DNA from: Euzebyales bacterium
GTDB lineage: Bacteria; Actinomycetota; Nitriliruptoria; Euzebyales; JAHELV01
Assembly (NCBI GenBank): GCA_035461305.1
Contig: DATHVN010000127.1
Location: 1-41,145 of the forward strand
Reading direction: 5' to 3'
Length of the DNA: 41,145 nucleotides
Positions 1-41,145 of the stretch are shown in pieces. Each line of letters begins with the position of its first letter. The first letter of the stretch is position 1. A program made the translations under genes and the position numbers. Below the pieces are notes generated by a model that saw only the letters and a list, made by a program, of their open reading frames with translations, did no database searches and was not told the origin of the DNA.

Positions 1-1
1 G

Positions 2-346
2 ATGTCCCCGGCTGTCGACGACGCCCTGCTGCGCGTCGCGCAGGAGGCGCTGACCAACGTCGGCCGCCACGCAGGGGCATCCCAGGTCGACCTGACCCTG
101 TCCTACCTGGACGACCTGGTGCTGCTCGACGTCCAGGACGACGGTGTCGGATTCGACGTCTCCACAGCGGACGGCGACGGCGACGTCACGCACGGCGGCT
201 ACGGTCTGACGTCCATGCGGGAACGCCTCACGCTGGTCGGGGGTGTGCTGGTGGTCGAGAGCACACCCGCTGAGGGCACGACCGTGGCGGCCCGGGTGCC
301 GCGCGCAGCAGCCACGCCCCCGGTCGCGCCGGAGGAACCGACATGA
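2..346 (+). CDS. NarL-family sensor histidine kinase, C-terminal ATPase domain (5' partial)
   Basis: This is the C-terminal end of a membrane sensor kinase of the NarX/DesK type; the gene begins before the window. The visible 114 residues are the HATPase_c ATP-binding domain: an N-box with EALTNVGRHAG (about residues 15-25), a G1 box DDGVGFD (about 47-53) and a G2 region GGYGLTSMRERL (about 65-76). A short proline/alanine tail follows. The dimerisation/phosphoacceptor domain and the sensor lie upstream and cannot be judged. The stop overlaps the start of the next gene by four bases (ATGA), so kinase and regulator should be translationally coupled and form one signalling pair. The signal sensed cannot be inferred. 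The family call is firm. Confidence 0.9.
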   Translation: MSPAVDDALLRVAQEALTNVGRHAGASQVDLTLSYLDDLVLLDVQDDGVGFDVSTADGDGDVTHGGYGLTSMRERLTLVGGVLVVESTPAEGTTVAARVPRAAATPPVAPEEPT

Positions 347-993
347 CCCCCGATCAGCCGATCCGTGTCGTGGTCGTCGACGACCATCCCGTCGTCCGCG
401 ACGGCCTCGTCGGCATGCTTTCAGGCCAGCCCGACATCACCGTCGTCGCGCAGGCCGCCGACGGGCGGGACGCGCTGCTCCAGGTCCAGCGGCACGATCC
501 CGACGTCCTGCTCATGGACCTGCCGATGCCGGACATGGACGGCGTCGAGGCGATCAGCGAGCTCCGGCGCCGCGGGCACCGTGCGCGCGTCCTCGTGCTC
601 ACGACCTACGATCGCGACGAGGACATCGTCCCGGCCATCGAGGCCGGCGCGACCGGCTACCTGCTCAAGGACACCCCGCGCGTCGACCTGTTCCGCGCGC
701 TCCGGGCGACGAGCCGGGGCGAGTCCACGCTCACGCCGTCGGTCGCGTCACGGCTCATGGGTCGCATGCGCGAATCGCCAGAGACCCTCAGCGCGCGCGA
801 GATCGAGGTGCTCAAGCTCGTGGCGAGGGGCCGGACCGACCGGCAGATCGGCCGCGCGATCCACGTGAGCGAGGCGACGGTCAAGACCCATCTGCTGCGC
901 GCCTACGACAAGCTCGGTGTCAGCGACCGCACCGCCGCGGTCGTGACCGCCCTCGAGCGGGGCCTGCTCGAGCTCGACCGCCCCGACGCGTGA
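343..993 (+). CDS. LuxR/NarL-family response regulator
   Basis: DNA-binding partner of the kinase just upstream. The 216-residue protein has an N-terminal receiver domain (about 6-122) with the acidic pocket D13/D14, the predicted phosphoacceptor D59 (LLMDL), the switch threonine near T87/T88 and K109 in YLLKD. A linker follows, then a GerE-type helix-turn-helix (about 148-212) beginning LSAREIEVLKLVARG and containing the recognition region SEATVKTHL. Phosphorylation by the coupled kinase would be expected to promote dimerisation and promoter binding; no target is identifiable here. All catalytic and fold-defining residues are present and length is normal for the family. The start is the ATG of the ATGA overlap with the kinase gene. 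Confidence 0.95.
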   Translation: MTPDQPIRVVVVDDHPVVRDGLVGMLSGQPDITVVAQAADGRDALLQVQRHDPDVLLMDLPMPDMDGVEAISELRRRGHRARVLVLTTYDRDEDIVPAIEAGATGYLLKDTPRVDLFRALRATSRGESTLTPSVASRLMGRMRESPETLSAREIEVLKLVARGRTDRQIGRAIHVSEATVKTHLLRAYDKLGVSDRTAAVVTALERGLLELDRPDA

Positions 994-1107
994 CGGTCGC
1001 GGCGCGGCTGGACGCCCGGGCGGGACCGGACGTCCGGCACATCGGTTAAGGTGCACTGCGGACGCCGGACGACGACCGCCGCCGACGGACTCGATCGGGG
1101 GACGCCG

Positions 1108-1749
1108 ATGTGGAGAGCCGTGACCTGGCCGGTGCGCTCGCGCCCGGTCCGCCGGATGCTGCTCCTGCGGCTCGGCATGGAGGTCCGCCGCCGGCTGCGC
1201 TCCAGCGGCGCGGTGCTGTGGTCCGACCAGCAGGAGGACGACCGCTGCTCCCGGTGGCCGTGGGTGCTCGCGCTGACGGTCGCCGGGCTCGCCGCCGGGC
1301 TGCTCCACCGTCGGAGCCGGCAGCGCAGGTCGGCCTCCGACGGTCCGCCGCCGTCGGCGGCTCCGGTCCCGGACGCGCGGACCGTCGACCCGGCGCCGGC
1401 GCCCGCCACTACGACGCCGCAGCTCGGCGTCGCGGATGTGTCGAAGGCGCCCGAGCAGCCTGACCTGGCCGCGGGGGAGGCTGTGATCGGTCGGAGTCTG
1501 GCGGTCGACGACCTCAAGGTCGTGGAGGGCATCGGCCCCAAGATCGAGCAGCTGCTCAACGACAGCGGTGTGCACACGTGGCACGACCTGTCCACCGCCG
1601 ATGTCGACCGGCTTCGCGACATCCTCCAGGAGGCGGGCGCGCGCTACCGCATCCACGACCCCAGCACCTGGCCGCAGCAGGCGGCGCTGCTGGCGCGCGG
1701 CGACTGGAAGGCCTTCACCGCCCTCAACAACGGCGAACCGGACATCTGA
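1108..1749 (+). CDS. membrane-anchored helix-hairpin-helix domain protein
   Basis: Predicted 213-residue protein. An arginine-rich N-terminus precedes one hydrophobic segment (about 50-66, WPWVLALTVAGLAAGLL), then a low-complexity Ala/Pro/Ser linker (about 72-125). The C-terminal domain (about 131-200) contains LKVVEGIGPKIEQLL, a helix-hairpin-helix signature as found in DUF4332-type and flap-endonuclease-like 5' nuclease annotations. Such domains bind nucleic acid or mediate protein contacts; no catalytic residues are visible, so an enzymatic role is not claimed. I chose ATG 1108 because a GGGGGA sequence precedes it; an in-frame start at 1051 would add 19 low-quality residues. It stands alone, with the decayed two-component cluster convergent downstream. 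Confidence 0.75.
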   Translation: MWRAVTWPVRSRPVRRMLLLRLGMEVRRRLRSSGAVLWSDQQEDDRCSRWPWVLALTVAGLAAGLLHRRSRQRRSASDGPPPSAAPVPDARTVDPAPAPATTTPQLGVADVSKAPEQPDLAAGEAVIGRSLAVDDLKVVEGIGPKIEQLLNDSGVHTWHDLSTADVDRLRDILQEAGARYRIHDPSTWPQQAALLARGDWKAFTALNNGEPDI

Positions 1750-1877
1750 TGCGCTGACGCCGTCCGTGATCGCGGACGACAGCTCGCTGACGACACGAGA
1801 TCCGCACACCGACATGGGTGCCGTGGCCCCGCCCATGCACCTGCAGTGCCAGGGGCGACACCGACGCCGTCCGTGGT

Positions 1878-2757
1878 CTACCCATGGGTCGCGTCCGCCG
1901 GCAGGTGCATCGTCGCCGCGGTCCCACCGCCGTCGGCGGCTACCGCCTCGACGCGGCCGGTGTGCGCCTCAACGACCTGGGAGACGTTCGACAGGCCGAG
2001 GCCCGAACCCGGCGCGTCGCGGGCGTCGGGCCCCGGTAGAAGCGCTCGAAGACGTGGGGCAGGTGCTCGTCGGGGATGCCGGGACCGTGGTCGCGCACCG
2101 TCACGATCGCCTGACCGTGCCCGTCACGCCCCACGCGCACCTCGATCGGCGCTCCGCGCCCGTACTTGACGGCGTTGTCCAACAGGTTCGCCACGGCCCG
2201 CTCGAGCCGGTCGGCCTCGCGTGGACCGTCACGGGCGTCGTCACGAGGTCGATGCGCTGATCGGGACCCGCGAACGCCCGTGCCCGGTCGACGGCCGTGG
2301 CCACCAGGTCGTCGAGCTGCACCTGCACCGTCGCGACGGCGGGCTGGGCCCCACGCGCCAGCTCCACGAGCGCTCCCACCAGCCGGCTGAACTCGTCGAG
2401 CTGGATCGTCAGATCGGCCAGGAGCTGCCGGCGGTCCGCGGGTGACAGGGGCGTGGGACCCGCGTCCTGCGCCGGCGCCGCGTCCATCGTCAGCACCTCG
2501 ATGTTGGTGCGCAGGCTCGTCAGCGGCGTCCGCTGCACGAACCCGCCCGGACCACCGAGTGCTCCGGCGCGGGCGCCGGCAAGCGAGCGGACGATGCGCC
2601 CAGGACGGCCGGATGTCAGATCCTCGGCGATGCCCGCCAGCGACCGGTCGACCTCACCGCGCAGCGTGCGCGCCGCGTACAGTCCGCCTGCGGCGATCAG
2701 GAACGCCAGCGCAACCGCTGCCGCTGCGGTGACCGCGATGCGCGCCCGCAGCGTCAC
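1878..2757 (-). pseudogene. OmpR-type partner sensor histidine kinase, internally deleted and frameshifted
   Basis: Remnant of an MprB/CutS-like membrane kinase. The first part starts at GTG 2757 with a signal-anchor helix (about residues 8-30) and the beginning of the extracytoplasmic domain. It then jumps from GGPGGFVQ straight into RTPLTSLRTNIEVL. The rest of the sensor domain, the second membrane helix, HAMP and the phosphoacceptor histidine (normally in SHELRTPLTS) are missing. Near 2220-2230 one base is lost. The next frame carries the N-box (ANLLDNAVKYG) and G1 box (DHGPGIPDEH). Near 2029-2034 another base appears lost, after which the last frame gives GSGLGLSNVSQVVEAHTG, ending at the TAG at 1878-1880. 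With no histidine and three lesions it cannot be a working kinase. Confidence 0.85.
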
Positions 2758-2767
2758 GTCGCCCGGA

Positions 2768-3234
2768 CCGGTCGCCGCGGCGGACCTCGCGCGCGACCGG
2801 ATCCATCCGCAGGTCCTGGAAGGTCACCGTGTCGGTGACGTCGTCGTCGGTGGTGCGGCGCAGCAGGGCACGGAGCCGTGCGAGCAGCTCCTGAAGCGCG
2901 AACGGCTTGACGAGGTAGTCGTCGGCGCCCGCGTCGAGGCCCGCGACCCGGTCCTCGACCGCGTCCCGGGCCGTCAGCATCAGGATCGGCAGGTCGCAGC
3001 CGTCGCGCCGCAGGCGGCGCGCGACCGCCAGGCCGTCGGGCCCCGGCAGTGCGACGTCAAGCACCATCGCGTAGGGCGTTCGTCGACCACGGCATGCAGG
3101 GCGTCGAGGCCGTCGGTCGCCACCGCGACCTCGTGGCCAGACAGCCGCAGGGCACGGTCGAGTGACGCGCGCACCGCGCGCTCGTCGTCGACCACCAGCA
3201 CCTTCACGTCGCTCGTCGCGTCGTCGCCATCCAT
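2768..3234 (-). pseudogene. OmpR-family response regulator, receiver only, frameshifted; DNA-binding domain deleted
   Basis: Starts at ATG 3234. The receiver domain is recognisable from [15 protein letters not shown] through the phosphoacceptor stretch [12 protein letters not shown], then LMLTARD and YLVKPF. One base is missing around 3081-3086 (inside DERP/YAMVL; a run of four C would restore the frame). After the linker ([18 protein letters not shown]) the sequence should continue into a winged-helix domain of about 90 residues. Instead it reaches the GTG start of the kinase remnant within about 10 bases. The regulator therefore lost its entire DNA-binding domain in what looks like a single deletion that preserved the gene order regulator-kinase. 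It belongs to the same decayed operon as the flanking genes. Confidence 0.85.
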
Positions 3235-3293
3235 CCGACAGCGGCCGGCCGCCGCACGGCGCGTTCGGCGTGCGGCGGCCGAACCGACCTCGA

Positions 3294-3802
3294 CTATGCC
3301 CGATCGGCAGCCGGACTGTCCCCAGGCGCGGCGCCGAACGGTCCACCGTCGAACTCGAACCAGCCGCCCGGACCGTGGTGACCGAAGCCACGGAAACCGT
3401 GCCCGCGCTCCCCACCGAGCACACCAGCCTCGGCGGCGTCGAGGATCGCATCGGCCTGCGCCTGCGTGAGCCGGCCGTCGGCGACCGCCTCGTCCAGCCG
3501 CTCCTCGAGCATGGCGCGATGTTCATCCCGTCGCTCCTGGGACAACCGCTCCCGAACGGCGGTCAACGCCTCGTCGACCCGATCGACCGGCAGGTCGAGC
3601 TCCTCGGCGAGCGCCTCCGCTAACGCCCCACGAGCGTCGGCGAACCCACCCGCCGCGTGTGTCCCCCTCGGTCGACGACGCGCTCGGTGCGTCGCCCTCC
3701 GAGGCGTTCTGCGCGAGCGCCGGCACTGCGATCGCTGCCGGGGTCAGCGCGACCACGGCGAGCAGCAACAATCCGCGTGCGCGATCGTCGGAACAGATCC
3801 AT
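3294..3802 (-). pseudogene. YckD/DUF2680-like small secreted protein, two frameshifts
   Basis: The likely start is ATG 3802, preceded by GAAAGGA. The first codons read MDLFRRS. A one-base shift near 3770-3775 is needed to enter a clear signal peptide (RGLLLLAVVALTPAAIAVP, then ALAQN). A second shift near 3640-3650 is needed to enter the mature domain, which is helical and charged: ADARGALAEALAEELDLPVD, later [17 protein letters not shown], and a Gly/His/Phe-rich tail ending at 3294. Proteins of this kind, with a helical [13 protein letters not shown] motif, are exported and commonly sit beside actinobacterial two-component genes. The position suggests it was the target of the decayed pair next door. 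If the indels were sequencing errors it would be a roughly 168-residue intact gene. Confidence 0.7.
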
Positions 3803-3909
3803 CGTGATGTCCTTTCGTCGTGTGCGGCGCCGCCATGGTCGATCGGCGTCGTGGGCCTCGGCCGGACCGGCGCACAGCCAGAAGTGTCGGGCCACGACGT
3901 TGGACGGCG

Positions 3910-3937
3910 CTGAGAGGGGACTGAAAACCAGCTGAGA
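3910..3937 (-). promoter_or_regulatory. three direct repeats, 11-bp period: likely OmpR-family regulator binding site
   Basis: Read on the minus strand, the hexamers TCTCAG, TTTCAG and TCTCAG occur at 3932-3937, 3921-3926 and 3910-3915, exactly 11 bp apart. They lie about 110 bp upstream of the start at 3802. Tandem direct repeats spaced by one helical turn are the usual target of OmpR-family winged-helix dimers, and TCTCAG-type repeats are known for actinobacterial CutR-like regulators. The natural binder would be the neighbouring OmpR-type regulator, whose DNA-binding domain is now missing. The site also lies upstream of the oppositely oriented gene at 4035. Confidence 0.6.
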
Positions 3938-4034
3938 ACGCCCGCACGTCTGTCGGACGGACGGACGGCGCGGCGCCGGCACGTTGCGGTTTCCGGCACG
4001 GCTGGCACACTGCGGCCAAGGCAGGAGGTGCCAT

Positions 4035-4279
4035 GTGAGCTGGGCCGCCTGGGTCGTGGTCGGCGTGATCGCCCTCGCGCTGCTGGACCGGCTCGCGCTG
4101 CTTGCCGAGGCCGCGGCTGGATCTACTGGCGCCGCCGCACGCCGGCGCGCAGCACCGCCGGCATGGCGCTGCAGAACTTGCAGGCGATCTTCGAACCGCA
4201 GATCCACCACGTCGTCGAGGAGCGCTCGCAGATCGGCGCCGACCAGCCGGGCGACGACGAGCCGCCCGACCCGGCCTGA
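4035..4279 (+). pseudogene. small membrane protein with one frameshift
   Basis: GTG 4035 is preceded by GGAGGTG at a good distance. The first frame encodes one membrane helix (SWAAWVVVGVIALALLDRLA). One base appears to be missing near 4115-4120, because the next frame continues with GWIYWRRR, then ALQNLQAIFEPQIHHVVEER and an acidic tail ending DEPPDPA. Joined by one inserted base, the product is about 81 residues: helix, the motif AEARGWIYWRRR at the membrane exit, and a cytosolic helix. This layout matches a family of short actinobacterial membrane proteins of unknown function that I recognise only by pattern. It diverges from the decayed YckD-like gene and could share the repeat operator between them. 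Confidence 0.55.
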
Positions 4280-4320
4280 CGCCGGCAGGCCGTCCGCACG
4301 ACCGGTCGAGCGACATGCTC

Positions 4321-4354
4321 GGTCACCGAGAGACACGCTCGAACGTGTCCCTTG
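4321..4354. repeat. intergenic palindromic repeat, copy 1 of 3
   Basis: A 34-bp element beginning GGTCACCGA with a near-perfect inverted repeat GACACGCTCGAACGTGTC at its core. The same element recurs at 18095-18128 and 19186-19219. All three copies lie between genes. This one sits in the convergent gap before the reductase gene, where its hairpin could also end transcription. Confidence 0.6.
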
Positions 4355-4394
4355 CCTCCCGCGTGCCCCTCGACCGGATCGCGCCGGCCCGCGG

Positions 4395-5402
4395 TCATGT
4401 CAGGCAGACAGCGTTCTTGCCGCGCTTGTCTCCCGAGAAGAGGCGTCCGAACGCCATGGGCACGTGCTCGAAGCCGTCGACCATGTCGACATGATGGGTG
4501 ATGACGCCCTCCTGGGCCCAGCGGTTGAGGTCGGCGATGGCCTCCGGGTAGCGCTCGGCGTAGTCGAAGACCAGGAAACCCTCCATGCGGGCGCGGCGCA
4601 CGATGAGCTGGGTGTAGTTGCGGGGACCACGCGGCGGTGCGCCGTCGTACTGCGAGATCGCACCGCAGACCACGATGCGGGCATGCCGCGCGAGGTTGGC
4701 CAGGGCCGCCTCGAGCACGTCACCGCCGACGTTGTCGAAGAAGACGTCGACGCCGTCCGGGCACAGCTGCCTGAGCCGTGACGAGATCCGCTCCGCGCGG
4801 TAGTTGATGCACGCGTCGAAGCCGTGGTCGTCGACGACCGCCCGGCACTTGGCGGCGCTACCCGCCGTACCGATCACGCGGCACCCGCGGTGTCGTGCGA
4901 TCTGGCCCGCGACCGAACCGGTCGCGCCGGCCGCGCCGCTGACCAGCACGGTCTCGCCCTCGACCGGACGACCGACCTCCAGCATGCCGAAGTAGGCGGC
5001 CAGGCCCGTCGGCCCGAACAGGCCGACGGCATCCACCGGATCGGTGCCCGCCGGCAGCACCTGCATGCTGCGCCGGTCGTCGTCGGCCAGCGCCCACTCC
5101 TGCCAGCCGGTCATCCCGCTGACCAGGTCACCCTCGGCGTAGCGGTCCGAGCGCGAGGCAACGACCGTGCCGACGCCGAGGCCGCGGACCACTCCGCCCT
5201 CGGGGATCCTCGGCAAGTACGTGTCGCGCTCCATCCACCCGCGGATGGTCGGGTCCATCGACAGGTGGCTGACGCGCACGAGCGCCTGGCCGTCTGCCGG
5301 CTCAGGCACGGGCTCCTCAGCGAGCACCACGTCGTCGGGCGTGAACGCCCCGTCGGGTCGCCGCGCGAGCCGCCACTGCCTGTTGCTCCGCTCGTCAGCC
5401 AT
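4395..5402 (-). CDS. NADPH-dependent oxidoreductase, MDR family (PTGR/CurA-like)
   Basis: Medium-chain dehydrogenase/reductase of the zinc-independent leukotriene B4 dehydrogenase/prostaglandin reductase type, which reduces alpha,beta-unsaturated ketones or aldehydes with NADPH. The 335-residue protein has the N-terminal segment typical of the group (SHLSMDPTIRGWM, about 46-57) and a GroES-like fold. The Rossmann nucleotide motif is SGAAGATGSVAGQIA (about 155-169), followed by FFDNVGGDVLEAAL and a C-terminal QEGVITHHVDMVDGFEHVP stretch. No zinc-binding cysteine/histidine set is present, as expected for the family. ATG 5402 has GGGAGGG 7 bases upstream and gives the family-typical N-terminus MADERSNRQW; an in-frame ATG at 5426 would add eight residues. 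The gene is intact. The substrate cannot be told from sequence; the usual roles are detoxification of reactive enones. Confidence 0.93.
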   Translation of the reverse strand: MADERSNRQWRLARRPDGAFTPDDVVLAEEPVPEPADGQALVRVSHLSMDPTIRGWMERDTYLPRIPEGGVVRGLGVGTVVASRSDRYAEGDLVSGMTGWQEWALADDDRRSMQVLPAGTDPVDAVGLFGPTGLAAYFGMLEVGRPVEGETVLVSGAAGATGSVAGQIARHRGCRVIGTAGSAAKCRAVVDDHGFDACINYRAERISSRLRQLCPDGVDVFFDNVGGDVLEAALANLARHARIVVCGAISQYDGAPPRGPRNYTQLIVRRARMEGFLVFDYAERYPEAIADLNRWAQEGVITHHVDMVDGFEHVPMAFGRLFSGDKRGKNAVCLT

Positions 5403-5565
5403 GGACGCCCTCCCGTTCCGGGCCAAGGGTGCCCACGTGGCGCCCGTCCGACCCGTGTCACGCCCACCACGGTCGCCGCGGCCGCATCAGCACCAACCGT
5501 TGCACCGGTCGGCGGTCGGCGCTGGGATGCGACCGGCGCACATCCGCCGGCCGACCGGTCGTGGA

Positions 5566-5715
5566 CCGCCGACGGCGGCGGCGTGGACCTCACCGGCGAC
5601 CTGCGGCCGTCCGACGGCGCCGGACCGCATCCCCTGTGTCGTGCTGGTCCACGGCAGCGGCGCGCTCGACCGCGACGACAGCGTGCCGGAGCATGCTGCT
5701 CGACGATCCGCAGCT
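5566..5715 (+). pseudogene. remnant of an alpha/beta hydrolase (dienelactone hydrolase-like)
   Basis: A short stretch reads VDLTGDLRPSDGAGPHP in one frame and then CVVLVHGSGALDRDDS in the next. Together they look like the strand-oxyanion region preceding the nucleophile elbow in peptidase-like alpha/beta hydrolases, where the HGSG motif marks the oxyanion hole. No nucleophile GxSxG, catalytic acid or histidine follows before the convergent gene at 5790. This is therefore a fragment with at least one frameshift and loss of most of the catalytic domain. The remainder of 5403-5790 holds nothing else I can support. Confidence 0.45.
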
Positions 5716-5789
5716 CGTGGCGCAGCCGGCGTCCAGCCGCCGGTGGCGGCCGGCCGGTACCTGATGCGGGTCTCGGCCGGCTCGCGGGA

Positions 5790-6287
5790 TCACGCCTCGT
5801 GGTCGTGCTCGAAGGCCTCCCGCAGACGCTGCTCGTCCTCGGCCGACAGGTTCGTCGTCAGGATCTCGAAGTCGAACTGCTTCAGGCCGTCGCGTACCCG
5901 GTCCAGCACGGCGTCACTGGTCAGCAGGAACAGCGCCGACGTGCCGGGCGTGATCTGGTCGCGGACCTGGTTGATGAAGTCGTCGTCGATGCCGACGTCG
6001 GCCAGGCTCCCGCTCCACGCGCCCACCGCCGCGCCGACGGCCGCACCGAGGAGCGGCACGAAGAACAGGATGCCGAACAGCAACCCCCAGAACGCGCCGC
6101 TCCAGGCGCCGACACCGACCATGCTGCTCAGCTGCTCGGTCTTGGGCTTCTTCTTGTCGGCAGGCCAGTTGACCATGGCTGCGTCGTGCACCTTGATAAG
6201 TGCCTGGCTCTGCATGCCTTCGATCGCGTTGAGCACCTGGCGGGCACCCTCGGCGGTCGGGAACTTCAGTACGGTCAACGTGGCCAC
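5790..6287 (-). CDS. DUF1269-like protein with glycine-rich hydrophobic segment
   Basis: 165-residue protein resembling the DUF1269 family of unknown function. Its N-terminal half has an alpha/beta look (TLTVLKFPTAEGARQVLNAI). A Gly/Ala/Phe-rich hydrophobic stretch follows (about 60-95, including GLLFGILFFVPLLGAAVG), resembling a membrane-inserting or glycine-zipper segment. It ends in a charged helical C-terminus. I chose GTG 6287 because GGGAGGGG lies 6 bases upstream; the longer reading frame adds residues without a ribosome-binding site. It follows the HerA-like ATPase gene on the same strand with a gap of about 105 bases. A shared transcript is possible but no functional link is known. 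Domain call by recollection of family appearance. Confidence 0.7.
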   Translation of the reverse strand: MATLTVLKFPTAEGARQVLNAIEGMQSQALIKVHDAAMVNWPADKKKPKTEQLSSMVGVGAWSGAFWGLLFGILFFVPLLGAAVGAAVGAWSGSLADVGIDDDFINQVRDQITPGTSALFLLTSDAVLDRVRDGLKQFDFEILTTNLSAEDEQRLREAFEHDHEA

Positions 6288-6392
6288 GATGAGCCCCTCC
6301 CGTTCAGCAGCGACCGCGGTGACGGGAAGGCCCCGCCACTGCGCTTCCATGTCCTGCGGTCATACCCCCTGTGCCAGCGATCCCATACGCGA

Positions 6393-8003
6393 TCAGTCCG
6401 CCGGCGACGCCCACGTCGCCGGGACGTCGGCACCTCCCTCGCGCGTCCAGCGCCGCGCCCCCTGGTAGCGCAGCGCGTGGGAGCTGATCCTTCCGGCCAC
6501 CAGCCCTTCCCCGAGGCGGAACGCCGCCGCCTGGTGCAGCAGGGTCGGCGGCACGAAGCCGAAGGCGTTCGCCAGATGGTCGATGTCCACTGTGGAGTTC
6601 ATCCGCAGCAGGATCAGGTTGTCGCACTGGGCGAGCACATTGGCGTGGATCTTCTGCGGCTGCTGGGTCGACAGCAGCAGGTACAGCCCGTACTTGCGGC
6701 CTTCCGCTGCGATGCGGATCACGTGCTCGGTGCCAATCGCCTGGATCGGGTCGGCCGGCGCCTGCGGACACACGTTGTGGGCCTCGTCGATCACGATCAG
6801 ACGGGGTACACGCTCATGACGGTTGCGCCACAGCCACTCCAGCGTCGCGGCCGACCGGACCGCGCGGTCCTGCGCCGAGTCGCTCCTGCCGAGGTCGATG
6901 ACGGCGACGCGGAAGTCGGGTGGCAGCACCTCGAGCACCGTGGCGTCGTGCTCATCTGCCCAGACGGGCCAGTCCGGCGCCCCGACGTTGCGGATGCGCG
7001 TGGCGAGGCGGCGCATGCGGGGGTCGTTGGAGCGCTCGGCGCGGGCCAGCAGCGGCGCCAGCCGCCGGCCGGCCTCACCCGCCTCGTCACGCAGTGCCCG
7101 GTACGCGGCGAAGTCGTCCTGATCGCGGAGCGGGTCCAGTCCGAGCACGATTGCCTGCTGGTCGAGCGTCAGCTGGCCGAACAGGACCTTGAACGGCGTC
7201 GCGCCGTCTCCCGGGCCCAGGACGGCGACGCGGGAGCGCAGCTGCTCCCAGTGCCGCGCCACGCGGTCGTACGCCTCCCCCTCGGCACCGGACTGCTCCG
7301 GCGGCAGCAGATCGCCGAGCCCGACGTAGTCGGAGTTCGGGTCCAGGATCAGCATCTGGATCGTGGTGTGCAGCAGCAGGCGCTCGAGCAGCACGCCGAG
7401 ACCGTAGGTCTTGCCCGACCCCGACTGCCCGCACAGGAACGTGTGGCGGCTGAAGCCCTTGGCGGCCAGCAGGGGCAGCACCTCGCCGGTCCCGAAGGAC
7501 GCCGAGCCGGTGTCGAGGCCCGTCGCACCGCCCAGGCTCCAGGAGATGAAGTCGTCCACGAGCTGGCCGGGAGCCTCCTCGATCGCGGCGAGATCGAAGG
7601 TTGCATGCCGGTCGACCCGGCCGAACGCGCCGTCGGTCACGCTGGCGAGCAGCAGGCCGCTGCCCGCGGCGAGCCGGATGTTGACCGTGACCGCAGCATC
7701 GCCGAGCGGCGTCGCCGCGCCGAGCACGGACGCGAGGTCGACCGCTACCTGCGGCCCGGGCCGGGTGGCGATCTGCTGGTCCACGACCTGTCCGAGGTAC
7801 CTCCGGCCGTCCCGTGCCGCCAGGATGACGTAGCCGCCGACCGGAAGCGGGCGCGACAACGCGACCTCGTACGCGAACGTGTGGCCGTCAACGCCCCAGG
7901 CGCCCTGCTCGAAGCCGACGTCGCTGCGCAGCCTGTCACGCAACTGGGCGATCCGCTCACGAAGCACTTCGATGCTCTCCGTGGTCGTGTCGACGTCGGT
8001 CAC
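6393..8003 (-). CDS. HerA/FtsK-superfamily ATPase (DUF87-type)
   Basis: Hexameric DNA-translocase-like ATPase of 536 residues. A short N-terminal coiled coil (about 9-28) precedes a beta-rich domain like the HAS-barrel of HerA (about 45-170). The RecA-like core has Walker A GQSGSGKT (192-199), the HerA-family LILDPNSDYVGLG (about 218-230), Walker B LIVIDEAHN (about 402-410) and a sensor/arginine region LLLSTQQPQKIHANVL (about 442-457). HerA enzymes pump DNA for end resection with NurA or, in bacteria, for defence nucleases; no NurA, SIR2 or DUF4297 partner is adjacent. GTG 8003 has GGAGG five bases upstream. It lies 57 bases after the stop of a conserved hypothetical on the same strand, so the two may be co-transcribed. 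Intact. Confidence 0.88.
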   Translation of the reverse strand: MTDVDTTTESIEVLRERIAQLRDRLRSDVGFEQGAWGVDGHTFAYEVALSRPLPVGGYVILAARDGRRYLGQVVDQQIATRPGPQVAVDLASVLGAATPLGDAAVTVNIRLAAGSGLLLASVTDGAFGRVDRHATFDLAAIEEAPGQLVDDFISWSLGGATGLDTGSASFGTGEVLPLLAAKGFSRHTFLCGQSGSGKTYGLGVLLERLLLHTTIQMLILDPNSDYVGLGDLLPPEQSGAEGEAYDRVARHWEQLRSRVAVLGPGDGATPFKVLFGQLTLDQQAIVLGLDPLRDQDDFAAYRALRDEAGEAGRRLAPLLARAERSNDPRMRRLATRIRNVGAPDWPVWADEHDATVLEVLPPDFRVAVIDLGRSDSAQDRAVRSAATLEWLWRNRHERVPRLIVIDEAHNVCPQAPADPIQAIGTEHVIRIAAEGRKYGLYLLLSTQQPQKIHANVLAQCDNLILLRMNSTVDIDHLANAFGFVPPTLLHQAAAFRLGEGLVAGRISSHALRYQGARRWTREGGADVPATWASPAD

Positions 8004-8060
8004 CGCGCCTCCGTTCGTTCGTCGGCAGGCAACGCCCGCCGCTGCGGCGAACCAAGCCTC

Positions 8061-9356
8061 TCAGACGGTCATGTCGGGCGCCAGGGCCTTTTGGCTGATC
8101 CGGTAGCGCAGCACGAGGAAAGGGATCCCGAACAGCCAGAATGCGTGCGTCGCCGCGACCCGCCCGTCGACGACGAAGACGTCCAGCTCCTCGCCGAAGC
8201 CGTCGACGGCGAGTGCCGTCAGCTGGCGGGTATCCGGGTCTGTGTACGTCAGGTAGTGCCCCGGGTGGGCCAGATCGCTGTGACTGGACAGGGTCAACCC
8301 GCCGTCGTCGCGGGAGCGTGGGAGCAGCGTGGCCGTGAAGCTGCCGTGTGGCACGGGGAACCCGACGCTGACATAGCCCCGGACCGCGTCCCGATAGGTC
8401 GTGTAGATGCCGACGTAGATCGGCTCGTCGGTATCGGCGAACGAGCGGATCCAACCGCGGACGTCGACGACGCCGTCACGGTCGACGTCGATGGTGTCGA
8501 TCCGGCTGTGCACGCCCCGGAGCGTATCCCGCTGGTTCATCGGCAGGTTCGCCTGGCCGAGCCGCCGCGCGACCAGCGACCGGTACAGCAGGTAGCCGGG
8601 ACGAACCCACAGTCGCCACTCCGGCACGATGTCTAGCGCGAAGCGCGTGGTGTGCTCGTAGAACTCCCGCACCCGTGGATCGACCATGTCGGGATCGAAG
8701 TCGGGCCCTCGCAGATCGTCCAGCGATGCGACGATGCCGATGTCGGCGGCGTCCCGTACGTAGCGGCCGCCCAGCGCTCCTGCGAGCGCGGCGACGTGGT
8801 CGACGCCGATGTAGCGGTCAGGCGTCCCCAAGGGCACAACGAACGGTAGGTCGTCGGCGTCGACCTCCTCGGCGAGCAGCGACACCTGGGCGTCGCTGAA
8901 CACGGCGGCCGACAGGCCCCGGTAGGCGACCATCGTCGTCGCCGCGACCGCGGCCCCGTCGCGGACACCGACGGCACGTAGGGCCCGACCGCAGACGGCA
9001 CCGACCATCGGCCCCGCGACGACCTTCTGCGGACGCAGGCCCAACGTCCCGGCAACGGCTCCGGTCATGGCGCCGACGCCCACGGGTCCGAGCCCACCCA
9101 CACGCCCGAGGACGCTGCCGAGCGGGGCCGCGAGGGCACCGCTGGTCAGCACGCGGCTCCACAGCGCCGGGATCTCGCCCGGGAGCTGCGTTGCGCGGGC
9201 GACGGCGGCGCCGGTCGCGAGGCCCACGGCGCCGACGGCGGCGGCTGCCGCGCGGCGCGCCGGGCCACGACCGGCGGCGAGCGACGATCCGGCGAGCGCG
9301 CCGATCGCGCCGGCGGTCACGAGCCCGCCGATGTCGACCGGACGCTGTCGAGCCAC
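8061..9356 (-). CDS. conserved hypothetical protein with hydrophobic N-terminal half
   Basis: I do not recognise a named family. The 431-residue product has a Gly/Ala-rich, strongly hydrophobic N-terminal region (about 5-145) that looks like repeated weak membrane segments. A soluble C-terminal part (about 150-431) is rich in aspartate and aromatic residues. It includes [17 protein letters not shown] (a D-x-D-x-D-G calcium-loop-like motif), [19 protein letters not shown] and a terminal [17 protein letters not shown] stretch that could contact the membrane. The longest open frame runs upstream to 9590, but the extra part overlaps the divergent gene and is low-complexity. GTG 9356 fits the divergent promoter gap better, with GAGG about 12 bases upstream. 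Same-strand neighbour and possible operon partner of the HerA-like ATPase. Confidence 0.65.
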
Positions 9357-9457
9357 GCGCAGAAGATACCTCGGCGGCGGGGGTGCCCGCGCGTCGACCG
9401 CCACGTCCGCGCCTATGGTTGCCCTTGACCGTTCGCGACCGAGGAGCCCCACACCCG

Positions 9458-10417
9458 ATGCGCCTGTCAGTGATGATCGAGCCCCAGGAGGGGATGACCT
9501 ACGACGAGATCCTCGCCGTCGCCCAGCGGGCGGAGGCGGTCGGCCTGGCGGGCTTCTACCGCAGCGACCACTACTCCCCCATCGGGGCACCGGCGGGAGC
9601 CCCGACGACCGACGCGTGGGCGACGCTGGCCGGGCTCGCGCGCGAGACCAGTGACATCACACTCGGGACGATGGTGACGCCCGCGACGTTCCGTCCGATC
9701 GGCAACCTGGCGAAGGTCGTTGCGACCGTCGCCGAGATGGCCGGCGCGCTCGACGGTGAACCGCGGATCCACCTGGGCATGGGCACCGGCTGGCACGAGA
9801 CCGAGCACCGTCAGCACGGCTTTCCGTTCGAGGACATCGCGACGCGGTTCCGCCGGCTCGACGAGCACCTGCAGGTGCTGCACGGGCTGTGGGACCCCGA
9901 GCGCGATCCGTTCAGCTTCGACGGCGAGTTCGTGACGATCGACGAGGCCCGGTACGCGCCCGTGCCCACGCCGCGGCCGCGGATCGTCGTCGGCGGCAGT
10001 GGCCGGCGCAAGACCCCGACGCTGGCCGCGCGCTACGCCGACGAGCTCAACACCATCTACCGGTCTCCCGAGGACTGCCGGGGGATGCGCCAGGCCATGG
10101 ACGAGGCGTGCGGCCGGGAGGACCGCGACCCCGCAACGCTGCCGTTGACGCTGATGACCGGCTGCGTCATCGGTGCCGACGAGACGGCCTTCCGGGCCCG
10201 GGCCCGACGGGTCCACGCCGCGGTCGGCTCCGGAGACGTCGACACGTGGCTCGACGAGCTCCGCGGCACATGGGTCCTGGGCGGACCCGAGGAGGCCGCC
10301 GATCACATCGGCCGGCTCGCCGACGCAGGAGTCACCGGCGTGCTGCTGCAGCACCAGGCTCCCGGCGACCTCGACATGCTCGACGAGGTGATGGCCGAGA
10401 TCGCCCCCCGCCTGTAG
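9458..10417 (+). CDS. LLM-class flavin/F420-dependent oxidoreductase
   Basis: Luciferase-like TIM-barrel oxidoreductase of 319 residues; in actinobacteria this class uses FMN or coenzyme F420. It shows family landmarks: an N-terminal strand with an Ala/Glu-rich helix ([20 protein letters not shown]), [19 protein letters not shown] (about 67-85), [11 protein letters not shown] (about 107-117), [22 protein letters not shown] (split over the phosphate-binding region) and a C-terminal [21 protein letters not shown] 9458 follows GAGGAG by about 11 bases. The gene stands alone between the divergent hypothetical gene and convergent asnB. The substrate is not predictable. Whether F420 or FMN is used cannot be decided by eye. 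Confidence 0.88.
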
Positions 10418-10580
10418 CACCGCACGAAGCATGGCTGCGAGCGCGCACACCCGTGGGCCCCACAGCCACACCCGACCCACCGTGGCCGACGGCGCGCACG
10501 CCCGCGGCCGCACGGGCACGGGCCGCTCGGCGTGGGCCCACAGCACGCATACTGCCCGCTGACGGCCGCGAGCACGACGC

Positions 10581-12071
10581 TCAGGCGTGCGCGGACAGGC
10601 CGAGCACCTTGTCGGCGCGCACGCCCCCGAGGTGGCGGACGAAGATGCGCTGGTAAAAGGTCTCCTCGGCCGAGCGCGGCGGCGGCAGCCCGTCGTGGCG
10701 CCCGCCACCGTCGGGGGCGTCGTCCAGGCGCGCGGAGATCGCCGCGCCCAGCGCGTCGGCCGCGCCGCTGCCGTCGCCGAACTGCGCCTTGCGCCGCCAC
10801 AGGATCTCGTCGGGCAGCCATCCGGCGAAGGCCTCGCGCAGCAGGCGCTTCTCCTGCCCGTGCTCCCCCGGCAGCTTCCATGTGACCGGCACGCGCGCCG
10901 CGACCGCGATGACGTCGAGGTCGAGGAACGGGACCCGTGCCTCCAGGCCATGGGCCATCGACGTCCGGTCCGCACGCTGCAGGTTGAGCTGGTGCAGGCC
11001 CTTCACGCTGCGCAGCAGCTCGGCCTCCAGGTCGTCGGGCTGCACCTCGCGCAGGTAGTCGTACCCGGCGAACAGCTCGTCGGCGCCCTCGCCGGTGAGC
11101 ACGACCTTGACGTGGCGCGCGGCCAACTCGGCGACCAGGTAATTGGGCACGGCGCTGCGCACCAGAGCAGGATCGAAGTGCTCGATGACCCGCACCGCGT
11201 CGTCAAGCGCCTCGTAGGCCTCCTCGGCGGTGTAGATGCGCTCGTGGTGCTCGAGGTCGAGCGCCTCGGCGACCCTCCGCGCGGCCAGCAGGTCGGGGCT
11301 GCCCTCGACGCCGACCGCGAATGACGGCAGCTGCAGGCCGCGTTCCGCCGTGTCCCGCGCCGCGATCGCCGCGACGATGCTGGAGTCCAGCCCGCCCGAC
11401 AGCAGCACGCCGACCTCCACGTCGGCCATCATCCGCGCGTGCACGGCGGCGACCACGGCGCTGCTGATCGCTTCGCGTGCGTCGTCCTCGGTGGCGAACG
11501 GCCGGCCGGTCGCCGACAGGTCCGCGAACGGGTGCAGGCCCTGGTCGCGGCTCCACCAGTGACCGGGTGGGAAGGTCTCGATACGTGGCCGCGCCTCCTC
11601 GGGGAAGGCGCGCAGTTCCGACGCGAACATCGTCTGGTCGCCGCTGCGGACCCAGTACAACGGCTTGATGCCCAGCGGGTCACGGGCGGCCATCAGGGTG
11701 CCGTCCTCACCGGCGACTGCGAAGGCGAACATGCCGCGCAGCCTCTCGAGCGCCGAGGGTCCCCAGGCGATGACGGCCTGCAGCGCCGTCTCGTTGTCCG
11801 ATGCGGTCGTGAACCGCTGAGGGCCGAGCTCGGCGCGCAGCGCGTCGTGGTTGTAGATCTCGCCATTGCCGACCAGCACGTAACCGCGGTCGTCGATCAG
11901 CGGCTGGGTGCCACCGTCGACGTCGACGATCGCCAGCCTGCGGTGGCCGAGCCAGGTCTCGCCCACCCGCCGGCTGCCGGCTCCGTCGGGGCCGCGGTGG
12001 CTGATGCGGTCGAGCATCTGGTCCTGCCGGCCGTCGTCGGCGACCTCGTGGGTTACCACGATCCCGCACAC
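10581..12071 (-). CDS. asnB: asparagine synthetase (glutamine-hydrolysing)
   Basis: Converts aspartate, ATP and glutamine to asparagine and glutamate in the cytoplasm. The 496-residue protein carries the N-terminal Ntn glutaminase domain: C2 directly after the initiator (MCGIV), RISHRGPDG (about 22-30), LGHRRLAIVD (about 41-50) and GEIYNHDALR (about 70-79). The synthetase domain has the pyrophosphatase P-loop SGGLDSS (225-231) and further conserved regions LTGEGADELFAGYDYLRE and ARVPFLDLDV. It is slightly shorter than the E. coli enzyme (about 554 residues), as many actinobacterial versions are; a related amidotransferase with another acceptor is a less likely alternative. The start is GTG 12071, fixed by the catalytic cysteine at position 2. 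The ribosome-binding site is weak. Monocistronic. Confidence 0.93.
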   Translation of the reverse strand: MCGIVVTHEVADDGRQDQMLDRISHRGPDGAGSRRVGETWLGHRRLAIVDVDGGTQPLIDDRGYVLVGNGEIYNHDALRAELGPQRFTTASDNETALQAVIAWGPSALERLRGMFAFAVAGEDGTLMAARDPLGIKPLYWVRSGDQTMFASELRAFPEEARPRIETFPPGHWWSRDQGLHPFADLSATGRPFATEDDAREAISSAVVAAVHARMMADVEVGVLLSGGLDSSIVAAIAARDTAERGLQLPSFAVGVEGSPDLLAARRVAEALDLEHHERIYTAEEAYEALDDAVRVIEHFDPALVRSAVPNYLVAELAARHVKVVLTGEGADELFAGYDYLREVQPDDLEAELLRSVKGLHQLNLQRADRTSMAHGLEARVPFLDLDVIAVAARVPVTWKLPGEHGQEKRLLREAFAGWLPDEILWRRKAQFGDGSGAADALGAAISARLDDAPDGGGRHDGLPPPRSAEETFYQRIFVRHLGGVRADKVLGLSAHA

Positions 12072-12152
12072 GTCGCGCTTCGTCCCTCACGAGGGGTCGT
12101 TGGTCACCCCCCAGGGGTAGCACCCCGCACACGGCCGGGCAGCCGCAGGTGC

Positions 12153-12905
12153 TCAGGCAACCTCCTGGCGCGGCACGACCACCTCGCTGCAGACGAGCTG
12201 GATGGCCGCCGCCGTCGGGAGGGCCAGCAGCGCACCGACGACGCCGGGCAGCGCGCCGCCGACCAGGCTGGCGACGATCGTGACCGCCGGGGAGACATCG
12301 ACGGCTCGCCGCATGACGCGTGGCACGAGCACGAAGTTCTCGAACTGCTGGTACAAGAACGCGATGGTCGCGACGCCGTGCCGGCGGACACGTGAACGCC
12401 ATCGCACTGGACACCGATGACCCCGACGATCACGACGGTCGGCGCCAGGACCGAGCCGAAGCGGCGTCTGCGCGGTGCTCGACCGCCGCCGACAGCCCGG
12501 TGACCAGAAGCCGCGCGACCAGCAGGATCAGGACCACGTCGTGGACCAGTAACACCGTCCACGCCACCACGACGAACAGAACGCCAAGGGCGCCTGGAGC
12601 GCGGTCCGGAACGCGACGACGACGAGCAGAGCACCGAAGTGCCTGGAACGCGGTCCGGAACGCGACGACGACGAGCAGAACGCCGAGGGCGCCTGGAACG
12701 CGGTCCGGAACGCCGACCGCTGCAGGATGGGCTCACCGGACGCGCTGTTAGGGCTGCGCGCACGTCGCACCGGCTCTTCCAGCCGGCGGATCTCCTGGTC
12801 GAGGCGCGGATCGTCGGAATCCATGCGGTGCTCACGCAGCAGCTGCTCCTCGCGCTGCCTCGCGTCACGGTCGTCCAGCGGTGTGTCCGCCACGTGGTCG
12901 GTCAT
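12153..12905 (-). pseudogene. AI-2E (PerM/YdiK) family transporter, internally deleted and frameshifted
   Basis: ATG 12905 opens a cytosolic N-terminus (helical, EEQLLREHRMDSDDPRLDQE, then IRRLEE). A first membrane helix has been expanded by three tandem 49-50 bp repeats that shift the frame twice. Another frame then carries LLVHDVVLILLVARLLVTG, followed by LAPTVVIVGVIGVQ. The text then jumps to the family's C-terminal signature IAFLYQQFENFVLVPRVMRR, DVSPAVTIVASLVGGAL and GALLALPTAAAIQ, ending at 12153. About 200 residues of central membrane helices are missing. AI-2E-family proteins have about 350 residues and 7-8 helices; this remnant cannot fold as one. Both termini survive, as in several other broken genes of this window. 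Confidence 0.85.
12564..12712. repeat. three tandem 49-50 bp repeats inside the transporter pseudogene
   Basis: The core GCGGTCCGGAACGC recurs at 12601, 12650 and 12700, giving periods of 49 and 50 bp, and the intervening sequence (CGACGACGACGAGCAG and GCGCCTGGA) is also repeated. On the minus strand each unit encodes a hydrophobic stretch like LGVLLVVVAFRTAFQ, the first membrane helix. Two unit lengths sum to 99 bp (33 codons), but each unit alone breaks the frame. Confidence 0.75.
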
Positions 12906-13156
12906 GGTGCGCCGCGTCCCGTCCGGCTCTGCCCTCCGGTCGACGGCCGGGTACGGGCAGATGGCAGTGGCAGACGGTTCCCAGCGACGCCGTCCACATG
13001 CACCGTGGCACCTGTACGAAGGTCCGTCGGGGCGACGTCCGGCGTCGGGTTTCTCCGTTGTCCGCTGGACGCCGACCGGGCTGGCTTGTCTACTACTGCC
13101 ATGGTTCGTGCCGGGTCGCGTGTGTCGGACCCGCGGACCGTCATGAGAGCCGTTAC

Positions 13157-13185
13157 TTGACCGACCGGTCAGTCACGCTTACGGT
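13157..13185 (+). promoter_or_regulatory. sigma-A-like promoter overlapped by an 18-bp TetR-type palindrome
   Basis: TTGACC (13157-13162), a 17-base spacer and TACGGT (13180-13185) form a good -35/-10 pair, about 40 bases upstream of the binding-protein start. TGACCGACCGGTCAGTCA (13158-13175) is an inverted repeat with one mismatched pair and covers the -35 box and part of the spacer. This geometry suits repression by a TetR-family dimer, many of which recognise ACCGACCGGTCGGT-like sites. No TetR gene lies in the window. The upstream gap 12906-13156 shows nothing else. Confidence 0.65.
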
Positions 13186-13224
13186 ACGCCCACGCTGGTC
13201 CCGATGGAACGAGGGAGACTCCGC

Positions 13225-14502
13225 ATGCACGCCAGTCGTCAACGCTGGTTCCTACTGATGGTCGTCCTGCTCATGGTGCTCGCCGGCTGCAGCGGCGCGG
13301 ACGGCGAGTCAGACACCGCCGGGGGCGGTGATGGCGGAACCGAGGCTGCGGCGGCCGGCAGCGAGGAGGCCGAAGGCGGAGGTGCCGCCGAGGGCGAGCC
13401 GATCCGCATCGGGACGCTGACGGCGCTGAGCGGCCCCTTCGCACCGTGGGGCGTCAACGTCACGAACGGGATGCAGATGGCCGCTGCGGACATCAACGAC
13501 GCGGGTGGTGTCGACGGCCGGCCGCTCGAGCTGGTCGAGCGCGACACGCAGAGCGACCCGCAGGAGGGCGTCACCGCGCTGCGCGGGATGATCGAGCAGG
13601 ACGGCGTCATCGCGGCCGGCGGCGTGATCTCCAGCGACGTCGGGCTCGCCACGGCACGCATCGCCGAGCAGAACCAGGTCCCGCTGTTCCTCGTCAAGGC
13701 CGGCTCCAGTGCGATCCTGACCGCCGACAGCCGCTACACGTTCCGCACGTGCCTGCCAGCCGCCCCGATGACCATGGGCCCGGTCGCCGACTACCTCGAG
13801 CAGGAGAACCTGACCCGCGCCGGTGCGATCATCGCCGACTACGAGTGGGGCCGCAGCATCGAGGAGGCGATCGACTCCACGCTCGGCGAGGCGGGCATCG
13901 AGACCCAGGTCGAGGTCGCACCGGTGCCCGAGACCGATTTCACGAGCTACCTGCGCTCGCTGCGTGGCTTCGAGCCCGACGTGATCGTGGCCACGGGGCA
14001 CCCGCCGGGATCAGGTGCGATCACCAGCCAGTCCGCCGAGCTGGGCATCGACACCCTGGTCACCGGACCGTGGACCGTGCTCGCCACGGTCATGGAGGGC
14101 GTCGGTGACGCCGCCTTCGACCGCTTCGTCGACTTCGACTGCGCGGACTACTCCGACCCCGAATACCAGGAGCTCGCGGCCCGCTACAACGAGCAGTTCG
14201 ACGCCTTCATGGAGGACGACGCGGTCGCCGCATACGGCATAGTCACGATGATCGCCGAGGCCGTCGGCGAGGTCGGCGACGACCCGACCGCGGTCGCCGA
14301 GTACCTCCACCAGACGACGTTCGACCTGCCCGGCTACCCGTCGGAGCTGAGCTGGACCGAGTGGGGTGAGCTGGCCAACTCGACACCGGTCGTGTCGGTC
14401 ATCCGTGAGCAGGAGCCACCGGAGGGCGTCAACCCGGACGCGAACTGGTACCCGGAGGTCCTGCTGACCGCGGAGCCGCTCGAGCCGTACCAGCCCGAGT
14501 AG
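13225..14502 (+). CDS. ABC transporter substrate-binding lipoprotein, branched-chain amino acid type (LivJ-like)
   Basis: Extracellular solute receptor of the HAAT family, 425 residues, tethered by lipidation. The signal peptide ends in the lipobox LAGC (C22), followed by a Gly/Glu/Ala-rich linker (about 25-55). The periplasmic-binding fold then begins with IRIGTLTALSGPFAPWG. Typical family elements are GMQMAAADINDAGGVDGRPLELVERD (in two pieces), the cleft region VISSDVGLATARIAEQNQVP and the second lobe GAIIADYEWGRSIEEAI. The ligand could be branched-chain amino acids, amides, urea or another small organic compound; the sequence does not decide. ATG 13225 follows GAGGGAGA, and an upstream in-frame ATG (13204) would spoil the signal peptide. 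It is the first gene of the liv-type cluster; a 226-base gap and hairpin separate it from the ATPase genes. Confidence 0.93.
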   Translation: MHASRQRWFLLMVVLLMVLAGCSGADGESDTAGGGDGGTEAAAAGSEEAEGGGAAEGEPIRIGTLTALSGPFAPWGVNVTNGMQMAAADINDAGGVDGRPLELVERDTQSDPQEGVTALRGMIEQDGVIAAGGVISSDVGLATARIAEQNQVPLFLVKAGSSAILTADSRYTFRTCLPAAPMTMGPVADYLEQENLTRAGAIIADYEWGRSIEEAIDSTLGEAGIETQVEVAPVPETDFTSYLRSLRGFEPDVIVATGHPPGSGAITSQSAELGIDTLVTGPWTVLATVMEGVGDAAFDRFVDFDCADYSDPEYQELAARYNEQFDAFMEDDAVAAYGIVTMIAEAVGEVGDDPTAVAEYLHQTTFDLPGYPSELSWTEWGELANSTPVVSVIREQEPPEGVNPDANWYPEVLLTAEPLEPYQPE

Positions 14503-14512
14503 CGCAAGAGCT

Positions 14513-14531
14513 CGTGCCCGGCAGGGGCACG
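14513..14531 (+). terminator. GC hairpin after the binding-protein gene
   Basis: CGTGCCC and GGGCACG form a perfect 7-bp stem with a 5-base loop, 10 bases after the stop at 14502. No T-run follows, so it may act as a partial terminator or an mRNA-stabilising element that lets the binding protein be made in excess of the membrane parts. The rest of the gap to 14728 shows no gene. Confidence 0.4.
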
Positions 14532-14728
14532 ATCAGGAGCGAGGTCCAGGTGGAGGCGTCGCAACGCGGCGGAGGAGCAGGTACCTGGATTGATCTGCGT
14601 CCGGCGGAGCCGGTCCACCGCGTGCTTCATGGAACCAGGCTCCGCCATTTGCCCGTGACGACGGCAATGACGCGAGGCACCGCCTGGTCCACCCGAGCCG
14701 AGCAGTCCTGCCGCCACGACGTGTAGAG

Positions 14729-15523
14729 ATGGCGATCCTCGAGGTCCGCAGGCTGGGCAAGCGCTTCGGCGGCCTGCCCGCGGTCGATGGCGTGGACCTC
14801 GAGGTCGAGCCGGGCGAGGTGTTCGCGGTGATCGGGCCGAACGGCGCGGGCAAGAGCACACTGCTGAAGATCATCAGCGGCATGCTGGCGCCGTCGACCG
14901 GCTCCGTGGTGTTCGACGGCGTCGACATCACGGGTCGCAAGCCGCACCGCGTCCGCCATACGGGGATCGCCAAGGTCCTGCAGACGCCGCGGGTCTTCCA
15001 GACGATGAGCACCCGTGAGAACGCCGCCCTCGGTGCCATGTTCGGCGGCACCGGAAAGCGCCGCGCCGAGCGGGAGGCGCTGCGCATTGCCGACGAGGTG
15101 CTCGACATGCTCGCCCTGCGCGACAAGAGCGACCTGCCTGTCGGCAGCCTCAACCTGCACGAGAAGCGGACGCTCGAGTTGGCACGCGCGCTTGCGGGAT
15201 GGCCGCGCATCCTGCTCCTCGACGAGGTCATGGCAGGCCTGAACCCCGCGGAGCTCGCGACCTACATCGACGTCGTCCGCCGGGTCCGCAACGAGCTCGA
15301 CGTCACGGTCGTCTGGGTCGAGCACGTCATGAAGGCGATCGCAGCGCTCGCCGACCGTGTGTTCGTGCTGAACTTCGGGAAGTGCCTGGCGCAGGGCACC
15401 GTCGACGAGGTCCTGTCGGACCCGGATGTCATCGAGGCGTACCTGGGACGCGGCGTCGGCGCCGCGTCTCCGGGCGAGCGCACAGAGCCGTCGGGCGGGG
15501 ACATGCACGATGCTGACGGTTGA
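14729..15523 (+). CDS. ABC transporter ATP-binding protein, LivG type
   Basis: One of two ATPases of the transporter, 264 residues, acting on the cytoplasmic face. It has Walker A GPNGAGKS (36-43), the LivG-specific IAKVLQTPRVFQTMSTREN (about 80-98), Walker B ILLLDE (161-166) followed by VMAGLNPAE, and the switch histidine H199 (VEHVMK). The signature motif is odd: at 140-147 the sequence is SLNLHEKR, where most ABC proteins have LSGGQ and many LivG have LSYGEQ or LTLGEKR, so the usual glycine is histidine. The protein otherwise looks complete and sits in an intact operon. No clear Shine-Dalgarno precedes ATG 14729. It overlaps the next ATPase gene by 14 bases. Confidence 0.92.
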   Translation: MAILEVRRLGKRFGGLPAVDGVDLEVEPGEVFAVIGPNGAGKSTLLKIISGMLAPSTGSVVFDGVDITGRKPHRVRHTGIAKVLQTPRVFQTMSTRENAALGAMFGGTGKRRAEREALRIADEVLDMLALRDKSDLPVGSLNLHEKRTLELARALAGWPRILLLDEVMAGLNPAELATYIDVVRRVRNELDVTVVWVEHVMKAIAALADRVFVLNFGKCLAQGTVDEVLSDPDVIEAYLGRGVGAASPGERTEPSGGDMHDADG

Positions 15524-16208
15524 CGACCTCGCGGCCGGCTACGGCGAGAGCATCGCGGTGTCGGGCGTGAGCTTGCACGTCGACGAGGGCGAGGTCATCG
15601 CGGTGATCGGGTCCAACGGCGCGGGCAAGACGACCCTGTTGCGCGCGATCTGTGGCCTGCTGCCGACCAGGTCGGGCACCGTGACCTACGACGGCGACCG
15701 CCTCACCGGTGTCCCGGCCCACCGCGTCGCGCGGCGAGGCGTGGCCTACGTGCCGGCGGAGCGCCACCTGTTCGGCGGCATGTCGGTGCGCGAGAACCTC
15801 GAGCTCGGCGCCTACCCCGACCGGCCCGACCGGCAGCGCATGGACCTGGTCTTCGAGCTGTTCCCGCGCCTGGCGGACCGCACAGCGCAGCACGCCAGCA
15901 CCATGAGCGGCGGCGAGCAGCAGATGCTCGCCGTCGGCCGCGCGCTGATGTCCCGGCCGCGCCTGCTGATGCTGGACGAGCCCACGACCGGGCTGGCACC
16001 GGTGCTGGCCGAGGAGACCTACGCGTCCCTGAAGGTCCTGCGCGCCGAGGGTCTGACGGTGCTGGTCGCGGAGCAGCAGGTGCCGCTGGCGCTGGACCTC
16101 GCCGACCGCGGCTACGTGATCGAGGACGGCGTGATCCAGCTCGAGGGCCCCGCGTCCCAGCTGCAGGGCAACCCCAAGGTCCGTCGCGCCTATCTGGGGA
16201 TCGCGTAG
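15510..16208 (+). CDS. ABC transporter ATP-binding protein, LivF type
   Basis: Second ATPase of the transporter, 232 residues, presumably forming a heterodimer with the LivG-type protein. Walker A is GSNGAGKT (34-41), the Q-loop region is YVPAERHLFGGMSVRENL (about 80-97), the signature is a canonical MSGGEQQ (about 132-138) and Walker B is LLMLDEP (152-158), with TTGLAPVLAEE after it as in LivF proteins. Because the partner's signature motif is degenerate, the composite ATP sites may be asymmetric. ATG 15510 lies inside the end of the preceding gene (14-base overlap), with GCGGGGA upstream; an in-frame upstream extension into livG sequence is a shadow. The stop is directly followed by the first permease start. 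Confidence 0.94.
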   Translation: MLTVDDLAAGYGESIAVSGVSLHVDEGEVIAVIGSNGAGKTTLLRAICGLLPTRSGTVTYDGDRLTGVPAHRVARRGVAYVPAERHLFGGMSVRENLELGAYPDRPDRQRMDLVFELFPRLADRTAQHASTMSGGEQQMLAVGRALMSRPRLLMLDEPTTGLAPVLAEETYASLKVLRAEGLTVLVAEQQVPLALDLADRGYVIEDGVIQLEGPASQLQGNPKVRRAYLGIA

Positions 16209-17063
16209 ATGGCGGTCCTGCTGGACGGGATCGCCTACGGCCTGCAGCTCGCGCTGCTCGCGGTCGGGCTGACCATGATCTACGGCCTCGGGGGCGTACT
16301 GAACCTGGCGCACGGCCAGTTCGCGGTGGTCACCGGCATCTCCGCCGCCGTCCTGCTCGACCGCGGGCTGGGACTGGCGGCCGCGCTGGTGATCGGCGTC
16401 GCCCTGGCCGCCGTCCTCGCGCTCATCACCGACGCCACGATCATGCGCGCCGCGTACCGACTTGCCGGCGAGGCGCGAGTCCTGCTGAGCCTGCTCCTGA
16501 CGATCGGGCTGGCCTTCGTCCTCGACGGCCTGCTGATCTACAATTACCCGTTCGCCCAGCTCAACGTCCGCGTGCCCGGACCGGCGGTTCCCGTGCTCGG
16601 CGTCCCGGTGCGCCGTGGCAGCCTCGCAGCCTCGGCGCTGGCGCTCGTCGCGCTCCTGCTGCTGATCGGCTTCCTGCGCTACACGCGCCAGGGCAAGGCC
16701 GTGCGCTCGATCATCGAGGACGAGGAGGGCGCGCGGCTGTGCGGCATCGATCCCGGACGGGTGCGCACCGGCGTGTTCGTCCTGAGCGGCGCGCTGGCCG
16801 GGCTGGCCGCCGTCGCCGAGAGCATGAGGTCGTCGATCGGCGCGACCGACGGGACCGAGCTCACGATCCTGGCGCTGATCGTCACCGTCGTCGGCGGCCT
16901 CGGCAGCGTCGCCGGCGCCCTGCTGGCCGGGCTGCTGCTGGGGATCATCTACACGCTCAGCCAGGTCTACATCGGCGCGTACGTCACGTTCATCATCCTG
17001 CTGTTGGCCGCGATGGTGACGATCCTGATCCGGCCGTCCGGCCTCCTGGGACGTGGTGCCTGA
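16209..17063 (+). CDS. branched-chain amino acid type ABC permease, LivH type
   Basis: Integral membrane subunit of 284 residues with about eight hydrophobic helices, starting GIAYGLQLALLAVGLTMIYG, which is the classic LivH N-terminus, followed by LNLAHGQFAVV. The EAA-like loop that contacts the ATPase is around TRQGKAVRSIIEDEEGARLCGIDPG (residues about 158-182, split motif AxxxDxxxAxLxGId). A C-terminal TELTILALIVTVVGGLGSVAG matches the family. The ATG follows the livF stop immediately (TAG-ATG), so translation is coupled. It pairs with the LivM-type subunit to form the translocation path. Length is typical. Confidence 0.94.
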   Translation: MAVLLDGIAYGLQLALLAVGLTMIYGLGGVLNLAHGQFAVVTGISAAVLLDRGLGLAAALVIGVALAAVLALITDATIMRAAYRLAGEARVLLSLLLTIGLAFVLDGLLIYNYPFAQLNVRVPGPAVPVLGVPVRRGSLAASALALVALLLLIGFLRYTRQGKAVRSIIEDEEGARLCGIDPGRVRTGVFVLSGALAGLAAVAESMRSSIGATDGTELTILALIVTVVGGLGSVAGALLAGLLLGIIYTLSQVYIGAYVTFIILLLAAMVTILIRPSGLLGRGA

Positions 17064-18079
17064 TGGCGTCGACCGAGCTGCCCGTCGGCACCTCCGACGC
17101 CAGCACCGAGGTCGCGGCAGTGCACCACGTCCCCCTGTGGCGCGCCTACCTGCCGGTGACCGGCGCAGCCGTCGTGCTGGCCGTGATCCCGCTGGTGATC
17201 GGCGATTCGCCCTACCTGCTGGGGATCGCTGTCCTCGGGCTGGCCTACGCCGGGTACGGCGTCGGCTTCAACATCATCTTCGGCAACACCAACCAGCTGT
17301 TCCTGTGCCTGGGAGCCCTGGCGGGCGTCGGGGCGTACGGCACGGCGATCCTCGGCAACGAGGCCGAGCTTCCGATGCTCGTGGCGATCCCCGCGAGCGT
17401 CGGCGTGGCCGCCCTGCTCGGTGCCGCGTTCAGCTGGGTGTCGGTGCGCCGCGAGCTCGACGTGATCTTCGTCGGCATCATCACGCTGACGTTCTCGCTG
17501 ATGTTCCTCAACCTGCTGCTGGGCCAGCGCGACGTGACCGGTGGCGAGACCGGCATCGTGGTGCTCTACGACGCGGGCATCGTGGGCGCCCGCGGCCTCG
17601 GCGCCTACTACGTGTTCCTGGGCGTGCTGGTCGCCTACCTGGCGCTGCACCGCTGGCTGCAGCGATCGCACGTCGGCTGGGCGTTCCGCGCGCTGCGCGA
17701 CGACGAGCTCGCCGCCGAGCTGTCGGGCATCGACGTCGCCCGCTACAAGGTGCTGGCCGGCATGATCGGCTCCGCGATGATCGGCCTGATCGGCGCGTTG
17801 TACGCCAACTACGAGGGCTTCATCAGCCCCACGACCTTCGAGCTCGGCAACGTCGACGTGCCGGTGCTGGTGATGCTCGCCTTCGGCGGCATCGGCACGC
17901 TGCTGGCCCCGGTCGTGGGGTCTGCGGTGTTCACGGTCGTCGACGAGGTCCTGCGGCCGTTCTCGCAGCTGCGGATCACCGTGTACGGCGTGATCCTGCT
18001 CGCGCTGTTCCTGGGCTTCCGCCGCGGCGTCATCCCGACCGTCGGCGACCTGTTCCGCAGGGTGCTCCGGCGCACCTGA
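17063..18079 (+). CDS. branched-chain amino acid type ABC permease, LivM type
   Basis: Second membrane subunit, 338 residues. After a polar N-terminus (about 1-30) come about nine hydrophobic segments. LivM hallmarks are YAGYGVGFNIIFGNTNQLFL (about 61-80), a glycine-rich GALAGVGAYG, and the cytoplasmic ATPase-contact loop GWAFRALRDDELAAELSGID (about 210-229), followed by YKVLAGMIGSAMIGLIGALY. ATG 17063 overlaps the livH stop as TGATG, so the two permeases are co-translated. The operon ends here; 16 bases later an intergenic palindromic repeat begins that may help end transcription. Confidence 0.93.
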   Translation: MASTELPVGTSDASTEVAAVHHVPLWRAYLPVTGAAVVLAVIPLVIGDSPYLLGIAVLGLAYAGYGVGFNIIFGNTNQLFLCLGALAGVGAYGTAILGNEAELPMLVAIPASVGVAALLGAAFSWVSVRRELDVIFVGIITLTFSLMFLNLLLGQRDVTGGETGIVVLYDAGIVGARGLGAYYVFLGVLVAYLALHRWLQRSHVGWAFRALRDDELAAELSGIDVARYKVLAGMIGSAMIGLIGALYANYEGFISPTTFELGNVDVPVLVMLAFGGIGTLLAPVVGSAVFTVVDEVLRPFSQLRITVYGVILLALFLGFRRGVIPTVGDLFRRVLRRT

Positions 18080-18094
18080 GCCCACGGCACCCCC

Positions 18095-18128
18095 GGTCAC
18101 CGACGAACACCCCTCGAAGGTGTCCCTC
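18095..18128. repeat. intergenic palindromic repeat, copy 2 of 3
   Basis: GGTCACCGACGAACACCCCT starts this copy, whose inverted core is ACACC-CCTCGAA-GGTGT. It aligns with 4321-4354 with about eight differences over 34 bases, several of them paired changes that keep the stem. It sits 16 bases after the livM stop. Confidence 0.6.
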
Positions 18129-18221
18129 ACACACCGGACGTGTCCCCGGGCACCGACCGTGTGCTTTGAACGCGGGCGGAGCTGTGGACGCGCGACCACG
18201 TCGACCTCCGTTCGAGGCACG

Positions 18222-19170
18222 ATGCCCTCCATGCACGACCTCCTCTCGCCACTGGCCGTCGCGCGGCAGCCGTTCACGGTTGCCGACGCGGCGACGCTCG
18301 GTGTCGACCGCCACGTCCCCGTCGGTCTGGCGCGTGCGGGCACGCTCGCACGGTCGACCGGGGCGCGTACGTGCTGAGTGCGCTCTGGCGCGACGCCACG
18401 GCCGAGCAGCACCACACCCTGTCGCTGCCGCGCCGTGCTGCGCCGTTACGGCACGGTGGCGCTGAGCCACATGTCGGCGGTCGTCGCGCACGGGCTGCCG
18501 GTGCACGCGATGGATTCGACGAAGTGCACGTGACCCGCACGAAGGGGCGGACCGGTCGGGTCGCACCGCAACCGATCGTGCAGGTGCACCCGGCGCTGCC
18601 CGGCGCGGCGTTCTCCGAGGCCGACGGATCGCCGACGTGCACGGGGCCGCTGGCCGTGCTCCAGGTCGCCGACTGGCACGGGATCGAGGCCGGCATGGTC
18701 GCGGCGGAGGGCGGGCTGCACGGTGGCGAGTTCACCACTCAGGCGTTGCGGGATGCCCGCGAACTGGTCCGGCTCGGTCGCGGTCCCGCGCACGCCGATC
18801 TGGTCGCACGCCTCGCCCGTGACGCCAGCGAGTCACCCGGCGAGACGTTGACCCGCCTCTTGCTGCAGCCGCCCGGGTTACCCGAGTCGCGGCAGCAGGC
18901 GAAGATCGGCCTGCACGGCGGCGGCCTGGCCCGCGTCGACTTTCCTCCTGCTGGAGCTCGGGGTGATCGTCGAGTTCCACGGCGCGGTCAAGTACGACGG
19001 TGCGCAGGGCCGCGACAGGCTGGTACGGGAGAAGCGCCGGGAGGACGGTCTGCGCGCAGCCTGCCACGAGGGGTACGCCTCACGTGGCCCGATATTCGCC
19101 AGCCGCAGCATGTCCATGCGCTGCTCCTCGCAATCCGCGCCCGCGCACGCCGGCGGACACCTCCGGTCGG
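18222..19170 (+). pseudogene. AbiEi-like / DUF559-like protein, multiply frameshifted
   Basis: Reassembling three frames gives an almost full-length protein of about 310 residues. The N-terminal winged-helix region is MHDLLSPLAVARQPFTVADA, then RGAYVLSALWRDATAEQ, RRYGTVALSHMSAVVAHGLP and VHVTRTKGRTGRVAP. The C-terminal part is LGVIVEFHGAVKYDGAQGRD, LVREKRRED and VRLTWPDIRQPQHVHALLL, the layout of a DUF559/Vsr-like nuclease fold. Actinobacterial proteins of this kind are annotated as type IV toxin-antitoxin AbiEi-family proteins. At least five single-base shifts are needed (near 18350, 18430, 18530, 18945 and 19070), so the gene is dead unless the sequence is wrong. No AbiEii toxin gene is adjacent. 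Compared with other broken genes here, nothing large is deleted. Confidence 0.75.
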
Positions 19171-19190
19171 CCGACGGACACCTCCGGTCG
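19154..19190. repeat. two tandem copies of CGGACACCTCCGGTCG, 21 bp apart
   Basis: The 16-mer occurs at 19154-19169 and 19175-19190, separated by GCCGA. The second copy runs straight into the palindromic repeat at 19186. Such tandem copies upstream of dinB could be regulatory or merely a slipped duplication. Confidence 0.6.
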
Positions 19191-19219
19191 CCGAGTCACA
19201 CGCTCGAGCGTGTGATTCG
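19186..19219. repeat. intergenic palindromic repeat, copy 3 of 3
   Basis: This copy contains a perfect 20-bp palindrome, TCACACGCTCGAGCGTGTGA (19196-19215). It starts GGTCGCCGA, matching GGTCACCGA of the other copies. It lies between the AbiEi-like pseudogene and the dinB promoter, 33 bases upstream of the -35 box. Confidence 0.65.
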
Positions 19220-19251
19220 CGCCCCCAGGGGTGTCCCTCGGCGCGACACCC

Positions 19252-19286
19252 TTGACAGCTCGCATCCGCGAGCGAACATGTGTTCG
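19252..19286 (+). promoter_or_regulatory. dinB promoter with LexA (SOS) box
   Basis: CGAACATGTGTTCG at 19273-19286 is a perfect match to the actinobacterial LexA consensus CGAAC-N4-GTTCG. A consensus -35 TTGACA lies at 19252-19257, so with a 17-18 base spacer the -10 falls inside the box (AACATG or ACATGT), and bound LexA would block polymerase. The transcription start would then be at about the GTG at 19286, suggesting a leaderless mRNA. Confidence 0.85.
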
Positions 19287-20476
19287 TGTCGTCGACCGCC
19301 GCGATCCTGCACGCCGACCTCGACGCGTTCTACGCGTCGGTGGAGCAACGCGATGACGCCCGGCTGCGGGGCCGGCCGGTCATTGTGGGCATGGGCGTGG
19401 TGCTGGCTGCCAGCTACGAGGCGAAGGCCTTCGGGGTGCGCACCGCGATGGGCGGCGCGCAGGCGCGCCGGCTGTGCCCGCAGGCCGTCGTGGTGTCGCC
19501 GCGAATGTCGGCCTACACGAAGGCCAGCCGCGCCGTCTTCGACGTCTTCAACGACACGACGCCCCTGGTCGAGGGGCTGTCAATCGACGAAGCGTTCCTC
19601 GACGTTCACGGCCTGCGCCGGATCGCCGGCAGCCCGACGGACATCGCCCGCCGCCTGCGCCACGAGGTGCTCGTGCGGGTCGGCCTGCCCATCACCGTCG
19701 GTGTCGCGCGGACCAAGTTCCTGGCCAAGGTCGCGAGCGGTGTCGCCAAGCCCGACGGCCTGCTCGTCATCCCTCCGGACCGCGAGCTGGACTTCCTCCA
19801 CGGGCTGCCGGTCGAGCGCCTGTGGGGCGTGGGTCCGGTCACGTCGCGGAAGCTGCGCGACCGCGGCATCACCTCCGTCGGCGAGGTGGCGCGACTCCCA
19901 CTGGCTGCGCTCAAGACGATGCTGGGTGCCGGATCCGGCCGCCACCTGCACGCGCTCGCGCACAACAGGGACCCCCGTCCCGTGCAGGTCGGGCGTCGAC
20001 GCCGCTCGATGGGAGCGCAGTGCGCCCTGGGCCGCGGCCACACGCCGCTCGACGAGATCGAGGTCGTGCTGATCGGCCTGGTGGACCGGGTGACCCGCCG
20101 CATGCGCGCGGCGGGCCGCGTGGGCCGCACGATCACTCTGCGGCTGCGCTTCGACGACTTCGCCCGGATCACGCGCTCGCACACGCTGCGCACAGCCACC
20201 GCGTCGACGCCGAAGATCCTGGGCACGGCGGTGGCGCTCCTGCACGCCACCCACCCGCTCATCATCGAGCGGGGCTGCACACTGGTCGGCGTGGCGGTCG
20301 GCAACCTGTCGAACAGCGGTGCCGAGCAGCTCGTGCTCCCATTCGAACGGCAGACGGCGATCGACCTCGACGCTGCGATCGACGGCGTCCGTGACCGCTT
20401 CGGCACGGCCGCCGTCTCGCGCGCGGCGATGCTCGGTCGCGACATCGGCCCGTCCGTGCCGCTGCTCCCCGATTGA
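19286..20476 (+). CDS. dinB: DNA polymerase IV (Y-family translesion polymerase)
   Basis: Error-prone polymerase that extends past damaged template bases; expected to be induced in the SOS response through the LexA box that ends at its start codon. The 396-residue protein begins AAILHADLDAFYASVEQRDD, giving the first metal-binding aspartate and the steric-gate region (FY). The catalytic SIDEAFLDV follows at about 100-108, then the thumb helix-hairpin-helix GVGPVTSRKLRDRGI and the little-finger domain. The C-terminus ends PLLPD; no obvious QLxLF-type beta-clamp motif at the very end, but AEQLVLPFERQ (about residues 345-355) is a plausible internal clamp-binding element. GTG 19286 is chosen over GTG 19280 because both lie at the SOS box and the former fits leaderless initiation. 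Intact. Confidence 0.93.
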   Translation: MSSTAAILHADLDAFYASVEQRDDARLRGRPVIVGMGVVLAASYEAKAFGVRTAMGGAQARRLCPQAVVVSPRMSAYTKASRAVFDVFNDTTPLVEGLSIDEAFLDVHGLRRIAGSPTDIARRLRHEVLVRVGLPITVGVARTKFLAKVASGVAKPDGLLVIPPDRELDFLHGLPVERLWGVGPVTSRKLRDRGITSVGEVARLPLAALKTMLGAGSGRHLHALAHNRDPRPVQVGRRRRSMGAQCALGRGHTPLDEIEVVLIGLVDRVTRRMRAAGRVGRTITLRLRFDDFARITRSHTLRTATASTPKILGTAVALLHATHPLIIERGCTLVGVAVGNLSNSGAEQLVLPFERQTAIDLDAAIDGVRDRFGTAAVSRAAMLGRDIGPSVPLLPD

Positions 20477-20492
20477 CGTCGGGCCGCGCCGG

Positions 20493-21074
20493 TCAGGCGG
20501 CGCCGGTGGCCGTCGCCGATACGACCTGCATCGTGGACAGCAGCGCGCGGTGGGACGCGATGGAGACGTCCTCGTACCCGAGCGACCGCAGGAGGTCGAC
20601 CACGCTGTCGGCGTCGGCCGGGGTCAGGCCGTGGCCGCCGGCCCTGCGCAGGCGCCGCTCGCCGATGAGCAGGCAGCCGCCGGGCCGCAGCACCCGACGG
20701 ATCTCGACCAGGCCCGCCCTGCGATCCGGCCAGTGGTGGAACGAGGCGATCGTCCACGCGATCGAGGCGCTGTCGTCGGGCAGCGGCAGGTCCGCCGCAT
20801 CGCCCACCACGAAGCTGACGCCGGGCCGGCCCCGACTGCGACGTCGTGCGATGTCGACCATGGCGGGCGACGGATCGACGCCGGTGGCGTCGGCCCCTGC
20901 CGCTGCGGCACGCCGCACCGCGGCGCCGACGCCACAGCCGACGTCGACGACGGCGTCACCCTCACCGGGCGCAGCGGCCTCGACGACCACCCTGTTCGAG
21001 CGGGGATCGCGGGAGCACAACCCGTAGACGGTGGCCCGCCAGCGGGACCACCGTTCGATCTCGTCGTCTGCCAT
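20493..21074 (-). CDS. class I SAM-dependent methyltransferase
   Basis: 193-residue Rossmann-fold methyltransferase. Motif I is VVDVGCGVG (42-50), the acidic residue closing the next strand is in TGVDPSPAMVDIARRR (about 63-78), motif II/III is FVVGDAADLPLPDDS (about 87-101), and IRRVLRPGGCLLIGERR (about 124-140) is motif post-II of the UbiE/COQ5-like group. The substrate is not predictable; small-molecule methylation is usual for this subgroup. It lies convergent to dinB with a 16-base gap and is followed upstream on the same strand by the DMT transporter gene, 43 bases away, so the two may be co-transcribed from the transporter promoter. Confidence 0.88.
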   Translation of the reverse strand: MADDEIERWSRWRATVYGLCSRDPRSNRVVVEAAAPGEGDAVVDVGCGVGAAVRRAAAAGADATGVDPSPAMVDIARRRSRGRPGVSFVVGDAADLPLPDDSASIAWTIASFHHWPDRRAGLVEIRRVLRPGGCLLIGERRLRRAGGHGLTPADADSVVDLLRSLGYEDVSIASHRALLSTMQVVSATATGAA

Positions 21075-21117
21075 TGGACGCCCTTCGTCCGGCTCGAGGT
21101 CGGGTCGCGCACCGCCG

Positions 21118-21948
21118 TCACGCGACGGTGATCACCCCGACCGCCGCCAACGACAACCCGACGGCGAGCTGCTGGGGTCGGCCCAGGCGCTCGGCCAGCA
21201 GGTGCCTGGCCAGTACCACGACGACGATGGGGTACATCGATGTGAGCAATGCGGCGATCGTCAGCAGTCCCGTCCGCGCGGCCAGCAGGAACATGACGTT
21301 GGCGAGCATGTCGAGGCCGCCCGACAAAGCGACGAGCGGCATCGCCTCGCGGGATGGCAGCCCTGCCCGCCCCACGGCCACGATCAGGCCGAGCATGACC
21401 AGCGACGAGGCCCGCGCCCCGACGAACGGCCACAGCCCGGACCCGTCGGGCGTCCGGTCGAGCAGGACGAAGAACACGCCGAAGCCGGCGCCACCGAGTA
21501 ACGCGAGCAGCGGACCCGTCGACAGCGCGGCGCGCCGTTCGACCCGGCGCCCCGCCGCCACGATGGTGACGGCGACGACGCCGAGCACGATGCCGACGGC
21601 GGCAAGCAGCGTCGGCCGCTCACCCAGCGCGACACCCGCCGCGACCGGGACCATGACGCCGGCAACCGAGGCGAGCGGCGACACCACGCCCATCGGTCCG
21701 AGGGCGAGCGCGCGCAGGTAGGCGACGAGGCTCAGCGCGCCGGCGACGCCCGCCAACGCACCGGTCGTGAAGGCCGCCGCGGACGGCCGGCCGGGTAGCG
21801 CACCCATCAGCAGGACGAGCACGACGACGCCGACGGCCTGCGACACCAACGTGACCGACACCGCATGTGACCGCTTCGCGGCCAACCCTCCGGCGAAGTC
21901 GGCGGCGCCGAAGCTCAACCCGGAGCCCAGTGCCAGCAGCAGAGCCAT
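21118..21948 (-). CDS. EamA/DMT-family transporter
   Basis: 276-residue membrane protein with ten predicted helices in two EamA repeats. The first starts LALGSGLSFGAADFAGGLAA (about 4-23) and includes LRALALGPMGVVSPLASVAG with the conserved Pro/Gly turn. The second starts LLALLGGAGFGVFFVLLDRT and contains LTIAALLTSMYPIVVVVLAR and AERLGRPQQLAVGLSLAAVG. Family members export amino acids, drugs or metabolites. The ATG at 21948 is followed by MALLLALGSG and matches the family start; open frame continuing upstream overlaps the divergent XRE gene and is rejected. It diverges from the XRE-cupin regulator across an intergenic region with repeated AGTGCA sites, so regulation by that protein is likely. 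Confidence 0.9.
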   Translation of the reverse strand: MALLLALGSGLSFGAADFAGGLAAKRSHAVSVTLVSQAVGVVVLVLLMGALPGRPSAAAFTTGALAGVAGALSLVAYLRALALGPMGVVSPLASVAGVMVPVAAGVALGERPTLLAAVGIVLGVVAVTIVAAGRRVERRAALSTGPLLALLGGAGFGVFFVLLDRTPDGSGLWPFVGARASSLVMLGLIVAVGRAGLPSREAMPLVALSGGLDMLANVMFLLAARTGLLTIAALLTSMYPIVVVVLARHLLAERLGRPQQLAVGLSLAAVGVITVA

Positions 21949-21975
21949 CGTCGTCACCCACCCCTGCGAGCGATC

Positions 21976-22057
21976 AGTGCAGTGCACCGCGCGGTGCAGT
22001 CCGATGACCCTAGCCGCTCCCTTGCCCCAGTGCAATGCATTGAGCATTCGGTAGAGT
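21976..22057. promoter_or_regulatory. divergent control region with palindromic operators (XRE-cupin / DMT)
   Basis: Between the divergent starts lie a perfect palindrome TGCACCGCGCGGTGCA (21983-21998), a palindrome CAATGCATTG (22033-22042) and a half-site GAGTGCACC. Each includes or abuts the element AGTGCA. The hexamer TAGAGT (22052-22057) is a plausible -10 box for the rightward gene and overlaps the last half-site. The arrangement suits autoregulation by the XRE protein together with control of the exporter. Confidence 0.6.
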
Positions 22058-22084
22058 GCACCGCACCAGGACGGGAGGGCCGCC

Positions 22085-22696
22085 GTGCAGGAACCGGAGG
22101 TGCTCGCTGCGGCGATCGGCCGCAACGTGCGCCGGCTGCGCCGGCGCCGTGACCTGACCCTGGACCAGCTCGCGGAGCGCGCGGGTGTCAGCAAGGGCAC
22201 CGTGATCGGCGTCGAGCAGTCACGCGCCAACCCGAGCATTGCCACGCTGTGCCGCATCGCCGACGCGCTGGGCGTCGGGGTCGTCACGCTGATCGACCCG
22301 GGCCAGGACCCCCAGGTCCGCATCAAGCGGGGAACCGACACGCCCACCCTGTGGACCAGCAAGGAGGGCAGCCGCGCGCTGTTCCTGATGGGCACCGACC
22401 CGCCCGACATCGTCGAGCTCTGGGACTGGCGCCTCGCACCCGGCGACACCTTCGACGGAGGCGCCCATCCCGAGGGCACCGTCGAGCTCCTGCACGTGCT
22501 GGAGGGCGTGCTGGCGGTGCGGATCGGCACCGAGCGCCATGAGCTCATGGCGGGCGACACCATTCTCTTCGACGCCGTGCTGACCCACAGCTACGACAAC
22601 CCCGGCGACCGACCGAACCGCTTCTTCATGAGCGTCGTGCAGCGGGGCGACGCCCACCTCGTGCCGCCCGGGGACATCGGGCCAGTCCGGTCGTAG
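22085..22696 (+). CDS. XRE-family transcriptional regulator with C-terminal cupin domain
   Basis: Cytoplasmic repressor-type regulator, 203 residues. The N-terminal helix-turn-helix (about 8-66) reads IGRNVRRLRRRRDLTLDQLA and GVSKGTVIGVEQSRANPSIA. The C-terminal cupin (about 105-190) has WRLAPGDTFDGGAHPEGTVE, LEGVLAVRIGTERHELMAGD and a conserved His in LTHSYDNPGD. Such regulators sense small ligands in the cupin barrel and often control an adjacent transporter; here the divergent DMT exporter is the obvious candidate. GTG 22085 has GGGAGGG about 5 bases upstream. Intact; ligand unknown. Confidence 0.92.
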   Translation: MQEPEVLAAAIGRNVRRLRRRRDLTLDQLAERAGVSKGTVIGVEQSRANPSIATLCRIADALGVGVVTLIDPGQDPQVRIKRGTDTPTLWTSKEGSRALFLMGTDPPDIVELWDWRLAPGDTFDGGAHPEGTVELLHVLEGVLAVRIGTERHELMAGDTILFDAVLTHSYDNPGDRPNRFFMSVVQRGDAHLVPPGDIGPVRS

Positions 22697-22735
22697 GCGC
22701 AGCCGTCGCGCCGACACGAGCGTGCATCGCCGTGC

Positions 22736-23419
22736 CTACACGCGTAGGACCGGCGGCGCCTCCTCGAGCGCATCCAGCGCGGTCCGCGCCGCCGCACCGC
22801 GCAGCCGCTGCTTGTTCGCGGCGTAGACGGGCCGCGGCAGCTTCGCGAGCACCGCGGCCCGGGCCAGCGCACGCGTCCGCACCTCGTCGGGGGGTGCGAG
22901 CTCGTCGGCGAAGCCGACCTCCAGCGCTTCGCGCGCATCCACCAGCCGTCCGGGCAGCAGCAGGCCCTCGAGCCGGTCGGCGCGCACGTTGCTGCGGGCC
23001 AGGTCGACCACCCACGGCGGCAGCACGAGTCCGATCGCCGTCTCATTGAGCCCCCACCGGAAGTCGCCGTCGGCGGCCACGACGTGGTCGCACGCCAGCG
23101 CGAGGATCGTGCCCGCGGCGATCGCGTGTCCGGTCGCAGCGGCCACGACGGGACGCGGCTCGGTCCACAGCCGCATCGTGGTGCGGGTCAGCGCGGCGGC
23201 AAGCCGGTGCAGGTCCGCGGGCTCTCCGGTCAGCAGTGTGCGGTCCAGTCCGGCGGACAGCACGCCCTCGCGACCGCACAGCACCACCGCCGCGTCGTCC
23301 GCACAGTCGTCGAGCGCCGCGTCGAGCGCCGCGAACTCCTCCGCGGTCAGCGCGTTGACCTTCCCGTCGTCCAGCGTCAGCACGGCGATGCCGTCATCGA
23401 CAGTACGCGTGATCGTCAT
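22736..23419 (-). CDS. enoyl-CoA hydratase/isomerase (crotonase) family protein
   Basis: 227-residue crotonase-fold enzyme acting on acyl-CoA esters. The N-terminus ITRTVDDGIAVLTLDDGKVN is typical, the first oxyanion-hole region is REGVLSAGLDRTLL (about 49-62), and the second is ATGHAIAAGTILALACDHVV (about 92-111), ending in the CDHVVA segment. The usual catalytic glutamates of hydratases (E144/E164 in the rat enzyme) are not obvious; the segment WGLNETAIGLVLP has a single Glu, so isomerase or other chemistry is possible. ATG 23419 follows GGGGGGTG. It overlaps the end of rpiA by 26 bases, so it is probably translated from the same mRNA. Confidence 0.85.
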   Translation of the reverse strand: MTITRTVDDGIAVLTLDDGKVNALTAEEFAALDAALDDCADDAAVVLCGREGVLSAGLDRTLLTGEPADLHRLAAALTRTTMRLWTEPRPVVAAATGHAIAAGTILALACDHVVAADGDFRWGLNETAIGLVLPPWVVDLARSNVRADRLEGLLLPGRLVDAREALEVGFADELAPPDEVRTRALARAAVLAKLPRPVYAANKQRLRGAAARTALDALEEAPPVLRV

Positions 23420-24173
23420 CGTCACACCCCCCTGCCCGATGCGGGACCCGGCTCTGTCGGAGGACGTCGACGCTGCCATCCGGCGCGCCGACGAGGACCT
23501 CGTCGGCCTTGTCCAGGAACAGTCCGTGCTCGATGACGCCGACGGTACGCTCCAGGTCCGCGGCCAACGCCACGACGTCGGTGCCCGGCTCGATGCGGAC
23601 CTCGAACAGGTGGTTGCCCTCATCCGTCACGAGCGGGACGCCGTCGTTGGTCCGGACCGTCACCTCTGCGACGCGCTCCCGCAGTCGCCGCAACGTGTCC
23701 ATCCAACCGAAGCGCACGACCTCGACCGGCAGCGTGCACTGGTGTCCGAGCCGCTCGACGAGCTTGCGCGTCTCCACCACGACGACCACATATCGGGCGG
23801 CCACGGTGATCAGCTTCTCACGCAGCAGCGCGTTGCCGTGTCCCTTGAGCAACCCTCCGTCGGGTCCGACCTCGTCGGCGCCGTCGATGTAGATGTCGGG
23901 CCGAGCCTCGCCGTCGAGGGCGAACAACGAGAAGCCGTAGTCCTTGGCCAGCCGGTCCGTGATCGACGACGCCGAAACCACAGCGGTGCCCTCCAGCTCC
24001 TCGCGTCGTGCGAGCAGCTCCATCGTCGCCCACAGCGCGCGCCCGGAACCGAGCCCGAGGGCCATGTCGGGTCGCACGCGCGCCGCCGCTGCGGATGCGG
24101 CCGCCGCGCGCGCCGGATCTTCGAGCAGCTCGACGACGGATTGACGGTCCGTCGGCTCCCACCACTGCTGCAT
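23394..24173 (-). CDS. rpiA: ribose-5-phosphate isomerase A
   Basis: Interconverts ribose 5-phosphate and ribulose 5-phosphate in the pentose phosphate pathway. The 259-residue protein carries the family signatures: the phosphate-binding GLGSGRA (40-46; GxGSG-T/S-A in most homologues), a SASSITDRLAKDYG stretch, the catalytic DGADE (97-101), and KGHGNALLREK (110-120), which contains the general-base glutamate E119. The C-terminus GLFLDKADEVLVGAPDG is conserved. The last about 20 residues (HRAGGCDDDDHAYCR) look like a read-through tail over the start of the crotonase gene, with which it overlaps by 26 bases. The start at ATG 24173 has no strong Shine-Dalgarno. Head of a two-gene unit. Confidence 0.95.
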   Translation of the reverse strand: MQQWWEPTDRQSVVELLEDPARAAAASAAAARVRPDMALGLGSGRALWATMELLARREELEGTAVVSASSITDRLAKDYGFSLFALDGEARPDIYIDGADEVGPDGGLLKGHGNALLREKLITVAARYVVVVVETRKLVERLGHQCTLPVEVVRFGWMDTLRRLRERVAEVTVRTNDGVPLVTDEGNHLFEVRIEPGTDVVALAADLERTVGVIEHGLFLDKADEVLVGAPDGSVDVLRQSRVPHRAGGCDDDDHAYCR

Positions 24174-24308
24174 CTGCTGTCGCCTCTTCCCGAACGCCGG
24201 TGCTCCGCGACCAGCGTCACGCCCGGCTTACGGTACCGTCATGCCGTTTAGCCCGGGCGTGGGGTAGGAACGAACCGGACACACACCTGCACGTGTGAGG
24301 AGACGACC

Positions 24309-25427
24309 GTGACCGCGCGCACCACGCCACCATTCCGAGCCGATCATGTCGGATCGCTGCTGCGTCCCAAGGCGCTGCTCCAGGCCCGCGAGGATCACAA
24401 GGCGGGCACGATCAGCGACGAGGAGCTGCGCAGCGTCGAGGACGCCGCGATCGCCGAGGCCATACGCATGCAGGAGGACGTCGGCCTGCGGTCGGCGACC
24501 GACGGGGAGTTCCGGCGCGCCTCGTGGCACATGGACTTCATCTACCAGCTCGGTGGGGTCAGGACCGTCGAGGGCAACATCACGGTCAAGTTCCGCAACC
24601 GCGAGGGTGGCCTGGAGTTCACGCCGGCAGCGCTGCGCGTCGACGAGCCGATCACACTCAGGGCGCCGATCTTCGCTGACGCGTTCGGCTTCGTGCAGGA
24701 CAACGTCACCACCGCGATCCCGAAGCTGACGATCCCCTCACCGAGCATGATCCACTACCGGGGTGGTCGAGCGTCGATCGACGAGTCGGTGTATCCGGAC
24801 CTCGACGAGTTCTGGAGCGACCTGACCACCGCGTACGCCGACGAGGTGGCCGCGCTGTACGACCGGGGCTGCCGCTACCTGCAGTTCGACGACGTCAGCC
24901 TCGCCTACCTCAACGATCCGGCCCAGCGCGAGCACGTCCGCCAGATGGGCGGCGACCCCGACCGCCAGCACATCGAGTACATCGGCCACATCAACGAGGC
25001 GATCGCGGGGCGGCCCGACGACATGGCGATCACCACCCACATGTGCCGCGGCAACTTCCAGTCGTCGTGGGTCGCCGAGGGCGGCTACGACCATGTCGCC
25101 GAGGCACTGTTCAACGTGCTCGACGTCGACGGCTTCTTCATGGAATGGGACGACGAGCGCTCCGGCGGGTTCGAGCCGCTGCGCTTCGTGCCGCCCACCA
25201 AGACCGTCGTGCTCGGGCTGGTCACGACCAAGACCGGCGCGCTCGAGGACCCCGACGACCTCAAACGGCGCATCGAGGACGCCTCGCAGTACGTCGACAT
25301 CGACCAGCTGTGCCTGTCCCCCCAGTGCGGCTTCGCCTCGACCTCTGAGGGCAACGCCCTGACGCATGACGACCAGGTCGCGAAGCTCCGCCTGATCGTC
25401 GACACCGCGGCGGAGGTCTGGGGATAG
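24309..25427 (+). CDS. MetE-C-terminal-domain-like methyltransferase (cobalamin-independent methionine synthase family)
   Basis: 372-residue single-domain protein of the MetE C-terminal TIM-barrel family. It opens with RADHVGSLLRP (about 10-20), carries ATDGEFRRASWHMDF (about 63-77), and has the zinc ligands in ITTHMCRGNF (His-x-Cys) and CLSPQCGFAS (the distal Cys). Full MetE has about 750 residues; stand-alone C-terminal versions occur widely and use various methyl donors and thiol acceptors, so a true methionine synthase role is not certain. GTG 24309 follows GTGAGGAGA by a few bases. The next gene begins right at its end. Confidence 0.88.
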   Translation: MTARTTPPFRADHVGSLLRPKALLQAREDHKAGTISDEELRSVEDAAIAEAIRMQEDVGLRSATDGEFRRASWHMDFIYQLGGVRTVEGNITVKFRNREGGLEFTPAALRVDEPITLRAPIFADAFGFVQDNVTTAIPKLTIPSPSMIHYRGGRASIDESVYPDLDEFWSDLTTAYADEVAALYDRGCRYLQFDDVSLAYLNDPAQREHVRQMGGDPDRQHIEYIGHINEAIAGRPDDMAITTHMCRGNFQSSWVAEGGYDHVAEALFNVLDVDGFFMEWDDERSGGFEPLRFVPPTKTVVLGLVTTKTGALEDPDDLKRRIEDASQYVDIDQLCLSPQCGFASTSEGNALTHDDQVAKLRLIVDTAAEVWG

Positions 25428-26461
25428 CGCGACCACCCGAACAGCCCGACGACTGGACGGCTCCGGGCGCGTTCGCCGTCGCCCCGGGCGTCCACCGCAT
25501 CCCGCTGCCGCTGCCGTTCGACGGCCTGCGCGCGGTCAACGTCTACGCGGTCGTGGACGGCGACGACCTTACGTTGATCGATGGCGGATGGGCGCTCGAG
25601 GCGTCTCGGCGACAGCTCGAGCGGTCGCTTGTCGAGCTCGACCGCGAGCTCGGTGACATCACGCGCTTCCTGGTCACGCACATCCATCGGGACCACTACA
25701 CCCAGGCGGTCGCCATGCGACGGGAGTTCGGCACGACCGTCAGCCTGGGCGCCGGGGAGCGCCACTCGCTCGAACTGCTGCACCGCCCTGACCGTCGCCC
25801 GCTCGACACCCAGTTGCGCCGCATGGACGCCGCCGGCGCGACACCGCTCGTCGAGGCACTGAAGGCCCGGCGGCGGGAGCGAACGGTCGACCTGACGGAC
25901 TGGCAGCTGCCCGACAACTGGATCGCCGACGGGGCCACGCTGCGGATCGGCGATCGGGAGCTGCGGGCGACCCGGACACCCGGCCACACCCAGGGCCACG
26001 TCGTGTTCGCGGACGAGTCCAACGGGGTGCTGTTCGCGGGCGACCACGTGCTGCCGCACATCACGCCGTCGATCGCGCTCGAGCCGGTCGACGCCACCCT
26101 GCCGCTGGCCGACTACATGACGTCGCTCGCGGCCCTGCGCGGCCGTGCGGACATGTGGCTGCTGCCGGCGCACGGGCCGGTGACCGCCAGCGTGCACGCA
26201 CGGGTCGACGAGCTGCTCGACCACCACCGCGAGCGGTTGGACGCCACGGCCGCCGCGGTCGCGTCCGGCGCGTCGACCGCGTACGAGACCGCCAGGGCAC
26301 TGCGCTGGACGCAGCGTGGGACCGCGTTCGCCGAGCTCGACGAGTTCAACCAGATGCTCGCGGTCAGCGAGACGCTGGCGCACCTGGACCTCCTCGTCGC
26401 GCGGGGACGGCTGGAGCGCACCGGCGCCAGCACCGGACTGCGGTACGAGGTCCCGCGCTGA
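25424..26461 (+). CDS. metallo-beta-lactamase-fold hydrolase (start codon unclear)
   Basis: Zinc hydrolase of the glyoxalase II/MBL type. The motif VTHIHRDHYTQ supplies the HxHxDH metal site, GHTQGHVVF the third His, LFAGDHVLPH the bridging Asp, and LLPAHGPV the last His. A helical C-terminal domain (DELLDHHRERLDATA and onward) follows. The coherent homology starts before the first canonical start: PGVHRIPLPLPFDGLRAVNV is needed for the first strands, yet the frame contains no ATG, GTG or TTG between the end of the MetE-like gene and GTG 25553. GGAGG lies just upstream of ATA 25424 (CTG 25418 is also near). The start given is therefore a best guess; GTG 25553 is the fallback and would remove two strands. 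Translationally close to the MetE-like gene. Confidence 0.8.
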   Translation: MARPPEQPDDWTAPGAFAVAPGVHRIPLPLPFDGLRAVNVYAVVDGDDLTLIDGGWALEASRRQLERSLVELDRELGDITRFLVTHIHRDHYTQAVAMRREFGTTVSLGAGERHSLELLHRPDRRPLDTQLRRMDAAGATPLVEALKARRRERTVDLTDWQLPDNWIADGATLRIGDRELRATRTPGHTQGHVVFADESNGVLFAGDHVLPHITPSIALEPVDATLPLADYMTSLAALRGRADMWLLPAHGPVTASVHARVDELLDHHRERLDATAAAVASGASTAYETARALRWTQRGTAFAELDEFNQMLAVSETLAHLDLLVARGRLERTGASTGLRYEVPR

Positions 26462-26806
26462 CCGACCCCCACGACCATGGCCACCAGGACACGCTCGCTG
26501 CCGCCCGCGCACGCATCCGGAAGCAGCGCAACCGGGTGCTTGCGGTCACCGGCGGGCAGCGCCCCGACGTGGACATGCCCGCGCTGGTGCGCGGCGCCAT
26601 CGGCGCCTGCCACGCCAATCTGACCGGCATCCGCAGGCGCGGCTTCCGCATCGACGGCGCTCGACGACCTGGCCGCCAGGATGCGCGGCGGCGGTGGCAG
26701 GGACAGCTGGGCGCGGACATTCCCGCGCGGCCCCCACCTGTGGACCGCGCTGACCTCGTTGCACCTGTTCATCGAGCACCACGGCACGGGCGGCGCGGTG
26801 TCGTAA
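26462..26806 (+). pseudogene. fragment of a conserved hypothetical protein (possibly DUF4872-like), frameshifted and truncated
   Basis: One frame gives ARARIRKQRNRVLAV, PDVDMPALVRGAIGACHANL and RRRGFRID. One base shift near 26658-26664 leads to LDDLAARMRGGGGRDSWART, FPRGPHLWTALTSLHLFIEH and HGTGG, then a stop at 26806. The IEHHGTGG end resembles the middle of DUF4872-type domains found with butirosin BtrH-like proteins. The expected upstream domain and the residues after GTGG are missing. The family assignment is from memory of the pattern and weak; that the region is a decayed coding sequence is better supported by the continuous helical text across a frameshift. Confidence 0.45.
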
Positions 26807-26824
26807 CCCCCCGGCGGACGCAGC

Positions 26825-27931
26825 TCAACCGGGGTGCGGATGCTCGTCGAAGAACCGCACCATCTCCGCCGAGGCGTCCGGGCCGGCGGGGTCGGTGTGC
26901 GAGCCCTCAGGGTCGCCGCCTGACCAGGCGTGGCCCAGGCCCTGGACCGACCAGCCCTCGGCGAGCGTCATCCCGTCCGGCGCCCGGTAGATGTACCGCG
27001 TGGCCTCGCGGCCACCGGCGCCGGCGCGTTCATGGACGGTCAGCAGCGGATGGGTGACGTGGGCCGTGGCCTGCCGCAGGACCTGCTCGGCGTTGCCGCG
27101 GTGGACGGTCCGGTCCAGATCGCCGTGGAAGACGATCGCCGGCGTGCCCGGACCGGTCCGGGCGGTCCCGGCGCCACCCTGCTTCATCGCCTGCAGCGCG
27201 GAGGGCAGGTCCGTCGCGGCGCCGTGCGCCAGACCGGAGTGCACGCCGATCGCAGCGAACAGATCAGGATGCACCGCTCCGAGGATCGCCGCCATCGCGC
27301 CGCCCGCCGACATGCCGGCGACGTGGACCCGCGAGGGATCGATGGGTGCCGTCGCTGTCACGGTGCGAGCGATGTCGGCGATGAGCGACGGCTCGCCACG
27401 GTCCCGGCTCTGGTCGGCCGGCTCGAACCAGTTCCAGCACCGGGACGGGTTGGCCTGGCGCGACTGCTCCGGGTAGGCGACGACGAACCCGTGCCGCTCG
27501 GCCAGCGCGTTCATCCGCGTCCCTGCCGCGAAGTCGTCCGCGTCCTGCGTGCACCCGTGGAGCATGACGAGCAGCGGCATCGCGGTCGCCGACGCCGCGC
27601 CCGGCACGAAGACCTTGTAGGTGCGGGTCCCGGCCCGGGTCGTCATCGATTCCGTCAGGAACCGTCCGGGCGAGGTCGTTGCGGACCCGACCGGCGGCGC
27701 GAGAGGAACGGCTCCGCCGGTCCGCTCGGTCCGCACCACTGTGCTGGTGACCCGTGTCGGCGCAGCGGCGCCGGTGGTCCGCCCGGGACCGCCGGGAACG
27801 TCCGCGCCACCGACACCCCGCAGGGTCCGCTGGATGAGCGCGGTCGCGTCGTGGAGCCGTCCGGCCCGCGTGAGCCTCGTGGCCTCACGCATGCGTCCGA
27901 GCATGCCGTGCGGTCGAGCGTCGTCGGTCAA
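26825..27931 (-). CDS. PHB depolymerase-family esterase
   Basis: Alpha/beta hydrolase of 368 residues related to type 1 short-chain polyhydroxyalkanoate depolymerases and feruloyl esterases (LpqC/ESTHER PHB family). After a variable N-terminus of about 90 residues without a signal peptide come YKVFVPG, the oxyanion motif MLHGCTQDADDF (about 123-134), the CWNWFEP motif (about 165-171), and the nucleophile elbow VAGMSAGGAM (S208). Next are the catalytic Asp in FHGDLDRTV (D271 or D273) and the His in GLGHAWSGGD (H334). All catalytic residues are present. The missing signal peptide suggests an intracellular enzyme. The CopG-like gene sits 15 bases upstream on the same strand, a common pairing. 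Confidence 0.9.
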   Translation of the reverse strand: MTDDARPHGMLGRMREATRLTRAGRLHDATALIQRTLRGVGGADVPGGPGRTTGAAAPTRVTSTVVRTERTGGAVPLAPPVGSATTSPGRFLTESMTTRAGTRTYKVFVPGAASATAMPLLVMLHGCTQDADDFAAGTRMNALAERHGFVVAYPEQSRQANPSRCWNWFEPADQSRDRGEPSLIADIARTVTATAPIDPSRVHVAGMSAGGAMAAILGAVHPDLFAAIGVHSGLAHGAATDLPSALQAMKQGGAGTARTGPGTPAIVFHGDLDRTVHRGNAEQVLRQATAHVTHPLLTVHERAGAGGREATRYIYRAPDGMTLAEGWSVQGLGHAWSGGDPEGSHTDPAGPDASAEMVRFFDEHPHPG

Positions 27932-27946
27932 GGGTCTCCCTCCGTG

Positions 27947-28354
27947 TCACAGGCCACCGGCACCGCCGGTGTGGATGCGGTCAGCGAGCGCGTCGCGGAC
28001 GGCCGGGCTCGCGCGGAACGCTCCGAGCACCTCGACCGACTCGATGGTCTCGACGGCCAGCTCGGGGCTGACGTCATTGGCGATGGTCGCCAGTCCGAGC
28101 ACGCGGATCTGCAGCCGTGTCCCCGCCTCGCGCGCCCGTTCGAGGTCTGCACGGGTGATGTGCTGCAGCCCGAGGATCATCATGCGCCGGGCGACGGTCT
28201 GGCGGACCGCGTCCCCGTGGTTCGCCAGCTGGTTGCGGATCGCCGTGCGGATGAAGTCGGTCCGGTTCGCGTAGAAGCTCTCCGCGACGAGCAGGTCGAT
28301 CTGCCCGAGGTCGACGAGCCCGAGGTTGATCGTGATCTTCTCGGTTTCGCTCAC
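27947..28354 (-). CDS. CopG/ribbon-helix-helix family protein
   Basis: 135-residue protein whose N-terminus fits a ribbon-helix-helix DNA-binding fold: a strand KITINLGLVDLGQIDLLV (about 6-23) followed by the helix pair FYANRTDFIRTAIRNQLA (about 27-44). The remaining 90 residues are helical with no recognised domain, longer than a minimal CopG antitoxin. GTG 28354 with GGGAG about 12 bases upstream is the likely start. It precedes the PHB-depolymerase-type esterase by 15 bases and probably regulates the pair. No toxin-like gene is adjacent, so a toxin-antitoxin role is unlikely. Confidence 0.8.
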   Translation of the reverse strand: MSETEKITINLGLVDLGQIDLLVAESFYANRTDFIRTAIRNQLANHGDAVRQTVARRMMILGLQHITRADLERAREAGTRLQIRVLGLATIANDVSPELAVETIESVEVLGAFRASPAVRDALADRIHTGGAGGL

Positions 28355-28477
28355 GCTACCGGCACTCCCGACATCCGGGAAACATCTGACTGGATGGTAA
28401 CAGGATGGTTACGAGCGTGCGAAGCTACCACGTCGCGGGGCCGGAATGTGCGCGTGCACCGCGCTGTTGCACCGACC

Positions 28478-29077
28478 ATGCGCACCTTCACCGTCACCTG
28501 GGACTACCGCTGCCCGTTCGCCCGCAACGCCAACGAGCACGTCGTCGAGGGCCTGCTCGCCGGCGCGGACTGGGACGTCACGTTTGTGCCGTTCTCGCTG
28601 GGACAGGTGCACGTCTCGGAGGGTGAGCCGCCCATCTGGGACCGTCCCGACGACGACTCCGGGCTGCTGGCGATGCAGGTCGGCACGACCGTGCGCGACC
28701 TGGACCCTGGGCGCTTCCCCGCCCTCCACCGCGACCTGTTCGCGGTCCGCCACGACCACGGCGGTGACCTGCGCGACGAGGACGCGCTGCGGGAGGTGCT
28801 CGATCGGCACGGGGTCGACGCGGGGGCCGTGTTCGCGCAGGTCGACGACGGTCGGGCGATCAAGGCCGTCCGCATGGCCCACGAGCGGGCGGCGACCGAG
28901 CATACCGTCTGGGGCGTCCCCACGTTCATCTCCGGTGACCGGGCGGTGTTCATCCGGCTCATGCACCGCGCCGACGGCGACGTCGACGCCTCGGTGGCGA
29001 CGATCGAGCGGGTGCTCGACCTGATGGACGGCTTCGCCGACCTCAACGAGTTCAAGCACACCACCATCCCGCGCTGA
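28478..29077 (+). CDS. DsbA-fold (FrnE/HCCA isomerase-like) protein
   Basis: 199-residue thioredoxin-superfamily protein with the helical insertion typical of DsbA/FrnE/2-hydroxychromene-2-carboxylate isomerase relatives. The N-terminal strand FTVTWDYRCPFARNANE (about 4-20) places a single active-site cysteine C12 with the second cysteine of CxxC replaced by alanine (CPFA). The cis-proline motif is VWGVPTFISGD (about 147-157). The lost resolving cysteine argues against a disulfide oxidase and for a glutathione- or mycothiol-type transferase or isomerase role; this is inference. No signal peptide, so cytoplasmic. ATG 28478 is the first plausible start after the divergent CopG-like gene; its ribosome-binding site is weak. 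Confidence 0.85.
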   Translation: MRTFTVTWDYRCPFARNANEHVVEGLLAGADWDVTFVPFSLGQVHVSEGEPPIWDRPDDDSGLLAMQVGTTVRDLDPGRFPALHRDLFAVRHDHGGDLRDEDALREVLDRHGVDAGAVFAQVDDGRAIKAVRMAHERAATEHTVWGVPTFISGDRAVFIRLMHRADGDVDASVATIERVLDLMDGFADLNEFKHTTIPR

Positions 29078-29214
29078 CCAGCACAGGGGACTCGCGCCGG
29101 CTGGCTCTCCCCGGACGTTGGGAGTCGAGCGTCAGCGAGAGGCCAAGGGACGCAGCGAGCCTGCGAGCTGCGTGACTAAGCTGCGGGCCCGGTCGACGAC
29201 GAGGAGTGTGGCCG

Positions 29215-30117
29215 ATGGTGTCCGATCTGTTCGACCGCGATCGCTGGCGGGTCGTCGACGGGTTCGACGACCTCCACGACGTGACCTACCACCGTGCCGT
29301 CGACCAGGGCACGGTGCGCGTGGCGATCGACCGTCCGGAGGTACGCAACGCGTTCAGGCCCGGCACGGTCGACGAGTTGCACCGGGTCCTCGACCACGCC
29401 CGGCAGACGTCCGACGTGGGATGCGTGCTGCTCACCGGCAACGGGCCGTCACCGAAGGACGGCGGGTGGGCGTTCTGCTCCGGCGGCGACCAGCGGATGC
29501 GTGGGCGCGACGGATACCGCTACGCCGCGCGCGACACGGCCGACTCGATCGACCCGGCGCGCATGGGCCGGTTGCACATCCTCGAGGTCCAGCGCCTGAT
29601 CCGGTTCATGCCGAAGGTGGTCATCTGCGTCGTTCCGGGGTGGGCGGCCGGTGGTGGGCATTCGCTGCACGTCGTGGCGGACCTGACGATCGCCAGCCGG
29701 CAGCACGCCCGGTTCAAGCAGACCGACCTCGACGTCGCGTCGTTCGACGGGGGGTTCGGCTCGGCGTACCTCGCGAAGCAGGTCGGGCAGAAGTTCGCGC
29801 GCGAGATCTTCTTCCTCGGTGACGAGTACTCCGCCGAGGACGCGTACCGCATGGGCATGGTCAACGCCGTCGTCGATCACGTCGAGCTCGAGTCGACGGC
29901 GCTCGCGTGGGCGGCGAAGATCAACGGCAAGAGCCCGACCGCCACGCGCATGCTCAAGCTCGCCATGAACATGACCGACGACGGCCTCATCGGCCAGCAG
30001 CTGTTCGCCGGCGAGGCAACCAGGTTGGCCTACATGACCGACGAGGCGCGCGAGGGCCGCGACGCGTTCCTGGAGAAGCGCACTCCCGACTGGTCGGCCT
30101 TCCCCCACCACTACTGA
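29215..30117 (+). CDS. menB: 1,4-dihydroxy-2-naphthoyl-CoA synthase
   Basis: Crotonase-fold ring-closing enzyme of menaquinone biosynthesis, converting O-succinylbenzoyl-CoA to 1,4-dihydroxy-2-naphthoyl-CoA. The 300-residue protein has MenB-specific motifs: IDRPEVRNAFRPGTVDEL, WAFCSGGDQRMRGRDGY (about 83-99), VVPGWAAGGGHSLHVVADLT, and FDGGFGSAYLAKQVGQKFAR with the Asp/Gly cluster typical of MenB rather than generic hydratases. The C-terminus EKRTPDWSAFPHHY matches the family end (KRxPDFxxFPW). ATG 29215 has GAGGAG about 8 bases upstream. No other men gene is in the window. A crotonase acting on another aromatic CoA ester is a minor alternative. Confidence 0.92.
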   Translation: MVSDLFDRDRWRVVDGFDDLHDVTYHRAVDQGTVRVAIDRPEVRNAFRPGTVDELHRVLDHARQTSDVGCVLLTGNGPSPKDGGWAFCSGGDQRMRGRDGYRYAARDTADSIDPARMGRLHILEVQRLIRFMPKVVICVVPGWAAGGGHSLHVVADLTIASRQHARFKQTDLDVASFDGGFGSAYLAKQVGQKFAREIFFLGDEYSAEDAYRMGMVNAVVDHVELESTALAWAAKINGKSPTATRMLKLAMNMTDDGLIGQQLFAGEATRLAYMTDEAREGRDAFLEKRTPDWSAFPHHY

Positions 30118-30140
30118 GGGCTGCACTCCGCCGCGCCACC

Positions 30141-30254
30141 GATGTGGGGACGGCACAACGGCTCCGCGTTGGGGCCATCCCCACATCCACGATCATCGCC
30201 AACCCGGGGACGGCACACCGGATCCGCGTTGGGAGCCGTCCCCACGTTGGCGAT
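30141..30254. repeat. duplicated hairpin between convergent menB and idi
   Basis: Two related units start 60 bp apart. Unit 1 pairs GATGTGGGGACGGC (30141-30154) with GCCATCCCCACATC (30174-30187), one mismatch. Unit 2 pairs ATCGCCAAC...GGGGACGGC (30195-30214) with GCCGTCCCC...GTTGGCGAT (30235-30254). The loops share TCCGCGTTGGG. Position between convergent genes fits bidirectional termination or a REP-like element. Confidence 0.75.
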
Positions 30255-30282
30255 GGGCGACCTTCTGCGAGGCCGGCGAGCG

Positions 30283-30849
30283 TCAGTACGGGACATCGAC
30301 AGCGATCGGCCTGGGCCGACCGGTTGCGATGTCGAGCACGTCCGGCAGCCAGGGGGTGAAATCGCGGGGCGATTCGGCGCAGGCGGCGCGCACCGCGTCG
30401 AGGGCGTTCAGCGCGGTGGCCTCGATGTCGGCGCGGTCGAACCGGTCGCGGTCGAGCGCCGCGGTGTCCACCCCGCCGACGAGCACGACGTCGTACTCGT
30501 GCTCGACGAGGCCGGACGCCGGATCACGCGCCTCGTACCAGAAGGCACCCCGTACCTCGAGCGGACCCGGATCGAACCCGAGCTCCTCGCGGGTGCGCCG
30601 GCGCCCGGCCGCACGCAGCGGCTCACCCGGGCGCGGGTGACTGCAACATGTGTTCGACCAGCGGCCAGCGAAGTGGTACTTGCTCGCCGCGCGGCGTTGC
30701 AGGAGCACACGTCCGTCGGAGGCGAACAGCACGACCGAGAACGCCAGGTGCCGTGTCGCGCGCTGGTGCGCGGCCAGCTTGTCCATGGACCCGATGACCG
30801 CCGCATCGGCGCGGAGCAGCACGACGGCGTCGTCCACGTCGTCGGACAC
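30283..30849 (-). CDS. idi: isopentenyl-diphosphate delta-isomerase, type 1
   Basis: Nudix-fold enzyme converting isopentenyl to dimethylallyl diphosphate for isoprenoid synthesis, 188 residues. The active-site cysteine lies in the segment SNTCCSHPRPGE (family NTCCSHP). Metal-binding histidines are in DKLAAHQRATRHLAFSVVLF, the Nudix-like helix is RRRTREELGF, and the essential Glu pair is in VEHEYDVVLVG. The C-terminus FTPWLPDVLDIATG is as in short actinobacterial enzymes. GTG 30849 is the start; it lies 2 bases after the stop of the prfC remnant, and the upstream in-frame sequence ([11 protein letters not shown]) is the end of prfC, not of this gene. Intact. Confidence 0.92.
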   Translation of the reverse strand: MSDDVDDAVVLLRADAAVIGSMDKLAAHQRATRHLAFSVVLFASDGRVLLQRRAASKYHFAGRWSNTCCSHPRPGEPLRAAGRRRTREELGFDPGPLEVRGAFWYEARDPASGLVEHEYDVVLVGGVDTAALDRDRFDRADIEATALNALDAVRAACAESPRDFTPWLPDVLDIATGRPRPIAVDVPY

Positions 30850-30851
30850 GG

Positions 30852-31582
30852 TCAGGCCACGGCCGCGCGGCTCGCGCCGGCACGTGCCCCGAGCTCGCCC
30901 AAGCTCGATGTCGGGGTGGTCGCGCACCCTCCGCAGCACGTGCTCAGACTCGAACAGCGCGAGCACCGCGGTGGTCCTCGACCAGCTGCAGGCGGCGAGC
31001 CGTGCGCAGCGCCGGGGCGTCGGCGGCGTCGACCCGTCGGGCCAGCGTCCAGGGAGCCGGCGCGAGTGCGATCTGGTCGGAGGTCTGGTCGAGCACCTCC
31101 AGCGGGGGCAGCCCAGGATGATCGCACTTGTTGACGAACGTCACGATCGGCAGGCCGCGATCGCGGCAGACCCCGAACAGCTTCAGCGTCTGTGGCTCCG
31201 GCCCTCGTGCGGCATCGAGCACCATGACAGCGGCGTCTGCGGCACACAGCGTGCGATAGGTGTCCTCACTGAAGTCGGCGTGGCCGGGCGTGTCGAGCAG
31301 GTTGAAGCACCACCCGCCGTTGGTGAAGTGCAGTGCGGTCGACGAGATCGAGATGCCCCGCTGCTGCTCGAGCTCCATCCAGTCACTGGTCGTCGTCCGC
31401 GCCTGCCTGCGAGACCTGACGGCGCCGGCCTCCTGGACGGCGCCGGCGAACAGCAGGAACTTCTCGGTGAGGGTGGTCTTGCCCGCGTCGGGGTGGCTGA
31501 TGATGGCGAACGTGCGCCGACGCGCGGCGGCAGCACGCACATCGGCGTCCGTCACCTGGGCACTGGACACGGAGGAGCTCAC
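30852..31582 (-). pseudogene. prfC: peptide chain release factor 3, middle deleted and frameshifted
   Basis: RF3 recycles RF1/RF2 after termination using GTP. The first about 165 residues are an excellent RF3 G domain: [20 protein letters not shown] (G1), [32 protein letters not shown] (G3), IVTFVNKCD (G4) and [17 protein letters not shown]. It then switches directly to [28 protein letters not shown] and, after one frameshift near 30968, [20 protein letters not shown] and a stop at 30852, which is the extreme C-terminus of RF3. About 330 residues (domains II and most of III) are absent from the roughly 530 expected. The Lys in the G1-associated segment is present, but the protein could not bind the ribosome as RF3 does. 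prfC is dispensable in many bacteria, so loss is tolerable. Confidence 0.9.
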
Positions 31583-31705
31583 CTCGACGGCTTGGAGACC
31601 TGGAACGCGCCGGCGACCGGCCGGGCCGACGGATCATGCTAGCGGTGCACGCCCGGACCGGCGGAGCCACCACCCGGATCATGCGGTGCCCGCTCCTCAC
31701 ACCGG

Positions 31706-32293
31706 TCAGCTGGCCAGCGCCATGACGTGCGTGTCACGACGGAGGCGCTCGATCACCCGCATCCGCGTCGGCCGATCGACCCTGATCGGCATCTCCCGCG
31801 TCTCGGTCACCGCCGCGTACGGCGGCCGCGTCGTCGCCATCAGCACCGTCATCAGCCGACGATGCCGATCCGGCAGCGGCGCACCGCAACCCGCACGGCC
31901 GTCCGCTCCTGCGTACTGATCAGCTCCTCCTCCAGCGCGGGAAACGTCCCTGTACCGTCCCCCCGGTCGACGCCTCGGTTGCGTGCTCGCGGCGGGTGGT
32001 GCCCAACATCCGCAGGCACTCGCGCCGGGCCATCGTGGCGATCCACGCCGCCAACCCGCTCCGGCTCCCGCACCCGGTCGATCGACTCGAACAGCTGCAG
32101 CCACGTCTGCTGCAGCACGTCCGCGTCGTCCGGCGCCAACCGGAACGACCGCGCGATCGCCACCACCAGTCCCCTGAACCGCCCGACCAGCTCCTCCACG
32201 CGTCCCGGGCGCCCGACCATGCACGTCTGACCAGGGCCGCACCTCGTGCTCCATCGCCATCACGCCCTCTGGGTGCGTCACTGTGGTGCTCAC
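31706..32293 (-). pseudogene. ECF/sigma-70 family sigma factor, multiply frameshifted
   Basis: Three frames together give a near-complete sigma factor of about 190 residues. The start is GTG 32293 (VTHPEGVMAMEHEVRPWSD), then after a shift near 32225 RVEELVGRFRGLVVAIARSF, RLAPDDADVLQQTWLQLFES and IDRVREPERVGG (region 2). After a shift near 32065 comes WIATMARRECLRMLGTTRRE, and after another near 31870-31880 LPDRHRRLMTVLMATTRPPY, AAVTETREMPI and RMRVIERLRRDTHVMALAS (region 4). A further in-frame irregularity sits at IRVDRPTRMR, where the family has IGSIGPTRMR. No large deletion. The overlap with the start of the divergent TPR fragment suggests a former divergent pair. Confidence 0.8.
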
Positions 32294-32373
32294 CGTGCGG
32301 CCGGGACCCGTGCGCGCGGCAGGGCACGTCCCCAGTCGTGACGTCCCGACCCCCCGGGGTCATCTTCGCCGCC

Positions 32374-32952
32374 ATGACGACGATGTGGCTGGAAGACTTC
32401 GCTGGCGCAACAGACCTGCTCGACCGTCTGATCCGGCAGTGCCGCCAGAGCAGCGCGCTCGGTGTGCTGCCCTACGCCCTTGAGCTGCGCTCGGCCCTCG
32501 ACATGCGGAACGGGCGGTGGCAGGAGGGCCTGGCCAGCGTGACCGAGTCGATCCGCCTGGCCGAGGAGACCCGTCAGGCCAACACCTATTGCGTGTTCTT
32601 CCTGGGGCGCCTGGACGCGGCCATGGGTGCGCGCGGGGACGCCGAGCGCAACCTGGCACGCGCCGACGAGCTGGCGGACGCCTACGGCATCGGGTGCATG
32701 CCGCTGTACACCGGCGCGGGCTGCGGCCTGCTGGAGCTGAGCGCCGACATCGACGCTGCGCTGCACCACCTGGAGCGGGTGCACGACAAGCTCACCTGGC
32801 CCGTTCGAGCGTGCCGGACCGCGATGTGCTTCGGTGAGGTCCTCCGGCGCAACCGCCGGCGCACCGAGGCACGCGAGCACCTGCGCGCGGCGCTCGACTG
32901 CTTCGAGCGCCTCGGCGCCGAGCCGTCGTCGCACGACCAGTCGCGGACCTGA
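32374..32952 (+). pseudogene. fragment of a LuxR-family ATPase regulator: TPR region, internally deleted, no ATPase or HTH
   Basis: The reading frame encodes about 192 residues of helical repeats: TDLLDRLIRQCRQSSALGVL, PYALELRSALDMRNGRWQEG, LASVTESIRLAEETRQANTY and LLELSADIDAALHHLERVHD. This is the TPR-like region found in the middle of large LuxR-type (MalT-like, about 900 residues) regulators. It then jumps to PVRACRTAMCFGEVLRRNRR, RTEAREHLRAALDCFERLGA and EPSSHD, the region just before the missing C-terminal helix-turn-helix. The N-terminal AAA ATPase, a block of the TPRs and the HTH are all absent. The open frame itself is intact, so a short protein might be made, but no start has a convincing ribosome-binding site. 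Confidence 0.7.
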
Positions 32953-32987
32953 TCGCCGCGCACGCGCCGTGAGACGTCGGACCCGGG

Positions 32988-34586
32988 TCACTCGCGGACG
33001 AACGGGTGCACCGGGTGGCGCCCGGTGGACGTCACGGACCTGACCGCGTCGATCATGACGGGGTGGAACGCGTACTCGTCGACGTCGTCGGGGACCTCGA
33101 ACTCGTCGATGTCCGCCAGCGAGTAGAACCGGTGGACCCCCGGCTGCTCGAGGTAGCCCAGCAGCCCGTTCTGCCACAGCACCGACGGCACGTCCGTGTG
33201 CCCGTCGAACACCTCGTCGCCGGCGTTGCGCAGTGTCATCAGGTCCTTGAAGCCAAAGCGGTCGACGCCGACCAGCCCGATGATGTCGCGCAGCTCCCGC
33301 TGCACCGTCTGCGCGTACTCCTGGCTGCTGATGTAGCCCTCGGCGTAGCCGTACAGCGCGGCGTTGCCAGGCATCATGTCGGCCGCGATCTGGTTGGCGC
33401 ACTGGGCGAGCTGCGAGTTGCCGAAGCGCTTGGCCGATTGCGACACGATCCTGCGCAGGGCGGCATCGGGCAGCCGGTCATGCCCCATCGCGCGTTGACG
33501 AAGGATCTCCTGGCACAGCGCGTTGCCCAGCGACACCACATCACGCGGGATCAGCCGGGTGTGGCGCAGCAGGTAGTCGATCGCCTGCTCGTCGATGCCA
33601 CGGCGCTCGTTGTGCACCGTCGTGGTACCCAGCCAGTTGTGCAGTTCGTCCTCCGACGCCCCGGGTGCCATCTGGTAGGACGGCGACAAGCGCCGCAGCT
33701 TGTGGCGCAGCAGCACGTCGATGGAGCCATGTCCCCAGCTCAGGACGCGGATGTGGGGCTCCCCGTGGTACCGCGGGGCGTGCTCGTCGCGGTAGACCGA
33801 GGAGAGCACGATGTCGCGTATGCACGTCACGATGTGCAGGCGGCCCCCGAGCCGTGGGTCGCGCAGCATGCGCATCGTCTCGAAGAACAGGCCTTTCTGG
33901 CAGCGCAGCCAGTACATCGGCGCGCTCGAGAACTCCTCGTCGACCGCGTCGATGTAGAAGAAGATCGGTGGGGTCTCGGCCAGCAACTCGGCCAGCAGGT
34001 CCTCGAGGTCGTCCCAGCGCTGGTCGTCCATGAGGCGCGTGAGCTCGTACCTCGAGTTGCACCGGCCGACGATCGCCCGCAGCTCGCTGTAGACCGCCCG
34101 CGGTCGCCGCACGTCGTCGAGCAGGTCGAGGTAGCGCCGCTTCAGCAGGCGCTCGTCGTCCTCGGACAGGTACGGCAGCAGCGCGGGGTCGGCGAGCAGG
34201 TACGACGCCAGCGAGCGCACGATGGCGCACCGCCACAGCTGCATCCACTTCTCGGTCAGGTACGCGGCGGGGAACCACTGGCACGCCTTGACGATGACCT
34301 CGGTCGACGGGACGCTCTGCTGGATGTGGCAGGCGAACACCGAGTCCTGCCGGTGCTGGTGGTTGTGGAGCCGACGCAGGTAGACGGTCTTGCCCGCTCC
34401 CATGCGTCCGACGATGACGCGCGCCGTCGCGTCGCTCGCGCGCGTCGCCAACGCGCCGAAGGCCGGGTTCCCGCGGAAGTCGACGAAGCCGTCGAGCAGG
34501 TCGTCGAGATCGGCGCGCGACCCGTCGGGGTTGCCGAACGGGCCCACAGGGTCCGTTCGCGGCGCGGCCTGCGACTCCTGCACCAT
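32988..34586 (-). CDS. orphan P-loop NTPase of unknown function
   Basis: 532-residue protein. Walker A is GRMGAGKT (60-67), with the strand before it ATARVIVGRMGAGKTVYLRRL starting about residue 53. A Walker B-like hydrophobic strand ends in acidic residues, IFFYIDAVDEE (about 208-218). HIVTCIRDIVLSSVYRD (about 255) resembles the sensor strand of STAND/KAP-type NTPases, and SWGHGSIDVLLRHKLRRL the family helix. The C-terminal 230 residues are helical and carry no recognised domain, transmembrane segment or HTH. The N-terminus GPFGNPDGSRADLDDLLDGF recalls P-loop proteins that act as sensors in defence or signalling. ATG 34586 follows GGAGGG by about 6 bases. It is monocistronic, intact, and sits between pseudogenes and a long non-coding gap. 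Function not assigned. Confidence 0.8.
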   Translation of the reverse strand: MVQESQAAPRTDPVGPFGNPDGSRADLDDLLDGFVDFRGNPAFGALATRASDATARVIVGRMGAGKTVYLRRLHNHQHRQDSVFACHIQQSVPSTEVIVKACQWFPAAYLTEKWMQLWRCAIVRSLASYLLADPALLPYLSEDDERLLKRRYLDLLDDVRRPRAVYSELRAIVGRCNSRYELTRLMDDQRWDDLEDLLAELLAETPPIFFYIDAVDEEFSSAPMYWLRCQKGLFFETMRMLRDPRLGGRLHIVTCIRDIVLSSVYRDEHAPRYHGEPHIRVLSWGHGSIDVLLRHKLRRLSPSYQMAPGASEDELHNWLGTTTVHNERRGIDEQAIDYLLRHTRLIPRDVVSLGNALCQEILRQRAMGHDRLPDAALRRIVSQSAKRFGNSQLAQCANQIAADMMPGNAALYGYAEGYISSQEYAQTVQRELRDIIGLVGVDRFGFKDLMTLRNAGDEVFDGHTDVPSVLWQNGLLGYLEQPGVHRFYSLADIDEFEVPDDVDEYAFHPVMIDAVRSVTSTGRHPVHPFVRE

Positions 34587-34767
34587 GCGGGCCCTCCGCT
34601 GTGGCCTCGCCACCGCGTCAGCGCGTCACCGCCGACGTCGTACCACCACAACCCTATGGGACGATCCCGCCGCTGACGAGGCCCACACCGGGCCACGCAG
34701 GACGGTCGCGGGTGCAGCCGCCACGAGGCGACCCGCTGCCCCGCGGCACGCCAGCGGATCTTCGGGG

Positions 34768-34797
34768 TTGACCTGCGCGACACGACGCTCCTACCAT
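34768..34797 (+). promoter_or_regulatory. predicted promoter in the 34587-35115 gap
   Basis: TTGACC (34768-34773), an 18-base spacer and TACCAT (34792-34797) form a reasonable -35/-10 pair reading towards the redox operon. Transcription from about 34804 would give a leader of about 310 bases before the ATG at 35116. The gap upstream, 34587-34767, shows no gene. Confidence 0.45.
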
Positions 34798-34803
34798 CCC
34801 CAC

Positions 34804-35089
34804 CGGACTCAGCAGCCCGACCGATCGGCGAGGTGGGTTCGGCACCCCGGTCCCGACGGGGTCCAACGGCATGCGCGGGTCGTGGGTAGAGAGCTGAGCC
34901 TGACGGTAGGTGGGTGCCCATGGCCGGCATCACGGCGTTGCGGACGGCGGGGACGACATCCGCGCCGCATCAGACGCATGACGCGGTGACCGATGCACCG
35001 CGGTACCCGCCCGGTTCCCCGCCAATGACGATCGCGACATGTCACCTGCTCGCGATCACAACCAGACAGGCCCGCCTCGGCGGGCCTTT
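34804..35089 (+). ncRNA. candidate structured leader or small RNA (unassigned)
   Basis: This non-coding stretch between a predicted promoter and a strong terminator is about 285 bases, with no believable reading frame. It ends in two consecutive hairpins: GATCGCGA/TCGCGATC (35030-35037 with 35050-35057) and the terminator at 35068-35089. It could be an attenuating leader of the redox operon or an independent small RNA. No known riboswitch class, tmRNA, RNase P or SRP RNA was recognised. Confidence 0.35.
35068..35089 (+). terminator. intrinsic terminator hairpin just upstream of a start codon
   Basis: AGGCCCGCC-TCGG-style hairpin: AGGCCCGCC pairs with GGCGGGCCT across a 2-base loop region and is followed by TTTC. 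It lies 27 bases upstream of ATG 35116 and just before the AAGGAGG ribosome-binding site, so read-through must occur, or another start be used, for the operon to be expressed. Confidence 0.75.
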
Positions 35090-35115
35090 CCTGCTGTGTG
35101 CGCAAGGAGGCGACC

Positions 35116-36168
35116 ATGGTGAGGTTCAGCTACGTCCAGGTCCCCGACTATCCGTTGGCCGACTGCATCGAGAACATCCGGGCGGCTGACGAGCTCGGGT
35201 TCTACGCCTGCTACAGCGTCGACGAGACCTGGCACAAGGACATGTGGCTGCTGTTCGCGGCCGCGGCAGACAAGACGAGCACGATCCGGATGGGCCCGAA
35301 CGTCACGCACGTGATCCTGCGGGAACCGACGCTCATCGCCCAGCAGCTGGCGACCCTCGACGAGCTGACCAACGGCCGCGCCGAGGCCGTCGTCAGCTTC
35401 GGCAACCTCGGGCTGCTGCACCAGTACGGCATCGACTGGAGGCAGATGAAGCCGTTGTCGCGCCTGCGCGAGGGCATGCACGTCCTCCGGACCTTCCTCG
35501 ACGACGGCACGATCACATTCGACGGTGAGTTCTTCAGCTACTCGGGGCTGTACACGTTCGCGCGTCCGGTCCAGGAGCGGGTGCCGCTGAAGCTGGGTGG
35601 GATGGGCGGACCGAAGTCGTTCGAGCTGGCCGGCGAGATCGCCGACGGGCTGCACCACGCGCTGGGCTACTCGCGCGAGAACTACGACTACGTCGCCGAG
35701 CACTTCCGCGCCGGCGCACAGCAGGCCGGTCGGGACGCCGACGACCTTGATCTCGGGGCGTGGTTGTGCATGTCGGTCGGCGAGGACTCGCAGGCCGCGA
35801 AGGACGCCGCGCGCATCATGGTGGCCTTCTACATCTCCTCCATGCCGGAGAGCCAGCTGCAGCGCCACGGTCTGGAGGCGTCCGAGTTGCAGCCGATCGT
35901 CGATGCGCTGGGCGAGGGCAAGGTCGACAAGGCGATCGAGATGACCAGCCCCGAGCTGGCCGCGACCCTGTCGGTCGCCGGCACCCCCGAGGAGTGCGTC
36001 GAGCAGCTGCAGGCCGACATCCTGCCGACGGGCGTCAACCACGTGATCGCCGCGCTGACGGACCCCGCGCTCGTGGAGCTGTTCACGGGCAGGCAGATCA
36101 CGGACGTGCCCGACACCAAGGGACAGCTGCAGCTGATCGCCGACCGGATGATGCCAGCCCTGGGCTAG
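35116..36168 (+). CDS. LLM-class (probably F420-dependent) oxidoreductase
   Basis: 350-residue luciferase-like TIM barrel of the group that includes F420-dependent methylene-tetrahydromethanopterin reductase-like proteins. Features are VRFSYVQVPDYPLADCIENI (N-terminal strand), IRAADELGFYACYSVDETWH, TIRMGPNVTHVILREPTLIA (about 54-73), and TLDELTNGRAEAVVSFGNLG, which matches the conserved GR-x-x-x-G cofactor loop region. KLGGMGGPKSFELAGEIADG (about 162-181) is the phosphate site with the Mer-like GGxGP motif. ATG 35116 has AAGGAGG at good spacing; an in-frame ATG at 35098 lies before the ribosome-binding site and is rejected. It is the first gene of the operon with the Fe-S and FAD proteins, suggesting oxidation of a common substrate series. 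Cofactor identity is inference. Confidence 0.88.
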   Translation: MVRFSYVQVPDYPLADCIENIRAADELGFYACYSVDETWHKDMWLLFAAAADKTSTIRMGPNVTHVILREPTLIAQQLATLDELTNGRAEAVVSFGNLGLLHQYGIDWRQMKPLSRLREGMHVLRTFLDDGTITFDGEFFSYSGLYTFARPVQERVPLKLGGMGGPKSFELAGEIADGLHHALGYSRENYDYVAEHFRAGAQQAGRDADDLDLGAWLCMSVGEDSQAAKDAARIMVAFYISSMPESQLQRHGLEASELQPIVDALGEGKVDKAIEMTSPELAATLSVAGTPEECVEQLQADILPTGVNHVIAALTDPALVELFTGRQITDVPDTKGQLQLIADRMMPALG

Positions 36169-36274
36169 TGGGACGTCCGTCGGACCCGGCAGGCACGGGT
36201 GGAGCGCCCAACTCCGGCGACGCGCCGTCCGACCGCCCGTGCCGCCGGCGACGACCGCGTGAGAGGAGCAGGAT

Positions 36275-37543
36275 GTGACCGACGTCGACCCCGTCACCGA
36301 GACCTTCGTCGAGCAGTGGCGCGACCATGCCTACAGCTGCTTCAGCTCGGGGCACAAGTTCTGCCGCAACGTGTGCCCGGTGATGGGTGTCACGCAGGAC
36401 GAGAACCACTCGCCAACCGCGTTCCACGCCAACGTCGTCGCGATGGAGCAGGGACTGGTCTCACTCGACGACGTCGCACGCGACTACGTCCACTGCACGC
36501 AGTGCGGGGCATGTGAGACGCGCTGCCCCAACACGCTGATGGCCGGGGACTTCTACCGGCACCGCACCCGCACGGTCGACCTGGTCAAGGCCATGCGGGC
36601 GCTGGCCGTCGACAACGGCATCGAGCAGCCGGGCTGGAAGCGGTGGGTCGACGAGACCGTCCGGGTCCGCAGCGAGCCGGTGCTGGACGTGCCGGTCGAG
36701 CAGGAACGGGTGGCCGACTGGGCCGACGGGCTGGACCTGCCGATCGGCGGCGAGACGATCCTGTTCGTCGACTGCGAGGCGGCCTTCTACCGCACGTCGC
36801 TGCCGCGGGCGGTCGCCAGGATCCTCCAGGCCGGCGGCGTCGCCTTCGGGCTGATGCGCGAACAGTGGTGCTGCGGCGGACCGTCCCGCGAGATGGGCTA
36901 CGTGGACACCGCGCGGGAGTTCGCCCGGCACAACCTCACCGACTGGCGCGAGAGCGGCGTGCGCCGCGTGATCGCGCTGGACCCGCACGACTACGTCAGC
37001 TTCACCGAGGACTACGCCGAGTACTTCGGTGACGACTACGACATCGAGATCGTCTTCATCACCGAACTGGTCGCCGAGCTCGTCCGCGACGGCCGACTGC
37101 AGCTGACCAACCCGATCGAGGCGGTGGTGACCTACCACGACGCGTGCCGGCTGAACAAGCGCCGGGGGATCTTCGAGTCGCCGCGGGAGATCCTGCGCGC
37201 CATCCCGGGCGTGGAGTTCCGTGACGTCGACCACGTGACCCAGTGGTCCTACTGCTCGGGAGCGGGGGGTGGGCTGGCCGTCGAGCGCCCGGACCTCACC
37301 GCGGCCATCAGCAACCAGCGGTTGGATCGCGCGGCCGCCCTGGAGGTCGACACGCTGGTGTCCGCCTGCGTGTGGTCCGAGCGTCCGCTCAGCAAGGCCG
37401 GCGCAGACCGCGGCATCGAGGTCCGCGACCTCATGGAGATGGTCGCCGAGGCGGCGGGCGTCAGCGACGACCCCCCACGTCGCCCCGGAACGGCTCCCGG
37501 GCCCGCGGGTGACCGGTCCGCTCAGGACGGAGGTCCGGCATGA
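36275..37543 (+). CDS. (Fe-S)-binding oxidoreductase, GlcF/HdrD-like (CCG domains)
   Basis: 422-residue protein with an N-terminal ferredoxin-like region and two cysteine-rich (CCG) domains, as in glycolate oxidase GlcF, GlpC and HdrD. The second cluster motif is complete: C74-x2-C77-x2-C80-x3-C84P (HCTQCGACETRCP). The first is irregular: C22, C30 and C34 (SCFSSGHKFCRNVCP) without the usual four-cysteine spacing. CCG-type motifs are EQWCCGGPSREMG (about 203-215), YHDACRLNKRRG and YCSGAGGGLAVERPD. It would pass electrons from the FAD partner towards the quinone pool or another acceptor. GTG 36275 follows GAGAGGAGCAGGAT. The stop overlaps the next start by four bases, so a complex with the FAD protein is very likely. 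Confidence 0.9.
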   Translation: MTDVDPVTETFVEQWRDHAYSCFSSGHKFCRNVCPVMGVTQDENHSPTAFHANVVAMEQGLVSLDDVARDYVHCTQCGACETRCPNTLMAGDFYRHRTRTVDLVKAMRALAVDNGIEQPGWKRWVDETVRVRSEPVLDVPVEQERVADWADGLDLPIGGETILFVDCEAAFYRTSLPRAVARILQAGGVAFGLMREQWCCGGPSREMGYVDTAREFARHNLTDWRESGVRRVIALDPHDYVSFTEDYAEYFGDDYDIEIVFITELVAELVRDGRLQLTNPIEAVVTYHDACRLNKRRGIFESPREILRAIPGVEFRDVDHVTQWSYCSGAGGGLAVERPDLTAAISNQRLDRAAALEVDTLVSACVWSERPLSKAGADRGIEVRDLMEMVAEAAGVSDDPPRRPGTAPGPAGDRSAQDGGPA

Positions 37544-39057
37544 CAGGGGTGCTGCCGGTCGGCATCGCCGACCACGTGATCGACGAGCTCCTCGCGATCT
37601 GCGGCGACGACGGGGTGCGGGTGGACCGTCCCGCACGGGTGAACCGCACGCGTGTGCCGGCGCCCTTCCGGGTCCACCGCTGGGCCGAGCACGTCCCCGA
37701 TGTGGTCGTGCTGCCGCGATCGACCGAGCAGACCGCCGAAGTCGTGCGGCTGGCCAACAGGGAACGGATCCCGGTCGTGCCACGCGCGGCAGGGACCGGC
37801 CTGACCGATGGCGCGACCCCGCTGCGGCACGGCATCCTGCTCGACGTCAAGCGGATGAACCAGATCCGCGACATCGACCTGGTCGACCGCACCGTCACGG
37901 TGGGGCCGGGCATCAGCATGCTCAAGCTCAACGAGGTGCTGCGTCCACACGGCGTGATCTATCCCGACGACCCCGCGAGCTACCCGTGCTCGATGGTCGG
38001 TGGACGCATCGGCACGGGCGGCTGGTCACTGATCGGCGCCCGCTACGGCCACACCCGCGACCTCGTCATGTCGATGACCGTCGTCCTGCCGACCGGCGAC
38101 GTCGTGCAGGTCGGCGAGGGCGGCGGGCGCAAGCTGCGGAAGGCATCGACGGGGTTCAGCCTCAAGCAGCTGTTCATGGGCCACGAGGGCACGCTCGGCG
38201 TGGTGACCGAGGCCACCCTCGAACTGGTCCCCCGCCCGGAGGTCGAGTTCGCCGCCTTCTTCGGCTATCCCGACTACCGGACGGCGTACGCGTCGACCGG
38301 TGCGCTGGCGAAGTCCGGGTTCGCCACGCTGGCCGGGGTCGTGCTGTTCGACGAGTGGAAGCTTGCGTACCTGCGCCGCGACGACGAGGCCTACATCGAG
38401 CAGCCAGAGTCGCTCAGGGCGGTCGTGGCGCTGGCCGCGTACGGCAACCGTGACGAGGTGACGCCTGCGGCGAGGGCGCTGATGCGCATCGGCCGCGAGA
38501 CGGGCGGCGACTACCTCGGTGATGAGGTGTCCCAGGGCGACTGGGCGGCACGCCACGACCGCTACGCGATCCCGCTGCACGGCCGCGCGCCCGACGGCCA
38601 GGTGGTGCCGATGTCGTGGCACTGCGAGGACGCCGCACTCAACTACAGCGTGCTGCCGCAGGTGCGCGAGGAGTGGCACGCCATCGTCGCGCGGCACCGC
38701 GAGCGGTACGGCATCTTCGACGACTGGGGCATGTTCGCCTACACCAACGGCGCCTACAAGCCGTGGGGCGACTACCTGGTCGAGATCGACGTCGGCATCT
38801 GGGAGCAGCGGCTCGACGACGAGGCGTGGGAGGGCTGGGTCAACTGCAAGCGGGAGATCACCGAGGTCACACTGAAGTACGGCGGGTCGATCAGCGCGTG
38901 CCACGGCGCCAGCCGCGAGGGTGACGTGGAGTACGTCCCCACCGAGCTGGGCGGCGCCTTCGACGTCATGAAGCAGATCAAGCGGACGCTGGACCCCAAC
39001 AACGTCATGAACCCTGGCAAGTACCTCCTGGACCAGGCCTACGAGGAGACACCATGA
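37540..39057 (+). CDS. FAD-linked oxidase, GlcD/D-lactate dehydrogenase type
   Basis: 505-residue flavoprotein of the vanillyl-alcohol oxidase fold. The FAD_binding_4 domain (about 40-225) has VVLPRSTEQTAEVVRLANRE, the pyrophosphate loop VPRAAGTGLTDGATPLRHGI (about 86-105), VTVGPGISMLKLNEVLRPHG and GGRIGTGGWSLIGARYGHTR. FMGHEGTLGVVTEATLELVP closes the domain. The C-terminal cap continues to FDVMKQIKRTLDPNNVMNPG, the standard end of GlcD-type oxidases. The pair with the Fe-S protein suggests oxidation of a 2-hydroxy acid or similar alcohol; the substrate is not readable. The ATGA overlap couples it to the Fe-S gene, and its own stop overlaps the start of the 79-residue protein by four bases. 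Confidence 0.92.
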   Translation: MTGVLPVGIADHVIDELLAICGDDGVRVDRPARVNRTRVPAPFRVHRWAEHVPDVVVLPRSTEQTAEVVRLANRERIPVVPRAAGTGLTDGATPLRHGILLDVKRMNQIRDIDLVDRTVTVGPGISMLKLNEVLRPHGVIYPDDPASYPCSMVGGRIGTGGWSLIGARYGHTRDLVMSMTVVLPTGDVVQVGEGGGRKLRKASTGFSLKQLFMGHEGTLGVVTEATLELVPRPEVEFAAFFGYPDYRTAYASTGALAKSGFATLAGVVLFDEWKLAYLRRDDEAYIEQPESLRAVVALAAYGNRDEVTPAARALMRIGRETGGDYLGDEVSQGDWAARHDRYAIPLHGRAPDGQVVPMSWHCEDAALNYSVLPQVREEWHAIVARHRERYGIFDDWGMFAYTNGAYKPWGDYLVEIDVGIWEQRLDDEAWEGWVNCKREITEVTLKYGGSISACHGASREGDVEYVPTELGGAFDVMKQIKRTLDPNNVMNPGKYLLDQAYEETP

Positions 39058-39293
39058 TCGGCTTCCTGCTGTCGCGCCAGGAGCCACCCGAGCCGCGACG
39101 GATCAAGCACGACGTGGTGATGCGCTTCGACGACGTCTACGAGGTCGACCCGACGCTGATGCAGACGATCACCCAGGACGACATGCCGGCGTGGGACACG
39201 CATCGCATCGTCGCCCACCGCTGGGATCACCTGGACTGGATGCACGACCACTTCGCCGACGCGGTGCTGTCGGCGGAGGACCTCGAGGAGTAG
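39054..39293 (+). CDS. 79-aa acidic protein coupled to the FAD oxidase gene, function unknown
   Basis: I do not recognise this family. The ATG overlaps the FAD oxidase stop (ATGA). The protein starts MIGFLLSRQEPPEPRRIKHD, is acidic and aromatic in the middle (RFDDVYEVDPTLMQTITQDD) and ends with a His/Asp/Trp-rich helix (HRIVAHRWDHLDWMHDHFAD) and AVLSAEDLEE. Seven histidines and many carboxylates in the C-terminal half could bind metal, and the size suits a small subunit or maturation factor of the oxidase complex. There is no signal peptide, cysteine pair or membrane segment. Codon use looks like its neighbours. Translational coupling is the main evidence that it is real and works with the two upstream proteins. 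Confidence 0.8.
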   Translation: MIGFLLSRQEPPEPRRIKHDVVMRFDDVYEVDPTLMQTITQDDMPAWDTHRIVAHRWDHLDWMHDHFADAVLSAEDLEE

Positions 39294-39307
39294 CCGGCGC
39301 AGCCGGC
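39293..39307. terminator. short GC hairpin between convergent operons
   Basis: GCCGGC-GCA-GCCGGC spans the end of the 79-aa gene and the gap to the convergent HD-domain gene, 6 bases before its stop. It could serve both directions, but has only a six-base stem and no T-run. Confidence 0.4.
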
Positions 39308-39312
39308 GTGCA

Positions 39313-39879
39313 TCACAGGGTGGCGTGTGTCGGTCGGGCGAGCACCTCGCGGACCATCGGCTCGAAGAACGTCAGCGGCAGCCAGTCGTAGTCGGGGTCG
39401 AACGAGCACTGGTCGTAGTCGGCACAGAAGTCGACCGTCGCCTGATAGTAGGGGTGGTCGCGGTACCGCTCCCTGGCGTGCGGGTCGCCCCCGGTGTGGT
39501 GGAAGTAGTACACGCCCTGGAACAGCCCGTGGTGCCGGACGATCCAGTGGTTGCGCTCCGACACGTAGGGCCGCAGCACGGCGGCGGCGACCTCCGAGTG
39601 GTTGGCCGGGCCGAGTACGTCGCCGATATCGTGCAGCAGGACGCACACCACGGTCTCGGTGTCCTCCCCCGCCCGGTGGGCCCGGGTCGCGGCCTGCAGC
39701 GAGTGCTCGAGACGGGTCACCCTGTAGCCGGCGGGCAGGTCCATGGCGCGCAGCCAGTCGAGCACGCGGTCGGCGAAGGCGTCCAGGTCGCGCTGCTCGA
39801 TCTGGGCCAGCAGCGCATACTCCTCGGCCGTCCCGTCCTGCATCCGCGTGAAGGCGACCGTCCGCCGCCGCGCGCTCAC
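39313..39879 (-). CDS. HD-domain protein, PhnZ/TmpB-like di-iron oxygenase candidate
   Basis: 188-residue HD-superfamily protein. Candidate metal ligands are H59 in RLEHSLQ, H83-D84 in LLHDIGD, H94 in ANHSE, H116/H117 in VRHHGLF, and an acidic residue in FCADYDQCSFDPDYD (D154, D156, D161 or D163). This matches the PhnZ/TmpB group of mixed-valent di-iron oxygenases that split C-P bonds, including the LEHSLQ and NHSE spacing. PhnZ has Y24 and E27 seven to ten residues before LEH; here the region is LPAGYRVTRLEH, which has a Tyr but not the same Tyr/Glu pair, so the substrate may differ. A plain HD phosphohydrolase is the alternative. GTG 39879 overlaps the stop of the oxygenase gene by four bases; ATG at residue 13 is another possible start. 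Confidence 0.75.
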   Translation of the reverse strand: MSARRRTVAFTRMQDGTAEEYALLAQIEQRDLDAFADRVLDWLRAMDLPAGYRVTRLEHSLQAATRAHRAGEDTETVVCVLLHDIGDVLGPANHSEVAAAVLRPYVSERNHWIVRHHGLFQGVYYFHHTGGDPHARERYRDHPYYQATVDFCADYDQCSFDPDYDWLPLTFFEPMVREVLARPTHATL

Positions 39880-41051
39880 GAGGCGTCCGCCATCGTCGCC
39901 GGCAACGGGCGGTGCTCGCCGCGCAGCACCCTCCGGCGGGCCATCAGGTCGTCCCACTCCATGTAGACGTCCTGAAGGTGCCGGGCCCCGCTCGTGGGGT
40001 CGAAGGGCAGCCGGCCGTGCAACACCCGGTGCCCGTGCAACGTGAGCAGATCGCCGTCGACCGCCTTGAACACCACGCGGTAGTCGGGGCCGTCGATCAT
40101 CGCGCCGAGCCGGCGGTACGCGGCGTAGAACGGCTCGACGACGTCGGCCGCCACGTCGAGCGGGCACGCCAGCTGGTTGGAGAACCTGAACGTCGTGACC
40201 CGGCCCTCAGGGTCGAGCTGGACCATCGGCGCGACCGCGTACGTGTCCTCCGACGCGCTGAACAGCTGGTACGGCACCGGCACCGACGCCAGGACCGCGA
40301 ACGCGTCGGGGTGGTCGCGGCGCAGGTCGCCGAGCACCCGCCAGCCGTCAACGACGACGCTCTCGCCGCCGTCCGCCCGGTTGACCAGGAAGTGGATGAG
40401 CTGGACGCTCGGCGGCCACGCGTAGCTGGGCATGTCGGTGTGCGGCTTGAGCTCGAGCGGCGTGTGGGCGACGTTGTAGCCGTCGGGGTCGTGGCGGACG
40501 TTGTGGACGCGCTCGAAGGCGACCTCGCGCACGTGGCCGAGCGTCGAGGCGAATCGGGCGGCCTCCCCCGGCACGGTCGGCACGTCCCGCACGATCGCGA
40601 CGCCGACGTCGCGGAGCGCATCGAGGTACGCCAGCTGGCCGGAGACGCCGCCCACCACGTCTGCGTGGGCGAACGCGGGCGGCGTGAAGTCCGCAGCCCA
40701 CAGCACGGGATCGTGGCGCCGCGCCGCGCGGGCCGCGTCGCCGTAGTCGTACCGGACCAGCCAGGCGGCGGTGTAGGCCGACCGGTGCCCGTCGTTCCAC
40801 TCGACGTGCAGGGTGGCGCGGTCATCGAGCCGCGCCCGGGCGGGTGAGACGTCGGCGGCGATGTCTGCCGTGAACAGCTTCCGTTCGGCGGTCTGCTGCA
40901 CCCGACAGCTCCCGCACCAGCAGTTGTCACGCAGCCACACGTAGTGAAAGGTGCGAACGCCGTCCGGCAACTCGACCGTCAGGGTGCGGGGCCCGACCCG
41001 GACCCCGGCCGCAGCAGCCTGCGCCACGGCCGTGGTGGACGTCTGGTCCAT
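39876..41051 (-). CDS. Fe(II)/2-oxoglutarate dioxygenase, gamma-butyrobetaine hydroxylase / TmpA family
   Basis: 391-residue enzyme. The N-terminal DUF971-like zinc domain has C44-x-C46-x2-C49 (DNCWCGSCR), the first three ligands in the gamma-butyrobetaine hydroxylase pattern. The C-terminal TauD-like jelly roll carries the iron triad H204-x-D206 (LKPHTDMPSY) and H345 (HRVLHGR), with R357 or a neighbouring Arg as 2-oxoglutarate anchor. The coherent partner is the HD-domain gene, overlapping by four bases. TmpA, a homologue of gamma-butyrobetaine hydroxylase, hydroxylates 2-(trimethylammonio)ethylphosphonate, and TmpB then cleaves the product; PhnY/PhnZ do the same for 2-aminoethylphosphonate. 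The gene pair therefore points to phosphonate breakdown rather than carnitine synthesis. ATG 41051 has AAGGAGG at good spacing. Confidence 0.85.
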   Translation of the reverse strand: MDQTSTTAVAQAAAAGVRVGPRTLTVELPDGVRTFHYVWLRDNCWCGSCRVQQTAERKLFTADIAADVSPARARLDDRATLHVEWNDGHRSAYTAAWLVRYDYGDAARAARRHDPVLWAADFTPPAFAHADVVGGVSGQLAYLDALRDVGVAIVRDVPTVPGEAARFASTLGHVREVAFERVHNVRHDPDGYNVAHTPLELKPHTDMPSYAWPPSVQLIHFLVNRADGGESVVVDGWRVLGDLRRDHPDAFAVLASVPVPYQLFSASEDTYAVAPMVQLDPEGRVTTFRFSNQLACPLDVAADVVEPFYAAYRRLGAMIDGPDYRVVFKAVDGDLLTLHGHRVLHGRLPFDPTSGARHLQDVYMEWDDLMARRRVLRGEHRPLPATMADAS

Positions 41052-41063
41052 TGCGAGCCTCCT

Positions 41064-41145
41064 TCAGATGTCGGGACGGGATTGTGCGACGATCACCTCG
41101 CACCCGGACTCGGGCGTCCCGTCGTCGACGATATCGGCGGGAACC
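41064..41145 (-). CDS. 3' end of an unidentified gene upstream of the 2OG oxygenase (partial)
   Basis: One reading frame is open from the window edge to TGA 41064-41066 and encodes VPADIVDDGTPESGCEVIVA, then QSRPDI. The stop overlaps the ribosome-binding site (TGAAGGAGG) of the oxygenase gene, with 12 bases between the stop codon and that start. That is typical of genes in one operon. Twenty-six residues are too few to name a family. It may encode a transporter subunit, regulator or third enzyme of the same pathway. Confidence 0.5.
   Translation of the reverse strand, partial: VPADIVDDGTPESGCEVIVAQSRPDI

What the first reader, a model, noticed from the sequence alone, without database searches (positions are those of the whole stretch)
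35116..39293. Four-gene redox operon joining a luciferase-like (F420-type) oxidoreductase to a GlcF/GlcD-like pair
The Fe-S gene, the FAD oxidase gene and the 79-aa gene are linked by four-base overlaps, and the luciferase-like gene lies 106 bases ahead on the same strand. GlcD/GlcF-type complexes normally oxidise 2-hydroxy acids to quinone; an F420-dependent enzyme in the same unit is unusual and suggests two consecutive oxidations of one substrate, or electron transfer involving F420. It converges on the phosphonate-like oxygenase pair, so it could process the product.
Basis: partly seen in the sequence, partly recalled or inferred. Interest (0 to 1): 0.6.

Follow-up and report, generated by a model that had tools for sequence, protein, structure and literature searches.

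The report
Conserved amine-linked flavin–iron–sulfur F420 operon
Four neighbouring bacterial genes, kept together in about 30 mostly actinobacterial genomes, seem to encode an uncharacterised enzyme system that oxidises a nitrogen-containing compound rather than the hydroxy acids its relatives use, together with a dedicated enzyme that probably uses the rare cofactor F420.

Summary
Luciferase-like (LLM), Fe-S, FAD and 79-aa genes lie at 35116-39293, with the stated overlaps and gap. They form a real module: the FAD/Fe-S core occurs in 30 distinct genomes (mostly Actinomycetota, one Chloroflexi MAG, Desulforhopalus singaporensis). The LLM is linked to it in 26, and in 61 relatives LLM and FAD genes occur in exactly the same four genomes.

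The GlcD/GlcF reading is wrong in function. All 20 aligned module FAD proteins lack the HxGDGNxH and EHGxG motifs that carry the Zn/2-hydroxyacid site; 24 of 28 paralogues keep them.

Recurrent neighbours point to amines: aminobutyraldehyde dehydrogenase, GABA transaminase, a succinate-semialdehyde-dehydrogenase-like enzyme, APC or NCS1 permeases. In Desulforhopalus, which has no detected CofD/CofE and no LLM, EtfBA and an EtfD-like membrane Fe-S protein sit there instead.

The LLM models closest to F420-dependent Mer but lacks Mer's catalytic Glu, so it is probably an F420 enzyme for another substrate. The convergent oxygenase pair keeps its own linkage without the module and is probably unrelated.

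Best reading: an uncharacterised amine dehydrogenase (FAD/Fe-S/small subunit) feeding the 4-aminobutyraldehyde/GABA route, with a dedicated F420 partner. Substrate, cofactor and complex are unproven.

The parts
34768..34797 (+). sigma70-like promoter, TTGACC-18-TACCAT
   Evidence: consensus scan, 1 found against 0.2 expected; conserved in the sister species as TTGACC...TAGCAT
34803..35115 (+). about 310-nt leader before the LLM gene, with blocks conserved in the sister species
   Evidence: alignment to L045; no Rfam family; fold z-score -0.7 over 34803-34990; function unknown
35116..36168 (+). luciferase-like (LLM) oxidoreductase, 350 aa, Mer-like, probably F420-dependent
   Evidence: PF00296; best NCBIfam TIGR03555 F420_mer 199.8 bits, below its cut-off of 348.7; model pLDDT 90.7, top Foldseek hits Mer with F420
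36275..37543 (+). Fe-S protein, 422 aa: one CxxCxxCxxxCP cluster site, one atypical C/His site, two degenerate CCG domains
   Evidence: PF02754, PF13183; alignment A4
37540..39057 (+). FAD-binding dehydrogenase subunit, 505 aa, GlcD fold without the Zn/2-hydroxyacid motif
   Evidence: PF01565, PF02913; motif test; model pLDDT 78, top Foldseek hits D-lactate dehydrogenase
39054..39293 (+). 79-aa conserved small protein, no known family, probably a small subunit or assembly factor
39313..39882 (-). HD-domain oxygenase-like protein (PhnZ/TmpB-like), flanking, judged not part of the module
   Evidence: PF01966, TIGR03276 33 bits against cut-off 214.6; kept with the next gene in G086 and G221 without the module
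39876..41051 (-). TauD/gamma-butyrobetaine-hydroxylase-like (TmpA-like) dioxygenase, flanking, judged not part of the module
   Evidence: PF02668, PF06155; TmpA 271.8 bits (cut-off 400) and gamma-butyrobetaine dioxygenase 271.1 bits (cut-off 414.75)

Best explanation
The FAD protein, the Fe-S protein and the 79-aa protein form one soluble or membrane-associated dehydrogenase. It is built on the GlcD/GlcF plan but has been re-tooled to oxidise an amine instead of a 2-hydroxy acid. The FAD subunit takes two electrons from a C-H next to nitrogen (giving an imine or aminoaldehyde), and the Fe-S subunit passes them on one at a time. The product enters the 4-aminobutyraldehyde -> GABA -> succinate semialdehyde route, whose enzymes recur beside the module in several lineages. 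In F420-containing bacteria a dedicated Mer-like LLM does a further hydride step in the same pathway with F420 (on the imine/aminal product or on a companion amine). In Desulforhopalus the LLM is absent, and EtfBA plus an EtfD/DgcB-like membrane Fe-S protein lead the electrons to menaquinone. Shown: conserved linkage, loss of the hydroxyacid motif, recurrent neighbours, F420-type LLM relationship. Inferred: complex formation, amine substrate, direction of the LLM reaction, electron path.
For: Module conserved in 30 genomes, LLM linked in 26. LLM/FAD co-occurrence exact in 61 relatives. 0/20 module FAD proteins have HxGDGNxH or EHGxG against 24/28 paralogues; these carry the Zn site H434, H441, E475 of human D2HGDH (PMC10025160). 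Amine-type neighbours: aminobutyraldehyde dehydrogenase PRK13473 (695-723 bits, cut-off 615) meeting the 79-aa gene's stop codon in the sister species (L045), inside the operon in Prauserella (L068, L071), divergent with GABA transaminase in Kribbella (L049); these ALDHs are 73-75% identical. Microlunatus (L069): GABA transaminase (PRK06058 732 bits, cut-off 639) with an SSADH-like enzyme. APC permease in L044, L068, L069, L071; NCS1 permease in L042 and L072, 63% identical. L072: EtfB, EtfA and a Nitrate_red_gam+CCG protein downstream, resembling EtfD (compare PMC13083937). LLM: Mer is the top sequence and fold match; CofD over the cut-off in 15 of the 18 genomes tested; CofD/CofE not credibly detected in Desulforhopalus, which lacks the LLM.
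Against: More than half of the loci, including the window itself, show no amine gene within the flanks read (for example Asanoa, Solirubrobacter, Phytohabitans). GABA-route enzymes are common, so the neighbour argument rests on about four lineages. No residue-level substrate site was modelled; the FAD model has only medium confidence (pLDDT 78) with a poor stretch at 144-164. Two genomes (G080 with CofD/CofE, and Desulforhopalus) run the module without the LLM. The LLM and Fe-S distance matrices correlate weakly (r=0.19, not significant). The Desulforhopalus Fe-S protein is only 33% identical and has lost CCG cysteines.
Confidence: 0.4

Rival explanations
1. It is a 2-hydroxyacid (glycolate/lactate-like) dehydrogenase of GlcD/GlcF type feeding quinone, with an LLM acting on the same carbon skeleton.
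For: Pfam domains and closest solved folds are D-lactate dehydrogenase/GlcD; Fe-S partner with CCG domains.
Against: Zn/hydroxyacid motifs lost in 20 of 20 members; scores far below the equivalog cut-offs: GlcD 210 against 568, GlcF 55.5 against 333; neighbours concern amines, not organic acids.
Confidence: 0.1
2. F420 is the electron sink: the LLM accepts electrons from the FAD/Fe-S complex (or shares its substrate) to make F420H2, doing the job that EtfBA and the EtfD-like protein do in Desulforhopalus.
For: LLM present where F420 genes are; in Desulforhopalus, without detected CofD/CofE, ETF genes replace it.
Against: LLMs normally bind a substrate together with F420 and no LLM known to me takes electrons from an Fe-S protein; G080 has F420 genes and the module but no LLM; only one ETF-type case seen.
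Confidence: 0.15
3. The system removes N-alkyl groups from a quaternary or N-methyl amine (betaine, carnitine-like): the FAD/Fe-S complex as N-demethylase with an ETF/DgcB-type electron path, the LLM handling the one-carbon or iminium product.
For: DgcB/EtfD-like protein and ETF in L072; PRK13473 ALDHs also score well as betaine-aldehyde dehydrogenases (440 bits); many invariant Trp/Tyr and acidic residues in the FAD subunit; Mer-like LLM works on a methylene-amine (PMC11094777).
Against: No folate-binding domain or one-carbon enzyme seen beside the module in the loci annotated; the LLM lacks Mer's catalytic Glu and the Asp at position D.
Confidence: 0.12
4. The LLM is an FMN-type monooxygenase or does not need F420; its linkage reflects a different chemistry such as oxygenation of the amine.
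For: G070 has the linked LLM (L067/L092) but neither CofD nor CofE was found in a 98%-complete MAG; LLM families include FMN monooxygenases.
Against: G070 does show a CofH-type hit in an open frame of 800 aa, the size of FbiC, so a gap in the MAG is likely; sequence and fold are much closer to F420 enzymes than to FMN ones.
Confidence: 0.15

Closest known systems
GlcD/GlcF glycolate oxidase and D-lactate dehydrogenase (VAO/PCMH-type FAD subunit with CCG Fe-S subunit)
   Same: FAD_binding_4 + FAD-oxidase_C fold (top Foldseek hits are LDHD, TM 0.76/0.83) and an adjacent dicluster-CCG Fe-S subunit
   Different: Zn/2-hydroxyacid motifs HxGDGNxH and EHGxG replaced by WGMFxYT...DYLxEID and ACHG; extra invariant acidic and aromatic residues; 79-aa third protein
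Mer, F420-dependent methylene-tetrahydromethanopterin reductase (8qpl, 1z69)
   Same: closest sequence and structure (TM 0.88/0.93, 2.2 A, 29% identity); small hydrophobic residue (Val/Leu 63) at the non-prolyl cis-peptide backstop, Phe at pterin position B in most members
   Different: catalytic Glu6 is Val/Cys/Gly, Asp96 is an invariant Asn, below the Mer equivalog cut-off; no methanopterin pathway known in these bacteria (own knowledge)
Acetobacterium LctBCD (lactate dehydrogenase-EtfAB, 7qh2)
   Same: GlcD-like flavoprotein that works with EtfAB, as may the Desulforhopalus version (L072)
   Different: lactate enzyme; no Fe-S CCG subunit of this type, no LLM, no 79-aa protein
EtfD/DgcB-type ETF:menaquinone oxidoreductase
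   Same: the L072 downstream gene has Nitrate_red_gam, dicluster and CCG domains and sits after EtfBA
   Different: not found in the actinobacterial loci annotated here; only in the Desulforhopalus version
Putrescine/GABA catabolism (aminobutyraldehyde dehydrogenase, GABA transaminase, SSADH)
   Same: these enzymes are neighbours or members of the operon in several lineages
   Different: known routes start with transaminases, putrescine oxidase or PuuABCD, not with a GlcD/GlcF-like complex plus LLM (own knowledge)
TmpA/TmpB phosphonate oxygenase pair
   Same: the convergent neighbours resemble it
   Different: both below the curated cut-offs and the pair is inherited independently of the module

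Membership tests
GlcD / D-2-hydroxyacid dehydrogenase | FAD_binding_4 and FAD-oxidase_C domains | tested here: met
   PF01565 1.6e-37, PF02913 5.7e-16
GlcD / D-2-hydroxyacid dehydrogenase | HxGDGNxH and EHGxG (Zn and substrate carboxylate site) | tested here: not met
   0 of 20 module proteins, 24 of 28 paralogues; Zn site described in PMC10025160
GlcD / D-2-hydroxyacid dehydrogenase | equivalog score over cut-off | tested here: not met
   TIGR00387 210.4 against 567.9 bits; GlcF NF008434 55.5 against 333
F420-dependent LLM oxidoreductases | luciferase-like TIM barrel, closest to F420 members | tested here: met
   PF00296; Mer/ADF/FGD among the top folds, Mer first by a wide margin
F420-dependent LLM oxidoreductases | host makes F420 | tested here: inconclusive
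   CofD and CofE in G000, CofD in most hosts; G070 has the LLM but only a CofH-type hit
F420-dependent LLM oxidoreductases | binds and uses F420 and not FMN | not testable with these tools
   needs purified protein
Mer (methylene-H4MPT reductase) | catalytic Glu6 and Asp96 of the pterin site | tested here: not met
   position 7 is V/C/G and position 97 is N in every member aligned there (roles in PMC11094777)
Mer (methylene-H4MPT reductase) | equivalog score over cut-off | tested here: not met
   TIGR03555 199.8 against 348.7 bits
Amine dehydrogenase feeding the GABA route | conserved linkage with aminoaldehyde/GABA enzymes and amine-type permeases | tested here: inconclusive
   present in several lineages, but not in the majority of loci
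Amine dehydrogenase feeding the GABA route | amine oxidation activity | not testable with these tools
   needs assay
TmpA/TmpB-linked phosphonate pathway | module and oxygenase pair co-inherited | tested here: not met
   pair without module in G086 and G221; module without pair in G205, G075 and the other loci

The most novel reading that the evidence does not exclude
A previously undescribed amine-oxidising route in which a GlcD-like flavoprotein, re-tooled away from hydroxy acids, works with a Hdr-type Fe-S protein, a new small subunit and a dedicated F420 enzyme, so that electrons of amine catabolism reach F420; in anaerobes without F420 the same core is wired to ETF and menaquinone.
Probability: 0.15. 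Interest if true: 0.75.

Novelty: new variant of a known kind. Interest (0 to 1): 0.5.

Why it matters
Most of the many actinobacterial F420-type LLM enzymes have no known substrate. Here one LLM orthologue group is tied in 26 of 30 genomes to a defined partner enzyme and, in several lineages, to a recognisable pathway, so its substrate can be tested directly. The case also warns against annotating these FAD and Fe-S proteins as glycolate oxidase or D-lactate dehydrogenase, since the catalytic motif is missing. The small protein is a new conserved family.

Tried and rejected
2-hydroxyacid oxidase: rejected on the motif test. Functional link with the convergent oxygenase pair: rejected on co-occurrence. 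LLM as a true methylene-pterin reductase: rejected on missing catalytic residues. Leader as a known riboswitch: no Rfam family, no unusual fold stability. 79-aa protein in Pfam, NCBIfam or PDB: nothing. Search for further FAD homologues in Desulfobacterota: only Desulforhopalus itself among 297 genomes. Plasmid collection with the 79-aa protein: no match. Six full-text searches for this gene combination or pathway gave nothing relevant. LLM absence in Mycolicibacterium agri: cannot be judged because its contig ends just after the FAD gene.
Full report
Observation. The four genes are as described: LLM 35116-36168, Fe-S 36275-37543, FAD 37540-39057, 79-aa 39054-39293, all on the + strand, with two ATGA overlaps and a 106-base gap after the LLM. 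Domains: Bac_luciferase; Fer4_8 + CCG; FAD_binding_4 + FAD-oxidase_C; none for the 79-aa protein.

Conservation. A scan of the genome collection with the FAD protein gave a tight group of orthologues, 55-82% identical to it. The FAD subfamily was also found in genomes related to the window's own, including a sister species at 96% (L045), and the small gene gave more. After removing duplicate records there are 30 distinct genomes: the window organism and its sister species, other relatives of its order and class, Kribbella, Asanoa, Phytohabitans, Prauserella, Microlunatus, Mycolicibacterium agri, Solirubrobacter, several MAGs (one labelled Chloroflexi), and Desulforhopalus singaporensis. tblastn of all four proteins and gene calling show the LLM linked in 26 of 30: upstream on the same strand (window, sister, Kribbella and others), directly downstream (Asanoa, Solirubrobacter, Phytohabitans and others), downstream after a permease or ALDH (Prauserella, Microlunatus, L042), or divergent (L067). 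Order is flexible, linkage is not. The four without a visible link are L044 and L072 (no LLM of this group in the genome), L070 (contig ends; none found in the genome) and L054 (contig cut). Each of the 11 LLM-bearing genomes tested has exactly one LLM at E below 1e-60. Among 61 relatives, LLM and FAD orthologues occur in the same four genomes (two further LLM hits are only 46% identical); Fisher p 1.9e-6, with the caution that genomes are related. Distances of FAD and LLM correlate (r 0.59, 0/5000 permutations), FAD and Fe-S more strongly (0.78), Fe-S and LLM not significantly (0.19).

The FAD protein is not a GlcD-type hydroxyacid oxidase. In human D-2-hydroxyglutarate dehydrogenase Zn is held by H434, H441 and E475 (PMC10025160); in sequence these correspond to HxGDGNxH and EHGxG (the mapping is my own knowledge). 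Of 28 GlcD-like paralogues from this and related genomes 24 have both motifs; of 20 module proteins none has either. The module has WGMFxYT...DYLxEID and ACHG there (AAHG in L073). It has 21 invariant acidic residues and many invariant aromatic ones, which would suit a cationic substrate, though their position at the flavin was not modelled. The AlphaFold model is of medium quality (pLDDT 78) and resembles D-lactate dehydrogenase overall.

The Fe-S protein keeps one full CxxCxxCxxxCP site (C74, C77, C80, C84). Its first site is unusual: C30 and C34 with an invariant His27 where a Cys is expected, and C22 further upstream. The CCG domains are degenerate, with YCSGxG in place of CCGxG in the second. 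The 79-aa protein has few strictly invariant residues (M36, R51, R56, L60, H66), no Cys, and no known relative.

The LLM. Sequence, profile and fold all put it next to Mer, the F420-dependent methylene-tetrahydromethanopterin reductase, with a confident model (pLDDT 90.7) and TM 0.88/0.93. The backstop for F420, a non-prolyl cis peptide before Val62 in Mer (PMC11094777), is retained as Val/Leu63, though the preceding Gly is Asn/Ser/Asp here. Catalytic Glu6 and Asp96 of Mer are Val/Cys/Gly and Asn. So it is probably an F420 enzyme but not a methylene-pterin reductase. CofD and CofE occur in the window genome, and CofD in most hosts. G070 lacks both but has a CofH-type hit in an open frame of 800 aa, suggesting an assembly gap. 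Desulforhopalus has no credible CofD or CofE match; its two CofH_C hits may be menaquinone (futalosine) enzymes (inference). FMN use cannot be excluded.

Neighbours. In the sister species an aminobutyraldehyde dehydrogenase (PRK13473, 707 bits, cut-off 615) begins at the stop codon of the 79-aa gene. Orthologues 73-75% identical lie inside the operon in Prauserella and divergently, with a GABA transaminase, in Kribbella. The window genome has one ALDH at 76% identity elsewhere, beside two class-III aminotransferases; the next best is at 41%. By a rough estimate of one such gene per 4 Mb, about 0.1 would be expected in all the module flanks. Microlunatus has a GABA transaminase with an SSADH-like enzyme. 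APC permeases (four loci) or a 63%-identical NCS1 permease (G075 and Desulforhopalus) also recur, and one MAG has a flavin amine oxidase-like gene upstream (L064). In Desulforhopalus the FAD, Fe-S and small genes are followed by EtfB, EtfA, a Nitrate_red_gam+dicluster+CCG protein, a small membrane protein and the NCS1 permease. That protein resembles EtfD/DgcB; EtfD connects ETF to menaquinone in mycobacteria (PMC13083937).

The convergent oxygenase pair (39313-41051) scores below the TmpA, TmpB and gamma-butyrobetaine dioxygenase cut-offs. It is present, still paired, in G086 and G221 without the module, and absent from G205, G075 and the other module loci. The convergence is local to this genus and gives no support for a shared pathway.

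Mechanism and confidence. Shown: linkage, loss of the hydroxyacid site, F420-type relationship of the LLM, amine-type neighbours in several lineages, ETF genes in Desulforhopalus. Inferred: an amine dehydrogenase complex (about 0.4), an F420-dependent second step by the LLM, electron transfer FAD -> Fe-S -> carrier. Many loci carry no informative neighbours, so the substrate class rests on a minority of lineages. No paper found in the held library describes this combination.

Noticed in passing
window 34768-35115: Promoter-like site and about 310-nt leader before the LLM gene with blocks conserved in the sister species (L045); no Rfam match and no unusual folding energy; could be a regulated leader.
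   Followed up: partly
window 30947-31582 (-): EF-Tu-type GTPase domain only (GTP_EFTU), which reads like the N-terminal part of release factor 3; looks like a remnant, next to a NUDIX gene (30286-30966).
   Followed up: no
window 32988-34613 (-): P-loop ATPase of the Sll1717 family (82.3 bits, cut-off 75), upstream and divergent; also in the sister species at 85%.
   Followed up: no
L072 12559-12834 and L042 7931-8152: Homologous small single-TM proteins beside the NCS1 permease in Desulforhopalus and in G075; no Pfam family; perhaps a permease partner.
   Followed up: partly
L044 11635-12294, L068 7042-7803, L069 4175-4864: Related proteins (Cache/PDC-sensor-like in L069) beside GntR regulators next to the module; possible ligand sensors for its substrate.
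   Followed up: no
L111 7312-9023, L112 7030-8705: The BBOX/TmpA-like and HD-oxygenase-like pair occurs as a linked unit in relatives without the module; possibly an undescribed oxygenase pair.
   Followed up: partly
L043 780-3095: Fused APH kinase and class-III aminotransferase (PRK06148-like) directly after the 79-aa gene in G070.
   Followed up: no
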